Source: an uncultured Gammaproteobacteria bacterium (lineage in GTDB: Bacteria > Pseudomonadota > Gammaproteobacteria > Arenicellales > JAANXG01). From it: a stretch of 64,000 nt of DNA. Each line of letters starts with the position of its first letter. Position 1 is the stretch's first letter. Below, piece after piece: positions 1-64,000 of this stretch. The notes under the pieces were generated by a model. The model was given only the letters and a program-made list of their open reading frames with translations, searched no databases and was not told where the DNA came from. The translations under genes and the position numbers were made by a program. The DNA lies in assembly GCA_947258975.1 (NCBI GenBank), contig CAMYKK010000002.1, positions 62,001 to 126,000 of the forward strand, given 5' to 3'.

Positions 1-2210
1 ATCTCCTGCTCGCACGCGATGACTCGAAAGGGCGCACGTGATCGGTCGATATCAAGCCATTCATCGATTAACGCCGCCAACCGGCGGCGTTCCAGTTTGA
101 CAAACTCGCGGCGGAACTGCGCGTCGTCCGCGACCGCCAGCTTTGACAACACGGCGCTGACTTCATCGGAGATCAATGCGCTCAATTCCTGAGACGACAC
201 ACGCAGTAGTGTCGACTGATCCTCGAGACGGCGCCAGATACGCGCCAAACACTGGTGCACTATAATACCGCGTTCGGCTGCGCTCAATCCCAGCGTGATC
301 TCAGGGAGGGAGGCGGCGCGCAAGCGGTGACGCGTAAAGGCCCGGAACGGACACGCCGCTTGATCGCGGATCACGCTGACACCGCCTGACGCCGCCTGCG
401 CGGTCGACAACCGCGGACCATGGCGATCTGTCAGCTGTTCCAGCGACGGGCGTTTCCGGTTGAGCTGATGGTTATAGCCGTTGAATTCGCTCACCGGGAT
501 CACGCCCGGCGCTGCCTCCGGGATGTGCGCAAACAGCGGGCTGAGCTTGAGTGGTTGCTCCCCGCGCCGTTGAGGGTAACTGATCACGATCTTGGCGGCG
601 CTGCCCAGCAAACGGCGGGTGACGATTGCCGCGTGTTCCAAAGTAGACTTCGCGCTCGCGCCCGGCATCTCATGAAGGCGTTGCAGCGTGTGGGGTAGGA
701 ATGGATTCGGGCGCGGCACGGGGGGCCATTGCTCATCGCTCATACCGGCAAGCCACAGGTGCGTGAACTCCATACCGCCCGCTTCCATGCTCCCCATGAT
801 CTGCACCGGTGCGGGTGGCGATCGTGGTTGAAAGATGCGTCCGCCGGCCATTCTCGTCAACGCCCGGATTGCCTCAGACAATCGCAGCTCCTTGGCAACC
901 GCACCCAATCCCGCGAAGCGCGCCAGCAGATCGCGCCATGCCTCGATGGCTGGATACTCGCTGCTGTTCGGGACCCGATCACCCGGCCATCCCATCACCT
1001 GCAACCAGCTGGCGAACAAGTCCGCCCAAGCTGCCGGCGATCGCGGTTGGGAGCGGTTGGCGGCCAGATCCCCGATGCGGCCGAGACATTCGTAGAGAAC
1101 CGGGCAATCCACTGGTAGGGCCTTCAAAATCGGCAGCAGACGGTCCAAGCGGATACGCTCCAATCCCGATGTGCGCAGCTCGGTATCGAGCTGGCCGCGC
1201 GCCGGGTATTCGCTCATCCCACCACGGATAAAGGGGCTGTGGATTAGATCCGATATGTCGCCATAAGGCCGCGCCTCGGACAGACTGGTCAACACCAACA
1301 AAGCGTGCGCGACGACCGGAATTCGAGCCAGCGGTTGTCTCATTGATAAGTCAAATGTCCTGAGTTGAGCGGGATCGCCGCCTGCGGGCTGTTCAGGATA
1401 GAGAATCTTGCGAAAGCTGTGCTCCACCTCATCGCGTACCGGCCCAAGATCAAGAAACACCACGCCAATGGGCCCTGGTTCTCCCTGCTCGAGTAAAGCA
1501 CGGGCCCAGCGCGCCGCCGACTCGATTTCGTGACCGGCGTCGCGGCAGGACTGATGACAAGCTGCGCCGGCCGTCCCCACGCCGGCAGCAACCTCCACTT
1601 GCATGCCGTTGTCGACAAGTCGACGGCGTAACGCCTGTTGCGACGGTGTCAGCGTGTCAAAACCCAACCACATTACCGGCGTATTGACACACCAAGCGGC
1701 GGTGCTTCCTATGTGTTCTCCAAGTTCGCTCTGACTCAACCATTCGCGCTCGTTGACGCGCCGCGAAAACTCCCGCGCCCAAGCGCGAAATGCCTCGGTG
1801 TCCTGATTGATATCGCGACCCAAATCCGCCACGCCCAGATTCCAGCTTCGCAGCAGATGCCACGCATTGCTCGCGGACTGGCCGGTCGCCGGCAGTTGCA
1901 TCAGGCTGAAATCCGGCCGTTGCTCCAAATCGTCGCGAATCACCGTCTCCCACAGCCAGAGTTCTTGGTCCTCATTGAGCAGCATCGGTCGCGCGGATCG
2001 GATCACGGTATCCGCTTCAACTTGGCGCCAGCCACGCAATAACCAGTCCTTCCAAAACAGCACTGACGGCGTCGGCCACACCAGCCGCCCCTGTTCCTGC
2101 TTCATATCGGCGTGGCATTCTAGAACGAAACGACACAATCGACGGGTTGCAGTCACTATCGTGCCGCCGCGTTCAAGAAACGAGGCAAGTTGATGCGGTG
2201 TTGAACTCAC
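1..2210 (-). CDS. AddB-like PD-(D/E)XK nuclease family DNA repair protein, 3' end missing
   Basis: About 736 codons are present; the gene reads leftward and runs off the window edge, so the C-terminal nuclease core is not seen. I read the frame on the minus strand from a GTG at 2210. That start lies 28 bases after the stop of the upstream methyltransferase gene. The protein resembles the 'probable DNA repair protein' family related to AddB/RecB-type nucleases. It has a helicase-like N-terminal part with 'HLWLAGMSDEQWPP' near residue 540, then 'DQAACPFRAFTRHRL' near residue 615. The latter matches the first cysteine of the iron-sulfur nuclease domain in AddB-like proteins. No Walker A motif is visible at the N terminus, so helicase activity is doubtful. 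A likely role is DNA end processing or recombinational repair, usually together with a UvrD/AddA-type helicase encoded nearby (outside this window). The start codon is less certain than the family. Confidence 0.75.
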   Translation of the reverse strand, partial: MSSTPHQLASFLERGGTIVTATRRLCRFVLECHADMKQEQGRLVWPTPSVLFWKDWLLRGWRQVEADTVIRSARPMLLNEDQELWLWETVIRDDLEQRPDFSLMQLPATGQSASNAWHLLRSWNLGVADLGRDINQDTEAFRAWAREFSRRVNEREWLSQSELGEHIGSTAAWCVNTPVMWLGFDTLTPSQQALRRRLVDNGMQVEVAAGVGTAGAACHQSCRDAGHEIESAARWARALLEQGEPGPIGVVFLDLGPVRDEVEHSFRKILYPEQPAGGDPAQLRTFDLSMRQPLARIPVVAHALLVLTSLSEARPYGDISDLIHSPFIRGGMSEYPARGQLDTELRTSGLERIRLDRLLPILKALPVDCPVLYECLGRIGDLAANRSQPRSPAAWADLFASWLQVMGWPGDRVPNSSEYPAIEAWRDLLARFAGLGAVAKELRLSEAIRALTRMAGGRIFQPRSPPAPVQIMGSMEAGGMEFTHLWLAGMSDEQWPPVPRPNPFLPHTLQRLHEMPGASAKSTLEHAAIVTRRLLGSAAKIVISYPQRRGEQPLKLSPLFAHIPEAAPGVIPVSEFNGYNHQLNRKRPSLEQLTDRHGPRLSTAQAASGGVSVIRDQAACPFRAFTRHRLRAASLPEITLGLSAAERGIIVHQCLARIWRRLEDQSTLLRVSSQELSALISDEVSAVLSKLAVADDAQFRREFVKLERRRLAALIDEWLDIDRSRAPFRVIACEQE

Positions 2211-2238
2211 GGAATCATTGACTGATGCAACGCCTGTG

Positions 2239-2964
2239 TCAGATCCTTGTGACTATCGCCAACAACCGAAACGCGAGCAACCGACCCAACAGCGGATTGA
2301 GCCGCTCTTCCAGCCTCAGCATCGGAGACACCAGTCGTTGCGGGATCAGGCTCCACCTTTTAAACCCACCTGACATAGGATATGCGAACAGGCTGAATAA
2401 CTTGGTCTCTGTTATCCGCAAATTCGGATAATGCGCGTGAAAACGTTGTTGGTATTTGCAGAACAACAATGTCGGAATGGCCTGATTTGATGCATAGGGA
2501 TCCTTGATCGCCGGTGCCACACGCTGAAACGGATCCTGACTCATATCGACGGATTCATGGTGAAAATAATTATAAAACAACCAGCTAACGGGCGTTATCG
2601 CCGGTTCCAAGACCACCAACTTTCCGCCAGATCTCAAGACTCTTTCCGCTTCCCGAAAAAACGCAGGGGGACTGGCAAGGTGATGCAGCACGTCGAACAT
2701 GATAATATTGCCGAAGCTTGCGTGTTCGAACGGCAATTTTTGCGCATCACAAACTACGTCCAACCAGGGAGCGGGAAGAATATCGACGGTCAATATTTCC
2801 TTGGCAAATCGTTTCAGGTTGCCTACCCCGCCGCCGATCTCCAGGGTGCGCCCAGGCCCGCACGCAGCAAGAATCAGCCGGTAATAATGAGAATAAATCG
2901 TTCTCAACACCGGCTTACGTTCCCAAACCGAGGCGAATTCTTGCAGTCTCCCGTCTATATCCAT
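2239..2964 (-). CDS. Class I SAM-dependent methyltransferase
   Basis: A 241-residue protein with the Rossmann fold of Methyltransf_11 enzymes. Motif I 'LEIGGGVGNL' lies at about residues 41-50, an acidic strand end 'VDIL' follows, and 'IIMFDVLHHLASP' is the motif IV region near residue 90. The C-terminal half has long aromatic-rich segments ('SWLFYNYFHHE'), seen in methyltransferases acting on lipid or glycan substrates. The substrate is not deducible. It is transcribed leftward, 28 bases upstream of the repair nuclease gene, and divergently from a gene that fuses another methyltransferase to a glycosyltransferase. The pair may act on the same surface glycan or lipid-linked sugar; this is inference from position only. 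Confidence 0.8.
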   Translation of the reverse strand: MDIDGRLQEFASVWERKPVLRTIYSHYYRLILAACGPGRTLEIGGGVGNLKRFAKEILTVDILPAPWLDVVCDAQKLPFEHASFGNIIMFDVLHHLASPPAFFREAERVLRSGGKLVVLEPAITPVSWLFYNYFHHESVDMSQDPFQRVAPAIKDPYASNQAIPTLLFCKYQQRFHAHYPNLRITETKLFSLFAYPMSGGFKRWSLIPQRLVSPMLRLEERLNPLLGRLLAFRLLAIVTRI

Positions 2965-3101
2965 GGGGTTGAGAATGGATAGGGCAAAACAAGCTTGCAG
3001 TTAAGGTGGCGCGTCCACCGACAACCAACAACAACGAGTTGGAATAACGAACACGGACGGATAAACTAACATAATCCCGCAAAAAAGAATTCAATAACGC
3101 C

Positions 3102-4565
3102 GTGTCGTCCAATCCATCCGCTCAGTTAAAAAAAATTCACGGCCTGCAGAATTACCGCGACGAACGCAGCAGACATTGGGACGCGCAGGCCGGGCGAACC
3201 TATGCATGGGACAAACCGGCTCAGGCGTATCATCAGCGCCTCGAGGAAATCTATCAGCTGATCGTTCCCGCGGGCGCGCGCGTCATCGAACTTGGTTGCG
3301 GCACCGGCAACCTGCTCGCGGCCTTACGACCCGGTTATGGCGTTGGCGTCGATATATCGCCGCGGATAGTGGCGCTCGCCACTGCAAAATACCCTGAATT
3401 AACCTTCGCCTGTGCCGATGTCCACGACTTGAGAGCCATTGGGGAGACCTTTGATTACGTCGTTCTTTCCGACTTGCTGAATGAACTGCACGACGTTGAA
3501 AGCGCTTTGAACGAAGTACGTCGCTTGTGCCACCACCGCACACGGATTATCTGCAACTTCCACAGCAATCTTTGGTTTTTTCCACTTCAGCTGGCTAGAA
3601 ACATCGGTTTGGCGACACAAACACTGCCGCAGAACTGGCTGACAAAGGAAGATGTGCAGAATCTTTGCAGGCTCGCCGGCCTCGAATTCCTCCGCACCTG
3701 GGAAGAGATCCTGCTCCCGTTGCAGATCCCGGTCCTCGCCGGCCTATGCAACAAATTTCTATGCAAGGTTTGGCCGCTTAATCAGCTTGCACTAACACAC
3801 ATGATGGTCGCACGCTTGGCGTCCACGCCGCCCGCAGACAGCAAACAATACGGCGTCAGCATCGTGGTGCCGGCACGCAATGAAGCCGGCAACATCAGCG
3901 CCATTTTGGAACGGACACCCAAGCTGGGATCAAACACCGAACTGATCTTCGTGGAAGGCGGGTCCACCGATGACACCCACGAAACGATCCAGACCCTGAT
4001 CAAGGGACAAACGCGGTTACCGGCTCGTTTATTCAAACAAAGCGGACGCGGTAAGGGCGATGCAGTGCGTCTGGGATTCGCAGAGGCGAGAAATGAAGTG
4101 TTAATGATCCTGGACGCGGATCTGTCCGTTGCGCCGGAAGATCTCACACGCTTTTATGATGCGCTCGCCGCAAACAAAGGGGAGTTCATCAACGGTGTAC
4201 GGCTGGTTTATCCCATGCAGGAAAAAGCAATGCGGTTCTTCAATCTGCTGGGCAACAAGTTTTTCAGTCTCGGGTTCTCCTATGTCCTGGGTCAGCCAGT
4301 CAAAGACACCCTGTGCGGAACCAAGGTTCTGCGTAAAACCGACTATCAAAGAATCGCCGCCAATCGTGCCTACTTCGGAGACTTCGATCCTTTCGGCGAT
4401 TTCGATCTGCTGTTCGGTGCAGCGAAACTCAATTTGAGAATCGTTGACTTGCCGCTCCGGTATCAGGCACGGGTCTACGGAGAAACCAATATCAGCCGTT
4501 GGAGTGACGGACTGCGATTAATAAAGATGCTTTCGATCGCGGTCAAAAAATTGAAATATGTATAA
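3102..4565 (+). CDS. Fusion: SAM methyltransferase + GT2 glycosyltransferase
   Basis: A 487-residue two-domain protein starting with GTG. Residues about 20-230 form a class I methyltransferase: motif I 'VIELGCGTGNLLAAL' at about residue 60, then 'GVGVDISPRIVALA' and 'YVVLSDLLNELHD'. From about residue 247 a family 2 glycosyltransferase begins with 'VSIVVPARNEAGNI'. It continues with 'ELIFVEGGSTDDT' and the metal-binding 'MILDADLSVAPEDL', and ends in a dolichol-phosphate-mannose-synthase-like region with 'DTLCGTKVLRKTDY' and 'GDFDPFGDFDLLFGAAKL'. No transmembrane helices are obvious, so it probably works at the cytoplasmic membrane face on a polyprenyl-phosphate or glycan acceptor. The domains normally occur as separate genes. 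Both domains keep their core motifs, so the fusion is probably functional. Sugar donor and acceptor are unknown. Confidence 0.85.
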   Translation: MSSNPSAQLKKIHGLQNYRDERSRHWDAQAGRTYAWDKPAQAYHQRLEEIYQLIVPAGARVIELGCGTGNLLAALRPGYGVGVDISPRIVALATAKYPELTFACADVHDLRAIGETFDYVVLSDLLNELHDVESALNEVRRLCHHRTRIICNFHSNLWFFPLQLARNIGLATQTLPQNWLTKEDVQNLCRLAGLEFLRTWEEILLPLQIPVLAGLCNKFLCKVWPLNQLALTHMMVARLASTPPADSKQYGVSIVVPARNEAGNISAILERTPKLGSNTELIFVEGGSTDDTHETIQTLIKGQTRLPARLFKQSGRGKGDAVRLGFAEARNEVLMILDADLSVAPEDLTRFYDALAANKGEFINGVRLVYPMQEKAMRFFNLLGNKFFSLGFSYVLGQPVKDTLCGTKVLRKTDYQRIAANRAYFGDFDPFGDFDLLFGAAKLNLRIVDLPLRYQARVYGETNISRWSDGLRLIKMLSIAVKKLKYV

Positions 4566-4605
4566 CGAATGGTGAGCCGGATGATGCTGCTGTCACGCAA
4601 CTGAT

Positions 4606-4668
4606 CGGTGGGAACGCCTTTTAGGCGCGAAATCGTTATTCATCACGGCTGCAAACCGCTCCCACAGG
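4606..4668. repeat. REP-like palindromic element (BIME-like inverted pair)
   Basis: Two REP-like units face each other in the gap between the fusion gene and the GST gene. The first reads GGTGGGAACGCC then TTTTAGGCGCGA, with an internal CGCCT/AGGCG stem. The second is GGCTGCAAACCGCTCCCAC. The outer arms GTGGGA (about 4609) and TCCCAC (4660-4665) are complementary. This resembles the 'gtgggagcgg...' REP family common in Pseudomonas, Xanthomonas and other gammaproteobacteria. The rest of the 4566-4799 gap shows no convincing gene. Confidence 0.55.
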
Positions 4669-4799
4669 AGTTTGTCCGCGGAAAAATCCATGCGGAGACA
4701 CCCCATATATTGCGCACATGCAAGGCCGGGTGCCGGCCTACATTACCGGGCGCCACTGGGTTAGCATGTGCCACCCACTATGCTTACGGATAAACCCTA

Positions 4800-5720
4800 A
4801 TGTCTCAAGTCATTCTGCACCATTATCCGCAGTCTCCAGTGTCCGAAAAAGTGCGGGTAGTCCTCGGCATGAAAGGGCTTGACTGGCAATCCGTGCAGAT
4901 CCCACGGTATCCCCCCAAACCGGACTTGATGCCGCTCACCGGGGGCTATCGCCGCACGCCGGTCATGCAGATCGGTGCGAATGTATATTGCGATAGCCAA
5001 TGCATAATCAGGGAGTTGGAGCAGCGTTACCCGGAACCGAGCTTGTTCCCCGGTGGCGGCGCGGGACTGGCCTGGGGCGTGAGCCGCTGGACCGACGGCC
5101 CCCTGTTCATCGCGATCATCGCCGCAATCTTCGGCGAGCAAGGTCATGAACTACCGGAAGAATTTGCCAACGACCGCGGCCCTTTGTATTTCGGCCCGAA
5201 CTATGACGTCGACACCTTTATGCGAACGCTGGACGAGACGCTCGCGCAGATACGGGCACAATTTTCGTGGTTTGACCAGTGTTTGGCGGACGACCGTCCG
5301 TTTCTGTTGGGCGAGCAACCCGGACTGGCGGATGCATTGGGGTACTACTTGGTGTGGTTTTTCCGCGGTCGCGTCCACGCCGGGCCGGCCATGCTGCGTC
5401 AATTTCCCAAACTTGAGTCCTGGGAGCAGCGGGTGCAGGCTCTCGGCCACGGCCGACCGGCGGACCTGTCGGCAGATCGCGCCCTCGAGATCGCTCGTAC
5501 GTCACGCCCGGAGGTCATGGAATGGATCGATCCAGCCGATCCGTTGCAGGTATCGGTGGGGCAGCCCATCGGTGTCACACCCCACGGAGACAGCGGTGAT
5601 CCAACGGTGCGCGGACGGATTGCGCGCCTAACCCCCGATACCATTGTGCTGCGGCGTCGCGATGATCGCGTGGGCGACGTGGCCGTGCACTTTCCACGGG
5701 CGGGTTATCGGGCAGGATGA
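4800..5720 (+). CDS. Glutathione S-transferase family protein with C-terminal extension
   Basis: A 306-residue protein. Residues 1-80 are a thioredoxin-like GST N-terminal domain: 'LHHYPQSPVSEKVRVVLG', the cis-proline region 'RRTPVMQIG', and 'DSQCIIRELEQRYPE', which matches the glutathione-binding 'ES/DS' turn. Residues about 95-225 are the helical GST C-terminal domain ('RPFLLGEQPGLADALGYY'). The last 75 residues, from about 'WIDPADPLQVSVGQPIGV', form an extra beta-rich segment beyond the usual 200-230 residue length. GSTs conjugate or reduce electrophiles with glutathione in the cytoplasm; the substrate here is unknown. Glutathione use fits with the gamma-glutamyltransferase and 5-oxoprolinase elsewhere in the window. 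The gene appears to be a single transcription unit. Confidence 0.85.
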   Translation: MSQVILHHYPQSPVSEKVRVVLGMKGLDWQSVQIPRYPPKPDLMPLTGGYRRTPVMQIGANVYCDSQCIIRELEQRYPEPSLFPGGGAGLAWGVSRWTDGPLFIAIIAAIFGEQGHELPEEFANDRGPLYFGPNYDVDTFMRTLDETLAQIRAQFSWFDQCLADDRPFLLGEQPGLADALGYYLVWFFRGRVHAGPAMLRQFPKLESWEQRVQALGHGRPADLSADRALEIARTSRPEVMEWIDPADPLQVSVGQPIGVTPHGDSGDPTVRGRIARLTPDTIVLRRRDDRVGDVAVHFPRAGYRAG

Positions 5721-5800
5721 CTCAGAGTACGAGCGGCCGATCGTGATTCACGCCCACACTGGCGTATTGCTGAGCATGAACAGCAGCGCCGCAACGACAA

Positions 5801-5844
5801 AGGATCGCAAGATTCTTCGCTCGCAGCGCTCGCTCAGAATGACA
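5801..5844. repeat. Dispersed short repeat in the 5721-6019 intergenic gap
   Basis: The stretch contains 'GATTCTTCGCTCGCAGCG' followed by 'CTCGCTCAGAATGACAG'. This is the recognisable 'agattcttcgct...cgctcagaatgac' sequence that recurs as short intergenic repeats in many environmental bacterial genomes. It has internal symmetry around CGCTCG/CGAGCG-type arms. The rest of the 300-base gap between the GST and ferrochelatase genes (5721-6019) shows no gene that I can support. Recognition is from memory of the repeat type; copy number in this genome is not known. Confidence 0.4.
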
Positions 5845-6019
5845 GTGCCCCACCGGTCGTCCTAAGGCGTGCAACGACGAAGTATCTGATGAACTCTTAC
5901 GGTTGGCGTCGCAGACTCCGATCCGTCATGTGTCTCGACACAACCCGCCCGTCGATGTCGGGATTCCGGCGCTGTTATCGAGCCTCACCGTCGGCGGGGC
6001 AAACCTGCCGGCCCCGCGG

Positions 6020-7126
6020 TTAAGACTTGGCGCCTATCGCCTGTGCGCGCTGCAACGTCAACCGTCTCTGTTCCGCCTGTGCCTCGGGTTCCCCATCGCG
6101 TTCCGCCCATCCATTCGTGTTCGCTGCCGCCAGATCGGCTAGCAACTCGATGTGATCGGGGTCCGCATTCAAGCAGGGAATATAGCGAAACCGCTCGCCT
6201 CCCGCGCCCAGGAAAAAATCCCGGTTCTGTTGGTCGATTTCCTCGAGGGTTTCCAGGCAATCAGCGGCGAATCCCGGGCACACGACATCTACGGACTTCA
6301 CACCTTGGCCCGGTAATTCTTTCAAGACATGATCACAATACGGCTGTAACCACGGTTCACGGCCGAACCGCGACTGGAATACAACCATCCAACGCGCTGC
6401 GTCCAGATGCAGCGCTTCTGCAACCAGGCGCGCGGTCTTCTGGCACTGACAGTGGTAGGGATCGCCGTTCACGAGGTATCGCTGAGGTACCCCGTGGAAG
6501 GAGAACAGCAAGCGCTCCGCGGGGCCTTGTTGTTGCCAGTAGCCGCGTATCTTGGTGGCGAGCGCCTGGATGTACACCGGATTGTCGTGATACGCGTTAA
6601 TGAACCGTAGCTCGGGGACCCACCGCCAATGACTTAAGGTAGCGGCGACCGCGTCGAACACTGAACCCACCGTAGTTCCGGAATATTGGGGATACAGAGG
6701 TAATACGACAAGGCGCCGGGCGCCTTGTCGCCGTAATCGTTCCAGTCCATCCGCAATCGACGGTCGACCGTAACTCATTCCCAACTCCACGTGTACCGGA
6801 CCCCGATAGCGCGCGGCCAACAACTGCCCGAGTGCGTCCGTTTGCTGCTGTGAAATCACCATCAGTGGCGATCCGGCTTCGGTCCATACCTTCTGATAGG
6901 ACTCGGCGCTGCGCTTGGGGCGAATGTTCAAAATCACCAAGCGCAAGATCAACCACCAAACGAGCCGTGGGATCTCGACGACCCGCGGGTCGGACAGAAA
7001 CTGCTTGAGGTAACGGCGCAGACTTGCCGCGGTAGGTGCGTCGGGGGTTCCCAGATTGACCAGCAACACCCCGATCCCGGCCGCCGCGTCATGCCGAAAA
7101 TCCGCCTCCCCCACGTACCGAGTCAT
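6020..7126 (-). CDS. hemH: Ferrochelatase
   Basis: A 368-residue ferrochelatase that inserts Fe2+ into protoporphyrin IX in the last step of haem b synthesis. The N-terminal family signature 'GVLLVNLGTPDAP' is at residues 19-31. The metal-binding histidine lies in 'LLFSFHGVPQRY' (His211), and the acidic path includes Glu292 and Glu295 in 'CLETLEEI'. 'YPQYSGTTVGSVFDAV' at about 145-160 is also typical. The length is near the bacterial norm of 320-370, with an Ala/Glu-rich tail that looks dispensable. Haem demand is plausible given the cytochrome c at 39.2 kb. The gene lies downstream of nadA with a gap of about 120 bases and may be transcribed separately. Confidence 0.97.
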   Translation of the reverse strand: MTRYVGEADFRHDAAAGIGVLLVNLGTPDAPTAASLRRYLKQFLSDPRVVEIPRLVWWLILRLVILNIRPKRSAESYQKVWTEAGSPLMVISQQQTDALGQLLAARYRGPVHVELGMSYGRPSIADGLERLRRQGARRLVVLPLYPQYSGTTVGSVFDAVAATLSHWRWVPELRFINAYHDNPVYIQALATKIRGYWQQQGPAERLLFSFHGVPQRYLVNGDPYHCQCQKTARLVAEALHLDAARWMVVFQSRFGREPWLQPYCDHVLKELPGQGVKSVDVVCPGFAADCLETLEEIDQQNRDFFLGAGGERFRYIPCLNADPDHIELLADLAAANTNGWAERDGEPEAQAEQRRLTLQRAQAIGAKS

Positions 7127-7247
7127 GACCGCAATCGCTTACTCATCGTGGCAAGTATACTTGAACCGGCCGTTGTGATCGTGTGTAGGCCCATAAGACC
7201 GGGGCACTAATTCGCCGACTCACGTACGCACGTTGTCAACGAACGAC

Positions 7248-8339
7248 TCATGCATTACCCGTTACCTTGACATTTTGACTGCTATGCTCACGGGCAAAAT
7301 CCACCATGCGCTTGAGTGACTTTTCGGCCTGCGCGCGAATCTCCTCCTCGACAAAGACTTCATTGTCACCGGTTTCCAATACATGGGCGAGGCGTGCCAG
7401 ATCGTTCATCTTCATCCACGGGCAATGACCACAGCTCTTACAGGTGGCGCCCTCACCCGCGGTCGGTGCGGGAATGAATGTCTTTCTCGGCGCGACTTCA
7501 CGCATTTTATGAAAGATGCCGTCCTCGGTCGCGACGATGAACAGCTCATTACTCATTTCCTGGGCGGCCTTGATTATCTGGCTGGTCGAGCCGACGCGAT
7601 CCGCGAGCGCGATGACACCTGGCGGCGACTCCGGATGCACCAGTACCGCGGCAGCGGGGTACAAGGATTTCAGTTGTGCCAACGCCTCTGATTTGAATTC
7701 TTCGTGTACCACACACGAGCCCTGCCACATCAACATGTCGGCCCCGGTCATGCGCTGTACGTAATCGCCCAGAAAACGGTCCGGTGCCCACAGGATCTTT
7801 TCACCCCTTTGGTGCAGATACTCTGCCACCTGCAAAGCGATCGAAGACGTCACCACCCAATCTGCGCGCGCCTTCACGGCAGCACTGGTGTTTGCATAGA
7901 CCACCACCGTGCGCTCGGGATTGGCGTCACAGAACTCGTTAAAATCATCCGCCGGGCAACCCAAATCCAGCGAACACTCGGCGTCCCGTTCGACCACCAA
8001 AACCCGTTTTTTCGGGCTCAGTATCTTGGCGGTCTCACCCATAAATCGAACCCCGGCGACCACCACCGTACTGGCGGGATGCTCGTAACCAAACCTAGCC
8101 ATCTCCAACGAGTCGGACACAAACCCCCCCGTCTCGTCCGCCAGATCCTGAAGCTCGCCGTCGACATAGTAGTGAGCAACCAGTACCGCATTTTGTGCTT
8201 CAAGCAAACGTTCGATGTGCGCGATTTGCGCGTCGTGCTCTTTCTTGGGCAAGAGCTCATGTTTAATACCACGCGCTTGTAACGCAACCGTATCGATGCG
8301 CTGTTTCAGATTTTCCGGTATCGAATGCACGGCAGTCAC
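7248..8339 (-). CDS. nadA: Quinolinate synthase A
   Basis: NadA condenses iminoaspartate with dihydroxyacetone phosphate to quinolinate for de novo NAD synthesis, using a [4Fe-4S] cluster. I choose the GTG at 8339 because AAGGAGAT lies just upstream and the coding start is then 10 bases after the nrtR stop. A start at 8420 would overlap nrtR. This gives 363 residues. Visible motifs are '[19 protein letters not shown]', '[15 protein letters not shown]', '[10 protein letters not shown]', 'GSCVVHEEF', 'VHPESPPGV' and the cluster-binding '[13 protein letters not shown]'. Together with nrtR it forms an operon, expected to be repressed by NrtR through the palindrome upstream of nrtR. Confidence 0.96.
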
Positions 8340-8349
8340 GGCAATCTCC

Positions 8350-9036
8350 TTACTTGATGAAATGGACCTCACCGGGCGATTTGTAACGGTACAGTCCCGC
8401 CGGCCGATGAGAACCGTCACGACGTTTTCTCCCGGTCTCCTCTATGCAGTCAAGAGCGAGGATGCGCTTTCTAAAATTACGTTTGTCCAGCTTTTCACAT
8501 AAAATTATTTCGTACACCTGTTGTAACTCGCTGAGCGTGAATTCCGCGGCCAACAATTGGAAGGCAATGGTTGAGTATGCCAACTTCGCTTCCAAGCGCC
8601 GGCGCGCCAGAACAACAATATCGGTGTGATCCAGGTAGAGATCAGGCATACGATCAATGGGGTACCATCGGACTTCGGGCGTGGGCCGGGCTCTTATTTC
8701 CTGCACACGGCGCGGCGGCATCAACGCATAATACGCCACCGTGATCACCCGCGACGCCGGATGCCGGTCCGGCCGACCGAAGGTATATAACTGCTCCAGA
8801 TACACGTCGTCCACGCCGGTTTGCTGGGCCAGCGTATGCTCGGCGCTGCGATCCAGGTGCTCCACCGGGCCGACGTACCCGCCAGGTAGCGCCCACGGCG
8901 CAGCGACACCGTCTCGGGGAGGGTGACGGCGCAATAGCACCTGCAGCCCGGTGTGTCCGATGCCGAATACCACGATATCCGTGGACACGTGTACCAACCA
9001 CGGTGCGGTAGACCGCAATTCAGTAGGTGTGGTCAT
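8350..9036 (-). CDS. nrtR: NrtR, Nudix-related transcriptional regulator of NAD metabolism
   Basis: A 228-residue protein. Residues about 15-145 are a Nudix-like domain ('[21 protein letters not shown]', then a degenerate Nudix box around '[16 protein letters not shown]'). Residues about 160-228 are a winged helix ('[17 protein letters not shown]', '[11 protein letters not shown]'). This is the NrtR architecture; NrtR proteins have usually lost pyrophosphatase activity and bind ADP-ribose or related NAD metabolites. The Nudix box deviates from the consensus GX5EX7REUXEEXGU, as expected for a regulator. It is the first gene of an operon with nadA, so the target pathway fits. A perfect palindrome 15 bases upstream of the start is the probable autoregulatory site. 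Confidence 0.93.
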
Positions 9037-9050
9037 AACACGAAGTAGAT

Positions 9051-9069
9051 TAGTGTATTTTATACACTA
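9051..9069 (-). promoter_or_regulatory. Probable NrtR operator upstream of nrtR-nadA
   Basis: TAGTGTATTTTATACACTA is a perfect palindrome: 7-base arms TAGTGTA/TACACTA around a 5-base AT spacer. It ends 15 bases upstream of the nrtR start. On the minus strand it contains a TATAAA sequence that could serve as the -10 region, so binding would block transcription. Length, symmetry and position fit an NrtR operator; the exact consensus for this lineage was not checked. Confidence 0.7.
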
Positions 9070-9191
9070 TGTCAAGCTGTCCCCTGCCACCACGCGGCTA
9101 CCAGTGCTTTGGCGCCGGGCAAGACGGCCACGCGCCGCCAGTTCGTGTATCCTCCACCGCTTTTCGACCCGACCCTGCACCGGAGCCGAGT

Positions 9192-9275
9192 GTGAGCGCG
9201 TCGATTGCACTATTTCTACACTTACTCGCCACCGTGGTGTGGGTCGGCGCTATGTTTTTCGCTAAGTTGCACCAC
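9192..9275 (+). pseudogene. Remnant of the 5' end of a CopD-like membrane protein gene
   Basis: From a GTG at 9192 the plus strand reads 'SASIALFLHLLATVVWVGAM' followed by FF. This is the typical first transmembrane helix of small CopD/DUF-type integral membrane proteins, with the 'HLLAxxxWVGxMFF' pattern. After about 25 codons the similarity stops, and the remaining sequence to the end of the kinase gene encodes nothing recognisable. It therefore looks like a 5' fragment left by deletion. No functional product is expected. The assignment rests on one short helix. Confidence 0.4.
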
Positions 9276-9332
9276 GGCGTCCCGCCGCCCGCTCCCTCTG
9301 CCATCATCCGGAATCCTTGGTGCAATATACGT

Positions 9333-11567
9333 CTAGTGCGGCTCGGCCGGTTTCTGATCCAGCCGCGTTTGCGCCAGCGCCGATTGTAATTTCCGGTTCC
9401 AAGATTCCACTACCCGTTCCGGCGGTGACGTCTCGGCGGGCGCATCCGCCATGACATGTTTGACGTTCCAGCGTATGGATTCTTTGATGCTTAGTTTGAC
9501 TCCGGTGCCGGTACTGTACATCCAACCCAATACCTGAATTGCGGGTTGATAATTTTTTCCAGCTAACATTTTGATCCACTGCGACGCGTCATCGGGATCG
9601 GGTTTGGGGCCAAAGATCAAACCGAGGCTCAAATTGAATTGCGCGTCCTCGAGGCCTTGAATGGCGGCGCGCCGCAGCCACCGCATTCCTTCGACCTCGT
9701 CGCGGGGCACACCGGCACCGTCGGCATATGCAATACCCAAGCTGTGTTGGGCCTGAACATGACCTCTATCCGCTGCTTTACGATACCACTTGGCGGCTAA
9801 AACCAAGTCGCGCTGAACGTCATGCCCCCAGTAGTATTTCTCAGCGTTCGCGAACTCTTTTCCAGCCTGCAAGAGCGAAGACACTCTGTTTTGAAAGGCC
9901 ATCAATGCGGAATGTTTCGGCACCGCCCGCAACCCCCGTTCGATCATGTCCTGCGCATCTTGGAAGCGCTTTGCCTCCGCGGATTCGCGGCTCTTGTCGA
10001 GAAAATATCGCGCAATTTCATCAAGTCCAGCCACTGCCTGCGGGTGATCGGCCGCGATATGCAATATTTGACGATAAGTCTCCAGGGCATTATCACCTGC
10101 AGGATCATCGACCTGTCCCCGAGCCATCCGACTCTCGGCGAGACTCAGCAACGCCTGCAGCCGGCTCGGTGGTCTCGGCACGCTGCCCGGTTTGGTCATT
10201 TGCCATGTCGGTGTCCCCGCTTCGTCATCGTGTGCCGGCACTACCGGCTTTCGAGGTGTTTCGGTGAGCGGGGTTTGCCGTCCCTCGTGTTTCAACATCT
10301 CGACCGGGGCTGGCGGCACAGTGGGCTCAACCGCCACCAGCGAGTCCGTCGGTACCGGGGATGACGCCGGCACTCGGTCAGCTTCAGATTCCCGCTGTGA
10401 ATCGTTCGCCACCGCAACATCCAACTGCACCGGCGCGGGGCTTGCGGCCGGCGCCACCTCCACTTCGAATCCACGCGGCGCCGGCTCCGGCCGGGTGGCG
10501 CTTGCCGCGGTGGTTCCCGGCTCGGAAATCTCTGCGATCGCAGATTCCGCTTGCGGTGGGAACAATGTGCGTAAGCCCACCCCCAGCAGCAAGACAACGA
10601 GTAATATCCCAACACCGGCATACATGAACGAGCGCCGTTTGTTGCGCGGGGTCGAGCCCACCTGCGGTGCGGCGGTGCGCGCGGCGTTCGGGATAAGGTC
10701 AGCACCCGGGCGTCGCGCCCTCGACACGGCTGCCCTGCTGCCACGCCGTGCCTCACGAAGAATCACGTAGATCATGTCACTCAGCTTGTGACAATCCGAA
10801 ACCCGCTGGTCCGGATCCTTGGCCATTGTCGCGTTGACCAGGGGTTGCAGGTGGCGATGCTCCTCGGGCAAGTCTGGAATCGGATCGTTGACGTGAGCGT
10901 ACAGTAACGCGATGCTATCGCTGTTATCGAAGGGAGGCCTTCCAGCCAACATCTCATAGAGGACGACGCCCAGTGAATACAGATCGGAACGAGCATCGGT
11001 CCCGCGGCCTGCCGCCTGCTCCGGACTTATATAACGCGGTGTACCGACGATGATGCCGGTACGTGTGAGCTGGGCGTCGGAGCCGATGGTCTTGGCGATG
11101 CCAAAGTCAGTGAGCACTGGAACACCGTTTTCACGAAACATGATGTTCTCCGGCTTGACGTCACGATGGACGATGCCGTTATCGTGCGCGCAGGCAAGCG
11201 CATTGGCCATTTGGCGCACGATGGTGAGAATGGTGTCTGCGGGTACGGCCCGACGCAGTTTTTCCCTCAGGCTGCCGCCTGACAAGTACTCCATGGCGAT
11301 GTAGGTGTGATAACTCTCGGCCGCAATATCAAAAATCGTAACGATACCTGGGTGATTGAGCTGCGCGACCATGCGTCCTTCGCCGATGAACCGCTCGGTG
11401 AAATTCCGCTCGGCGACCAGCACCGGCGACATTACCTTGAGCGCGACTTCTCGATCCAGGGATTCCTGCACCGCCAGGTAAACGGTTGCAATTCCACCGT
11501 GGCCGATCTCGCGCTCGATGCGATATCCGGGAATCCGTATGTTTGCGGTAGTCTTAGGATCGGGCAT
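9333..11567 (-). CDS. Membrane Ser/Thr protein kinase (PknB type) with periplasmic Sel1 repeats
   Basis: A 744-residue Hanks-type kinase. Residues 15-275 hold the catalytic domain: glycine loop 'IGHGGIATVYLA' (21-32), Lys44 in 'VALKV', catalytic loop 'HRDVKPEN' (134-141) with Asp136, DFG at 154-156, and 'GTPRYISPEQ' as activation segment. A basic Ala/Arg linker leads to one membrane helix at about 315-333. This is followed by a long Pro/Ala/Glu-rich stretch (about 340-470) and C-terminal TPR/Sel1-like repeats (about 585-700). In these, 'AAKWYRKAADRGHVQAQHSL' and 'GMRWLRRAAIQGLEDAQFNL' are successive units. All catalytic residues are present, so it should be active, with the kinase in the cytoplasm and the repeats sensing or binding partners in the periplasm. 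Substrate and cognate phosphatase are not visible nearby. Confidence 0.93.
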   Translation of the reverse strand: MPDPKTTANIRIPGYRIEREIGHGGIATVYLAVQESLDREVALKVMSPVLVAERNFTERFIGEGRMVAQLNHPGIVTIFDIAAESYHTYIAMEYLSGGSLREKLRRAVPADTILTIVRQMANALACAHDNGIVHRDVKPENIMFRENGVPVLTDFGIAKTIGSDAQLTRTGIIVGTPRYISPEQAAGRGTDARSDLYSLGVVLYEMLAGRPPFDNSDSIALLYAHVNDPIPDLPEEHRHLQPLVNATMAKDPDQRVSDCHKLSDMIYVILREARRGSRAAVSRARRPGADLIPNAARTAAPQVGSTPRNKRRSFMYAGVGILLVVLLLGVGLRTLFPPQAESAIAEISEPGTTAASATRPEPAPRGFEVEVAPAASPAPVQLDVAVANDSQRESEADRVPASSPVPTDSLVAVEPTVPPAPVEMLKHEGRQTPLTETPRKPVVPAHDDEAGTPTWQMTKPGSVPRPPSRLQALLSLAESRMARGQVDDPAGDNALETYRQILHIAADHPQAVAGLDEIARYFLDKSRESAEAKRFQDAQDMIERGLRAVPKHSALMAFQNRVSSLLQAGKEFANAEKYYWGHDVQRDLVLAAKWYRKAADRGHVQAQHSLGIAYADGAGVPRDEVEGMRWLRRAAIQGLEDAQFNLSLGLIFGPKPDPDDASQWIKMLAGKNYQPAIQVLGWMYSTGTGVKLSIKESIRWNVKHVMADAPAETSPPERVVESWNRKLQSALAQTRLDQKPAEPH

Positions 11568-11700
11568 ACGACTGCTTCAATGCGGACGACAGGGCGCGCC
11601 AATATGACAAGTACTTCTTATTTTAGCTGCCTCGGCGCCATGTAAGGGGTCACAACATCCAGAAAAATGATACCGGCAATCAGACCGTAAGTTCCAGACC

Positions 11701-14700
11701 ATGAAAAAATCAACCTGGCAATTCTGGGTCGACCGAGGCGGTACATTCACGGATGTGGTCGCCGTGGATCCCCATGGCAAGGTGATTACTCACAAATTGC
11801 TATCAGAAAATCAGGCGCGTTATCCCGATGCTGTACTCCAGGGAATCCGCGATGTGTTGGGGCTCAATGGCTCAGACCCGATCCCCACCGACCGCATTGA
11901 GACGGTGAAAATGGGGACCACTGTTGCCACCAACGCACTGCTGGAGCGCAAAGGCGAGCCCTCCGCGTTGATCACCACTGCGGGATTTCGCGATGCGCTG
12001 CGTATCGGTTACCAAAATCGTCCGGACATCTTTGCACTAGAGATCGAGCTTCCGGACATGCTCTACGGCCGAGTGTTAGAAATTGACGAAAGGATTAGCG
12101 CCGAGGGAGAAATATTGCGCCCGCCGGATCTCGCTGCGGTGCGCAGGCAGCTCCAAGCAGTGTATGACGAGGGTATCCGCTCGATTGCGGTTGTCTTCAT
12201 GCACGGTTATCGCTATCCCGAACACGAGCGCGCGGTGGCACGGATTGCCGCGGAAATCGGCTTCACACAAATATCCGCTTCCCACGATGTCATCGCGTTG
12301 ATGAAGTTTGTCAGCCGTGGCGACACTACCATGGTGGACGCCTACCTGTCCCCGATACTCCAACGGTATGTCGCCAGCATCGCCAACGAATTGATGGACA
12401 CCCACTTGATGTTCATGCAATCCAATGGTGGCCTCACGGACGCTCGCACCTTTCGTGGCAAGGACAGTATCTTGTCCGGCCCCGCCGGGGGCGTGGTCGG
12501 CGCCGTCGCCACCGCGGTAGAAGCGGGATTCGACAAGATCATCGGCTTTGACATGGGTGGCACGTCCACCGATGTATGCCACTTCGACGGCGAGTATGAG
12601 CGAGCCCTCGAGACCCAGGTCGCCGGTGTGCGATTGCGTGCCCCAATGTTGAACATCCATACCGTGGCTGCCGGAGGCGGTTCGATACTCCATTTCGACG
12701 GCTCCCGGTTCCAGGTTGGTCCGGATTCGGCCGGAGCCAGTCCCGGTCCCGCCAGTTATCGCCGCGGCGGCCCGCTGACGGTAACCGACTGCAACATCCT
12801 GGTGGGTAAGCTTCTGCCGGAAAACTTCCCTCATGTGTTTGGCCCCGATGGCGATCTGCCAATAGACTCGGAGGTCGTGAGTGAAGGATTCGCCGAGTTG
12901 GCCAGGGAAACCAATAATGCGACGGACGGACACCGAACGCCGGAGCAGGTCGCTCAGGGTTTTATCGACATAGCGGTCGAAAACATGGTGACGGCGATCA
13001 AGCGAATCTCCATCCAACGCGGCTATAACGTTACCGAGTATACGCTCTGTTGTTTCGGCGGCGCCGGTGCCCAACACGCCTGCCTGGTGGCGGACGCGCT
13101 GGGCATCAACCACGTATTTATCCACCGCCACGCCAGTGTGCTCTCCGCCTATGGCATGGGTTTGGCGGACATCAGGGCGCTGCATGAGCAGACCCTGGAA
13201 GCGGCATTGAACGAAGCTCACATCGATGACGCGCAACAATTGTATGCGCAACTGATTGCTCGCGGTTATGCCGATCTGGGACGTCAGGGCATCCAAAAAA
13301 AGCAGTGTCAGATTCTCCGCAAGGCGATGATCCGCTACCAAGGAACGGACACCGCGTTGAACATTGATTTCGGTACTGCCGAGTCCATGCAACAGGATTT
13401 TGAAGCCGCTCATCAACAACGGTTCGGATTCACCGACCCGTCCCGGGACCTGGTAATCGAGTCGATTTCTGTGGAAGTGGTTGCCAGTCAACCGCGCCCG
13501 TCCCCCGGTGCCCACGCGCGGTCTGCAGCGAGCCCGGCGGAGGATGCACGTTGGACTGAGATATACACGCAGGGGGAACACCACCGGGCGCCAATCCATC
13601 AACGCGATCGCCTGCATCTCGATCAAGTCATTTCCGGTCCCGCGCTCATTATCGAACCCAACAGCACCATAGTGGTTGAGCCGGAATGGAGCGCGCACGC
13701 TACAGCGACCGATGAGCTGGTATTGCGACGGGAAATGACGCGCAGGCACAGACGAGATGTCGGCACCAACGTGGATCCGGTGATGTTGGAGATATTCAAC
13801 AAGCTTTTTATGTCAATCGCCGAACAGATGGGTTACACGCTGCAAAACACCAGTTATTCGGTAAACATGAAGGAACGGTTGGATTTCTCGTGTGCGATCT
13901 TCGACGACCACGGTGATCTGATTTGCAATGCGCCCCACATGCCGGTGCACTTGGGCTCGATGGGGGAAAGTGTGCGATGTGTCATAGAGGCGCGGGGCAA
14001 CGACATGCGGGCGGGAGACGTCTACGTCCATAACGCCCCATATAACGGTGGCACGCATCTCCCCGACATCACCGTCATCACTCCGGTGTTCGACCGGCAA
14101 CGAAGTAAGATCCTGTTTTACGTCGCCTCACGGGGGCACCACGCGGATATCGGTGGAATAACACCGGGATCGATGCCACCGTATAGCCAACGAGTCGACG
14201 AAGAGGGCGTGTTGATTGATAACTTCCTCCTCGTTCGCGATGGCACGTTCCGCGAGCCGGAGTTCCTATCGCTACTGAGCGACAATCGCTACCCGGCACG
14301 TAATCCGTATCAGAATCTCGCCGACATTAAGGCGCAAATCGCGGCCAATCAAAAAGGCATCATCGAACTGGAACGCCTAAGGGATACCTATGGCCTAAAG
14401 ACGGTGCACGCCTATATGCGACATATCCAGGACTATGCCGAGGAATCCGTACGCCGGGTGATCGACGTGCTGCAAAACGGCCGGTTCTCATACCCCATGG
14501 ACGATGGCAGTGTCGTCTCGGTCACGATTTCCATCGATGCGCAAACCCGCAGCGCCGATATTGATTTTTCGGGCACGTCTCCGCAGGTCGGGACCAACTT
14601 CAACGCGCCGGCGGCAGTCTGTAAAGCAGCGGTCCTGTACGTGTTCCGCACCCTGGTGCGAGACGACATTCCACTGAACGAGGGTTGTCTCAAACCCTTG

Positions 14701-15312
14701 CGGATCAATATCCCGCCACATAGCCTGCTGAATCCGGATTTTCCCGCGGCGGTGGTGGCGGGCAACGTGGAAACATCCCAATGCATTGTGGATACACTGT
14801 TCGGTGCCTTGAACGTGTGCGCGGCCTCGCAGGGAACGATGAACAACTTCACCTTCGGAGACAACCGCTATCAATACTATGAGACCATTTGCGGCGGTTC
14901 CGGCGCCGGCCGGGATTTTTCCGGAACCGATGCGATTCACAGTCACATGACCAACTCTCGGTTAACGGATCCGGAGGTCCTGGAATGGCGTTTCCCGGTA
15001 CTCGTGGAAAGCTTCGGGATTCGCGCTGATAGTGGCGGCCAGGGCCGGTTCAGGGGGGGCAACGGCGTGGTTAGACAAATACGATTTCGCGCACCGATGT
15101 CGGTATCTATCCTGTCGAATCGGCGCAAAACAGCGCCGTTTGGGATGGCCGGTGGTTTACCCGGTATGACCGGCAGTAATTACGTGGTAAGAGCTGATGG
15201 CACCCGGGAAACATTGGCGGGTTGCGCCCAACTAACGGTATCGGCCGGTGATGTGGTGGTGATCGAAACCCCGGGGGGCGGAGGATTCGGGCGGGTTAAC
15301 GATGAGTCCTAA
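11701..15312 (+). CDS. 5-oxoprolinase (fused hydantoinase A/B subunits)
   Basis: A 1203-residue ATP-dependent 5-oxoprolinase-type enzyme that hydrolyses 5-oxo-L-proline to glutamate. Residues about 1-690 are the HyuA-like ATPase half: '[17 protein letters not shown]' near the N terminus, '[14 protein letters not shown]', '[10 protein letters not shown]', and '[18 protein letters not shown]' as the phosphate-binding motif. Residues about 690-1203 are the HyuB-like half ('[18 protein letters not shown]', '[13 protein letters not shown]'), ending in '[11 protein letters not shown]'. The single-chain A-B arrangement matches eukaryotic OPLAH and several proteobacterial enzymes, whereas other bacteria use PxpABC or separate subunits. 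It is a one-gene unit with a strong hairpin at its 3' end. With the gamma-glutamyltransferase at 56.5 kb it suggests salvage of gamma-glutamyl compounds. Confidence 0.93.
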
Positions 15313-15355
15313 AAAAAGCCGCTAGCCGACAAACCGGCTAGCGGCGTTTGATTTA
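15311..15355 (-). terminator. Rho-independent terminator, probably bidirectional
   Basis: An 11-base perfect stem GCCGCTAGCCG (15318-15328) pairs with CGGCTAGCGGC (15335-15345) around a 6-base loop. The seven A residues to the left give a T-run when read on the minus strand, so it is strongest for the lysine-repeat gene. The 'gtttgattt' on the right gives a weaker T-rich tail for the 5-oxoprolinase gene ending at 15312. Confidence 0.85.
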
Positions 15356-15392
15356 AAACGGGAGAGGTATCCTTAATCCCGCTTTCTTGCGC

Positions 15393-15695
15393 TTACGGGC
15401 TACTTTTTTTTTTAGCCTTTCGTTTCGTCGCTTTCTTCTTAGTAGCCTTTTTCTTGGTAGCCTTTTTCTTGGTAGCCTTTTTCTTGGTAGCCTTTTTCTT
15501 GGTAGCCTTCTTTTTGGCCTTTTTCTTGGTGGCCTTCTTTTTGGCCTTTTTCTTCGTTGCTTTCTTCTTCGTTGCCTTCTTCTTCGTTGCTTTCTTCTTC
15601 GTTGCCTTCTTCTTCGTTGCCTTCTTCTTCGTTGCCTTTTTCTTCGTTGCCTTCTTCTTCGTTGCCTTCTTCTTAGCTCGTTTCTTTACTGCCAT
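15393..15695 (-). CDS. Histone H1-like lysine-repeat protein
   Basis: A 100-residue protein starting 'MAVKKRAKKKATKKKAT', with about 15 KKKAT pentapeptides interrupted by a few KKKA and one KRKA, ending 'KKKSSP'. Such very basic K/A/T-repeat proteins resemble the C-terminal tail of histone H1, and bacterial counterparts such as the tail of AlgP/Hc-type proteins. They bind DNA without sequence specificity. AGGAG precedes the ATG at 15695 with normal spacing. The coding DNA is a run of 15-base direct repeats, so length probably varies between strains by slippage. It is a single gene between a strong terminator and an AT-rich gap. The role (nucleoid compaction, transcription) is inferred from composition. 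The opposite strand also reads open but encodes only a Phe/Leu repeat and is a shadow. Confidence 0.75.
   Translation of the reverse strand: MAVKKRAKKKATKKKATKKKATKKKATKKKATKKKATKKKATKKKATKKKAKKKATKKKAKKKATKKKATKKKATKKKATKKKATKKKATKRKAKKKSSP
15450..15675. repeat. Tandem 12-15 base repeats encoding KKKAT/KKKA
   Basis: Two blocks of direct repeats lie inside the lysine-repeat gene. The left block reads 'cttggtagcctttt' and the right block reads 'cttcgttgccttctt', i.e. the same peptide with different synonymous codons. The 15-base periodicity is broken at the two KKKA units (12 bases). Different codon use in the halves suggests two separate expansion events. Confidence 0.8.
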
Positions 15696-16370
15696 GACGC
15701 ATCTCCTATCTATAGGTTAGGAAAACAAGAAAACACTCACCATCATGCAATCACCCAACGATATAACCCTCTGAAATCACTGAGAAAAACAGGTTCAGAG
15801 CAAGTCGTAGAAAGATGGGGATGGAAACACGAGAGGTGAATGGGGTGACCCAACCGGTGTTGCCACTCGGTTAGCATCATATTTCTCGTTGTTAAGGTAA
15901 CCAATATTTTAATGTTATCCCGCGTATAGGTTTCGTTTGCATCCTTACAAAATTGCGGCAGTCCAACTATGCCAACTAACGCTGACCTTTGCGGTTTCCT
16001 TTTCAAACTCCGACTACTACCTATTCGAAGTCATGCGGAAAATATATTCACGCGTGTACAAATGTCAAGCAAAAATACAACAAAACAAAATTTATTTTGT
16101 TTTTTTACAACAGCGATTCTTACTTACTGCGTCGCATTGAATGTCTCCAACAACAAATCAATGCGATTCTTCTTGTGCGCACCGACCTTATAAACCGTCA
16201 ACTTGTCATTGTTTATTCACGACAATTATCAACGAAGGCGCGAACAAAAAACATCTGCACGTCACTATTATTGGACCTGCCATGGCTAATCCGGATCAGA
16301 TTGAATGAACAAACGGCTAGTTCGGCACTTGTAAGAGTGCGAATCAACGTAAGCACGCAATACCAACCGC
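15696..16370. other. AT-rich 675-base intergenic region without a supported gene
   Basis: Base composition falls sharply compared with the flanks, most strongly at about 15990-16260. An AT hairpin, AAAACAAAAT (16082-16091) with ATTTTGTTTT (16094-16103), is followed by a short T-run. Open frames on the plus strand have no initiation signal, overlap the 3' end of cbbO, and match nothing I know. It should contain the promoter of the lysine-repeat gene near 15700-15760. The region may be an old insertion or a regulatory AT tract; nothing identifies it. Confidence 0.5.
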
Positions 16371-18512
16371 TTACGTTGTCAGATGCCGGTATATGTCAGA
16401 CACCTTCAGAGGTAACTTTCTCACCTCGTCGATCAGCACATAGTTGACGGCACCATACATCCTTGGCAAATAATCGTGGGCCTCGGTGTCGATGGTTATA
16501 CAAAATGGAAAAATGCCTTGATGTTTCGCTTCAATCAGGGCTTGACGTGTGTCCTCGATGCCATATTCACCACGATAGCCGTCGTAATCATCTGGCTTGC
16601 CGTCCGACAACGTAATCAGCAACTTGGTACGGGCCTCGACGTCCGCCAGCAAACCACTCAAATGACGAATTATGACGCCCATACGGGTGTAATCCTGGGG
16701 GCGAATTGCGGCGATTCGCCGCTTTACCGGGTCCGCGTAGTGCTCGTCAAACCGCTTAATACGATAGAGTTCACACCGCTTACGCGTCATTCCCGAGAAC
16801 CCATATATTGCGTAGCGGTCGCCTAGAATCTCCAACGCCTCGCACAATAATACCAGCGCTTCCCGCTCAGCATCATTAATCCATCCTTTCGTTGAACCGC
16901 TCATATCCACCATGAAGATCACAGCCATATCACGCTCCAGATTTCGGTGCTTGGTAAACAGGCGCTCAGACATTTCCAATCCAACATGCATGTCGGCGTA
17001 CGCCTCTACGACCGCATCCAGGTCGATGTCATCGCCGTGTATCTGTTTCTTAAGAATACGATCCTCGCCACGCAACGCCTCGAAGGTCCTCCGTAATCCG
17101 GATATCAATCCCCGGTAGCGACTCAGCACCTCGTCCACATAACGCTCCTCACTGGGGTGTAGCTCGATCTCTCTCAACACGCACCAATCCTTGCGGTAGT
17201 GTTGACGGCGAAAATCCCACTCGTTGTACAACCAGGCGCCCTCCTCGTGATATGCGCGCTCCCAGACGCTCGGGGCCGGCTGATCGCTTCCCGGCACGAG
17301 CTGGTAGGCCCCGTCACCGGCCGCCACCAGATACTCGTCAGGGATCTCCCCGAAGTCTTGCAGAATCGAGCGGGATAGGGCGCGAATTTCCTCGGGCGGT
17401 GTTACCGGTCGGCCGTCTAGTGTCCATTCGATTTGCGGATCGTGCAGTCCATCCTGAGACGGTGGCCAAGTGGCCTGTAAGCGAGGTGGGATCGAGGCAC
17501 GTGCGGGACCGGCCGCGTTCGCCTCCAGCTTGTGGTCCATGAGCCGCAAGTTCTCATGGAACGCGTGTTTTTCGCGGTCCTGACGGGCGCGTATCGCCGC
17601 CTCAGCGCTTTCAAGCATCAACCTGCCCTGGAAACAGAATGGCGGCGGAAGGTGCCCCTCGTCGGCATACAAATGCTGCAGCGCTCGAATCGTATCGCGA
17701 ACCGTTGCGTCCGGCGCCTGCAAGCGATGCACGGCGTCCGTCCAGTTTGTCGCATAGCGAATCTCCGCTTGTTCGCTCTGCAGGGCCATCATTTCCCGGT
17801 ACAGGCCGGGTAATCCGCGTTCAATGCACGCGTTTAGACGCGCCGTTTCCAGGGCATGGAACAAGCGAGTGGCGCGTTCTGGATCTGCATAGCTGCCGCA
17901 CACATTGACCAAGCTCACCAACCCCTCTGGCACGCGAAAGGTACCGAACCAGGTTTGCGCCCACAGATGTGAAGCCATCGCCTTGTACAAGCCGAAATTT
18001 TTCTGACGCGTGCGAAACAAGCGCAAACGTCGAGGCAGGTACAGATGCTCGGTGTCCGTGTACACGATCTCGTTTGGCTGCAGCTTGAGTGCACGACCCG
18101 CGAGCCCATGCACGTAATGCTCTAACACGCTCACCACATCCTCGAAATTCAGGACGAACTCCCGCAGATGGAGATCCGCGGCGAATTGCTCGACAGCCTG
18201 AACATTGGCGCAGCCGGGATACAAGCCTTGTTTGTCGTACACATCCATGAATTGGATGATCCATTTCTCGACACCGTGAAGATCCATGAGTCGGAGCGCG
18301 TCGGGGGCCTGGCTGGCGAACTGATAGCCCATCTCGGAATTGGTCCGCACGATTACGCTTATCCAATGAAGTACGAAGTCTTGTTGCCCACGGGAGAATA
18401 TTGACAACGCTTGGGCCGGCGCTTCTGCGGTTCGCCGTGTCGACAGCACAGGATCGAGATATTCCTCTAGGCGATGCTCCAGTTGTTCGAATGTAAGAGG
18501 ACGTTTGGACAT
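16371..18512 (-). CDS. cbbO: CbbO/NorD-type VWA protein (MoxR partner)
   Basis: A protein of about 713 residues from the ATG at 18512; a GTG at 18557 would add 15 residues. The first 450 residues are the helical CbbO/NorD N-terminal region. The last 220 form a von Willebrand factor A domain with the metal-adhesion motif 'VDMSGSTKG' (DxSxS), then 'RYAIYGFSG', 'YTRMGVIIRHL' and 'LLITLSDGKPDDYDG'. These proteins work with a MoxR-type AAA+ ATPase. CbbO tethers the CbbQ hexamer to RuBisCO for removal of inhibitors, and NorD helps assemble NO reductase. The gene follows its AAA+ partner with a gap of about 113 bases. CbbQ-like features of the partner and the sulfur-oxidiser context favour CbbO over NorD, but no RuBisCO or nor genes are in the window. 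Confidence 0.8.
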   Translation of the reverse strand: MSKRPLTFEQLEHRLEEYLDPVLSTRRTAEAPAQALSIFSRGQQDFVLHWISVIVRTNSEMGYQFASQAPDALRLMDLHGVEKWIIQFMDVYDKQGLYPGCANVQAVEQFAADLHLREFVLNFEDVVSVLEHYVHGLAGRALKLQPNEIVYTDTEHLYLPRRLRLFRTRQKNFGLYKAMASHLWAQTWFGTFRVPEGLVSLVNVCGSYADPERATRLFHALETARLNACIERGLPGLYREMMALQSEQAEIRYATNWTDAVHRLQAPDATVRDTIRALQHLYADEGHLPPPFCFQGRLMLESAEAAIRARQDREKHAFHENLRLMDHKLEANAAGPARASIPPRLQATWPPSQDGLHDPQIEWTLDGRPVTPPEEIRALSRSILQDFGEIPDEYLVAAGDGAYQLVPGSDQPAPSVWERAYHEEGAWLYNEWDFRRQHYRKDWCVLREIELHPSEERYVDEVLSRYRGLISGLRRTFEALRGEDRILKKQIHGDDIDLDAVVEAYADMHVGLEMSERLFTKHRNLERDMAVIFMVDMSGSTKGWINDAEREALVLLCEALEILGDRYAIYGFSGMTRKRCELYRIKRFDEHYADPVKRRIAAIRPQDYTRMGVIIRHLSGLLADVEARTKLLITLSDGKPDDYDGYRGEYGIEDTRQALIEAKHQGIFPFCITIDTEAHDYLPRMYGAVNYVLIDEVRKLPLKVSDIYRHLTT

Positions 18513-18625
18513 GTAGGGGTGGACAGATGACTCCAATGTATCAAGTGTACCGCGCACAAAATCAACAAGTTTCCCGCAACGCGGAAAGCGTTGTTTACAA
18601 GCAAATAATTTGTGTGTTCAGGCTG

Positions 18626-19438
18626 TTAAAACAACGAAGCCGAAAGTTCGTTCATCGCTGACAACATTTCCGGATCATCGGAAAGCGCCTCGGACACCGC
18701 GCCACGACAAGCGATGCCGGGATCGATGCCGGCGACGATAAGTTTCGCGGCATGCACTAACAATCGCGTGCTTGCCCCTTCGTCCAATCCGCTCCCTTTC
18801 AAATTACGAGTCATGCGCGCATACTTCACCAACTTTTCGGCTACATCCTGATGCAAACTCGATTCGTTCGTCACGATAGTCCGCTCCAATTCCGGCGGCG
18901 GATAATCGAACTCTATGGCCACAAATCGCTGCCTCGTACTCTGCTTCAGATCTTTGAGGACACTTTGGTATCCCGGGTTGTATGAGATCCCGAGACAAAA
19001 TTCCGGCGGCGCCTGCAACAATTCTCCGGTCTTTTCCATGGGCAGTACCCGCCGGTCGTCGGCGAGTGGATGAATGACCACCGTAGTGTCTTTCCGGGCC
19101 TCAACGATCTCATCCAAATAACATACGCCTCCAATGCGCACGGCATGGGCCAAGGGGCCGTCCACCCAGCGGGTTTCGCCTCCGATAATCAAATATCGCC
19201 CAACCAAGTCAGACGCGGTAAGATCGTCATGGCAGGAAACCGTGATCAATGGCCGGCGCAGCCGCCACGCCATATGCTCCATGAAACGCGTCTTGCCACA
19301 GCCAGTCGGGCCTTTTAACAAGACCGGGATCTGATTGGCGTACGCGGCTTCGAACAGCGCGATCTCTGCGCCCTGCGGTTCATAATAGGGCTGTTCCTTC
19401 ACGAAGTGCTCTGCTGTCTTAAAGGCCTGGGGATCCAC
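18626..19438 (-). CDS. cbbQ: CbbQ/NorQ-type AAA+ ATPase
   Basis: A 270-residue MoxR-family AAA+ protein starting with GTG. Walker A 'LLKGPTGCGKTRFMEHMAW' is at about residue 36-54, Walker B in 'GVCYLDEIVEARKDTT', and sensor region 'LGISYNPGYQSVLKDLKQST' with the arginine of 'TRQRFVAIEFDYP'. The C-terminal CbbQ domain reads 'RNLKGSGLDEGASTRLLVHA'. The sequence pattern 'DLTASDLVGRYLI...DGPL' is that of CbbQ of chemoautotrophs. The hexamer uses ATP to remodel its target with CbbO. It is the first gene of a two-gene operon and diverges from qmoA. Confidence 0.88.
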   Translation of the reverse strand: MDPQAFKTAEHFVKEQPYYEPQGAEIALFEAAYANQIPVLLKGPTGCGKTRFMEHMAWRLRRPLITVSCHDDLTASDLVGRYLIIGGETRWVDGPLAHAVRIGGVCYLDEIVEARKDTTVVIHPLADDRRVLPMEKTGELLQAPPEFCLGISYNPGYQSVLKDLKQSTRQRFVAIEFDYPPPELERTIVTNESSLHQDVAEKLVKYARMTRNLKGSGLDEGASTRLLVHAAKLIVAGIDPGIACRGAVSEALSDDPEMLSAMNELSASLF

Positions 19439-19723
19439 TGTTACATTTGCGATCTAGGATGGGTAGTGAGATTCACGACATGGTAGCAACATTATAAGGT
19501 GAGGGTGGAATCCGGACACGAAATATCACAGCACATTTTCGTTTCCACGGAGACCATACAGCTACTCTATCACTTCATACGAAATTTGTATCTGCGCGTA
19601 ACGACTCTACATGGCGACAGCTAAGCGGAACACATATATTATCCGGTTCCGCCCCTGCGACGTCAGCGTCGTACGCCGCGGATCTTGAGCAACGAGATCA
19701 AACGCCTACGGAGGACGTAATCC
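19439..19723. promoter_or_regulatory. Divergent intergenic region between cbbQ and qmoA
   Basis: 285 bases that must hold the promoters for cbbQO (leftward) and qmoAB-hdrCB (rightward). A short hairpin CGACG-TCAG-CGTCG lies at about 19658-19671. A good ribosome site, GGAGG at about 19710-19714, precedes the qmoA ATG. I could not assign -10/-35 boxes or a known regulator site with confidence. Confidence 0.4.
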
Positions 19724-21016
19724 ATGACCGATATGGTCGCAACCAATGAAACGATCTTGGTAGTAGGAGGAGGCATCAGCGGCCTGACCGCCGCGTTGGA
19801 GGCCGCGGAGTGCGGCAAAAACGTGGTGCTGGTGGAGAAAAACCCCTCCGTTGGCGGACGCGTAGCACAGCTATATAAATATTTTCCCAAGCTTTGCCGG
19901 CCAAGCTGTGGCCAGGAAATAAATCTGCGTCGGCTCAAAGCCAACAAAAGAATCCGACTGCTGACGATGGCCGAAGTTAGGAACGTTAGCGGCACGGCCG
20001 GAGATTATGACGTCTCCATCACCATCCGGCCCCGTTACGTGAACGATAATTGCACTGCTTGTGGCGCCTGCGCACAGGCGGTTACGACGGAGATCGACGA
20101 TCCATTCAATTACAACATGAAAAAGATCAAAGCCGCTTACTTGCCCTATAACATGGCCTATCCACAGCGCTATGTGATTGATCCGTCAATCGTTGGCAGC
20201 GAGGAAGCGAGCAAGGCGAAAGCTGCTTGCGCGTACGACGCCATCGATCTCGAAATGCAAGAACAGACGATCGCGATCAAAGCGGGCGCCGTGATATGGG
20301 CGACGGGTTGGCGGCCCTATGATGCAGCCAAGATTCAGCCGTATGGTTATGATCGCTATCCCAATGTGATCACCAGCGTCGAGTTCGAGCGTATGATGGA
20401 CCCCTTTGGTCCCACCGGCGGTAAGATATTGCGTCCCTTCGACGGCAACGAGGCCAAGAACATTGCCTTCATCCAGTGCGCCGGATCACGGGACCGGAAC
20501 CACCTGACCCATTGCTCACGGATCTGCTGTATGGCCTCGCTCAAGCAATCGACATATATTGGTGAACAATACAGTGGTGACGCTGACGCCAGGGCCACAA
20601 TTTATTACATCGACATCCGCGCCATCGACCGGTTTGAGGACTTTTACCGAAAGGTCCAGGCGGACGAAAAAGTCCATTTCATAAAGTCCAAGGTGGCCAA
20701 TATCACCGAGAACCGGGAATCCGGTGATGTCGTGCTCCACGGCGTCGATACCGAGGGTTATCACCGCTACGACAATACCCACGATCTGTGTGTGCTGGCG
20801 ATCGGCATGGAACCCAGCGTTAGGGCTGACCAGATAGCCGCCAACGTGTCCGCGGATGTCAGCGGTTTTATGCAAATGGATGCGGCCAACGGGGCTATCT
20901 ACGGTGCCGGCTGCGCCACCAATGCCTTGGACGTCAACCGAGCAGTGCAGAGCGCCACAGCGGCGGCGCTGCGCGCCATCCAAGTCGTCAATCGTGTATC
21001 GAGCGCGGAGGCCTGA
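19724..21016 (+). CDS. qmoA: QmoA, HdrA-like FAD subunit of the APS reductase-linked oxidoreductase
   Basis: A 430-residue HdrA-like flavoprotein. The FAD-binding 'ILVVGGGISGLTAALEAAE' is at residues 11-29, followed by 'VVLVEKNPSVGGRVAQLYK' and 'CRPSCGQEINLRRL'. An iron-sulfur ligand cluster 'NCTACGACAQ' lies at about residue 108, and 'GAVIWATGWRPYD', 'FIQCAGSRDRNH' and 'SRICCMASLKQ' are typical of QmoA/HdrA. It is too short to be a full HdrA with two ferredoxin clusters, which is the QmoA pattern. In sulfate reducers Qmo passes quinol electrons to AprBA; in sulfur oxidisers the flow is thought to run from AprBA to quinones. It is the first gene of a tight operon, with qmoB starting 4 bases after its stop. 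Confidence 0.92.
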   Translation: MTDMVATNETILVVGGGISGLTAALEAAECGKNVVLVEKNPSVGGRVAQLYKYFPKLCRPSCGQEINLRRLKANKRIRLLTMAEVRNVSGTAGDYDVSITIRPRYVNDNCTACGACAQAVTTEIDDPFNYNMKKIKAAYLPYNMAYPQRYVIDPSIVGSEEASKAKAACAYDAIDLEMQEQTIAIKAGAVIWATGWRPYDAAKIQPYGYDRYPNVITSVEFERMMDPFGPTGGKILRPFDGNEAKNIAFIQCAGSRDRNHLTHCSRICCMASLKQSTYIGEQYSGDADARATIYYIDIRAIDRFEDFYRKVQADEKVHFIKSKVANITENRESGDVVLHGVDTEGYHRYDNTHDLCVLAIGMEPSVRADQIAANVSADVSGFMQMDAANGAIYGAGCATNALDVNRAVQSATAAALRAIQVVNRVSSAEA

Positions 21017-21020
21017 AACA

Positions 21021-23282
21021 ATGTCTGAAAAAAAGACCGCGGTGTATGTGTGTCGGGGTTGTGGTATCGGCAACCGCTTAGATACCGATCAACTGGCCAA
21101 GATCGCCGAGAGCGAAGGCAAATGCTCCCTGGTACGTCAGCACGATTTCCTATGCAATGCAGACGGCGTCAGCACCATTCGCAATGACATCGACGGCGAA
21201 GGCGTCACCCACGTGGTGATAGCAGCCTGTTCACGCCGCGCCAAAACCGACGCCTTTGGATTCGATGACGTGGCGCTTGGGCGCGCAAATCTGCGTGAGG
21301 GAATCATTTGGGTGCGCCCCGATACCGAAGAGGCCCGAGAAACCACCCAGGAGATGGCCGACGATTTTCTGCGCATGGCGTGCGCGGAGATTCAATACAT
21401 CAAACAACCCGATACCAATCAGAATGCGGGCACCAACAAGAACATCCTGGTTGTAGGGGGGGGTGTCAGCGGCATGACCGCGGCAATCGAGGCGTCCAAG
21501 GCCGGGTACGGAATATTACTGGTCGAAAAGACCGGCCAACTCGGCGGCTGGGCGGCAAAGCTGCACAAACGCGTGCCCGATCGCGAGCCGTTCGCGGATC
21601 CAGTTGATGCCGGTGTGAGCGATCTGGTGAAGTCCGTGGAGTACGAGAAGAACATTAACGTGTTCTTGAACAGCTCGATCACCCGAACCAGCGGCGCCCC
21701 TGGACAGTTCAGCGTGGATATCAGCGCTGAAAGCGGTGAGACGGTGACCGAAAACGTTGGCAGCATTATCCAGGCCAGCGGCTTTTCCGGTTACGACGCC
21801 AACCAATTGCCCGAGTTAGGCTACGGAAAGAGCCCGGATGTAATCGATCAAGCGGAGCTGGAGCAATTGGCGATACAGGCCGCAGACGGCCCTATCAAGC
21901 GTCCGTCGGACGGTAAGGAAGTCGAGAGTGTCGTCTTTGTTCAATGCGCGGGCCAGCGCAGTGACGAACCGGGCCATCTCCCCTACTGTTCCGGTCATTG
22001 CTGCAATACCAGCATCAAACAAGCGATGTATTTCAAGGACGCGAACCCCAACGTCGATACTGTAGTGATTTTCGATGACCTGCGCACGCCGGGTAATGGC
22101 GAAGACTTCTATCGTTCGGCGCAACGAAAGGGGGTTATCTTTACCAAAGGCAAGCCTCAGCAAGTGAGCCCCGTCGATGGCCAATTGGAAGTGAAATTTC
22201 ACGACATGATCCTGAACGACGAGGCGGCGGCAACGGCAGACCTGGTCGTATTGGCTACCGGTCAAATCCCCAATTCGGGCGTAGACATTGAGCCCGCGGC
22301 AATGCAGGAAGTTGAGGATGGCGGCGGGGAGTCTGCGGCCCAGGCGGAGACCGAAACCCGCGAGGTGCAAATTCCCGTGGAATCCATACTCAACCTCACG
22401 TACCGTCAGGGTGTTGATTTGCCCCATCTGCGCCATGGGTTCAGCGACTCTCATTTCATATGTTTTCCTTATGAAACCCAGCGTAGCGGGATCTATACCT
22501 GCGGTCCGGTTCGACGTCCAATGGACATTGCGCAAACGATGGAAGACGCAACCGGCGCCGCCCTCAAATCGATCCAAGCGGTGGAAAATGCCGTGTTGGG
22601 ACGCGCTGCTCACCCACGCTCCGGCGATCTGAGTTTCCCGAGCTTCCGCCGCGAGGGATGCACACAATGCAAGCGGTGCACGGTGGAGTGCCCGTTCGGC
22701 GCCATCGATGAAGACGAACAACGTTATCCGCTATTCAATGAGTCTCGATGCCGGCGTTGCGGGACCTGCATGGGTGCGTGCCCGGTCCGAGTAATTTCAT
22801 TCGACAATTATTCCGTCGACACCGTTGGACAACAGATCAAGTCGGTGAACATGCCCGATGAGTTCGACGAAAAGCCGCGAATTCTTATCCTCGCCTGCGA
22901 GAACGACGCCTACCCGGCGCTTGATATGGCAGCCCAACAGGGGTTGGAGTACAGCGCCTTCGTTCGCATCGTACCGGTGCGCTGTCTCGGCTCGGTAAAC
23001 ACCATCTGGGTCACCGACGCCCTGAACAGCGGTTATGACGGTGTTATGTTGATGGGTTGCAAAAAGGGTGACGACTACCAGTGCCATTTTGTGAAGGGCT
23101 CGGAACTGGCGCACTATCGCATGAGTAAGATCGACGATACATTACAGCAGCTACAACTCGAGCCCGAGCGAGTAGAGATCTACGAAGTGGAAATCACCGA
23201 CATCCAAAGAGTGCCGGCGCTCATAAACGAGTACGCGGCCAAGATCGATGAAATCGGAATGAACCCGTTCAAGGGGTTCTGA
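21021..23282 (+). CDS. qmoB: QmoB, HdrA/MvhD-like flavo-iron-sulfur subunit
   Basis: A 753-residue protein; I choose the ATG at 21021, directly after qmoA, because the open frame upstream only overlaps qmoA. Domains in order: an N-terminal region with 'VYVCRGCGIGNRLDTDQLA' and 'HVVIAACSRRAKTD'; an FAD domain from about residue 140 ('ILVVGGGVSGMTAAIEAS', 'LVEKTGQLGGWAAKL', 'FVQCAGQRSDEPGHLPYCSG'); and two [4Fe-4S] motifs at about residues 547-590 ('CTQCKRCTVECP', 'CRRCGTCMGACP'). Last comes a MvhD-like domain from about 613, with 'CENDAYPALDMA' and 'DGVMLMGCKKGDDYQC'. This is the full QmoB arrangement. It probably forms the flavin core with QmoA and exchanges electrons with AprBA or HdrCB. Confidence 0.93.
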   Translation: MSEKKTAVYVCRGCGIGNRLDTDQLAKIAESEGKCSLVRQHDFLCNADGVSTIRNDIDGEGVTHVVIAACSRRAKTDAFGFDDVALGRANLREGIIWVRPDTEEARETTQEMADDFLRMACAEIQYIKQPDTNQNAGTNKNILVVGGGVSGMTAAIEASKAGYGILLVEKTGQLGGWAAKLHKRVPDREPFADPVDAGVSDLVKSVEYEKNINVFLNSSITRTSGAPGQFSVDISAESGETVTENVGSIIQASGFSGYDANQLPELGYGKSPDVIDQAELEQLAIQAADGPIKRPSDGKEVESVVFVQCAGQRSDEPGHLPYCSGHCCNTSIKQAMYFKDANPNVDTVVIFDDLRTPGNGEDFYRSAQRKGVIFTKGKPQQVSPVDGQLEVKFHDMILNDEAAATADLVVLATGQIPNSGVDIEPAAMQEVEDGGGESAAQAETETREVQIPVESILNLTYRQGVDLPHLRHGFSDSHFICFPYETQRSGIYTCGPVRRPMDIAQTMEDATGAALKSIQAVENAVLGRAAHPRSGDLSFPSFRREGCTQCKRCTVECPFGAIDEDEQRYPLFNESRCRRCGTCMGACPVRVISFDNYSVDTVGQQIKSVNMPDEFDEKPRILILACENDAYPALDMAAQQGLEYSAFVRIVPVRCLGSVNTIWVTDALNSGYDGVMLMGCKKGDDYQCHFVKGSELAHYRMSKIDDTLQQLQLEPERVEIYEVEITDIQRVPALINEYAAKIDEIGMNPFKGF

Positions 23283-23296
23283 GCAGGAGAAATGAC

Positions 23297-23920
23297 ATGA
23301 GTGACGTCAACACCGCCATGGTCCAGAAATATCGTAACGATTTCCTCAAAGAAGTCGAAGAAAATGTTGAAGAAGGCCATTGGGTGAAGATGTGCATGCA
23401 GTGCGGAGTGTGTTCGGGCTCTTGCCCATTCGGACCTCACTGGGATCATCCGCCCCAGGAGATCTTCATGATGATCCGGGCGGGAAAACGTGACGAGGTT
23501 TTGACCACCGAGTCGATGTGGATGTGCACATCTTGTTACAACTGTATCGTTCGTTGTCCACGCGAACTGCCGATAACCCACATCATGCATGGGCTGGCGA
23601 ATTATGCCCACCGCCTTGGAATCGCCCCAAAGATGAATCCGACACGCCGCTTTGCCGGAATTTTCTGGAACAATATCGCCAAGACCGGGCGCGTCAACGA
23701 ATTAGCGCTGTCGCTGAAATTATATTTCATGGATGGTTTCATGAGCGGTATCAAGAAGGGACTGGCGATGATGAGTGTCGGTATCGGTATGATCAAGACA
23801 AAACGATTAAATCCGTTCGCGCTTATTAGCCATAAAGGCGTGAAGAATCCTAAAGAGCTTCATGTGCTGCTAAAAAAGGCTCGGGAGATCGAAGACCGCC
23901 GCAAGGGTATAGCCAGTTAA
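23297..23920 (+). CDS. hdrC: HdrC-like bis-[4Fe-4S] subunit in the qmo operon
   Basis: A 207-residue soluble iron-sulfur protein with two complete CxxCxxCxxxCP motifs: Cys33/36/39/43 ('CMQCGVCSGSCP') and Cys77/80/83/87 ('CTSCYNCIVRCP'). The C-terminal part has amphipathic helices but no convincing set of transmembrane segments. In classical Qmo, the third subunit QmoC fuses an HdrC-like ferredoxin part to a membrane cytochrome b; here only the ferredoxin part is present. AGGAGA precedes the ATG, and the start is 14 bases after qmoB. It should relay electrons between QmoAB and HdrB. The same split arrangement is known from some Gram-positive sulfate reducers. Confidence 0.9.
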   Translation: MSDVNTAMVQKYRNDFLKEVEENVEEGHWVKMCMQCGVCSGSCPFGPHWDHPPQEIFMMIRAGKRDEVLTTESMWMCTSCYNCIVRCPRELPITHIMHGLANYAHRLGIAPKMNPTRRFAGIFWNNIAKTGRVNELALSLKLYFMDGFMSGIKKGLAMMSVGIGMIKTKRLNPFALISHKGVKNPKELHVLLKKAREIEDRRKGIAS

Positions 23921-23932
23921 CGGGAGTTCGTC

Positions 23933-24838
23933 ATGGCCAAGAAAGAATATTCGTTTTATCCGGGATGTAGCTCGGAACGTAAGGCATCAGCATCCAATTA
24001 TATGGTGTCAGTTGAAGCGATGTGCGAAAAACTGGATATCAAGCTGAATGAGATCCCTGATTGGAATTGCTGCGGAGCATCGATCGGCTACGCCGAGGGA
24101 GGAGAGTTACCGCGTCATGTCATGAATGCGAGAAACATCGCGTTGTCCGAACAGAACAACCCCGGTCAAGACATAGTCGCTACCTGCGCCGCGTGTTGGC
24201 TTGGCGCCAAAGAGACCGCTGATCGCCTCGATGCTTGCGAACAACTGCTCGCGGATACCAAGGAAGTCCTCCAACAAGCAGGACTCGATATCCACTTGAA
24301 AAACGAGACGCCGATTCGGCACATGGTGGAAGTCTTGATTGAAGACATCGGCTATGAAGGAATAAAAGAACCGATGGTAAAACCGTTGGAAGGAATCAAG
24401 TTCGCTGGGTATGTGGGGTGCCAAACCAACAGGCCGTTCGGTGTTGACGGTGAGTCCTTCGAAAACCCCATGTATCTGGATAAGATGGTGGAGACCGTCG
24501 GCGGTGAAGCAATCACAAACTATGAAAAAAAGGTCACGTGCTGCGGCGGTGCGCTCGCGTTCTCGGAACCGGAAAAGAGTCAAAAACAGATCAAGGAGAT
24601 CATTGAGGCTGCATACGATCAGGGCGCCGACATGATCGTAACCCCATGCCCGGTATGTCAGATGAATGTTGAGGTGTATCAGGATCAAATTAATAAGCAC
24701 TATGGAACCAAATTCCATATCCCGGTGACGTACTACAGCCAGTTGTTGACGGTTGCTTACGGCGGCAGCGCCAAAGAGGCGGGCCTCAACGGCAATATCA
24801 TCCGCGCCAAGCGGCTCGAGGACATCGCCGCGAAATAG
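23933..24838 (+). CDS. hdrB: HdrB-like CCG-domain subunit in the qmo operon
   Basis: A 301-residue heterodisulfide reductase B-type protein. It has two CCG domains, each with a full cysteine set: Cys12, Cys46-47 and Cys85/88 ('GCSS', 'NCCGAS', 'CAAC'), then Cys163, Cys203-204 and Cys239/242 ('GCQT', 'TCCGGA', 'CPVC'). In HdrB these bind the unusual noncubane [4Fe-4S] clusters that cleave disulfides. The gene starts 12 bases after hdrC, so it is translated from the same message. All ligands are intact, so an active catalytic site is expected. The electron donor or acceptor could be a disulfide/thiol pair, a small protein such as DsrC, or a quinone enzyme; the sequence does not decide this. Confidence 0.92.
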   Translation: MAKKEYSFYPGCSSERKASASNYMVSVEAMCEKLDIKLNEIPDWNCCGASIGYAEGGELPRHVMNARNIALSEQNNPGQDIVATCAACWLGAKETADRLDACEQLLADTKEVLQQAGLDIHLKNETPIRHMVEVLIEDIGYEGIKEPMVKPLEGIKFAGYVGCQTNRPFGVDGESFENPMYLDKMVETVGGEAITNYEKKVTCCGGALAFSEPEKSQKQIKEIIEAAYDQGADMIVTPCPVCQMNVEVYQDQINKHYGTKFHIPVTYYSQLLTVAYGGSAKEAGLNGNIIRAKRLEDIAAK

Positions 24839-25082
24839 ACCTCTCCAGCCCGTTCACAGAGCACACGACGCTGACACCGCGGCGGTTATATTGGCGTTGA
24901 ACGTTTGTTTGGTTGAAATCGCACCGAAAACCCCGTGGTAGTTGATTGACGGCAGTGCGGGGGCAAGCGCCGCGCCTGGAGCGAAGAAAAAACGGGCTCA
25001 GGGTCTGGCGCCCCCTGGCGAGAAATATGGGCTAGTGACTTATAGGCTTTTTAGTTTTTGTTGCACACTTTAAACTCCCCCC

Positions 25083-25766
25083 ATGAATTCGGTATGTGCA
25101 GTAACCATAGATCTCGACGATACCCTGTGGGCGATCGCCCCGGTGATCGTCCAGGCCGAGAAACGCATGTATGATCTACTGACGGCAATCTGTCCGGCAA
25201 TTGCCGAATCCTTTAGTATGGCCGCGCTCCGGGAGGTGCGCGCCCAGGTGGAACGAGACTCCCCGGAGTTGAAATACGATCTAAGCGCGATGCGAAAACT
25301 GACCCTGGAGCGAGTGCTTTTGGAATGCGGCTGTGACACATCATACGTTGAACCCGTATTCGAGGAGTTTATGCTGGCACGCAACGACGTTGCCTTGTTT
25401 CCGGACGTGATTCCGGCACTGGAGCAGCTATCAAAACGGTATCCCTTAGTAAGTGTGAGCAACGGCAACGCTGACTTAAACCGAATCGGACTACATCGAT
25501 TTTTTGACGCGAGTGTATCGGCAAGAGACGTAGGAGTCGCCAAGCCTCATCCCCGCGTATTCCTGTCTGCCTGCGATCGCGCTGGTTTTCCCCCTGCATA
25601 TGTCACTCATATCGGTGACCACCCGCAGCAAGACATCTTAGGCGCCGCTGAGGTGGGTATGAAAACTATCTGGATGAATCGGGCAGGACATATTTGGGAC
25701 CACAAGCATCAACCGGATGCGGAGGTATGCTCCCTGTCCGACGTTACAAAATTACTCGTGTGCTGA
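25083..25766 (+). CDS. HAD-superfamily hydrolase (YigB-like)
   Basis: A 227-residue HAD phosphatase of subclass I with the four motifs: 'VTIDLDDTLW' near residue 7-16 (nucleophile Asp), 'LVSVSNGN' (motif II Ser), 'GVAKPHPRVF' (motif III Lys), and 'THIGDHPQQDILGA' (motif IV acids). The length and the 'NGNADL' loop fit the YigB/flavin mononucleotide-phosphatase-like branch, though the substrate is not proved. It starts about 245 bases after hdrB, in a gap where I see no gene or clear terminator. The sohB gene follows 23 bases later, so the two probably share a transcript. Confidence 0.85.
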   Translation: MNSVCAVTIDLDDTLWAIAPVIVQAEKRMYDLLTAICPAIAESFSMAALREVRAQVERDSPELKYDLSAMRKLTLERVLLECGCDTSYVEPVFEEFMLARNDVALFPDVIPALEQLSKRYPLVSVSNGNADLNRIGLHRFFDASVSARDVGVAKPHPRVFLSACDRAGFPPAYVTHIGDHPQQDILGAAEVGMKTIWMNRAGHIWDHKHQPDAEVCSLSDVTKLLVC

Positions 25767-25789
25767 TATCAATAACTTAGGAGCATCGA

Positions 25790-26791
25790 ATGTCGGAATT
25801 TCTGGTCAACTACGGTTTGTTTCTAGCAAAAACAGCAACAATCGTCATTGCATTGGTGTTGATCATTGTTTTTAGTTTCTCATTGTCACGTCGTACCAGG
25901 TCGCTGGAGAAGTTGGAGGTAAAAAATCTCAACGATATGTACGACGCCATGCAGAAACTCTTGAAAAGCCAGACCCTAACGAAGAAACAATGGAAGAAAC
26001 TTGCCAAGGAAACGAAGTTGAAAAAGAAAGCGGAACATAAAAAGAAAACAGCAGAACAGCGTAAAAAGATATATGTTCTCGATTTTCACGGTGACATCAA
26101 GGCCACTGCGGTAGCGTCGCTGCGCGAGGAAATCACCGCCATATTGACCATGGCGAGTACCGAAGATGAAGTATTGGTTCGTCTGGAGAACAGCGGTGGC
26201 GTAGTCCATGAGCATGGTTTGGCCGCATCGCAGCTGTGCCGGCTCCGCGACGCGGATATCAACCTAACCGTGGCGGTAGACAAGGTGGCGGCAAGTGGCG
26301 GATACATGATGGCATGTGTCGCCGACAAAATAATCACCGCTCCATTTGCGGTCATTGGGTCAATCGGCGTGTTGGCGCAATTACCAAATTTTCATAATTT
26401 TCTGACCCGGCATGGCGTGGAATTTGAACAGCAGACCGCCGGCGAATACAAAAGGACGATTACCATGTTCGGCGAGAACACCGAGAAAGAACGCAGCAAA
26501 CTTCGCGAACAGATCGAGGAGATGCATGACCTTTTCAAGGACTTCGTCGCCAAACACCGGCCTCAATTGGATTTACAAAAGGTTGCGACCGGAGAGTATT
26601 GGTACGGCACAAAGGCGCTGAATTTGAATCTCGTTGACGAACTCAAAACCAGTGATGATTATCTGCTCGCGGCTCGGGAGCACGCCGACATGTATGAAAT
26701 ATCGTATACGGCGAAGAAAACGGTCACCGAAAAGCTGCTATCCAGCGTTGAACTGATGTTAGAGCGGTTTGGACTAGGAAGAATGGGATAA
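25790..26791 (+). CDS. sohB: Inner-membrane S49-family serine protease SohB
   Basis: A 333-residue member of the signal-peptide-peptidase-A family. One N-terminal membrane helix (about residues 10-31) is followed by a very basic stretch rich in Lys (65-93) and then the protease domain. The catalytic dyad is Ser169 in 'VAASGGYMMAC' and Lys221 in 'GEYKRTITMFGEN'. The 'NSGGVVHEHGLAASQL' oxyanion region is intact. The E. coli homologue is 349 residues with the same layout and faces the periplasm. It is transcribed with the HAD hydrolase and converges on prc. Confidence 0.94.
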   Translation: MSEFLVNYGLFLAKTATIVIALVLIIVFSFSLSRRTRSLEKLEVKNLNDMYDAMQKLLKSQTLTKKQWKKLAKETKLKKKAEHKKKTAEQRKKIYVLDFHGDIKATAVASLREEITAILTMASTEDEVLVRLENSGGVVHEHGLAASQLCRLRDADINLTVAVDKVAASGGYMMACVADKIITAPFAVIGSIGVLAQLPNFHNFLTRHGVEFEQQTAGEYKRTITMFGENTEKERSKLREQIEEMHDLFKDFVAKHRPQLDLQKVATGEYWYGTKALNLNLVDELKTSDDYLLAAREHADMYEISYTAKKTVTEKLLSSVELMLERFGLGRMG

Positions 26792-26811
26792 CTGAACGAC
26801 CTGAAAAACGG

Positions 26812-28905
26812 TCAACGGCGGAAAGTGATCAGCTTTTTGCCGCTGAGCTGAATCACGTCAAACAGAATCTGCGCCGCCTCTGTGCGTAGGATGTCATCGT
26901 CTTCCTCATCCTCATCCTCATCGGCAACGTCGTCCTTGGCAGATGCCTGCTCCCCCTTCAGCGGCGCCAAGCCGCGTGAAACTCGATAGAGGTTTAGGCG
27001 CTCGAGCCGTTCCTGCTCTGCGCGGTCGCGACTCGCCACGCGTTCCGTCTCCAGTAAACTGATGGACTTTTTTTCTCGCGCCCGCTTGGCCGCCTCGGCT
27101 TCAGATAACAGGTACTTAAAGCCCGATTTGGCTTGCGCCCGCGTATGATGCCGAAGCCTGGCCTCGTCGATGACTTTGCTACTGATCTCGGCCGCTACAT
27201 AACGGGCGGGCCGAATGGACGCCCACGGCAGTGCGTTTTCCAAGGACCGCTCACCGTGTTTTTGTACATCGATGGCTGTCGGAAATACGATGTCCGGGAT
27301 GACACCACGGTGCTGTGTGCTATCACCGTTGATGCGAAAGAACTGCGCAATGGTGAATTTCAGTTGCCCTAGCCCCACCACCTTGGCGAAACGATCCAGG
27401 TTAATCAAGCGCTGTACAGTTCCCTTGCCGTAGGTAGGCTCTCCGATGACAATTCCGCGACGATAATCCTGAATCGCCCCGGCGAAAATTTCTGACGCAG
27501 AAGCGCTCTGGCGGTCAACCAGTACTGCAAGCGGCCCCGCATAGGCGATAGCGGGATCTGGATCGTCATTGATACTGATACGTCCAGCGGAATCCTTTAC
27601 TTGCACGATCGGGCCGGCGCGGATAAACAGACCCGTCAGTTCGGTAGCTTCCGCCAGCGACCCACCGCCATTACCCCGCAGATCGACCAGTATACCGCGG
27701 ACATTTTCCTTTTCTAGTTCACTAAGCAAACGCCGTACATCGCGCGTCGTGCTGCGAAAAGTTCTCTCACCTTGTTCCCGGGCTTCAAAATCCGTATAAA
27801 AAGTCGGCACGCGGATCACGCCAATTTTTGCCGTACCGCGGGGGGCTGGTAGATTGACCACCTGCTTCTTTGCTGCCTGTTCCTCCAACTTGATCGTGTT
27901 CCTCACCAAGTTGATTATTTTCGTCGGACCATCCAGCGATGTGGCCTTGGGCAGGATTTCTAGACGCACTACCGTCCCCTTAGACCCGCGAATCAAATCT
28001 ACGACGTCGGGTAAGCGCCAGCCGATGACATCTACTATTGGTTTATCCCCTTGCGCCACACCCGTTATACGGTCATCGACGTGAAGCAGCCCGCTTTTGT
28101 CCGCCGGACCACCGGTGATGATCCGCCGTACTACGGTAAATTCGTTTTCCGACTGCAATGCCGCTCCAATGCCCTCCAGAGACAGGCTCATACGGATCTT
28201 GAAATTTTCAGACGCACGCCGGTCGAAATAGGAGGTGTGCGGTTCGATCGAGGCCGTATAGGCATTAATGAAAGTCTGATATACGTCTTCGCTCGTGAAT
28301 TGACTAACGCGATCAAACAACCGGCGATAGCGCTTCGCCAAGGTGTCAGAAATTTCTGTATCTGACTTCCCGGCCAAGCGCAAACTAAGCGAATCGTTTT
28401 TTACTCTTTTGCGCCAAATTTCATCAAGCTCGGCAAAGTCTCTTGCCCACGTCATCTCGCTGCGGTCCAGCACAAATTCTTCGTCGATTTCGTAGTCAAA
28501 TTCCCGACCCAAGAGCCCGACAGCATAAGCGACCCGCTCCTGTAGTCGCTTTCGCAGGACCTTGAAGATTTCAAAAGCAGGATTCAATTCGGTGTTGCGA
28601 ATCGCGTCATCCAACCGGTATCTGTACTTTTCGAAGCCTTCGATATCGGTGGTTAAAAAATAGCTACGATTCGGATCGAGAGAGGACAGGTAGCGATCAA
28701 ATATTGAACCGGATAGCTCATCGTCAAGCTGACGCTTTCGGTAATGATAGCGGCGGAGAAATTGATTAATGATCTCCGTGGCTTTGCGATGCTCGGGGGT
28801 TGCGAACAATCGATCCACGTGCACAGGGTTAACCTTGGCGCCGACGATGCCGCACCACGCCAATAGCGCCAGGACTAGTATGGATGACAGTTTTATCCGC
28901 ATCAT
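26812..28905 (-). CDS. prc: Tail-specific protease Prc/Tsp
   Basis: A 697-residue S41A carboxy-terminal processing protease with a cleavable signal peptide ('ILVLALLAWCGIVGA'). The N-terminal domain is typical of gammaproteobacterial Tsp. A PDZ domain is at about 235-325 ('VVRRIITGGPADKSGLLHVD'). The catalytic core has 'GNGGGSLAEATELTGLFI', the Ser in 'RQSASASEIFAGAI' (about residue 467) and the Lys in 'TYGKGTVQ' (about 492), 25 residues apart as in E. coli. A DUF3340-type tail follows, and close to the end there is a run of Asp/Glu ('DEDEDEEDDD') that is not usual. It trims periplasmic proteins such as penicillin-binding protein 3 and hydrolases in E. coli. Confidence 0.96.
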   Translation of the reverse strand: MMRIKLSSILVLALLAWCGIVGAKVNPVHVDRLFATPEHRKATEIINQFLRRYHYRKRQLDDELSGSIFDRYLSSLDPNRSYFLTTDIEGFEKYRYRLDDAIRNTELNPAFEIFKVLRKRLQERVAYAVGLLGREFDYEIDEEFVLDRSEMTWARDFAELDEIWRKRVKNDSLSLRLAGKSDTEISDTLAKRYRRLFDRVSQFTSEDVYQTFINAYTASIEPHTSYFDRRASENFKIRMSLSLEGIGAALQSENEFTVVRRIITGGPADKSGLLHVDDRITGVAQGDKPIVDVIGWRLPDVVDLIRGSKGTVVRLEILPKATSLDGPTKIINLVRNTIKLEEQAAKKQVVNLPAPRGTAKIGVIRVPTFYTDFEAREQGERTFRSTTRDVRRLLSELEKENVRGILVDLRGNGGGSLAEATELTGLFIRAGPIVQVKDSAGRISINDDPDPAIAYAGPLAVLVDRQSASASEIFAGAIQDYRRGIVIGEPTYGKGTVQRLINLDRFAKVVGLGQLKFTIAQFFRINGDSTQHRGVIPDIVFPTAIDVQKHGERSLENALPWASIRPARYVAAEISSKVIDEARLRHHTRAQAKSGFKYLLSEAEAAKRAREKKSISLLETERVASRDRAEQERLERLNLYRVSRGLAPLKGEQASAKDDVADEDEDEEDDDILRTEAAQILFDVIQLSGKKLITFRR

Positions 28906-29147
28906 GACCCGTATGTTAAATGCTACAGCACCCCCGCCACACCCTTGCGCAATGAGAACAAGGTGAGATAGTAGATAATAGACCAGAGAGCAGGCTAACC
29001 GCCAGCGGTGTGCTGCGGAATCTTGCGATAAACCCTAACGCGTTGATTGTTATGAACATATATATCCAATTCAGGGCCATAGTACACTCCGTCGCCGTTT
29101 ACCCGATTTCCCGGCATGCTTAAACCCGACATCCAGCCCACATCAAC

Positions 29148-30479
29148 GTGACCGGATACGAGCAAAATAAACAACGCCTGGTCCAGCAGATTCGTGCCCA
29201 AACGCACGACATTCGCCTGAACAAACAGACATCCAACCTGTTTCGCGACCGCGATTCCGGCCCCGAACGTCGCCTCGACGTCTCTGCATTTAATCACGTA
29301 ATAAAGGTCGACGGTGATAACGATTGGGTAGCGGTCGAGGGTATGACGACGTATCAAGACCTGGTCGATGCAGCGTTAACACGATGTGTTATGCCGACGG
29401 TGGTGCCACAACTCAAATCAATTACCATCGGCGGCGCCGTGGCAGGAATCGGCATCGAATCAACGTCGTTCAGACATGGATTGGTGCATGAAAATGTATT
29501 GGAGATGGAGGTGTTGACCGGGAACGGCGATATCGTGACCTGCACGGCGGACAATGAATACCAGGATCTGTATTTCGGTTTTCCCAATTCCTATGGAACG
29601 TTAGGCTATGCATTGAAACTCAAAGTAAGAACAATACCCGTCAAACGCTTTGTCAAACTTCAACACCTTCAATACCATGACACAAATGCCTACTTTCATG
29701 ACGTGGATCGTTGGATAAAAAAAGACATCGATTTCCTCGACGGTACCGCGTTCTCGCCGACGGAACTTTATTTGTCTATCGGCACTTTCATCGATGAGGC
29801 TCCTTTTACCAGTGATTATACTTTCGAGAATATATACTACCGTTCTATACGCGACAAACGCATCGACTACTTGACCATTCATGACTATATCTGGCGCTGG
29901 GACACCGATTGGTTCTGGTGTTCCAAGAACGTATTCGCGCAGCACCCGTTGATGCGGCGTATCTATGGGCGCAGTCGCTTGAATTCCGTCTTTTACACAA
30001 AGCTCATGCGCTGGAATGCAAGATACAGGGTGACCCAATACGCACGCCGGCTGGCGGGGATCTATGGAGAAACCGTAATCCAGGATGTGGATATACCGAT
30101 ACAACGTGCGTCGGAGTTCTTGGAATATTTTGATCGTGAGATTGGCATTCGACCGGTATGGGTGTGCCCATTCACGGCTGCCGACACAAATCGAAAGTTC
30201 CAGCTGTATACAACCGACCCGGAAATGGTCTACGTCAATTTTGGGTTCTGGGACGTAGTGCGGGGTCGCGCTAAGCGACCGGAGGGCTTTTTCAATCGCA
30301 AAGTGGAGGATAAGGTGGAAGAATTGGGGGGCCTCAAATCTCTGTACTCGGACTCGTTTTACACTCGCGATAAGTTTTGGCGGCTGTATAACAAACCAGC
30401 TTATGACAGATTGAAGTCCAAATACGATAGCGCCGGACGATTGAAAGATCTGTATCAGAAATGCGTCCGGCGACAATGA
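29148..30479 (+). CDS. FAD-linked oxidoreductase, DHCR24/DIMINUTO-like
   Basis: A 443-residue vanillyl-alcohol-oxidase-type flavoprotein with a GTG start. The FAD-binding PCMH domain spans about residues 35-180: 'VAVEGMTTYQDLVDAAL', 'TIGGAVAGIGIESTSFRHG' and 'GFPNSYGTLGYALKL'. The C-terminal half ('DTDWFWCSKNVF', 'DREIGIRPVWVCPF', 'VYVNFGFWDVV') resembles eukaryotic delta-24 sterol reductase. Bacterial members exist whose substrates are unknown, probably a lipid or polyprenoid. It is alone between prc (divergent, gap about 240 bases without other genes) and the alkyltransferase-like gene. A sterol substrate is unlikely here, as no sterol genes are visible. Confidence 0.82.
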   Translation: MTGYEQNKQRLVQQIRAQTHDIRLNKQTSNLFRDRDSGPERRLDVSAFNHVIKVDGDNDWVAVEGMTTYQDLVDAALTRCVMPTVVPQLKSITIGGAVAGIGIESTSFRHGLVHENVLEMEVLTGNGDIVTCTADNEYQDLYFGFPNSYGTLGYALKLKVRTIPVKRFVKLQHLQYHDTNAYFHDVDRWIKKDIDFLDGTAFSPTELYLSIGTFIDEAPFTSDYTFENIYYRSIRDKRIDYLTIHDYIWRWDTDWFWCSKNVFAQHPLMRRIYGRSRLNSVFYTKLMRWNARYRVTQYARRLAGIYGETVIQDVDIPIQRASEFLEYFDREIGIRPVWVCPFTAADTNRKFQLYTTDPEMVYVNFGFWDVVRGRAKRPEGFFNRKVEDKVEELGGLKSLYSDSFYTRDKFWRLYNKPAYDRLKSKYDSAGRLKDLYQKCVRRQ

Positions 30480-30625
30480 GCCCGCAAAAAATACTTCGCG
30501 ATTCACAAAATAACAGATCTAAACGCGATGCAGCGAGCGCAAGCCGCTTGTAATCATCCAGTAAATACGGAGCCCCGCTATGTACTACACATTCCGCACG
30601 CGCCTGTAGCCCCCGCCGCGGTCAG

Positions 30626-30973
30626 ATGACGCTGACAAATTACCAACGTATTTGGAAGATGGTGGCTCGGATTCCATACGGTCGGGTCGCAACCTACGGA
30701 CAAATCGCGCGCCTTGCGGGTTTAGGACAGCGTGCGCGACTGGTGGGTTATGCCCTGCATCATTCGCCAACCGGCCTCGAGTTGGCCTGGCATCGCGTCA
30801 TCAACGCTCATGGTAAGATTTCATTTCCTGAGAGCAGCAGCCGCTACCATTGCCAACAGGAAAAGTTGAAAGCCGAGGGAATCGTATTCATAAACGGCCG
30901 GGTAGATCTCGACACCTACCGCTGGCGTACAGCGACCGAGGAGTTTCCGCATGAGTATTTCACACCGGAATAG
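30626..30973 (+). CDS. Alkyltransferase-like protein (Atl), MGMT fold without the reactive cysteine
   Basis: A 115-residue protein matching the DNA-binding domain of O6-alkylguanine-DNA alkyltransferases: '[17 protein letters not shown]' is the helix-turn-helix entry, and '[20 protein letters not shown]' the active-site loop. The PCHR motif reads AWHR, with Trp55 where the methyl-accepting Cys should be. That substitution defines Atl proteins. Atl proteins bind O6-alkylguanine and hand the lesion to nucleotide excision repair instead of repairing it directly. Length and residues are intact, so a working Atl is expected. Confidence 0.9.
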
Positions 30974-31029
30974 AAATCATTATCGCTCACTGGGGCTTCG
31001 CGTTCACCGGTCCTATTCAGAGGCTGGCA

Positions 31030-31215
31030 AATAGTGTCATGAAGATCGGCACCTGTCGTTTTCTCGAAAATTTGGAACCGGGTGACGTCATCGCCACCGG
31101 CACTCCGAGCGGTCTGGGATTTGCACAAAAACCACCGCGGTTTCTGGTTCCGGGAGATATCGTGGAATGTGAGGTGGCCGGAATCGGCAAGCTCCGCAAC
31201 CCGATCGCGGGTTAA
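31030..31215 (+). pseudogene. C-terminal remnant of a fumarylacetoacetate hydrolase-family gene
   Basis: In frame on the plus strand, 31039-31215 reads '[20 protein letters not shown]', then '[20 protein letters not shown]' and 'LRNPIAG' before the stop. That is the conserved end of FAA hydrolases and 2-hydroxyhepta-2,4-diene-1,7-dioate isomerases. Nothing upstream, between the Atl stop at 30973 and this segment, encodes the remaining 200 or so residues. It is therefore a 3' fragment left after a deletion or fusion. Its stop codon overlaps the stop of the convergent MgtC/DUF4010 gene. Confidence 0.8.
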
Positions 31216-32498
31216 TTCAATCGATCGGTGACCGCAGTCGGGAACGTCCACGCCCCCAACATGTAGACAACACCAGCCGCCGCCGCCACCACCAATGGCA
31301 GCGTAACCGGAAGTGTTAACTTGCGCCCGCCGATGCTCGAGGCCAACAATCCCTTCACCGCAGTATTCACCGATACTGCGATTAGAACGCCGTCGCGTGC
31401 GATGCGAACCGACAGACCGTCTAGACTCATTCTCGCCAACGACAAATTTACGGCATCGACATCCGCTATCCCGGAAGTGATCGCCAACAAATAGATTCCT
31501 GCGTTACCCCACGTCGATTTCAAGCCCTCAGCCAGTAACATAATCACCGCAAGCAATAAACCAAAACGCAAAGTCGACCCAAGGTCCAACGGATTTTTTA
31601 TCCGCGCCGACTCATGTTGAACCATCAAGCCCTCACGCCACCACAAAAGGGTTGGTATCAACACGATCGCGAACATCAATAGACTCGGAATCAGCAAGTC
31701 ATAACACAACTCTATGTTAATCACTGCAGTGACCACCAACATTCGCGGGAATAACGTAGCACAAGCGATCAGGATACCGGGCACCAGCGCGGGCCTGATC
31801 TCAGGACGCGCCTGGGCAAGACGCGAGAAATGCAGTGTCAAGACAGTAGATGAGGCAAGACCGGCAAACAATCCCGTCAGCATCGCGCCCTTCCCTGGGC
31901 CGGCAGCCTTCATCGAGAAATACCCAGCGAAAGAGATTCCGGCAACCAACACCACCATCCACCACAGCTCGTACGGATTGAGTGCCCCCCATGGTCCATA
32001 GCCCTGATCGGGCAACACCGGAAGCAACACCACGGAAATCAGTAACAACTTGAGCGCAGCACGCAACTCGTGCGGCTCCAATCGTCGCAGCCAACCGTGT
32101 AAGACCGGCTTGAATCCTAAGACGATGGTGGTGATTACCGCGGTCGCGGCCGCTTCCACCGCATAGCCCAAGATCACTAGTGCGCCAAGATTAAATGACA
32201 GCAAACCGGCCACCAGGCTGGTGATGCCGGAATCCGGGCTGCGCTCAAGGTTTGCAACATAAACCGCCACGAACACTACGGCCACCGCAAGGAACATGAG
32301 GCCCAATGCCGGCCAACCAAGTTGTGTGCCAATCAATGCCGCTAGGCCACCCAGGAGGCTTATCAGGCCATACGTCCGCACCCCGGCTACGCGGCTGCCC
32401 TCCGCCGCATCGCGCTCTTGCCAGCCCCGTTCAATACCGATTAAAAGACCGAGAGACAGCGACACCGCAAGCAGTAAGATTTCGTTATGATTGTCCAT
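31212..32498 (-). CDS. MgtC/SapB and DUF4010 membrane protein
   Basis: A 428-residue polytopic membrane protein. The first 140 residues form an MgtC/SapB-like domain ('[19 protein letters not shown]', then '[19 protein letters not shown]'); the rest is a DUF4010 domain with about eight more hydrophobic helices ('[20 protein letters not shown]'). About 11-13 helices in all. Function is unknown; MgtC domains are linked to Mg2+ limitation and membrane potential in other bacteria, but this long form is separate. Single gene, 3' end overlapping the FAA-hydrolase remnant. Confidence 0.85.
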
Positions 32499-32567
32499 TA
32501 AAAAAGTGTCGCAGGTCTGTGCGCCAGCGCCACTGACTCAGATCAATCGAAAATCGAGAAACCGGAA

Positions 32568-33341
32568 CTACCCCGAGTCCAGAAGTGTGTCCTTGGCCTG
32601 GTTGATTTTGGCCGCCAGGTAGGTAGATCCACCCCGATCGGGGTGGAGTTTCTGCATCAATCGGCGGTGCGCGTCTATGATCTGCTCGCGCTTTGCATCG
32701 TCCCCGACACCGAGCACCTCACACGCCTCGTGGCGGGACATCTGACTGCCCGAGGGCGGTTGCCCTGCATGCGATGCACCAGCGGCAGCATGCTCGCGCC
32801 ACGCTTCGCCATACTTGCGATCAAGATACGCTTGCAGCAATGCCGCGGACTCTGCGTCCTCCCGGTGGCATTCTTCAAATAACTTCATCAATTGCGCCTC
32901 GGAAAGCTCGGATAGCGGTTTACCGATGAACTGGCCGGCCAGCACCACACCGTCCAATTCCCCACTGTCATGATCCAAACTCATGCGCAGATAAAGCGAT
33001 TCCACCTGCGACCTGCCGCCACTTCCCGCACCGCCGGGACCAACGGTCCCTGCCCGTGCCGCGCGCGTGTTTTGCACCAAAGTGTAGATTTGACTCAATA
33101 CCGGAACGTAACGGAGCAAAGACAGCAGGCGGCCTAAAAACGGAACGGCCGAGGCCGCGAGAGCGAATAACCAGTGTAGCCGACCGGCTGCAGCCAATAA
33201 CAAAACCGCTATCACCGCGACCCAAACTGCTCCGCGCTGCAGGTACCGAGATACCTTTTTCGGATCTTCGTTGAGGAACCAATGTACCAGCAGCGCCGCA
33301 CCTGCAACCGCTATGAACAACAACAGTAGACGAAAAGCCAC
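32568..33341 (-). CDS. Membrane-anchored J-domain protein
   Basis: A 257-residue protein. Two or three hydrophobic segments lie in the first 75 residues ('[19 protein letters not shown]', '[16 protein letters not shown]'). A middle domain at about 110-190 has '[19 protein letters not shown]' and '[17 protein letters not shown]', and the C terminus is a J domain ('[20 protein letters not shown]', with '[15 protein letters not shown]' carrying the HPD signature). Such DnaJ-like proteins recruit DnaK at the membrane. It is the last gene of an apparent operon: lipoprotein, VWA protein, then this one, with gaps of 2-3 bases. The middle domain occurs in other proteobacterial DnaJ-related proteins of unknown function. 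Confidence 0.85.
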
Positions 33342-33344
33342 GCG

Positions 33345-34058
33345 TTAGTTCCGCTGGCCCATCTGGTGCACCAGCCGGCGTACAGGACCACCTTTGTCCT
33401 TGCTGAAATCCTTAAGGGCTTGATGTCCGCCCGCCGCATACACCGCCACTGCGCTTAACAATTCCTTGAGCTGCTGCGGGCTGTCGGCATCAAACGGACA
33501 ACAGGCACCGTTACTCAGGCGAGCAATCTGTTCGAACGCCTGTGCGGCCCGCCGGTCATGTCCTTCATGAAACAGAAACGCGGGCACACCCAATAATCCC
33601 AACTCGCCGGCGAGTTGACACAGTTGATCGATATCTTCCTCGACACAATCTCCGACAAACACCAATGCATGTACCTTTTGCTTCTTGGTTTCTTTAATCG
33701 CGTGCCTGAGCACTTTGCGAATCTGCGTCAGTCCGCCCAAACAAAACACCGCCGTCATCCGCTTGAGGAGGTCCGGTGAACGCTGGTACCACGGGCTGTA
33801 ATTGAACTCTCCATGTCCACGATACAAACACAATTGAATCTCCAATCCACCCAAGGATGCCGTTTTCGTGAACATCTGGGACTGAATATCTGTTGCTCGA
33901 TCCCAAGTGGGTTGCCGACTGGCGGTGGCGTCCAATGCAAAAATCAGCCGACCGCGCTGGCCCGCAGGCTTCACGACCGGCGCCCTTGCCACCTTGTCGA
34001 GAAACGACGCAATCTTAGCTGCGGAGGACTTCGCCGGAAGACGTTTAGCATTGCCCAT
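33345..34058 (-). CDS. VWA-like domain protein
   Basis: A 237-residue cytoplasmic protein with a von Willebrand A-like fold: 'RLIFALDATASRQPTWDRA' at about residues 36-54 replaces the MIDAS DxSxS with DATAS. Later strands are 'LEIQLCLYRGHGEFNYSPW' and 'VHALVFVGDCVEEDIDQL', with 'AFLFHEGHDRRAAQAF' towards the C terminus. No signal peptide or membrane segment. It starts 2 bases downstream of the lipoprotein gene and ends 3 bases before the J-domain gene, so the three are translationally linked. It could be the scaffold of a J-protein/chaperone assembly, but no function is established. Confidence 0.75.
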   Translation of the reverse strand: MGNAKRLPAKSSAAKIASFLDKVARAPVVKPAGQRGRLIFALDATASRQPTWDRATDIQSQMFTKTASLGGLEIQLCLYRGHGEFNYSPWYQRSPDLLKRMTAVFCLGGLTQIRKVLRHAIKETKKQKVHALVFVGDCVEEDIDQLCQLAGELGLLGVPAFLFHEGHDRRAAQAFEQIARLSNGACCPFDADSPQQLKELLSAVAVYAAGGHQALKDFSKDKGGPVRRLVHQMGQRN

Positions 34059-34060
34059 CT

Positions 34061-34930
34061 TCAGTTCACCAGAGAACGCAGTTGACGATTGATGTCGCCC
34101 ACGCGCCGCAACACACGATCACGCTGCTCATTTGTCAACAAACGATCAATCATCACAATCATGTCACTGATAATGTCCCATGTCTTTTCAATCTTATTAC
34201 CTAGTTGGGGGCTGATGTCAGACTGATCAACCCACCAATGATTGAGGAACCGTGCCAACTGGTCACGCGGGGCCGACTCCCGCAACATACCCAGAATCAC
34301 TTGTTGTTGCTGAATGCGGTAGTGATGCCAGTCCTCATAGGTGTTGGGGAGCGCACCGCTCAGGCGCGTTACCAGGCGCGCCTGAGCGGTTGTTAGTGTA
34401 CCGGTCCAGCTTTCGAGACGACGAATTATTCGCTTCGCCCTTCGGGACTTTCGATGATCCTCGGAAAACACCAGATAATTGGCATAGTAGCGCCGATTCG
34501 CGACATCCAGCTTGCGCGATAAATGCTCTATCTGCGACGCATTTAACTGCGCCAGTACCGGTGCCACCGCCGCCACGGTCTTGCGTATGGTCCCCGCATA
34601 CAGCTCGACAATCAAATCGAGTATCCTTCCGGTTTCCGCCTCGCTAAGTCCGTCGCGACCATATTCATCGATTTTATCCAACAATTTAATGAATTGCGGC
34701 AGTTCTTCACGACGGTGCTCAGCGAGGCGAATTTGCAGTTCGGGTTTTAAAAATTCTTTCTGGGTGGTAGTTAAATCCAAGTACTCATCCATGTAGCGGA
34801 ACAGCATCCGATCCGCTTTGGAATAGGCGACCTTGATGGTGCTGCATGCCACCAACGCCCCGATCATCATCAAAATCAGGGATGCAAATATACTGCGGAA
34901 TAATGCTGGGTAATCTTGAGCCTTAGTCAT
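34061..34930 (-). CDS. DUF6279-type lipoprotein
   Basis: I take the ATG at 34930 (289 residues) because it gives a standard lipoprotein signal: a hydrophobic segment 'SLILMMIGALVAC' with the lipobox cysteine near residue 29. An upstream ATG at 34966 adds 12 polar residues. After the lipobox, the mature part is mostly helical and charged ('FLKPELQIRLAEHRREELPQ'), a pattern of the DUF6279 lipoproteins of proteobacteria. Localisation: outer or inner membrane lipid-anchored in the periplasm. It heads the operon with the VWA and J-domain genes, while the SpmA-SpmB fusion diverges from it. Confidence 0.75.
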   Translation of the reverse strand: MTKAQDYPALFRSIFASLILMMIGALVACSTIKVAYSKADRMLFRYMDEYLDLTTTQKEFLKPELQIRLAEHRREELPQFIKLLDKIDEYGRDGLSEAETGRILDLIVELYAGTIRKTVAAVAPVLAQLNASQIEHLSRKLDVANRRYYANYLVFSEDHRKSRRAKRIIRRLESWTGTLTTAQARLVTRLSGALPNTYEDWHHYRIQQQQVILGMLRESAPRDQLARFLNHWWVDQSDISPQLGNKIEKTWDIISDMIVMIDRLLTNEQRDRVLRRVGDINRQLRSLVN

Positions 34931-35008
34931 AATTACGTTCGATCGTACGAAACAACAATTATCCACTAACTTATGCAGTTACTATACAAAATCACCATTC
35001 ATTGACAC

Positions 35009-36238
35009 ATGCTTTCTCTCATCTGGCTGGGCTTTTTTGTCATAGCTTTTGTTAGCACGTTATATCAGTGGCTGATGTTCGACGACCCGCATATCTTTGC
35101 CAAGGTCGTGAGCGCCAGCTTCGATATGGCCAAACTCGGGGTCGAAATCGCGATCGGACTGATCGGTGTTTTGTGCTTATGGTTGGGCTTTTTCCAGATA
35201 GCTGAGCGCGCGGGCTTGATCCAGAACCTTGCAAGATGGCTAGGCCCTCTGTTTCGCCATCTGATGCCAGAGGTGCCGGAGGGACACCCCGCCGTAGGTT
35301 CAGTGACCATGAACCTTGCGGCCAATGTGTTGGGGCTCGACAATGCAGCAACGCCAATGGGCCTAAAAGCGATGCAGGATTTACAGTCGCTGAATGTAAC
35401 ACCGGAGACGGCGACCAATGCCCAAATCCTGTTCTTGGTGCTCAACACATCGTCGGTCACGTTGTTGCCGGTGACGATCTTTCTGTACCGCACCCAGCAA
35501 GGCGCCGCCGATCCCACGGCAGTGTTTATCCCGATTCTATTGGCGACATCGGCATCCACACTTGTGGGTCTGCTGTTGGTGGGGTGGATACAGAGATTGA
35601 GGTTATGGCACCCGGTAGTGCTCGCCTACTGTGCCATGTTTACGCTGTTCATGGCGCTGTTCGTCACTTATCTGGGCGGCCTCAGCCCGGCATCTTTGAG
35701 CGAACAATCTAGCTTTATCGGCAACTTCGCGTTGCTCGGCGTCATTGCCGCATTTCTCATCGCGGGCTGGTATCGGAACGTAAATGTGTATGAGGCGTTC
35801 ATCGACGGAGCCAGGCAGGGATTCGAGGTCTGTGTCAAGCTTATCCCCTTTCTCGTCGGCATGCTGGTCGCCATCGGTATGTTACGAGCAAGTGGTGCGC
35901 TGGACGTGTTATTGACGCTGTTGAGGATGCTGATGGAGTGGCTCGGCATCAACACCGATTTTGTGCCTGCCGTGCCCACCGCGCTCATGAAACCGCTGAG
36001 CGGCAGCGGCGCGCGCGCAATGATGTTGGAGACCATGAACACCTACGGTGTGGATTCGTTTCCCGCCACCGTGTCGGCCGTTGTGCAGGGCAGCACTGAA
36101 ACGACGTTTTACGTGCTGGCGGTATACTTCGGCAGTGTCGGCATTCGCCGGGTTCGCCACGCAGTGACGTGCGGCTTGATCGCCGATCTCACCGGCGTCA
36201 TTACAGCGATCGCCGTGAGCTACTGGTTTTTTCACTAA
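35009..36238 (+). CDS. SpmA-SpmB fusion, nucleoside-recognition (Gate) domain membrane protein
   Basis: A 409-residue polytopic membrane protein. The N-terminal half resembles SpmA ('GLIGVLCLWLGFFQIAERAG', 'MNLAANVLGLDNAATPMGLK') and the C-terminal half SpmB ('FIDGARQGFEVCVKLIPFLV', with 'SGSGARAMMLETMNTYG' and 'VVQGSTETTFYVLAVYFG'). These are the two nucleoside-recognition 'Gate' domains that are separate genes in Bacillus spores; in proteobacteria they are often fused. Transport function is likely but the substrate is unknown. It diverges from the lipoprotein operon with a gap of about 78 bases. Confidence 0.85.
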   Translation: MLSLIWLGFFVIAFVSTLYQWLMFDDPHIFAKVVSASFDMAKLGVEIAIGLIGVLCLWLGFFQIAERAGLIQNLARWLGPLFRHLMPEVPEGHPAVGSVTMNLAANVLGLDNAATPMGLKAMQDLQSLNVTPETATNAQILFLVLNTSSVTLLPVTIFLYRTQQGAADPTAVFIPILLATSASTLVGLLLVGWIQRLRLWHPVVLAYCAMFTLFMALFVTYLGGLSPASLSEQSSFIGNFALLGVIAAFLIAGWYRNVNVYEAFIDGARQGFEVCVKLIPFLVGMLVAIGMLRASGALDVLLTLLRMLMEWLGINTDFVPAVPTALMKPLSGSGARAMMLETMNTYGVDSFPATVSAVVQGSTETTFYVLAVYFGSVGIRRVRHAVTCGLIADLTGVITAIAVSYWFFH

Positions 36239-36260
36239 TCCCGGTCACGGTTACGGACGG

Positions 36261-36755
36261 CTAATCCCGTCCCAACTGTGCCGAAGTGACCCGGGTCGTG
36301 AAGTACTCGTCCCCGGCATCTATACTGACGGTGTTTCCATCTCCATCAACCAATGCCAGCTCGTAGTCATTCCAGCCGCGCAGGCCGGTCTTTAACGACC
36401 ATACGTTTTTGTAGCCCATCAACTTCATCGTGTAGGCGGCAAGCAAACTACGGTTTCCCGAGCGGCATACTACAATGATCTCCCGGGTACGGGCCATTAC
36501 TAAATCCGGAATGGTCTCCTCGTAACCGTATTCACATGCGGTCTCGAGAATACCCCGGGGCACGAGAATCGAACCTTTGATGTGCATCATCTCAAACTCA
36601 TACGGTTCACGTACGTCCAAGATCAACGGTCCCGATCCTCTCTCGAGTTTATCGCCAAGATCCCACGGGAAGATCTCTTTTACTTCGTCTTGAACCGCGC
36701 TAAGAAAATCATTGTATCTTTGCATTCTCAGGAATACCGATTTGTCCCAATACAT
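36261..36755 (-). CDS. Rhodanese-like domain protein
   Basis: A 164-residue single rhodanese domain. 'PLILDVREPYEFEMMHIKGS' and the active-site loop 'VVCRSGNRSLLAAYTMKL' carry the catalytic Cys and the following Arg. 'MGYKNVWSLKTGLRGWNDYE' closes the fold, and the C-terminal 30 residues are an acidic tail. A shorter start at 36725 is also possible. Rhodaneses transfer sulfane sulfur or act as persulfide carriers; that would suit a sulfur oxidiser, although this gene is not next to a sulfur locus. It converges on the SpmA-SpmB gene with a 22-base gap. Confidence 0.88.
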   Translation of the reverse strand: MYWDKSVFLRMQRYNDFLSAVQDEVKEIFPWDLGDKLERGSGPLILDVREPYEFEMMHIKGSILVPRGILETACEYGYEETIPDLVMARTREIIVVCRSGNRSLLAAYTMKLMGYKNVWSLKTGLRGWNDYELALVDGDGNTVSIDAGDEYFTTRVTSAQLGRD

Positions 36756-36825
36756 CAGGCTCGCGTTTCAGCGGCAGCTGTTGAATAATAAGGATTATAT
36801 GTTCTAACTCCAGCCGCAGGTAACA

Positions 36826-37887
36826 ATGACCAAACAACCCATTCGCGTCGGCGTCATCGGCGCCGGTGCCAATACCCGCAAGATGCACATTCCCGGCCTG
36901 CAGGCCCTAGACGGTGTCAACATAGTCAGCGTTTGCAACCGCAGTGTAGAGTCCGGGAAAACGGTGGCAGACCAGTTCGGCATCCCGCAAGTGCGCAGTT
37001 CGTGGCGGGAAGTGACCGATGATCCCAACATCGACGCCATCGTAATCGGCACCTGGCCCAACATGCACCAGATATTGACTTGTGCTGCACTGAATGCGGG
37101 AAAACACGTGCTGTGCGAAGCGCGCATGGCCATGAATGCCGCCGAGGCCCGTGCGATGTGGGAGACCAGCAAGATGCATCCGTCGGTGGTCGCGCAGATT
37201 GTTCCGTCACCGTTTACCCTGCCCTTTGATCAAACCATTCAGGAGATGGTGCGCGATCGACTACTCGGAGAGCTCATCGCGATTGATATGCGTCACGTGA
37301 CCGGCGAGTTCCCCGATTACGAATCACCGTTGACATGGCGGCAAGATGTCCAACTCAGTGGTCTCAACATAATGATGATGGGCATTTGGTATGAGGCACT
37401 GGCTCGCTGGGTCGGACACGCGTGCCGGGTGTTTGCACGAAGTCAAGCGGTTGTGAAGCAGCGCGCCACCGCTGACGGCGCCAGCGCGGTAGGGGTGCAG
37501 GTGCCGGACCATGTGGACATCATCGCCGACATGACTTGTGGCGCTCAGGCGCGCATGCAGTTCAGCTCCGTACTCGGCTTGGCGCAGCCTGTAGCCGAGA
37601 TGTGGATATTCGGCACCGAGGGTACGCTGCGGTTGGACAGCGTTGAGCCGAGGCTATACCACGGCAACCGGGGCGATCAATCATTAACCGCGGTCGATAT
37701 ACCCGAAGGGTCACGCGGCCGGTGGCGGGTGGAGGAAGAGTTCATAAACGCCATACGTGGTGTTGAAACCGTGAAGCTTACGACGTTCCAAGAGGGCGTA
37801 CGCTACATGGAGTTTACCGAGGCGGTGTCGTTGAGTGCGGCTTCCGGCAAAACCGTCGCCTGCCGGCAGCGGATTGATACGGTCTAA
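36826..37887 (+). CDS. Gfo/Idh/MocA family oxidoreductase
   Basis: A 353-residue NAD(P)-dependent dehydrogenase. The N-terminal Rossmann fold has 'VGVIGAGANTRKMHIPGLQA' at residues 8-27, then 'DAIVIGTWPNMHQILTCAAL' and 'GKHVLCEARMAMNAAEAR', where the EKP motif of the family reads EAR. The C-terminal alpha/beta part includes 'WIFGTEGTLRLDSV'. The missing lysine of EKP, which is often the catalytic base, suggests altered chemistry or a non-classical substrate. The substrate is unknown. The gene lies just upstream of and converges with gluQ (1-base gap). Confidence 0.82.
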   Translation: MTKQPIRVGVIGAGANTRKMHIPGLQALDGVNIVSVCNRSVESGKTVADQFGIPQVRSSWREVTDDPNIDAIVIGTWPNMHQILTCAALNAGKHVLCEARMAMNAAEARAMWETSKMHPSVVAQIVPSPFTLPFDQTIQEMVRDRLLGELIAIDMRHVTGEFPDYESPLTWRQDVQLSGLNIMMMGIWYEALARWVGHACRVFARSQAVVKQRATADGASAVGVQVPDHVDIIADMTCGAQARMQFSSVLGLAQPVAEMWIFGTEGTLRLDSVEPRLYHGNRGDQSLTAVDIPEGSRGRWRVEEEFINAIRGVETVKLTTFQEGVRYMEFTEAVSLSAASGKTVACRQRIDTV

Positions 37888-37888
37888 A

Positions 37889-38878
37889 TCAACCGGCCCC
37901 GGCATCTCGATTCCGCAAGGTGCGTGTGAACACGGACAGATCGTGGGCACTGAGCAGTTCCTGGGCGGAGACCGCCGTATCCTGCGGGCACAAGGCGACA
38001 GAGGCCGCGAGTTGTCCCACCAACTCCTCCGGTTTGCCGCCTCGAGCACGAAATGTCATGACCGCTTCCGAACCGTCGCGTTTGGACATCCGGTTGCCAT
38101 CGCCGTCCACCATCAGCGGTATGTGCCAGTAGCGCGGCATGGGCAGGTCTAGCGCGTTGAGCAGAGCGATTTGCCGCGGTGTGGATTCGCGCAGGTCAAC
38201 GCCACGTACAACGTCGGTGATGCCCATTAATGCATCATCCACTACCACCGCGAGCTGGTAAGCAAAAATGCCGTCGGATCGCCGCACCACGAAATCACCG
38301 ACATCGCGGCCGAGGTTCTGAACAATCGGACCCGTGACCACGTCCTCGACCTCTATGGTCCCGGCGCTGACTCGATACCGCAATGCAGCCGAGCGTCTTC
38401 CTTTCTCCTCAGAACCTAGATCTCGTTTCCGACACGTGCCCGGGTAGATCGGCCCATCAGATCCATGTGGCGCACTGGCCGCCTGCTGGATGTCCTTGCG
38501 CGAACAGAAACAGGGAAAGATCTTGCGCGCATCGCGTAACCGGGACAGCGCGGCCACATAGAAGTCATCGCGAACCGATTGTTCATAGGGACCGGTTTTG
38601 CCACCGACGTCCGGTCCTTCATCCCACTCGAGGCCCATCCAACGTAAGTCATCGAGCATCTGTTTGGCGCATCCCGGCCGCACCCTCGATCGATCCAGGT
38701 CTTCGATGCGCATGACAAATCGCGCACCGGCCAATCGCGCCTGCAGCCACGCCAACAACGCCGTGCGTGCATTTCCCAGGTGCAAGGGTCCGGATGGACT
38801 GGGCGCATAGCGGCCACTAGGCAACTGCTTTCGCAGGCGCAAGGCTCGGTCCAGCATGCGCTCATAATCGACCGTCAT
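37889..38878 (-). CDS. gluQ: Glutamyl-Q tRNA(Asp) synthetase
   Basis: A 329-residue paralogue of the glutamyl-tRNA synthetase catalytic domain without an anticodon-binding domain, as in GluQRS, which adds glutamate to queuosine at position 34 of tRNA-Asp. It has the HIGH-type motif 'YAPSPSGPLHLGNARTAL' at about residues 22-39, 'RIEDLDRSRVRPG', a zinc-binding set 'CFCSRKD' and 'YPGTCRKR', and the KMSKS-like 'RMSKRDGSEAVM'. Length and motifs fit the family well. It is apparently transcribed alone. Confidence 0.95.
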   Translation of the reverse strand: MTVDYERMLDRALRLRKQLPSGRYAPSPSGPLHLGNARTALLAWLQARLAGARFVMRIEDLDRSRVRPGCAKQMLDDLRWMGLEWDEGPDVGGKTGPYEQSVRDDFYVAALSRLRDARKIFPCFCSRKDIQQAASAPHGSDGPIYPGTCRKRDLGSEEKGRRSAALRYRVSAGTIEVEDVVTGPIVQNLGRDVGDFVVRRSDGIFAYQLAVVVDDALMGITDVVRGVDLRESTPRQIALLNALDLPMPRYWHIPLMVDGDGNRMSKRDGSEAVMTFRARGGKPEELVGQLAASVALCPQDTAVSAQELLSAHDLSVFTRTLRNRDAGAG

Positions 38879-39180
38879 TCAACGACGACCAAAAGGTAGC
38901 CAAGTTCAACGTATTGCTGCGTCTGTGCCGGTCCCGCCGTCGCAATATCAAGGTGATTGGGAAACGCCTGCGGCGGAATATCGTGCCAACCGGCGTGAGT
39001 GCCACACACGTGCACCTGGATATCATCCGCAGTAGTCATTTGTTTCACCCGCCTATGCAGTTGCCGATGACCTTCGGCCTTTTCAGCGATAAGGGCAAAT
39101 TGCTCGGTGCCATGAGTGGCTATCGCTATCGATAGACCCGGAAATCAGCGTTTTCGATTATAGTGCGGCGGCACAATAAA
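38879..39180. other. Intergenic region upstream of gluQ, no supported gene
   Basis: Plus-strand open frames here have no ribosome site. One ends with 'FGLFSDKGKLLGAMSGYRYR', which could be the tail of an unidentified decayed gene, but I recognise no family. The gluQ promoter should lie at the left end of this stretch. Confidence 0.4.
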
Positions 39181-39207
39181 AAAGCGCGGGACAACCATGT
39201 CCCGCGC
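39178..39207 (-). terminator. Rho-independent terminator of the cytochrome c gene
   Basis: A perfect 10-base stem GCGCGGGACA (39184-39193) with TGTCCCGCGC (39198-39207) and a 4-base loop. The AATAAAAAA to the left becomes a T-run on the minus strand, 27 bases after the stop of the cytochrome c gene. Confidence 0.9.
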
Positions 39208-39233
39208 CCATGCACATAAAGCAACCTGATGGA

Positions 39234-39548
39234 TTACTTAGAACTATCAAGCATATAGGCGACGGCCTCTTTTACCTGGTCGTCGCTTAGATTCGAAAAA
39301 CCTCCCTTGGGAGGCATGTAGCCGGCCTTGCCTTGATAACCTTTGATTGCGTGCTCCACCAAAATATCCATGCCTTGACCAAGGCGTTCTTTCCAGGCGC
39401 CGCTATCACCAACTTTCGGAGCTCCGGCCACGCCCGCTGTATGACAGGCAGCACATGACGCATCGTAGGTCGCCTTACCGTCGGCGATGGCATTGAACGA
39501 CGAAAGCGCAACGGCCATCGCGCTTCCCACAAGCAGCAATTTACGCAT
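39234..39548 (-). CDS. Small class I cytochrome c (c5-like)
   Basis: A 104-residue secreted cytochrome: signal peptide 'KLLLVGSAMAVALSSFNAIA', single haem motif 'CAACH' near residue 33-37, and the Met axial ligand in 'GYMPPKGG' near residue 78. The rest matches the cytochrome c5/c555 fold ('LSDDQVKEAVAYML'). It would carry single electrons in the periplasm to terminal oxidases or other cytochromes. The gene follows the Met-rich repeat gene after 37 bases and ends at a strong terminator, so the two form a short operon. Confidence 0.93.
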   Translation of the reverse strand: MRKLLLVGSAMAVALSSFNAIADGKATYDASCAACHTAGVAGAPKVGDSGAWKERLGQGMDILVEHAIKGYQGKAGYMPPKGGFSNLSDDQVKEAVAYMLDSSK

Positions 39549-39585
39549 AAGATTTTCCTCTTGGTTAGATGGTTAAGGGATTGGG

Positions 39586-40206
39586 TTATTTCGTCTCCGG
39601 CTTTGGCGCCATCTCTTGCATCTGCTTCATCCATTGATCCATGACGTTCGCTTGAGACTGGGGCGCAGGCTGACTGGCAAAAGGACCCGTGGCGCCGGGA
39701 TGAGTCATAGAGGGATTAAACATCCCCATCGGATTCGTCGCTGACGTCATCGGATTCATCATTCCAGTCATGGGCATCATCATCGGCGCCATCATGGGAG
39801 CCATCATGGGAGCCATCATCATCGGATTCATCATCATGGGCGCCATCATCATAGGTGCCATCATCATCGGATTCATCATGGCACCCATCGGATTCATCAT
39901 CGACCCGCCCATGGCCATCGGATTCATCATCGAACCCCCCATGGCCATCGGATTCATCATCGACCCGCCCATGGCCATCGGATTCATCATCGACCCCCCC
40001 ATGGCCATCGGATTCATCATCGACCCGCCCATGGCCATCGGATTCATCATCGAACCCCCCATGGCCATCGGATTCATCATCGAACCCCCCATGGCCATCG
40101 GGTTAGCCGCCACGGGATTACCTGCGTCGGCGACCGGGACGCTGCCGACAACGCAGATTGTCGCTATTAAAAGATAAAACAACGAGTGTTTCTTTATAGA
40201 GTGCAT
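39586..40206 (-). CDS. Secreted methionine-rich repeat protein, function unknown
   Basis: A protein of about 206 residues from the ATG at 40206 (AGGAA nine bases upstream; a longer start at 40254 would add a polar stretch before the signal). A signal peptide 'YLLIATICVVGSVPVADAG' is followed by seven copies of NPMAMGGSMM. Then come runs of Met-Ala-Pro ('MMAPMMMNPMMMAPMMAPMM') and a more ordinary tail ending 'QANVMDQWMKQMQEMAPKPE'. Roughly a third of the mature residues are Met. No family is recognised. Met-rich periplasmic proteins elsewhere bind Cu(I) or Ag(I), or act as oxidant sinks; both are inference. It is co-transcribed with the small cytochrome c. Confidence 0.75.
   Translation of the reverse strand: MHSIKKHSLFYLLIATICVVGSVPVADAGNPVAANPMAMGGSMMNPMAMGGSMMNPMAMGGSMMNPMAMGGSMMNPMAMGGSMMNPMAMGGSMMNPMAMGGSMMNPMGAMMNPMMMAPMMMAPMMMNPMMMAPMMAPMMAPMMMPMTGMMNPMTSATNPMGMFNPSMTHPGATGPFASQPAPQSQANVMDQWMKQMQEMAPKPETK
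39892..40110. repeat. 30-base tandem repeat (about 7 copies) in the Met-rich gene
   Basis: ATGGCCATCGGATTCATCAT recurs every 30 bases at 39911, 39941, 39971, 40001, 40031, 40061 and (diverged) 40091. The only variation is in a short C-rich part of each unit (CGACCCGCCC, CGACCCCCCC, CGAACCCCCC). Near-identity of the copies indicates recent expansion or gene conversion, and copy number is likely to vary. Confidence 0.92.
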
Positions 40207-40435
40207 TCGCTTAGTTCCTATTCGCTGACGTTCATTTCGCCGACATTCTAACAACTTATGCAGGCAGATAATTACCCGATCCCAAAACGCCGCGCAAATT
40301 TATCCAGCGTAGGCGCTGCGGCCGGACACAATCCGTATTATGACGGCTCCTTGGGCGCGCCAACATACGCTGATTTTACGTTTGTAGTCGGACAGTTGAA
40401 ACAGCACGTGTTTATGCGCCTATAAACGCCGTGGG

Positions 40436-42013
40436 TCAATGCTCACGGGTGGCCCGGAACTCGACATCGGGCCATCTCTCGGTGGTGAGACGCAGATTAA
40501 CCAAGTTTGGCGCTATGTAGGCCAGGCTGCCGGTCCCATCGACTGCTAGATGATTTTCAACTTTGTGACGGAATTCCTCTTCGAGTTTCGGATCTTCACA
40601 ATAGACCCAGCGCGCTGTGGCGACTCCGATTGGCTCAAAAGTGCACTCTACACCATACTCATAACGTAAACGGTGCGCGACCACGTCAAATTGCAGGGCA
40701 CCGACCGCGCCGAGAATCAAGTCGTTATTCATCAGGGGTCTGAATAGTTGGGTAGCGCCCTCTTCACTTAGCTGTACCACGCCCTTGTGCAGCGCCTTGG
40801 CCCGCAGCGGGTCCCGCAGCTGCACACGACGAAATAGTTCGGGCGCAAAATTCGGTATTCCCGAAAATTTTAGATCCTCGCCCTCGGTGAAGGTGTCGCC
40901 GATTTGAATTGTACCGTGGTTATGCAATCCGATAATATCTCCAGGATAGGCCTCGTCGGCCAGATCGCGTTTGGACGCCATGAAGGTGAGCGCATTGTGC
41001 ACGGTAATATCCCGGCCCGCACGCACATGACGCAGTTTCTTACCCTTCTTGAATCTTCCCGAAGTGATGCGCATGAACGCGATGCGATCGTGATGTGACG
41101 GATCCATGTTTGCTTGAATTTTGAAAACAAAACCGGAGACCTGCACTTCGTCCGGGGATACATTGCGATGGGCGGCATTACGCGCTCTCGGTGACGGCGC
41201 ATACTCGACAAAATGATTGAGTAACTCTTGCACACCTTGATCATTCAATGCGGAGCCAAAAAACACCGGCGTCAATTCTCCCCGCAAATACGCCGCTTCA
41301 TTAAATGTATGACTTGCACCCCGCACCAGTGCAACCTGGTCCCGCAACTCCGTTGCCTCCACACCTAGGTGATGATCCAACTCCTCATTGTCCAAACCCT
41401 TGATTACCGTCTCCTGCCGTGGATTCTCTGTCCGACCGGCATATAGCACCACACTATCGTCGACAATCCGGTAGATGCCGCGAAACCGGGCGCCGGCGCC
41501 GATGGGCCAGGTCATCGGTGCACAGTTGATCTTCAGTACGGATTCGATCTCATCCAGAAGATCGATGGGATCGCGGCCATCACGATCCATCTTGTTAACG
41601 AAGGTCATTATCGGTGTGTCGCGCAGACGGCATACATCCATCAGCTTTATGGTTCGCTCTTCCACACCTTTCGCGGCGTCCATGACCATTAACGCCGAAT
41701 CAACGGCGGTCAGTGTGCGGTAGGTATCTTCCGAGAAATCCGCATGCCCCGGTGTATCCAGCAGATTGACAATACGGTTTTTGTACGGAAATTGCATCAC
41801 TGATGACGTGACCGATATTCCACGTTGTTTCTCCAACTCCATCCAGTCCGATGTCGCGTAACGGCTGGCCTTTCGGGCTTTCACGGTGCCGGCAAGTTGT
41901 ATCGCGCCCCCGTACACCAATAGCCTTTCAGTGAGCGTAGTTTTGCCGGCGTCGGGGTGTGAGATGATGGCGAATGTTCGCCGCCGGGAGACTTCGTCAA
42001 GGAATGCTGACAT
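40436..42013 (-). CDS. prfC: Peptide chain release factor 3
   Basis: A GTPase of about 525 residues from the ATG at 42013 (a further ATG at 42028 would add 5 residues). RF3 stimulates recycling of RF1 and RF2 after termination. It has G1 '[20 protein letters not shown]', the RF3-typical '[19 protein letters not shown]' switch region, G3 'DTPGHADF', and G4 '[10 protein letters not shown]'. '[20 protein letters not shown]' lies in the C-terminal domain. The length is as in E. coli (529). Single gene. Confidence 0.96.
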
Positions 42014-42126
42014 CGGGAATAAAATCAAATTCGGGGCGGCGCATTATACCGCGCCGTGCTGGCCAAACAACCCTTTGCCACATTCAGTTTCATGATGTCG
42101 TACGGCGCGCCGCTGCAATATCCGGG

Positions 42127-42627
42127 TCAAAGCTCGTATAAGGTGTCGTCAACTTTGGGCGGCAGAAACTTACGGCGCAAATCACCTAAGGGAGGCCTCG
42201 ATTTCGTCGTGAATGGTTCTTCCGCCTCCAACAGATCGCCCATATCCCGCTCAATTTGATCAGGATCCTCGCCCGCCTCCATGCGCCGTATCGCCTCTTC
42301 CATCCCGTCACCCAATTTCATCCCGGTGGAATCGAACAGCTTACGCATCAGTCGTGCGGCCTGCTTGGGATCATCCTCATCCATGCCTTCCATCTCACCG
42401 GCCAACGACATCATCGCGCTCTCGAGCTTGGATTCATCAACATCACCGAGAACGTCATTTTCCGTATTTCGCTCGAGTCCCTTGGACACTGAAAACATGG
42501 ATACCTGCCGACGCAGTTGCGGGAGGTGGCATTTGGGACAGCTTGGAACCGCGGCGGTGTTGATACGCCGCGAAAAGAAATTAAAAATAGTGTGGCAGTC
42601 CCGGCAATAGAACTCGTAGATCGGCAT
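42127..42627 (-). CDS. FmdB-type zinc-ribbon protein
   Basis: A 166-residue protein. The N-terminal 45 residues are a FmdB/CxxC_CXXC zinc ribbon: 'MPIYEFYCRDCHTIF' with 'CRDC' and 'PSCPKCH' as the four ligands. The rest is acidic and helical ('MMSLAGEMEGMDEDDPKQAA', 'MGDLLEAEEPF') and not recognised. Such proteins have no defined function; roles in transcription or protein interaction have been guessed. Encoded alone between prfC and the arsR-type gene. Confidence 0.8.
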   Translation of the reverse strand: MPIYEFYCRDCHTIFNFFSRRINTAAVPSCPKCHLPQLRRQVSMFSVSKGLERNTENDVLGDVDESKLESAMMSLAGEMEGMDEDDPKQAARLMRKLFDSTGMKLGDGMEEAIRRMEAGEDPDQIERDMGDLLEAEEPFTTKSRPPLGDLRRKFLPPKVDDTLYEL

Positions 42628-42740
42628 CGGTGCAAATTAATACCTAGATTGGCTTACGTAAGCATTATAAAACAAAGCCCAACACACCGGGACTGTTTAC
42701 AATTGCGGCGGGTCAGATCGCGCCTGGTGAGACTTGTGGG

Positions 42741-43079
42741 CTAAACGGACAGCCGGTGCTGCAGTTCGCGGTTGCCCGTGGTAAACAATTCGGCGAGTTG
42801 CTCGACCAGTTCAACCACCGGGCAATTATCGGCCACGCGGTAATATATTTTTTGTGCCCGGCGGGTACCAATCACCAGGCCGCTGTCACGAAGTCGAGAC
42901 AAGTGCTGTGACGCCGTGGAAGTCGAAATTCCACGGTTTTCCGCAAGCTCGCCCACGGATTGCTCCGCCCGCAACACATCCAACGTCAAACAAAGACGTT
43001 CCGGATGGCTGAGAACCTTCAAAAACTGGATGATATTACACCTCATTTGCAATTCCACACTTCGCCCCAAAGCAACCAA
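42741..43079 (-). CDS. ArsR-family transcriptional regulator
   Basis: A winged-helix regulator of about 101-112 residues; candidate starts are TTG (43079), GTG (43058) and ATG (43046). 'FLKVLSHPERLCLTLDVL' is helix 1-2, 'SVGELAENRGISTSTASQHL' the DNA-recognition helix-turn-helix, and 'SRLRDSGLVIGTRRAQKIYY' the wing. The metal-binding cysteines of classical ArsR ('ELCVCDL') are absent, so it may respond to another signal such as persulfide or redox state, or act by simple repression. No operator could be assigned. Target genes are not evident. Confidence 0.85.
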   Translation of the reverse strand: MVALGRSVELQMRCNIIQFLKVLSHPERLCLTLDVLRAEQSVGELAENRGISTSTASQHLSRLRDSGLVIGTRRAQKIYYRVADNCPVVELVEQLAELFTTGNRELQHRLSV

Positions 43080-43334
43080 ACCATGGGCGGGCCGACGATC
43101 ATATCTCCCCGATACACAGATCGTAGTTAAAATTAAAGTACCTCGATGTTACCGCCTGTCGCGGCACCGGCAGGAATGCAAAAAATCGGCGCGCCCTTCA
43201 GCGACACCGGCACAATGGCCGGGTTATGGCCATCTCTGCCAGAAATAGATAACACTACAGCGCGCCCCCCACGCGAACCGCGATTATATCATGCTACGCT
43301 GAACAGATTCGAAAAATATCACTACGCGGTGGCA

Positions 43335-43958
43335 TCAAGGCACGGCAAGGAATTCGCGTCCTTGGAACCTCAAAATCGCTCCGTCGGGTTTGATTTCAAC
43401 CACCTTGAGCTGAGCATTCACGTTCTGCCCCTGGTGATAGATTTTTTGATTAATCATCACAAAACGGCGGCTGGGTTGCTCCGCGTAAGACACGACATTG
43501 ACGACGATATCGGTCAAGCGTTGACGCATGCCGTCATCCAGATCATCGATGGTGGGATAACTTTGCAATGTCTGCGCGGTCATCGCGGACCGGGAACTTG
43601 GCGGCTTCGCCGCTGGTGGGGTATTGACTTCCTTCTTCCCAGGCGCGGCATCCGTCACCGCCGGCCCAGTAACCGCTTGCACGAACGGCTTTTGCGGCTC
43701 AACGACACCACGTGCTTCGGGTAACGAGGAAGGCGAACTCTCGCCGGAAGATCGGAACACGTGACCCTGGCCCCAGAACATGACACCATAAATTACCCCG
43801 CCAATCAGTATCAGCAGTATCAACAGCGCCAATGCCAACCACAACCAACGTCGACTTGCAGGGACCTTCGGATAGCTATGTACGGTATTCAGCGTCGGCA
43901 CATGACCGAGCGATCTATCACGCTCCGATTTTTTTAAGGCATCAAGTATGTAGGACAT
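43335..43958 (-). CDS. gspB: GspB-type type II secretion assembly protein
   Basis: A 207-residue inner-membrane protein beginning 'MSYILDALKKSERDRSLGHV', the GspB N-terminal signature. One membrane helix follows at about residues 38-62 ('LWLALALLILLILIGGVI'), then a Pro/Ser-rich linker and the C-terminal GspB domain ('FVMINQKIYHQGQNVNAQLK'). With GspA it helps insert or localise the GspD secretin through peptidoglycan. gspA is directly upstream; the two genes nearly overlap (1 base between stop and start). No other gsp gene is nearby. Confidence 0.9.
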   Translation of the reverse strand: MSYILDALKKSERDRSLGHVPTLNTVHSYPKVPASRRWLWLALALLILLILIGGVIYGVMFWGQGHVFRSSGESSPSSLPEARGVVEPQKPFVQAVTGPAVTDAAPGKKEVNTPPAAKPPSSRSAMTAQTLQSYPTIDDLDDGMRQRLTDIVVNVVSYAEQPSRRFVMINQKIYHQGQNVNAQLKVVEIKPDGAILRFQGREFLAVP

Positions 43959-43959
43959 T

Positions 43960-45831
43960 TCAACTAGTTGGCGATCGAATCAATAAAGGTAACTCGTCCC
44001 CTTTAAGCGCGGTATTCAAGCGCATCAATGTCTCAATACCCACGACGCCGTCGGCATGGAGCGCATGACGGCGCTGAAACCCGACCACATGTTGCAGTAG
44101 CTCGGTATCAAATATCGGCGTATATTCATCGAGTTCGGACGGAATTCCCCGGGAGGACGCGACGCGCTTTAGCGCCTGGCGCAACCAAAGCACATCCGCA
44201 CCGGCATCATCGAGTGACAGCTGTAGGCTACGCAACGGCGGTGGCCGCCATAACAACCAGTATTCGCCAAACCAGTATGGATCAATGTCGGCGAACGGAA
44301 ACACTACTCGTTCACCAGCAAAGTCGAGACTGACGCGCCCACCTGAAACTTCAGTAACGACGATATAATGAGAGACATCTGTTGAAGATTTCAACACCAG
44401 TATCGCGGCACGATTATGACTACGTAGATTATTCCACGTACCTCGACTCTTGAAGCATCGCAATCTTAATCGTTCAATCTCCCGGCAGACCCGGTCATCA
44501 TCGAGGGAGCCCAAACGCTCGCCCCATAGTGCCGTCAATCTACTGAAGGCTTCCGCCTTGCCGTTTAACGCCGCGTACTCGCGAAGCAACTCGGATATCG
44601 AAGCCGGGTCAATCATCGCGGTGGTAAGCACGTCGCCGACATTCACGTTCGTAACTTGGGTAAACGGACGCTGCCCGATATGAATCTCCTGGTAGAAACA
44701 GTCGTGTGATTCCTTCATTTCCGATCTGCAGGCATCGGCTGCCGCAAGGTCGGGTGCCGCAGTTGGTGATATCAACGCGGGATCCAAGGGAACAGAATCC
44801 GTTGTTGCCGTCACCGGAGCGTCAGCCGCTACCGCGGTCTCCGCTTTTGGTACCATTGCATTCTCAGGTTCGGGGTCGACTGCAGCGGATGTGGGCGCAT
44901 AAATTCGCGCGAACCCTGAGACCCAATCCACGAGTCGATCGCCTACGGGCGTAAAGACCATTACTGCCGCCAAAGATGCGACGGCAGGCAGCCAGACCCA
45001 ATGCGCCCCACCCATCTCGCCTTTTTCCTCACCCAAGACCTCCACGGCAGCGTGGCGAGCGATAGACCTGGTTACCTGGGACTTATCCTGGGCGTAAGCC
45101 CCCATCAGGGCGCGATCACATATTACGTTGATTAATCTGGGCACACCTTCGGAGTTCTGATACACGTGGCGCATGGCTTTATCGGGAAACAACGCCTTTC
45201 TACAGCCGGCCACCTCCAAACGGTAACGAATGTACTCAGAGGTTTCCTGACTGGATAAGGGCTGTAGGTGATAACGTGCGGTAATACGCTGATTGAGTTG
45301 ACGCAAATCGGCACGGCGCAGGATCTTGGACAACTCCGGTTGACCGATAAGAATAATCTGTAGCAGTTTTCGGGTTGTCGTCTCGAGATTAGTGAGTAAT
45401 CGAACTTGCTCTAGTACTGGTCGTGATAGCAGCTGGGCTTCGTCAAAAATCAGCACCGTATGCCGGCCTGCAGCGAAACTTTTCAATAAAGAATCATTGA
45501 GCAGGCTCAAAAGCTGCTTCGGTGATGCTTGCGTTGCATACTCAATTTTCAACTCGTCACAAATAGCCCCCAGAAGTTCATTCTCATCCAAATTTGGGTT
45601 GAGCAGCATGGCGACGTCCACATTGTCCGGCAGCTGGGATAACAAGCATCGACACAGGGTAGTCTTGCCGGTTCCGACTTCGCCGGTGAGCTGGAGAAAG
45701 CCCCCGGATTGTTGAACGCCGTAGAGCAGGTGCGCCATCGCCTCCCGATGCCGCTTGCTCATATACAGGTAGCGAGGATCTGGAGATATTGAAAATGGCG
45801 GTTCGGAAAGCCCAAAGTAGGCCGCGTACAT
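43960..45831 (-). CDS. gspA: GspA/ExeA-type AAA+ ATPase with peptidoglycan-binding domain
   Basis: About 623 residues from the ATG at 45831; a GTG at 45837 is two codons earlier. The N-terminal signature 'MYAAYFGLSEPPFSISPDPR' is that of ExeA. Walker A is 'GEVGTGKTTLCR' and Walker B 'VLIFDEAQLL'. A membrane helix lies near residues 278-297 ('VWLPAVASLAAVMVF'), and the periplasmic part has a peptidase-C39-like region ending 'GEYWLLWRPP'. A PG_binding_1 domain follows near the C terminus ('LQHVVGFQRRHALHADGVVG'). It binds peptidoglycan and uses ATP to assemble the type II secretin with GspB. Confidence 0.92.
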   Translation of the reverse strand: MYAAYFGLSEPPFSISPDPRYLYMSKRHREAMAHLLYGVQQSGGFLQLTGEVGTGKTTLCRCLLSQLPDNVDVAMLLNPNLDENELLGAICDELKIEYATQASPKQLLSLLNDSLLKSFAAGRHTVLIFDEAQLLSRPVLEQVRLLTNLETTTRKLLQIILIGQPELSKILRRADLRQLNQRITARYHLQPLSSQETSEYIRYRLEVAGCRKALFPDKAMRHVYQNSEGVPRLINVICDRALMGAYAQDKSQVTRSIARHAAVEVLGEEKGEMGGAHWVWLPAVASLAAVMVFTPVGDRLVDWVSGFARIYAPTSAAVDPEPENAMVPKAETAVAADAPVTATTDSVPLDPALISPTAAPDLAAADACRSEMKESHDCFYQEIHIGQRPFTQVTNVNVGDVLTTAMIDPASISELLREYAALNGKAEAFSRLTALWGERLGSLDDDRVCREIERLRLRCFKSRGTWNNLRSHNRAAILVLKSSTDVSHYIVVTEVSGGRVSLDFAGERVVFPFADIDPYWFGEYWLLWRPPPLRSLQLSLDDAGADVLWLRQALKRVASSRGIPSELDEYTPIFDTELLQHVVGFQRRHALHADGVVGIETLMRLNTALKGDELPLLIRSPTS

Positions 45832-46047
45832 AATCACACCAGTCTGTTAGGGGGCCAGGGATTATATAATGGGCTGCGACGAAACGGGGACCTTAGCCCA
45901 AATATTCCGCTATGAATCCGGGCGGACTCGTCCTGCGCGTAGTCGCAGGGTCGGGCGGCTGGACGCGGTGCTGCAACGTTGCGAAGCAGGCGACGACTTC
46001 ATGAGCCCCAATTCCGTGTCTTTTTGCCAACAACGTCGTGGCGGCAT

Positions 46048-46950
46048 TCAATGCCCGACTAACACCGCCTTGATTCGTTCTATAAATCCAGCGCCGCGAG
46101 TCATCCACGTTACGAGTTGTTCCAGGGCTCCCTCGTCGGGCGCATCCAACCGGAGCGTCTCGCTGCCCACCGTAAGCGGCGCATCCAGCGAGACGGTAGC
46201 CAGACGGCGAGATAAAAATACCTGCTGTCGATGGGTTTTCAGGTTCTCTGCGATGCGGCCGGCACCACGGATCGCAAGTTGTGGTATTTGCGCCAAATTA
46301 TCGTACACCGCCTCAAGGTCCGGATACAGGCGCAGCAGACGAACAGCGGTTTTGGGTCCGACTCCCGGAAGACCAGGAATATTGTCGACCGCATCACCCA
46401 CAAGCGCCAGGTAATCTCGGATTTGATCACTGCGAACACCAAAACGCTGCACGACACCGTGCACGTCCAGAGTGCGATTACGGGCGTAGTCCCACCAAAG
46501 GTCCCCACCGCTCAGCACCTGGGTCAAATCCTTATCCCCACTCACCACAATATTACGGAAACCCTGGCTACGCATTTGATGGGCGATGGTTGCGATCAGG
46601 TCATCGGCCTCGAATCGTTGGTGGCAAAAACCTCGCATACCCAATGCGCGCGTGAAATCTTGGCAAGCCTTAAACTGCCTCTCCAGCTGCGGTGGCGGAA
46701 GATCCCGGTTTGCCTTGTACGCGGGATATATGTCGTTACGAAATGACGTGGTCAAACTCTCGTCAAACGCAACGGCGACATACTGCGGCCTGGTCTTTTC
46801 CAGGAACTCTGTTAGAAACCTCAGATATCCGTACACGGCGTTAACCGGCGTACCATCGACGGCATTCAGCGTATCCGGCAGCGAAAACCAGGCCCGAAAG
46901 ACGTAAATACTGGCGTCTATGAGATACAAGTCTGTGACTTGTTGCGACAC
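46048..46950 (-). CDS. 5'-3' exonuclease, Xni/ExoIX-like
   Basis: A 300-residue protein equivalent to the polymerase I N-terminal nuclease. 'LYLIDASIYVFRAWFSLPD' has the first metal-binding Asp, 'VAVAFDESLTTSFRNDIYP' and 'ADDLIATIAHQM' follow, and 'VVSGDKDLTQVL' and 'LALVGDAVDNIPGLPGVGPK' carry more acidic ligands and the H3TH DNA-binding motif. It lacks the polymerase domain. It could trim flaps or Okazaki-fragment primers; Xni of E. coli has structure-specific activity. Single gene. The 210 bases between it and gspA (45838-46047) hold no supported gene. Confidence 0.88.
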   Translation of the reverse strand: MSQQVTDLYLIDASIYVFRAWFSLPDTLNAVDGTPVNAVYGYLRFLTEFLEKTRPQYVAVAFDESLTTSFRNDIYPAYKANRDLPPPQLERQFKACQDFTRALGMRGFCHQRFEADDLIATIAHQMRSQGFRNIVVSGDKDLTQVLSGGDLWWDYARNRTLDVHGVVQRFGVRSDQIRDYLALVGDAVDNIPGLPGVGPKTAVRLLRLYPDLEAVYDNLAQIPQLAIRGAGRIAENLKTHRQQVFLSRRLATVSLDAPLTVGSETLRLDAPDEGALEQLVTWMTRGAGFIERIKAVLVGH

Positions 46951-47330
46951 AGCCTGTTATCCCGCCGTGATGGAAGATCTCGCCACCACGGATGTTGCGC
47001 CGCACACGTAATGATTCATCATGCGGAATGGTGCGCTAAATTCAGCCAATCATAAATACGGAGTGTTGCGAATCCGGCAAACGCATTCATGCGGCACACA
47101 GTGGTCTTCGGCCACGGAATTCATGCACACAACTCACTTTCCTCCAAGCGATGCCTCACCGCTGCAGCTCCGACGGTGATACCCGATGTGGAGATCGATA
47201 ACCCGAGGCCGCATCAACAATTGCTCCTGGCATCAGCGTCGAACAGAGTTTTGGCCAACAGAGAATTGGCCGACTATAGTTAGGACAAACATCGAACCGT
47301 CCACATAGTTCACCGCACGGGGGCACATTT
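46951..47330. other. 380-base intergenic region, no gene identified
   Basis: Plus-strand open frames are short and lack ribosome sites. It should contain the promoters of the exonuclease (leftward) and the cyclophilin-like gene (rightward), but I could not place convincing boxes. Confidence 0.5.
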
Positions 47331-47705
47331 ATGCGTAAGCTGAAAATGATCATCGGTTCTGTCGAACTATCCGCGCAACTATATGACACACCGACTGCTG
47401 ACGCCATCTATAACTCGCTTCCCATAGAGTCGGAGGCGCACACTTGGGGCGAAGAGGTATATTTCTCAACGCCGATCAAGGTTATCCGGGAATCCAACGC
47501 CACGGATGTCGTGGACGCGGGTGAATTAGCGTTTTGGGTTGAGGGCAACAGCATCGCCATTGGTTTCGGGAGAACCCCGATATCCGTCGGCGACGAAATT
47601 CGGCTCGCCGCCAAGACCAACATCTGGGGCTGTGCGCTGCAGCCAGTAGACGCGCTGCGAGCCGCTCGCGACGGTGATCCTGTAAAGTTGGAAAGGATCG
47701 ACTAG
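47331..47705 (+). CDS. Cyclophilin-like fold protein (PF04126 type)
   Basis: A 124-residue single-domain protein: 'LKMIIGSVELSAQLYDTPTA', 'LPIESEAHTWGEEVYFSTPI', 'GELAFWVEGNSIAIGFGRTP', 'LAAKTNIWG'. This is the pattern of cyclophilin-like beta-barrel proteins such as TM1367. It lacks the catalytic residues known for peptidyl-prolyl isomerases, so activity is not established. Small cytoplasmic protein with no obvious partner; converges on the YkgJ-type gene. Confidence 0.8.
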   Translation: MRKLKMIIGSVELSAQLYDTPTADAIYNSLPIESEAHTWGEEVYFSTPIKVIRESNATDVVDAGELAFWVEGNSIAIGFGRTPISVGDEIRLAAKTNIWGCALQPVDALRAARDGDPVKLERID

Positions 47706-47752
47706 GCGCCGGATTCCGGCTCGCCACCGCTGCTGTGCGCCGCGCTGCGTGC

Positions 47753-48589
47753 TTAGGATTCCCGGCGCCGCGCCATGCGCTTGTCCTTCGCGTCATCCTT
47801 GACCGGAATGCTCATCTCCCCGAACAGGACTTGCTTCAAGAAGCGAAATGCAAATTGTAGAAGCTCTTCCTCATTATCGAGCAACTTCCCTCTGGCCTCG
47901 TCATCGATATCGAAGACTTCTTCAAATCCGTCGGTCTGGATGAACTCACGGAAACTGTCGATATCGTAGCTGCACATGTCAAAAAGCTGCAGTGAACGTT
48001 CCGACGGTGCACCGACTGTGGGGCCGCTGGAGCGCTTTTTGAGAATAACATCCCGCCAGGCGCGGTTGTGGTCATCGTAATCGTCGCAGCCTTGCTCTTC
48101 TCGATATTCACGCACCGTCAGGGTCCGGGGTTCTTCATGGCCGAGGCAGTGCTTTTCTTTTACCATGAAGAAGATGTCCTCCACAGCAGCGCTGTCCTTC
48201 TTGCGCACGCCCATGCTGCCCAATGCGTAATAACGGCACGCGGCCGGCCGGTCCTGGTATACGCTGCAACCTTCTTCCGCGAGAAACACACACTCGCTAG
48301 TACCGGGCTTGGTATTCATCTTCAGCCCCGGCATATTGTGAAAATCCATCGCGAATGGCGTCGTGTAGCGGGCAACGAACTCAGAGGAGCTCAGACCAAA
48401 CCGCTGCTTCAAACGCAGGATGTCGTACGGCGTGATCTGAATATCGATATTTTTACAGCACGCGTTAAAACACGCGATGCCCTTGTGACAGTGAAATTGA
48501 ATTTCATCGTCCAGCATCAACTCCACCGGCTGCACAGGACTGGAATACGGTATTTCCTCTTTGATCTTTGTCAAATCATCGGCAGCCAT
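47753..48589 (-). CDS. YkgJ-type cysteine-cluster (Fe-S/zinc) protein
   Basis: A 278-residue protein. The N-terminal half carries the YkgJ CxxxCxxxxCC-type cluster: 'FHCHKGIACFNACCKNIDI', then 'SECVFLAEEGCSVYQDRPAA' and 'CRYYALG', and later 'KHCLGHEEPR' and 'EQGCDDYDDH'. Members are thought to bind an iron-sulfur cluster or zinc; no reaction is established. The C-terminal half is charged and unassigned. It sits immediately downstream of aprA's terminator and is not part of that operon. Homologues often appear near sulfur-oxidation genes, which I note only as inference. Confidence 0.85.
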   Translation of the reverse strand: MAADDLTKIKEEIPYSSPVQPVELMLDDEIQFHCHKGIACFNACCKNIDIQITPYDILRLKQRFGLSSSEFVARYTTPFAMDFHNMPGLKMNTKPGTSECVFLAEEGCSVYQDRPAACRYYALGSMGVRKKDSAAVEDIFFMVKEKHCLGHEEPRTLTVREYREEQGCDDYDDHNRAWRDVILKKRSSGPTVGAPSERSLQLFDMCSYDIDSFREFIQTDGFEEVFDIDDEARGKLLDNEEELLQFAFRFLKQVLFGEMSIPVKDDAKDKRMARRRES

Positions 48590-48726
48590 GGATAATCCTT
48601 TAAAATAATTGCGGGCACGATGGTGCGTGTCCGGCCCAATTGTCTACCAGCTTTATAGCTTAACAACTATTGGCGCCGGCCTGCTCAGCTTCGTCAGTGT
48701 AATCCCCATATGTCCATCCGGGCAAT

Positions 48727-48758
48727 AAAAAGGCCAGGCATTCGAACGATGCCCGGCC
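48727..48758 (-). terminator. Rho-independent terminator downstream of aprA
   Basis: GGCCAGGCAT (48732-48741) pairs with ATGCCCGGCC (48749-48758), with a single A-C mismatch and a 7-base loop. The AATAAAAA to its left forms the T-run on the minus strand, about 25 bases after the aprA stop. Confidence 0.85.
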
Positions 48759-48782
48759 CATTATTCGCTGCGAAAGTCGTGT

Positions 48783-50750
48783 CTAAACCGGACTACCGTC
48801 CCTTGCAAGGCCCTCCGGCTCACTCTCGCCGTCGTACTTGACCAGTTGCTTGTACTGCACCTTTTTCAGGCTCCATTCGCCGGTGTCGCGGTTATAAGTG
48901 GAATTTACGAAGCATTTCCAGTTGTCATCATCCAAGTCCAAAAAATCCATGCGGTAGTAATAACCCGGGTAACGGGTTTCCTCGCGGAACTGGATATGCC
49001 GCATATGCGCTTCCGCCGCTAGGATCCGGTGATAGTTCTCCCACGCCCGCAGCAGCTCGTGCAGGTCCTTGGCACGCATCTTCTGGGCGTCCTCGCGGAT
49101 CATCACCAGTTTCTTCTCCGCGATTTCCAGCATCTTGGCGTTGGTCTGATACCAGGTCGAGACACCCGCTACGTATTCGTCCATGATCTTCTGCAGGCGG
49201 AACTGCAGCATCTTGGGGGTAATGTAGTGGGGATTCACGTCGATCGCGGTGGTGTAGTCTTTGTGCTCGAGGTAGGTCTTGACCGGGCGGTAAATCTCTT
49301 CCACCAATTCATCGACAGTGCGCGACATCTCGGGTTTCCAATCCTTGTTGTCCATGGCGTATTTCAACATCGCCTTGGCCGCGATACGGCCCTCGGCGTG
49401 CGAGCCGGATGAGAACTTATGACCCGAGGCACCGACGCCGTCTCCCGCGGTGAACAGTCCTTTCACCGTGGTCATGCGGTTGTAGCCCCAATGGTAGTAA
49501 TCCGGGGTTCCCGGGATATCGTCGGGACCTGAGCACCAGATCCCCGCACAACCTGCATGCGAACCAAGAAGATACGGCTCGGTTGGCATCAATTCGGACA
49601 TCTCTTTATCCGGCTCGATATTCTCACCGGCCCACACCCCGCATTGAGCGATGGTCATGTCCAGAAAGTCCTCCCACGCCTCGGCCTCCAGGTGTTTGAC
49701 CTCCTTGGGGGTCATGGTCTCGGCGAGTTTTGCCATGGCGGTGGGGGTATCCATCAAGATCGGACCCCGTCCCTCTCGCATTTCCTTCATCATCAGGTGG
49801 TTGCGCAGGCAGGTGCCCATCTTCATGCCGTCTGCATAGGTATCGTACTTGTTATCCGCAAGGATGCTGTAGTTTTTCGTTTGATAATCTTCACCGAACG
49901 CGTTCATCGCCTGAGCCTTGAACAGCAGGAACCATGCGCCGACCGGACCATAACCGTCTTTGAACCGTGCCGGGACGAAACGGTTTTCCATCAAGGTCAA
50001 CTCCGCCCCGCATTCCGCCGCCATCGCGTAGGTGGATCCCGCATTCCATACCGGGTACCAGGCGCGGCCGGTGCCCTCGCCCACGGAACGGGGACGGAAG
50101 ACGTTCACAGCGCCGCCTGCGGCGAGCAGGCAAGCTTTGAACTTGTAGATGAAAAGCTTGTTGTCGCGAACGCTGAAACCGGCGGCACCCGAGACTCGCG
50201 TGGGGTCGTTCTTATCAGTAACGAGGCGCACGATAAACACGCGCTCTTCAATCCGGTCCATGCCCAGGGCTTTTTTGGCTGCTTCAGCCACGATCCACTT
50301 GTAGGATTCTCCGTTGATCATGATTTGCCAACGGCCGGAACGCACTGGTTTACCACCCTCGGTCAGTTTCTTACTCTCGTCACCCTTTTGCTTCCAGATA
50401 GGCAGGCCCCATTCCTCGAAATTATGCACCGAGTCATCGACATGACGGCCGACGTCGTAAACGAGGTCTTCGCGCACAATGCCCATGAGGTCGCCACGTA
50501 CATACCGAACGTAGTCAGCGGGATCGTTTTCGCCCATGTAGGTATTTATTGCGGACAGGCCCTGCGCTACCGCGCCGGATCGATCCAGCGCTGCCTTGTC
50601 GACCAACTTCACTTTCAGGTCAGGCATCTTCTCCAGCCAGCGGCCGATTTCAAATGCCGCGCCACAGGACGCCATACCGCCTCCAATGAGGAGGATATCA
50701 ACTTCCTCCTCGATGATCTCCGGATTACCGAAACCGTATTCTTCAGCCAT
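48783..50750 (-). CDS. aprA: Adenylylsulfate reductase alpha subunit
   Basis: A 655-residue FAD subunit of dissimilatory APS reductase, which interconverts APS with sulfite plus AMP; in sulfur oxidisers it runs towards APS. I start at the ATG at 50750, preceded by GAGGAAGAATTA, rather than at 50783. The FAD-binding 'VDILLIGGGMASCGAAFEIG' is at about residue 18, and 'VKLVDKAALDRSGAVAQGLS', 'GRWQIMINGESYKWIVAEAA', 'LRNHLMMKEMREGRGPILMD' and 'AGDGVGASGHKFSSGSHAEG' are all AprA signatures. The length is near the usual 620-660. It follows aprB in an aprBA operon, ends at a strong terminator, and has no AprM gene beside it. Confidence 0.98.
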   Translation of the reverse strand: MAEEYGFGNPEIIEEEVDILLIGGGMASCGAAFEIGRWLEKMPDLKVKLVDKAALDRSGAVAQGLSAINTYMGENDPADYVRYVRGDLMGIVREDLVYDVGRHVDDSVHNFEEWGLPIWKQKGDESKKLTEGGKPVRSGRWQIMINGESYKWIVAEAAKKALGMDRIEERVFIVRLVTDKNDPTRVSGAAGFSVRDNKLFIYKFKACLLAAGGAVNVFRPRSVGEGTGRAWYPVWNAGSTYAMAAECGAELTLMENRFVPARFKDGYGPVGAWFLLFKAQAMNAFGEDYQTKNYSILADNKYDTYADGMKMGTCLRNHLMMKEMREGRGPILMDTPTAMAKLAETMTPKEVKHLEAEAWEDFLDMTIAQCGVWAGENIEPDKEMSELMPTEPYLLGSHAGCAGIWCSGPDDIPGTPDYYHWGYNRMTTVKGLFTAGDGVGASGHKFSSGSHAEGRIAAKAMLKYAMDNKDWKPEMSRTVDELVEEIYRPVKTYLEHKDYTTAIDVNPHYITPKMLQFRLQKIMDEYVAGVSTWYQTNAKMLEIAEKKLVMIREDAQKMRAKDLHELLRAWENYHRILAAEAHMRHIQFREETRYPGYYYRMDFLDLDDDNWKCFVNSTYNRDTGEWSLKKVQYKQLVKYDGESEPEGLARDGSPV

Positions 50751-50845
50751 TAATTCTTCCTCAATACGTAGTTGGTAAAGCACACTGCCACGCCGCTAAC
50801 CCTAAGCGTCGTCTTGCGTGGTAGGGCCATTGTAATCAGTTCGTT

Positions 50846-51310
50846 TTACGCCGCGCCGAACTGACTCATATCACAGGAATGCGTGCTCTTGGTAAACAGG
50901 GTCGCGTGATCCGTAAGCTCGTCCAGGTTTGCGTCGGGTTTCGCACCATACGGATCAATCGAGCCTTCCGCGGTAGTTCGAATCGGGAATTTGAAACGTT
51001 TCATCGTGCCATTACGAAACTTAATCGTCCACATGATTGACTCAGTCCCCCGCAACGGCTGCACAGAGGCGCCCAGCGGAACTACATCTGCGTAATGACG
51101 ACACTCGATAGCCTGCTGGGGACAAATCTTCACGCAACTGTAGCACTCCCAGCATTGCTCTGGCTCTTGGTTGTAAGCCTTCATCGCGTGGCCAGTCTCT
51201 GATCCGTCTTTATCCAAACGCATGAGATCGTGGGGGCAGATATACATACACGCGGTCTTGTCCTGACCTTTGCAGCCGTCGCATTTATCAGTTCGTACAA
51301 ATGTAGGCAT
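50846..51310 (-). CDS. aprB: Adenylylsulfate reductase beta subunit
   Basis: A 154-residue iron-sulfur subunit with two [4Fe-4S] motifs: 'CDGCKGQDKTACMYICP' (the first with the AprB-specific insertion) and 'CWECYSCVKICP'. The C-terminal tail that wraps around AprA is present ('MWTIKFRNGTMKRFKFP', 'DELTDHATLF'). GGAGAG precedes the ATG at 51310. aprA begins about 95 bases after its stop. Electrons from the AprA flavin leave through these clusters, probably to QmoAB. Confidence 0.98.
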   Translation of the reverse strand: MPTFVRTDKCDGCKGQDKTACMYICPHDLMRLDKDGSETGHAMKAYNQEPEQCWECYSCVKICPQQAIECRHYADVVPLGASVQPLRGTESIMWTIKFRNGTMKRFKFPIRTTAEGSIDPYGAKPDANLDELTDHATLFTKSTHSCDMSQFGAA

Positions 51311-51707
51311 TATTGCTCTCCGTCAAACCGTTATATTTGAGATACTCAAGTTTCAAGGCGTGGTCAATTTGACCTTGTCCCCATGTGGGTCGCATCCCCG
51401 TGCGGACAGGGCCATACCGGCCTCAGGCTCGGGGGACTACAGAGGGTAATGAGTTCCGTAGCGTAAAACTAATCATTTTTGCGGAAGTCCGTATAAGAAT
51501 CCTTTATTCACACATCCTTCGTAGGGAAATGATGGCCCGTGTGGCCGGGCGGGTCGGCCATGAGCCCGAATATTGCGCCAAGCCCCCCCCTGCTTCTTGA
51601 TCTTGCCAGGCAACCTGGAGAGGAAATGTCGCCGTGTCACACACAGCAGGGGGTTCAGCCGCACGAGTCCTGCGTCAATTTCCAGGGTTCTTGGTGCAAT
51701 TTGCGGA
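51311..51707. promoter_or_regulatory. Upstream region of aprBA, 397 bases without a gene
   Basis: No convincing gene on either strand. It should include the aprBA promoter near 51320-51500; a TTATAC at about 51492 on the minus strand could be a -10 box, but no matching -35 was found. Near 51680-51707, 'cttggtgcaat' recurs in the gap near 9318, just after the stop of the kinase gene, as a possible short shared sequence. Confidence 0.35.
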
Positions 51708-52319
51708 CTAGGGCGCTTGACGGCGCTTCACGATTTCTCGATAGCGGTTCAGGTCGCCATTATAACGCCCGATGATCAGTTCGCGTTGGCGCAAGCGGGA
51801 ATCAATCGCCTCATCGTACTCGCGGACTTGGGCATGTAGTGATTCGATGTCACGTCGCAGTCCTTCATCAGCGGAGGCCTGTGCAGCGAGTTTCTGCAGC
51901 TCGCTCAGATTCTCCTGTAGCTTTGACTTAAATTTCTCGTCGCTTTTCAACATCTTTTCTAGCGACGCCAAGCGTTCATCCCGGGCACGAATTATGCTCT
52001 GCTCACTGTCATAGATCGACAACAAATGGTTCTCGCGGCGGCGTTGCTCTTCGGCGCGTATGTCCTCTTCCTGTCGTGTGATCTCAGCCGCTCTTGCCGC
52101 CTCCAACTCATCCCTCGTCGCCGGTGCTTCGTGCACGTCGACCTTTAATCCGCGGTCGTCGATTTCGGTTACGCGCGATCGGGCGCATTCATCGGCGGCG
52201 ATATCGCCGTAGTGCCATTTCCCGGTTGCGTCCTGGCACTTCTTGATGGTTTGCGACGAAACATGATCGGCCGGCACGGCCAACACGACAATAAACGATA
52301 ACGCTATGAGTCGATTCAC
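51708..52319 (-). CDS. Secreted DUF4124-type coiled-coil protein
   Basis: A 203-residue protein with a signal peptide ('LIALSFIVVLAVPADHVSS'). A short DUF4124-like unit follows ('KKCQDATGKWHYGDIAADE'), then about 120 residues of Glu/Arg-rich coiled coil ('ITRQEEDIRAEEQRRREN', 'LASLEKMLKSDEKFKSKLQE'). Periplasmic location is expected. The function is unknown. Single gene upstream of aprBA, on the same strand but separated by the 397-base gap. Confidence 0.75.
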   Translation of the reverse strand: MNRLIALSFIVVLAVPADHVSSQTIKKCQDATGKWHYGDIAADECARSRVTEIDDRGLKVDVHEAPATRDELEAARAAEITRQEEDIRAEEQRRRENHLLSIYDSEQSIIRARDERLASLEKMLKSDEKFKSKLQENLSELQKLAAQASADEGLRRDIESLHAQVREYDEAIDSRLRQRELIIGRYNGDLNRYREIVKRRQAP

Positions 52320-52491
52320 GAGGTTCAGTTGGTACTTATCCGGTTAAGACCCTGATTTTCAACATAAGCTGCATTGCGTAAAAGTCAAGGCGATAGGGAA
52401 TCTCAAGCCACTACACCGCCGGCGCAGGTGGCCCGTGGTGCCTGCGCCCCAGTCAACAGCACGGTGACTTTATCGCAGACACGACGCGGTT

Positions 52492-53298
52492 TCACGAGGC
52501 CGACCCGATTGATCTGCTGTGCCCCGGAAATCTGAGCAGCAGCCATAGTCCGATCACGATCATCGGCAGGCTCAACAGCTGACCGACGGTAATCCAACCG
52601 AGTGCGAGATATCCAATATGGGCATCGGGTACCCGCACAAACTCAATCGTGAAACGAAACACGCCGTAAACAACGAGGAACAAACCGGAGACCGCGCCAG
52701 CCGCCCGGGGGCGGGCCGAATAAATCCACAACACGATAAACAACACCAGTCCCTCCAGGAGCGCTTCATACAGCATTGATGGGTGACGAGGTTGTCCGCT
52801 CGGGTCGGTACCGGGAAAGCGCATGCCCCACGGCAGGTCAGTTATCTTTCCCCACAGCTCCTGATTGATGAAGTTTCCAATCCGGCCCGCGCCCAGACCC
52901 ACTGGCACCAAAGGCGCCAAAAAATCGGTCACCAACAAAAATTGCCGGCGTGTGTTGCGGCCATACAGCCACATGGCCGCCAATACGCCCAATAACCCAC
53001 CGTGAAAGGACATGCCACCGGTCCAAAGGTAGAATATTTCCAACGGATGCTGCAGATAATATCCGGCGCTGTAGAACAGTATGTACCCAAATCTACCGCC
53101 GACAATGACTCCCACAGCCACGTAGAACAGTAGGTCTGCGACGTCTTGTTTGCGCCACTGCGAACCGGGAAGCCCGGCGCGGTAAACGCCTAACCAGTAT
53201 CCGCCTAGAAAACCGACCAGGTACATCAGGCCATACCAGTGCACTTGGACCGCGCCGACACCAAATGCGACCGGATCGATATTCGGATGAGTGAGCAT
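52492..53298 (-). CDS. lgt: Prolipoprotein diacylglyceryl transferase
   Basis: A 268-residue inner-membrane enzyme with about seven helices that transfers diacylglycerol from phosphatidylglycerol to the lipobox cysteine of prolipoproteins. The signature 'GRIGNFINQELWGKITDLPW' contains the key Arg/Asn, with 'HWYGLMYLVGFLGGYWLG' near the N terminus and 'RFGYILFYSAGYYLQHPLEI' (start of the second loop) and 'GGMSFHGGLLGVLAAMW' also intact. It would process the lipoprotein encoded at 34.0-34.9 kb, among others. Single gene. Confidence 0.97.
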   Translation of the reverse strand: MLTHPNIDPVAFGVGAVQVHWYGLMYLVGFLGGYWLGVYRAGLPGSQWRKQDVADLLFYVAVGVIVGGRFGYILFYSAGYYLQHPLEIFYLWTGGMSFHGGLLGVLAAMWLYGRNTRRQFLLVTDFLAPLVPVGLGAGRIGNFINQELWGKITDLPWGMRFPGTDPSGQPRHPSMLYEALLEGLVLFIVLWIYSARPRAAGAVSGLFLVVYGVFRFTIEFVRVPDAHIGYLALGWITVGQLLSLPMIVIGLWLLLRFPGHSRSIGSAS

Positions 53299-53512
53299 AA
53301 CTGATACGTCGGTGCCGATTTGTGGACAGTTTGGGTACCGCCGATACTATAGCGCAACACTCCGGCACAAAAACCTTACCGCCGCGTAATCCGCAAATTG
53401 CCGCCGGGCGACCCGGCGTTGGCGCAGTCTCGCGGGCTTGAACTTGCGACCGATCGCCAATTCGTTTCTAATGCTTGACTCTTCCAGTCGGGTATTTCTT
53501 TGTTTGCGGTCG

Positions 53513-55600
53513 ATGAATCAATCAAGACAATCCAATCGCCTGATCGATGAGACCAGCCCATATTTGTTACAACACGCCCGCAATCCGGTGGACTGGTATC
53601 CGTGGGGCGACCAGGCGCTTTCCAAGGCCCAGGCCGAAGCACGGCCGATACTTGTATCCATTGGCTACTCGGCGTGCCACTGGTGTCACGTGATGGAACA
53701 TGAATCTTTCGAAGACGAACAAGTAGCGCAGTACATGAATCAACATTACGTGTGCATAAAAGTGGATCGCGAGGAAAGGCCGGATCTTGACAAGATCTAT
53801 CAGACCGCACACCAGTTGCTAACCCAAAGACCCGGTGGATGGCCACTCAACGTGGTCATTAGCCCGTTTGATCATGTGCCGTTCTTCGCGGGGACTTATT
53901 TCCCAAAACAACCACGTCACGGCATGCCGGGTTTTGTCGAAGTACTCGAACGTATCACCGATTACTACCAAAATCACAAAGACCGGCTTGGCGAGCACGG
54001 TGAAGCGTTTAAGAACGCTTTCGCTCAGATCGAAGCCGATTCCAAGAGCCGGGGCAGTATCGATCCTGATGTCCTGGATCGGGCATTCGAACAATTAACC
54101 AGCCAGTACGATCCGGTCCACGGTGGGTTCGGTGCGGCGCCCAAGTTTCCCCATCCCACCAATCTGGAAGTGTGTTTGCGCCACTGGGCCCGCTACCGGG
54201 ACAAACGCAGCCCCGATAGCAAGGGTTTGCTTATCGTGCGGCACACCTTGCAGTCCATGGCCGAGGGCGGCCTGTATGATCAATTAGGTGGTGGATTTTG
54301 CCGGTATTCGGTGGATGATCGATGGATGATCCCGCATTTCGAGAAGATGCTGTATGACAACGCGCAACTGCTGCCATTGTTTGCCGACGCGTGGCTTGCG
54401 AGTGGCGACGCCTCGTTTCGCGATGTAGCCGTTGCAACCGGCTCGTGGGTGCTACGTGACATGCAGTCATCGGAGGGAGGTTATTATTCGACACTGGATG
54501 CCGATTCGGAGGGCGTGGAAGGTAAGTTCTATGCGTGGACGACGGACGAACTGAAAGACCAATTGACTGAAGACGAGTGGTCGGTCGCCGAAATTCGTTT
54601 TGGGCTTCGTGGACTGCCGAATTTCGAGGGCAAGTGGCACCTCAATGTCAGCACACCACTCGACGTCGTTGCTCAACGTTGCGGGATTGATCACGAACGA
54701 ACCAAGGCGTTATTGGATTCTGGTAGAGAGAAATTACTGCAGCTACGCAATCAGCGGCAGTGGCCGGGCCGCGATGAAAAAGTTCTTACCGCTTGGAATG
54801 GCTTGATGATCGCGGGCATGGCGCACGCCGGCCGCATTTTGGAACGTGATGATTTTGTGCGGTCGGCGGAACAGGCCTTCGACTTCGTCCGCCACACTTT
54901 GTGGCGGAAAGAACGCCTCCAGGCCACTACCAAAGACGGCAAGACCCATCTGAACGCGTACTTGGATGACTATGTGTTCATGGTGCATGCTGCCTTGGAA
55001 TTAGTACAAGCACGCTGGCGTGATGGCGATCTTGAATTTGCCATCGCGTTGACCGATATCATCTTGCAGCATTTCGTAGACGATCGGTACGGTGGTTTCT
55101 ACTTCACTTCCGACGACCACGAAAAGCTCTTGTATCGGCACAAGCCCACCCAGGATGACGCCATGCCCTCCGGGAACGGTGTCGCGGCGCTGGTGTTGTC
55201 GCGCTTGGGGCATGTCTTGGGGGAACCGAAATATCTTCGCGCCGCTGAGAAAACCTTGAGCGCGCTATCCGCAAGTCTGAAGAATTACCCATCAGCCCAC
55301 GGCGCGTTGCTGCTGGCCGCCGAGGAGTATCTGTACCCTCCCGAGATCGTCATACTGCGCGGAGAAAAATCAGCGCTCAAAGACGCCACGCGCATGTACC
55401 AACAAGGCTATGCCCCGCGTCGTATAGTGGTGACTATCCCGAGTAGCGCATCATCGTTACCGGGTATACTCAAGGAGCGCGCCATACGCGCGCCAATGAC
55501 CGCCTATGTGTGCTCCGGGCATCAATGTTCAGACCCCATTGTGTCATTGCAGGAATTGCGTTCACATCTAGAACAAACTACAGTCGATCCCATCGGATGA
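53513..55600 (+). CDS. Thioredoxin-domain protein of the YyaL/SSP411 family
   Basis: About 695 residues from the ATG at 53513; the open frame extends 75 bases upstream but the family starts near '[20 protein letters not shown]'. Residues 1-165 are a thioredoxin-like domain with the '[17 protein letters not shown]' active-site variant (CHWC), and the remaining 500 residues form an (alpha/alpha)6 glycosidase-like barrel ('[20 protein letters not shown]', '[20 protein letters not shown]', '[20 protein letters not shown]'). Family members are widespread from bacteria to human SPATA20, and their function is not known. The protein is presumably cytoplasmic. Confidence 0.93.
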
Positions 55601-55640
55601 TTTCGTAAGAACAACATCATTTAGGAACTAAGGAGTGTGC

Positions 55641-56459
55641 ATGAATAGCCGGCGACAAACCCTGGCAATAGCCACAATCTTGTTCAGCACGACCGTCTGT
55701 GCTGACACTACAATCGAGTTCTCGGTCGGTGAAGCGGGGTCAGCGCAAACCCGACCGCAAATTGCGTACATCAAGGACGGAGCCTTATTTGTTAAGGGCG
55801 CCGGCGGTGATCCGCAGATAGATTTGTTATTCAAACGCGAACGCTCGTCGATAACGATAATCAATCACGGTGAGCGGAGTTACATGAACTTCGACGAACA
55901 AAAAATCAGCGAGCTAAGCGATCGTGCGCAGGGGATGATGTCGATGGTGCAGAAACAGTTGGCTGACAATCTCGCCAATCTGCCGCCGGACCAAGCTGCG
56001 CGCATGAAGGAGATGATGGGTAACTTTGGAGTGCCGGCGGGCGGTGCACCCCCTCCGCCAAAGAAAGAACTGATCAAGCGGGGCTTCATGACCATTAACA
56101 ACATGAAGTGCCAACAGATTGACTTGCTTAGCAACAGTCAAAAAGTCGCCCAGCTATGTGTGGCTGATCCTTCGGAATTGAATCTGCCGGGAGATGACTA
56201 CCAAACAATCAAGGCAATGCAGGCGTTTGGAGAGCGGTTATCACAAAAGGCCAGTAAAATCAGTGGACAGTTCGCTGGTTCAGTACCCGACTTCAGCGGC
56301 ATCCAGATCGAAGGTCTGCCGGTGGAAATGAAGAGCTTTTCTGATCCAGTGTCATCGGTGATGACCGTCACCAAGGTCGTAGGCGGCGTCGGCAACGCCG
56401 CTATGGCGGTACCCGATGGTTATAACCCCCGCCAACTTCCGTCGCTGCCGGCAATGTGA
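55641..56459 (+). CDS. Secreted DUF4412-like protein
   Basis: About 272 residues from the ATG at 55641, chosen because AAGGAG lies five bases upstream; the GTG at 55635 is less likely. A signal peptide ('TLAIATILFSTTVCAD') is followed by a beta-rich domain: 'DGALFVKGAGGDPQIDLLFK', 'SITIINHGERSYMNFDEQKI', then a Met-rich helical stretch, 'FMTINNMKCQQIDLLSNSQK', and 'VEMKSFSDPVSSVMTVTKVV' near the end. Such DUF4412-type proteins are periplasmic with unknown role. It follows the YyaL-type gene closely (41 bases) and may share its transcript. Confidence 0.72.
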   Translation: MNSRRQTLAIATILFSTTVCADTTIEFSVGEAGSAQTRPQIAYIKDGALFVKGAGGDPQIDLLFKRERSSITIINHGERSYMNFDEQKISELSDRAQGMMSMVQKQLADNLANLPPDQAARMKEMMGNFGVPAGGAPPPPKKELIKRGFMTINNMKCQQIDLLSNSQKVAQLCVADPSELNLPGDDYQTIKAMQAFGERLSQKASKISGQFAGSVPDFSGIQIEGLPVEMKSFSDPVSSVMTVTKVVGGVGNAAMAVPDGYNPRQLPSLPAM

Positions 56460-56538
56460 GCGGGAAAATTGGATCGCATCGCATGCGTTGATTACCGGCG
56501 ACGGGGGATGACAGGCTCGTAGTCCAGGCCGGGGTTGC

Positions 56539-58101
56539 TCATGCGACGACTTCGCTGACCCCGCCACGCCGGGGATCCCCCTCCCCCCATAACTGTCCGC
56601 TGCTGTCACGCATCACGGTGTGAGTGCCACCGAAGAATAAATTGCGATCATCGAACACGCGATGCTGCGGAAACTCGGCGGTTAGTTGTGAGACCACCCT
56701 GGGATCCAGACCGCCTTCGATGTTCAAGACATCGCCCTCGATATGAATTCGCGGATGACACACTGCGGCAACCAGGTCCATGTCGTAATCGATCAGGTTG
56801 ATCAACAACTGCAATAATGCGGTGCGAATACGATTCGAGCCCCCCGATCCGGTAGCGACGATATGACCACTGGGAAACAACGCGATAGTTGGCGCCATCA
56901 TAGAGCTCATGCGTTGGCAGGGTTGCCACAGATGGAATCCCGCAGGATTTACATCCTCCTCACCCAGCATGTTGTTCAGCATAACCCCGGAACCGGGGAT
57001 TATGGTGCCGCAACCCTCACCGTTGGATATCGTCATCGTGGCGACGTTCCCCGCGCCGTCAATCACGCTGATTTGGGTTGTGCCGCGAAACGCGCGACGG
57101 TGATTGAGAACCTGGGTCCTGTAGGAATCGATGAATGATGCGCTGAGCAATCCCCGCGCGGCGGATTCGTTGAACTCGACGCCCGCGGTTTCCATACACG
57201 CGATCCTCGCGAACGAGGTCTGCAGCATCACCTCGGCCAACAGTCGCAGATAGGTGTAGCCACCTGCCGCGAGCTCGCCGATACCCACGTCCATCAGCAA
57301 GCGAAGCCCAAAATCGATCAATGAACCCCCGGCACTGGGGGGCGGATTGAGCAAAAGATGCGCTTCCTTATAGCGGGTCGGTAGTGGTTTTCGCAGTTCG
57401 ACGCGATAGGTCTCGAAATCCTGGCGGGTCAGATGGCCGCCCCCGGCGGCGCACATCCGGGCTGCGCATTGTGCGATCTCACCACGATAAAACAAGTCAT
57501 CCCCCTCGATGGCCAACATCTCCATGGTATCGGCGAGATCTCGAAACTTTAATGTCTCTCCCTCGGTCGCAATATGAGCCGCAAGCTCGCGACTTTCGAA
57601 CCATGACTTGGCAGAGGGAGTCATGTAGATCGGTTGCACCAGGGTGAAGATATAGGCTTGAAACGCGTTCACCGTGATTCCTTCACGAGCCGCCTCCACC
57701 GCCGGCTGCACGAGCTCCCGCATCGGTAGACTGCCCAATTGCCGATGGACGTCGAACATGCCGCGCACACAACCGGGCACCGCGCATGCACCCAGCCCCA
57801 CGTGAAACTCCTGCTGCGCACTGCCAAAGTCGACGACTACTGGGAAAAAATCGAGCTCTGATAGCGATCTCTGGATGCCGGGAGTCTGTGTGAAAAAATC
57901 GAATACCTTGGCGACACCGCGGGTGTTGCGGGCAAGCGCGAACCCGCCGCCGCCAAGAGAGGCCAGTACCGGCTCCACCACGCAGGCCATAAAAAATGCG
58001 GCGATGGCGGCGTCGAAGGCGTTACCGCCCGCACGCAGCATCGCCGTGGCGGCCCCCACGGTACGGGGATGTCCGGCCGCAACCACGCCTTTTGCAGCCA
58101 T
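56539..58101 (-). CDS. Gamma-glutamyltransferase-family protein
   Basis: A protein of about 520 residues from the ATG at 58101 (GAGAGAC just upstream); the open frame extends to 58203 but would overlap the divergent icd start. Gamma-glutamyltransferases hydrolyse or transfer gamma-glutamyl groups from glutathione. The precursor self-cleaves before a threonine; here the site reads 'RGTTQISVIDGAGNVATM' near residue 339, where the family consensus is TTHxSVVD. The His is replaced by Gln. 'GGNAFDAAIAAFFMACVVEP' and 'GEGCGTIIPGSGVMLNNMLG' are other family signatures. There is no signal peptide, so unlike E. coli GGT it probably works in the cytoplasm. It pairs logically with the 5-oxoprolinase at 11.7 kb. 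Confidence 0.88.
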   Translation of the reverse strand: MAAKGVVAAGHPRTVGAATAMLRAGGNAFDAAIAAFFMACVVEPVLASLGGGGFALARNTRGVAKVFDFFTQTPGIQRSLSELDFFPVVVDFGSAQQEFHVGLGACAVPGCVRGMFDVHRQLGSLPMRELVQPAVEAAREGITVNAFQAYIFTLVQPIYMTPSAKSWFESRELAAHIATEGETLKFRDLADTMEMLAIEGDDLFYRGEIAQCAARMCAAGGGHLTRQDFETYRVELRKPLPTRYKEAHLLLNPPPSAGGSLIDFGLRLLMDVGIGELAAGGYTYLRLLAEVMLQTSFARIACMETAGVEFNESAARGLLSASFIDSYRTQVLNHRRAFRGTTQISVIDGAGNVATMTISNGEGCGTIIPGSGVMLNNMLGEEDVNPAGFHLWQPCQRMSSMMAPTIALFPSGHIVATGSGGSNRIRTALLQLLINLIDYDMDLVAAVCHPRIHIEGDVLNIEGGLDPRVVSQLTAEFPQHRVFDDRNLFFGGTHTVMRDSSGQLWGEGDPRRGGVSEVVA

Positions 58102-58161
58102 CGTTAGTCTCTCGGTAAATAAATCATATCTAAAGAGCGTTCTTATGCGCAGATTAATCGA

Positions 58162-58167
58162 TATAAT
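58162..58167 (+). promoter_or_regulatory. Candidate -10 box of the icd-CBS promoter
   Basis: A consensus TATAAT, 60 bases upstream of the icd ATG at 58227, in the divergent region with the gamma-glutamyltransferase gene. No good -35 hexamer is found at 16-18 bases upstream ('ttctta' is the best), so recognition by the main sigma factor would depend on an activator. Confidence 0.4.
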
Positions 58168-58226
58168 AGGGGGTCTTCTTGCTTTCACAACCCTATCCAA
58201 CAATCAGGCATAAAGAAAAGTCAACA

Positions 58227-59993
58227 ATGGCATATCAACATATCAAGATTCCAGATTCTGGCGAAAGAATCACCATCAAGAACGGCAAACTCCATGTACC
58301 AGACCAGGCAATTGTGGGTTATGTAGAGGGGGATGGCATCGGCCCCGACATCACCAATGCCAGCCTCAGAGTGTGGGATGCCGCGGTCGAGAAGGCGTAT
58401 GCAGGCAAGCGCAAGATTCACTGGTGCGAAATGTATTTAGGCGAAAAGGCCGCTGCCCTTTATGACGGAGATTATTTTCCCAACGAGACACTCGATGCGA
58501 TACGCGACGTAGTAGTGGCAATAAAAGGCCCGCTGACAACGCCGGTAGGCGGTGGTTTTCGCTCGCTCAATGTGTCACTTCGCCAGGAACTGGATCTGTA
58601 TGCGTGCGTGCGTCCAGTTCGCTACTATCAAAGCGTACCCTCGCCCATGAAGGCGCCTGAGCAGGTCGATGTGGTCATCTTTCGCGAAAACACCGAGGAC
58701 GTCTATGCCGGCATCGAATACCAAAGTGGGAGCGAAGAAAACGAAAGACTGGCCAAGTTCCTGCGTGAAGAGATGGGGGCACAGTTTTTCGAACAAGCGG
58801 GGCTGGGCGTTAAACCGATCAGTCCATTTGGTTCAAAGCGCCTGATCCGCAAGGCACTCCAGTATGCGATCGACAACCACCGCGAGAGCGTGACCTTGGT
58901 ACACAAAGGAAACATCATGAAATTCACGGAAGGGGCTTTTCGCAATTGGGGGTATGAATTGGTAAAGGAGGAGTTCGCTGACGAAGTCATTACGGAGGAG
59001 GAATTATACAATATCCATGGGGGTAAACGTCCTCTAGACAAGGTCGTCATCAAGGACCGGATCGCCGATATCATTTTTCAGCTTCTGCAACTGCGGCCAG
59101 CGGAGTTTGACGTGCTCGCGACCATGAACCTCAACGGAGACTACCTGTCCGACGCGGTGGCGGCCGAAGTGGGCGGCGTAGGCATCGCGCCGGGCGCCAA
59201 CATCGGGGATGATGCGGCGGTGTTTGAGGCCACCCATGGCACCGCACCCAAATACTCCAACCAAAATAAGGTCAATCCCAGCTCATTATTATTGTCAGGG
59301 GTGATGATGCTCGAGTACATGGGTTGGAAAGAAGCTGCGGACCTAATCAATGCCGCTTATCCCAAGGTAATCGGGGACAAGTTCGTCACCTACGATTTCG
59401 CCAGACAAATGGATGGAGCTCATACGGTGTCGACGAGCACCTTCGCCGATGCCCTGATCGCGAAAATCACCGGCGACGCCGAGGACCTTGCCCGCTTCGA
59501 ACGGGAACGCCGTGAGGCCCTGGAGGCGGAACGCAAGGCCCGCGAAGAGAGGCGTATCGCCAATCCTCTGGAAGCCATGAAGGAGTCCGGACGCCATCCG
59601 AGCACTGCCGCCGGTGTTATGTCACCGGTAATCAGCGTGCCCTCCGATACCAGCGTCGAAGATGCCATGCACAAGATGCGTGAGGCGGACATCAGCTATG
59701 TATTGGTCCAGCCCAATAACGCCGGCGAATGGGGCATTATGACCAAACGCGATGTTGTCACGAAAATTGTGGGTCGTGAGCAGTCTACGACTAAGGTGAA
59801 AGTGGACAAAATTACCAGCCGGCCGTTGTTGACGGTGCCTGCCGACGCAAACTTGAGGACGGTGTCGTCGATAATGTCGCAGCACAATATCCGGCGCGTG
59901 GTAGTCGAGGCAAAACAGATGCCGGTCGGAGTCGTGTCGGACACCGATTTGTTTGAGATCGTCGAGGAGTTCGGCTGGGGACTAGAGGAATAA
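58227..59993 (+). CDS. icd: NADP-type isocitrate dehydrogenase fused to a CBS-domain pair
   Basis: 588 residues from the ATG at 58227. Residues about 1-415 are a complete bacterial isocitrate dehydrogenase: '[20 protein letters not shown]' has the substrate-binding Arg/Ser, with the serine that AceK phosphorylates in E. coli, then '[20 protein letters not shown]' and '[16 protein letters not shown]'. The APKY, KVNP and TYDFxR residues match the NADP-specific E. coli enzyme. Residues about 425-460 are a charged helix ('[19 protein letters not shown]'). About 470-588 form two CBS motifs ('[20 protein letters not shown]', '[20 protein letters not shown]'). CBS pairs normally bind adenosine nucleotides, so this looks like a TCA enzyme under energy-charge control. 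The plain enzyme is about 415-420 residues; the extension is unusual. Confidence 0.93.
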
Positions 59994-60000
59994 GCCCAAA

Positions 60001-60942
60001 TTACGGATTAGGGACATAGCGTTTCCCGTTCCGTACGTGATTCTGTTTGGATGTGCGTGGGTCATCCCAGGCAATGCCCTCGTCGGGAATGTCCTGGCGT
60101 GTGCTGTGGAGGGCCATAGCGCCCGCTCCCGCCACCATCACGGCGCCCGCTATCGCCACCAGATCCCACAGTTCGCCCCAGAATAGCCAGCCGAGGAAGG
60201 CACCGAAGATGACCGAGGAATAGGTAAAGATCCCCACCCGGGACGCGGGCGCGGAGGCATAACCGCGGGTCATGCACAACTGCGCGAGCGTTGCCAGCGG
60301 TCCGATAGTCAGTAATAAACCCCATTGTCCGGGGGTGGGTGTCTGCCACCCCCAAAGTAGCGGTACCGCGGAGACGGCAGCGGCTATCCCCGCAAAATAG
60401 AAGACGATCCGCACTACGGGCTCGGTACTCGACAAACGCCTGATTGCCACCTTCGCCAGTGCCGCCATCGCGCTGCCGGCCAAGGCGACCAACATGACCA
60501 GGTTGAGATCGAGGGTAGGTCTGATAATCAGGAACACGCCAGCGGAACCTACCAGCAGGGCAAAACGGACCAACCGGGAAAGCCGCTCTTGCAGCCAGAG
60601 GAACGCTACTACCGGTATCAATATCGGGGTCGTCAATTTCAGCAGCATCGCATCCGCAAGCTTGATATGAGCGATGGTATAGAAAAAACAATACATCGCC
60701 ACCACCCCCGCCAAACCACGTACGAGGTGTAGATGAAATACCCGCGTCTTTAGGCCGGGCACGCCGGCACGCATGAGCAGAGGGATCAACGCCAACAACC
60801 CGAACAGGTTACGGAAGAACACGATCATCTCATTTGACAGCCCGTCGGCCACGAATTTGATGATCGCCCCCATTGCGGCAATCAGGAATTCGGACGCAAT
60901 AATGAACAGCGCGCCACGCGCGATACTTTGCGAATAGACCAA
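60001..60942 (-). CDS. EamA/DMT-family transporter
   Basis: A 313-residue protein with about ten hydrophobic helices and the two-repeat EamA arrangement ('EFLIAAMGAIIKFVADGLSN', 'LVRGLAGVVAMYCFFYTIAH', 'FTYSSVIFGAFLGWLFWGEL'). Members export or exchange metabolites such as amino acids, nucleotide sugars or drugs; the substrate is not deducible. It converges on the icd-CBS gene (7 bases between stops). Confidence 0.88.
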   Translation of the reverse strand: MVYSQSIARGALFIIASEFLIAAMGAIIKFVADGLSNEMIVFFRNLFGLLALIPLLMRAGVPGLKTRVFHLHLVRGLAGVVAMYCFFYTIAHIKLADAMLLKLTTPILIPVVAFLWLQERLSRLVRFALLVGSAGVFLIIRPTLDLNLVMLVALAGSAMAALAKVAIRRLSSTEPVVRIVFYFAGIAAAVSAVPLLWGWQTPTPGQWGLLLTIGPLATLAQLCMTRGYASAPASRVGIFTYSSVIFGAFLGWLFWGELWDLVAIAGAVMVAGAGAMALHSTRQDIPDEGIAWDDPRTSKQNHVRNGKRYVPNP

Positions 60943-61041
60943 CAGGCAGCGCCTTGAAGCGAAGAATGGGGGCCGAATGTTACACCAGGTTACAGATCAC
61001 CCCTATTTCCCCATCGCTACGGGATGAGCTGATATTCCGGG

Positions 61042-63084
61042 CTAGTCGCTTTCCTTGTTCTGATACTTGCTCACCATTTCCTTTTGAATGGTGGCCGGAG
61101 TCTGTTCGTAATGGCTGATTTCCATGGTAAATGAACCTTCGCCACCGGTCATCGATTTCAAGCGCGATTGGTAATCGCTCAACTCCGCCAACGGTACTTG
61201 CCCTTTGACGGTGACCATGCCGCCGGACACAACGTCAGTGTTGGAAACCCGCCCTCGTCGCGAGGACAGATCACCGGTGATATCACCCATATGATCATTC
61301 GCGATTGTGATCTCGAGGTTGACGATCGGCTCCAGCACAATCGGCTTGGCTTTCGAAATAGCGTCGATGAAAGCCTTGCGACCTGCGGTGATAAACGAGA
61401 TCTCATTGGAATCCACGGTATGGTATTTGCCGTCGTACACCGTGACCCTGATGTCTTGAACCGGGAAACCGGCGATGGCGCCGGAGCCCAGTAACTGCCG
61501 CACGCCTTTCTCGACCGAGGGTATATAACCCGAGGGAATCACACCACCCACTACCTTATTCACGAACTCAAAGCCGCTCCCACGGTCCAGGGGTTCCACA
61601 TTCAAGTACACTTCCCCAAACTGACCCGCGCCACCGGTTTGCTTCTTGTGCCGGTGATGCCCCTCCGCCTTCTTGGTGATCGTCTCACGATACGGCACCG
61701 TTGGCGGCTTGGTCTGGACCGACACGTTGTAGAGCTCCTCCATGCGCTCTATGGCGGTACGTAAATGCAAATCGCCCAATCCGCGCAAAACGGTTTCATT
61801 TGCCGCCGAATCGCGTTCAATCTTGATGCAAGGATCTTCCTCCGACAGCTTTTCCAGGGCTTCTGAAAGCTTTTGCTCTTCACCGCGCTTCTCCGCCAAT
61901 ACCGCAAGTCCGGCCAGGGGCATGGGGAAATTCATCGGTTTAAGATGCACGTCGTCCTCATCGTGGAAGTTATGCAAAATGCCATTAAATCGAACGTCCG
62001 GCACCTTGGCAATTGCGCAGATGTCACCGGGAATGCCTTGGGGAATCTCATCGTTCTTCTTTCCCTGCAACGCGAACAAATGACCTACCTTGAATGCCTT
62101 GCGGCCGTCGTTGATAAACAACTCACTATCCTTGTCAACCGTACCCTGATAAATGCGAAAGATACCCAGTTTCCCAACGTACGGATCGAAAGTAACTTTG
62201 AAAACGTGTGCAAGAATGTGGCTGTCTGGATCCGGCTTCAATTCGATCGATATCTCATCAGAACCATTCAACTTGACGAGTGCCGGCGGGTTTCCCTCTG
62301 TGGGATTGGGCAATAGTTTCGCAACAATATCCAAAAATTCCTTGATCCCGGTTCCGGTTTCCGCCGAGACAAAACAAACAGGGACCAAGTGCCCTTCGCG
62401 CAAGGCCTTTTCAAAGGCGTCGTGCAGCTGCTCGGGGGCAATTTCTCCCTGTTCAAGGTACATCTCCATCAATTCCTCATCCACCTCTACGGTTTGATCA
62501 ATCACTGCAGTGTGTGCGTCAGCGACCGACAAGAAATCTGATTCGCCGGAGGGATTAAAGAAACAATCAACCACTTCAGTGGCGCCTTTGGACGGCAGGT
62601 TGATGGCCAGGCACTCCTTTCCGAACGCCTCCTGGATCGACTTGAACACCGCCTCCAAATTGACCTCTTCCGCATCAATTTTGTTGACGACAATCATTCG
62701 GCACAGACTTTGTTCACTCGCCCAGTCCATGAGCCGCCGGGCCAACATCTCGACCCCATGTTGGGCGTTGATCACGACGGCCATGGTCTCCACCGCCGGT
62801 AACACACTCAAGGTCTGACCAAGAAAATCCGGGTATCCGGGGGTGTCGATGACATTGATGTGCTTAGCGCCGTAATCCAGGTTGACCACAGTCGACCGCA
62901 GGGAATGTTGGTGTTTTTGTTCCAGTGGGTCGAAGTCAGAGACTGTGGTCCCCCGGGTAACACTTCCTGCGTTATTGATCGCCCCCGCGTGCTTTAGCAG
63001 GGCTTCGGTTAACGAAGTTTTACCCGAGCCGGCGTGACCAACAAGGGCCACATTCCGGATATCTTTGGTGGTATAACCGGACAT
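61042..63084 (-). CDS. Elongation factor G paralogue (FusA2-like)
   Basis: About 680 residues from the ATG at 63084 (GGAG upstream; the open frame continues to 63138). G1 'VALVGHAGSGKTSLTEALLK', G3 'DTPGYPDF' and G4 'VVNKIDAEEV' are present, and the EF-G domains II-V follow: 'GAGQFGEVYLNVEPLDRGSG', 'VVGGVIPSGYIPSVEKGVRQ', 'ANDHMGDITGDLSSRRGRVS'. The switch I region ('GTTVSDFDPLEQKHQHSLRS') differs from true EF-G ('GATxMDWMEQEQERGITI'), as in EF-G-like proteins. Such EF-G-like proteins may work in ribosome recycling or stress rather than bulk elongation. It is not next to rpsLG or tufA, which supports a paralogue. Confidence 0.92.
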   Translation of the reverse strand: MSGYTTKDIRNVALVGHAGSGKTSLTEALLKHAGAINNAGSVTRGTTVSDFDPLEQKHQHSLRSTVVNLDYGAKHINVIDTPGYPDFLGQTLSVLPAVETMAVVINAQHGVEMLARRLMDWASEQSLCRMIVVNKIDAEEVNLEAVFKSIQEAFGKECLAINLPSKGATEVVDCFFNPSGESDFLSVADAHTAVIDQTVEVDEELMEMYLEQGEIAPEQLHDAFEKALREGHLVPVCFVSAETGTGIKEFLDIVAKLLPNPTEGNPPALVKLNGSDEISIELKPDPDSHILAHVFKVTFDPYVGKLGIFRIYQGTVDKDSELFINDGRKAFKVGHLFALQGKKNDEIPQGIPGDICAIAKVPDVRFNGILHNFHDEDDVHLKPMNFPMPLAGLAVLAEKRGEEQKLSEALEKLSEEDPCIKIERDSAANETVLRGLGDLHLRTAIERMEELYNVSVQTKPPTVPYRETITKKAEGHHRHKKQTGGAGQFGEVYLNVEPLDRGSGFEFVNKVVGGVIPSGYIPSVEKGVRQLLGSGAIAGFPVQDIRVTVYDGKYHTVDSNEISFITAGRKAFIDAISKAKPIVLEPIVNLEITIANDHMGDITGDLSSRRGRVSNTDVVSGGMVTVKGQVPLAELSDYQSRLKSMTGGEGSFTMEISHYEQTPATIQKEMVSKYQNKESD

Positions 63085-63240
63085 AAGCATCTCCATCCGT
63101 TTCGTTGTCGTCGTGTCGGCTCTATGGCCGCTGCACACGTAGCCTAAACCAAGCGTCCAAGGCTATCAAACCGATTGGATGCGGGAGCACCGTCCGGGAC
63201 CCCGCGCCCGGGCGGGTTAATCCCGATCCGTAACCTGGCT

Positions 63241-63624
63241 TTAAGTACCCGCCAACGGCTCCCACAACTCGATCTTATTCCCCTCCGGATCCATGACCCA
63301 CGCGAAAATCCCCTCCGGGTGTTCCTTAGGCCCCGTCACCTCCAGACCTGACTCACGAAGCTCATCGATGAGCTCCCCGAGGTTGTGCACCCGATAGTTG
63401 ATCATGAAGGACGCACTGCTGGGCTTGAAATACTCGGTGTCCCGGGGGAACGGCCCCCAAACGGTATACTCGGATTTTTCCGGATCATCGGGATCGCGCC
63501 ACTCGAAAATGGCGCCGGCTTCGTCACTCGCTTCGATACCGAGGTGCGATTCATACCAAGCTTTGAGTCTGTCCGGGTCCCTCGCTTTGAAGAAGATCCC
63601 CCCAATTCCGGTCACCTTTTTCAT
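63241..63624 (-). CDS. VOC-family (glyoxalase/dioxygenase fold) protein
   Basis: A 127-residue protein of two beta-alpha-beta-beta-beta units: 'KVTGIGGIFFKARDPDRLKA' with 'WYESHLGIEASDE', and the C-terminal 'GIFAWVMDPEGNKIELWEP' with the conserved Glu. Catalytic function is not assignable; members include glyoxalases, dioxygenases and antibiotic-resistance proteins. Encoded alone between the EF-G paralogue and a PfkB kinase, all leftward. Confidence 0.85.
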   Translation of the reverse strand: MKKVTGIGGIFFKARDPDRLKAWYESHLGIEASDEAGAIFEWRDPDDPEKSEYTVWGPFPRDTEYFKPSSASFMINYRVHNLGELIDELRESGLEVTGPKEHPEGIFAWVMDPEGNKIELWEPLAGT

Positions 63625-63703
63625 GATCTCACCACCGAAGTCTTGTCATATTTAATAGTCGTGAACATAGCAGAGTCGTGTCAATTTGCAATGCCACTGT
63701 ACC

Positions 63704-64000
63704 TCAGAAGGCACTGTAGCCGAAGCTTTCTTGGAAGCGCTCAGCAAATTCATCGCCCGTAAAGCGATGGTTCTGCGTTCCATGCTGTTCAATATTTATC
63801 GCACCCATCAACGACGCCAGTCTTCCAATATCTTCCCAGTTGTGACCGTTCGTGATTCCGTAAAGCAATCCCGCGCGAAACGCATCGCCACAACCCGTAG
63901 GATCAACAGGATCGGTGACCGGTCCAATGGGTATCTCAATACTCGCACCGTCGGTAAAGATCTCAGAACCTTTAGCGCCCTTGGTGACAATCAGCGCATC
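63704..64000 (-). CDS. PfkB-family carbohydrate/nucleoside kinase, 5' part missing
   Basis: Reads leftward into the window from the right edge: 99 codons plus stop at 63704-63706. The fragment has 'DALIVTKGAKGSEIFTDG', then 'GPVTDPVDPTGCGDAFRAGL', the PfkB signature with the catalytic Asp in GCGDAF, and ends 'EFAERFQESFGYSAF'. This is the C-terminal third of a ribokinase-superfamily enzyme, perhaps adenosine kinase-like. Substrate cannot be told from this part. Confidence 0.88.
   Translation of the reverse strand, partial: DALIVTKGAKGSEIFTDGASIEIPIGPVTDPVDPTGCGDAFRAGLLYGITNGHNWEDIGRLASLMGAINIEQHGTQNHRFTGDEFAERFQESFGYSAF

Follow-up and report, generated by a model that had tools for sequence, protein, structure and literature searches.

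The question raised by this locus is which acceptor takes the electrons of APS reductase (AprBA) in an organism whose qmoA and qmoB genes are followed by hdrC and hdrB in place of qmoC, the gene of the membrane subunit. The window, that is, the whole stretch of 64,000 nucleotides analysed here, comes from an uncultured gammaproteobacterium of the order Arenicellales, and holds qmoA, qmoB, hdrC and hdrB in tandem on the plus strand at positions 19724-24838 (Table 1). The ORF coordinates bear out the order and the gaps of 4, 14 and 12 bases given by the original prediction; the start of qmoB was set at the ATG at 21021, which has a GGAGG upstream, and the listed ORF begins at 20856. The reading favoured here, with a probability of roughly 60%, is that this operon encodes QmoABHdrCB, a known QmoC-free form of the complex that partners APS reductase, with quinone as the likeliest acceptor.

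Table 1. Genes, motifs and domains of the operon, its divergent neighbours and the APS reductase genes in the window
Feature	Position	Strand	Description
CbbQ-gene partner	16371..18557	-	728 aa; CbbO-like by position; not thought part of the complex
CbbQ-type AAA+ gene	18626..19438	-	divergent neighbour of qmoA; not thought part of the complex
qmoA	19724..21016	+	430 aa; HdrA-like FAD protein
qmoB	21021..23282	+	753 aa; HdrA-like FAD domain, two 4Fe-4S motifs, C-terminal MvhD/FlpD
QmoB, two CxxCxxCxxxC [4Fe-4S] motifs	22659..22781	+	residues 547-587
QmoB, FlpD/MvhD domain	22881..23258	+	residues 621-746; PF02662, E 2.8e-39
hdrC	23297..23920	+	207 aa; soluble ferredoxin-type subunit
HdrC, two CxxCxxCxxxC motifs	23393..23557	+	cysteines invariant in 28/28 sequences
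hdrB	23933..24838	+	301 aa; two-domain CCG protein
HdrB, first cluster motif (C12, C46C47, C85xxC88)	23966..24196	+	cysteines invariant in 30/30 sequences
HdrB, second cluster motif (C163, C203C204, C239xxC242)	24419..24658	+	cysteines invariant in 30/30 sequences
aprA	48783..50783	-	TIGR02061, 949 bits; sole aprA match in the genome; qmo-tracking type
aprB	50846..51310	-	TIGR02060, 195 bits

Regarding the proteins, QmoA (about residues 5-419) aligns with HdrA of solved Hdr complexes, as does QmoB. No transmembrane segment was detected by hydropathy in QmoA, QmoB, HdrC or HdrB, whose top 19-residue Kyte-Doolittle means are 1.51 (at the Rossmann motif), 1.26, 1.19 and 0.65, respectively; the same holds for the 30 HdrB and 28 HdrC sequences compared. 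HdrC matches HdrC and the soluble half of QmoC, and the qmoC model, NF038018, covers its ferredoxin part only (residues 15-106, 54 of 300 bits); the membrane part is missing from the operon, as had been predicted. A structure model of HdrC was dropped (confidence 71, TM-score 0.43).

As for HdrB, it has two CX33-39CCX34-37CxxC motifs, and all ten cluster cysteines, the set that CoB-CoM HdrB uses for two noncubane clusters, are invariant in the 30 sequences compared; its predicted model (mean pLDDT 85) has a TM-score of 0.86 to the methanogen HdrB 5odc_B. The two CCG sites had been described as intact: this stands for the cysteines, and for the window protein itself, whose first motif reads CCG, but the third letter of that motif is S in 8/30 and T in 1/30 sequences. 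The window HdrB does not pass the cut-off of the CoB-CoM HdrB model TIGR03288 (151.8 bits, cut-off 345.15) or that of the SdhE model NF042965 (176.7 bits, cut-off 500), which is its highest-scoring NCBIfam model. Both models match all 30 HdrB sequences and the best E-value is that of the HdrB model; thus, SdhE and HdrB scores do not decide function.

A qmoC gene could still have been located elsewhere, and the original prediction advised checking for it. In 109 genomes searched in the order, including the source genome (96% complete), profile searching returned no qmoC above the NF038018 cut-off. In the source genome, no QmoC with fused membrane cytochrome b, as QmoABC would have, was found, which fits QmoABHdrCB, whose carriers are without qmoC; its matches to the model are the operon HdrC (53.5 of 300 bits) and a weak ferredoxin-type match on contig C13 (E 4.4e-4). 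A hidden qmoC was considered and rejected, the matches to NF038018 being HdrC-type ferredoxin parts, AprM-like proteins (positions about 120-357) and a few over positions 63-359. The last type is absent from G000 and lies at a contig end in G005; in G002 it adjoins an ORF that is flavoprotein-like by eye, and we take the two to resemble a TcuAB-type pair.

Regarding the spread of the gene order, qmoB was searched for in 60 genomes (the organism's own and others of its genus, family and order): 22 matched at E 1e-30, 8 of them were dropped as HdrA-like only (30-32% identity), and in all 14 that remained, own genome included, hdrC and hdrB follow qmoB, and in one of them qmoA would lie beyond the contig end. 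A scan of named genomes, overlapping with this set, confirmed at least 553 relatives, and the best 80 of these were examined for gene order. All 80 loci share the order as far as the contigs reach: qmoA was seen before qmoB in 77, and hdrC and hdrB after it in 79 and 73, respectively, each absence being at a contig end. The best 80 include records named Thiobacillus, Sulfuricella, Thiomargarita, Parabeggiatoa, Sulfuricaulis and Spongiihabitans, and the closest QmoB sequences among the matches listed are from uncultured gammaproteobacterial MAGs (80-91% identity). The use of this cluster in a gammaproteobacterial sulfur oxidiser, singled out as the interesting part in the original prediction, is not supported as unusual, being widespread in gamma- and betaproteobacterial records and already in print.

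The spacing of these genes bears on whether HdrCB belongs to the Qmo complex at all or partners something else. Among the best 80 of the at least 553 relatives, the gap between qmoB and hdrC has a median of about 14 bases; it exceeds 200 bases in 4/79 loci. In one genome of the order, G074 (locus L242), two other genes intervene. These exceptions would suit a separate HdrCB, but the order kept in all 80 loci to the contig limits, the short median gap and the homology of HdrC to the soluble half of QmoC make a separate partner very improbable. By eye, the two genes of L242 (4112-6033) are HAD-like and, for the 400-aa product, DNA-methylase-like. At another locus, L121, a partial second hdrB-like match (15661-16011, 65% identity) lies about 3 kb downstream of the operon.

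Upstream of the operon, a CbbQ-type gene is divergent from qmoA in 26 of the 64 loci whose upstream sequence exceeds 1.5 kb (best 80 of at least 553); the CbbQ clade of the window (70% identity or more) does not include the RuBisCO-adjacent copy (59%), and 21 of the 37 genomes holding this clade have no RuBisCO match. The 728-aa product of the partner gene has no Pfam or NCBIfam match. A link of this pair to Qmo was rejected, for in qmo-less genomes it adjoins genes for PFK, RpiA, ribonucleotide reductase and others. About 4 kb before qmoA, the minus strand (15393-15695) encodes a protein of 100 aa with lysine/alanine/threonine repeats (KKATKKKAT) that by eye resembles histone H1.

The APS reductase genes lie outside the operon, about 24 kb away, in a source genome of 5.49 Mb (214 contigs) that also has dsrAB, a two-cysteine DsrC and RuBisCO; aprBA, dsrAB and RuBisCO together suggest a sulfur-oxidising autotroph. 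G000 has a second, divergent dsrC-dsrA-dsrB cluster (G000:C3:213760-216622, L238) followed by a 625-aa gene, presumably DsrL-like given its position, and its main dsr cluster is on C6; second dsrA copies also occur in G001, G002, G004, G006 and G011.

The alternative partner of APS reductase, AprM, was sought through the membrane half of NF038018, and matches to it are called AprM-like from their position beside aprA; the source genome has none. At least one AprA type occurs in 68 of the 109 genomes: the first is 74-100% identical to the window AprA (21 genomes) and the second about 47-56% (56 genomes). An AprM-like match adjoins the second type in 50/56 genomes, this search having missed it in the other 6, and the first type in none. 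Conversely, Qmo is present in 12/12 genomes with the first type only, 3/9 with both and 1/47 with the second only, and in no genome without AprA. AprM-like matches occur in 4/16 genomes with Apr and Qmo vs 50/52 with Apr and no Qmo (Fisher p 2e-8, kinship ignored), and both states are found within families f1, f2 and f8. This count leaves out matches to the ferredoxin part of NF038018 only, the 63-359 matches G002:C34, G005:C293, G107:C119 and G074:C131, and also G016:C14 (contig edge, no AprA), G033:C65 and G080:C3:241092; it includes G012:C340, added from a more permissive search and below the threshold of the main one. G074, with a QmoB match in two pieces, was counted as Qmo-positive, and G042, with a qmoA piece at a contig end and no AprA match, as Qmo-negative.

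Judged by this distribution, the operon seems to take the place of AprM. Such an exchange is further supported by G011 (89% complete), where the window's flanking genes are contiguous without the four-gene cassette (L200): no QmoB match was found in this genome, which carries an AprM-like gene and the two AprA types on other contigs. One exception is G005 (90% complete), which has Qmo with the second AprA type only. Six genomes (G006, G011, G022, G035, G048 and G050) have the first AprA type, no QmoB match and an AprM-like gene beside the other AprA. That the source genome has a single AprA match and neither an AprM-like nor a QmoC match speaks for the favoured reading. As in the original prediction, AprBA is the most likely partner of the complex; aprBA is present, and Qmo co-occurs with this AprA type.

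Concerning the mechanism, AprBA would oxidise sulfite and AMP to APS, and the electrons would pass to the QmoAB flavoproteins, on to the ferredoxin clusters of HdrC and then to the two noncubane clusters of HdrB; from here, they would most likely enter the quinone pool, and HdrB would contact the membrane but not cross it. In neighbouring lineages, this role is the one proposed for AprM. Quinone is regarded as the likeliest acceptor from the interchange with a membrane protein and from the potentials, which are near -60 mV for sulfite/APS, about -74 mV for menaquinone, near +100 mV for ubiquinone and near -140 mV for the heterodisulfide, so that the driving force of sulfite/APS suits quinones better than disulfides. 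It is tentatively proposed, as an idea that may well fail, that QmoABHdrCB is a quinone reductase free of transmembrane helices, in which quinone is reduced at the membrane surface by an Hdr-type pair of noncubane clusters that retains every catalytic cysteine, HdrCB being the functional equal of the QmoC cytochrome b and of AprM.

Some support for quinone comes from the weak likeness of HdrB to SdhE, undecided across relatives. SdhE, from the 8-methylmenaquinol:fumarate reductase of Wolinella (E-type SQR), is likewise a ten-cysteine HdrB-like protein with no predicted transmembrane domain, but it works with a fumarate reductase, and the score of the window HdrB is far under the cut-off of this family. 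Against quinone stand the lack of a transmembrane helix by hydropathy and the catalytic cysteines of Hdr, bridging ones included, all ten of which HdrB retains. They are partly replaced in the electron wire EtfD, which has a membrane part of its own that relays electrons from the CCG domains to menaquinone: there, Thr takes the place of one cysteine and His completes the other cluster. In addition, the role of AprM is itself a proposal, G005 keeps qmo with the other AprA type only, and PMC10504309, in its passage on sulfate reducers that lack QmoC, holds that coupling to the membrane by electron transfer is thought impossible in them.

The retained cysteines make disulfide chemistry possible, which leads to the alternative that HdrB is a true disulfide/thiol site, where electrons from AprBA would be handed to a disulfide or trisulfide carrier, DsrC for example, linking sulfite oxidation to the Dsr pathway. 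Besides the ten invariant cysteines and the fold shared with methanogen HdrB, the dsrAB and the two-cysteine DsrC of the source genome favour it. However, disulfides accept electrons from sulfite poorly, and a membrane protein takes the place of the operon in relatives. Furthermore, one genome, G056 (92% complete), has the operon and its AprA type but no dsrA match, and its sole DsrC-family match ends in KQAS...GC and not in KQAC...GC; G074 and G042, of the same genus, keep both C-terminal cysteines of DsrC, and G042 has short dsrA-like pieces only (loci L219 and L232 were left out of this readout of the C-terminus). On balance, a thiol site is unlikely. The original prediction preferred a disulfide carrier over quinone because HdrB is present, and this does not follow: HdrB-like SdhE serves a quinol enzyme, and the window HdrB scores slightly higher with the SdhE model than with the HdrB one, both scores being below the cut-offs, although the best-scoring of the 30 relatives leans towards HdrB.

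The architecture of QmoAB brings in a further alternative, bifurcation or confurcation, in which QmoAB would send some of the sulfite electrons to a low-potential acceptor, either ferredoxin or NAD, and the others via HdrCB to a high-potential one. QmoA and QmoB are both HdrA-like, QmoB has MvhD and ferredoxin domains, and such parts also serve the bifurcating HdrABC-MvhD; these two subunits are also those of canonical QmoABC, so that the HdrCB swap gives bifurcation no special support. The immediate neighbours (the CbbQ-type pair, a HAD phosphatase and SohB) include no handler of NAD or ferredoxin. Although bifurcation has been put forward in published passages on the Qmo/Hdr of symbionts, it is doubtful here.

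QmoABHdrCB as a partner of AprBA is the preferred reading, and published descriptions, cited here for the passages that treat these genes, show that neither the arrangement nor its host range nor the AprM alternative is new. According to PMC4136832, the gammaproteobacterium Thiolapillus has qmoAB-hdrBC, located away from aprAB, and neither AprM nor QmoABC; Thiobacillus denitrificans and some Chlorobi are named there as well. PMC2211403 uses the notation QmoABC/QmoAB(-HdrBC). PMC10504309 assigns QmoABC to Chlorobi and QmoAB-HdrBC or AprM to other sulfur oxidisers, and it also reports the split in Gram-positive sulfate reducers, as stated in the original prediction. AprM is described as functionally complementary to QmoAB/HdrBC (PMC11237559) and as presumably analogous to QmoABC, with which it seldom co-occurs (PMC8269255). 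The genes are listed for the betaproteobacterium Thiobacter (PMC11596669), QmoABHdrCB is proposed as the acceptor for AprAB because aprM is absent (PMC5944118), and it is among the sulfur-oxidation proteins searched for in PMC6397845, their functions being said to have been examined in earlier studies. Finally, a sponge symbiont expresses HdrB, and the electrons are drawn to quinone (PMC10356861). In the portion of the open-licence literature covered, no biochemical test of the electron acceptor of QmoABHdrCB was found, and no work joining QmoABC, cryo-EM and APS reductase.

Compared by published description, the QmoAB-HdrBC/QmoABHdrCB of Thiolapillus brandeum, Thiobacillus denitrificans, Thiodictyon syntrophicum and Ca. 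Taurinisymbion ianthellae has the same gene content, no qmoC and the company of AprBA; Thiolapillus and Thiodictyon also are without aprM, and in Thiolapillus the operon is also apart from aprAB, as in the window. No difference of substance was found, and the window adds one more case, from a genus not yet cultured. QmoA, QmoB and an HdrC-like module are common to the window and to the QmoABC of sulfate reducers and Chlorobi, but the window is without the cytochrome b and has HdrB added. With the methanogen HdrABC-MvhD, the window shares the HdrB fold, the cluster cysteines, the HdrC sequence and the HdrA and MvhD domains, but its HdrA-like parts are in two proteins, its HdrB and HdrC are below the family cut-offs, and the operon has no hydrogenase gene. 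Altogether, the observation behind the original prediction is confirmed, and its interpretation is partly supported and about half right.

In conclusion, QmoABHdrCB is one of two proposed routes that collect the electrons of APS reductase in proteobacterial sulfur oxidisers. What is added here is the order-wide interchange of Qmo with AprM-like genes; together with a genome that has the operon but no dsrA match and no two-cysteine DsrC, this interchange makes the choice between quinone and thiol more directly testable.
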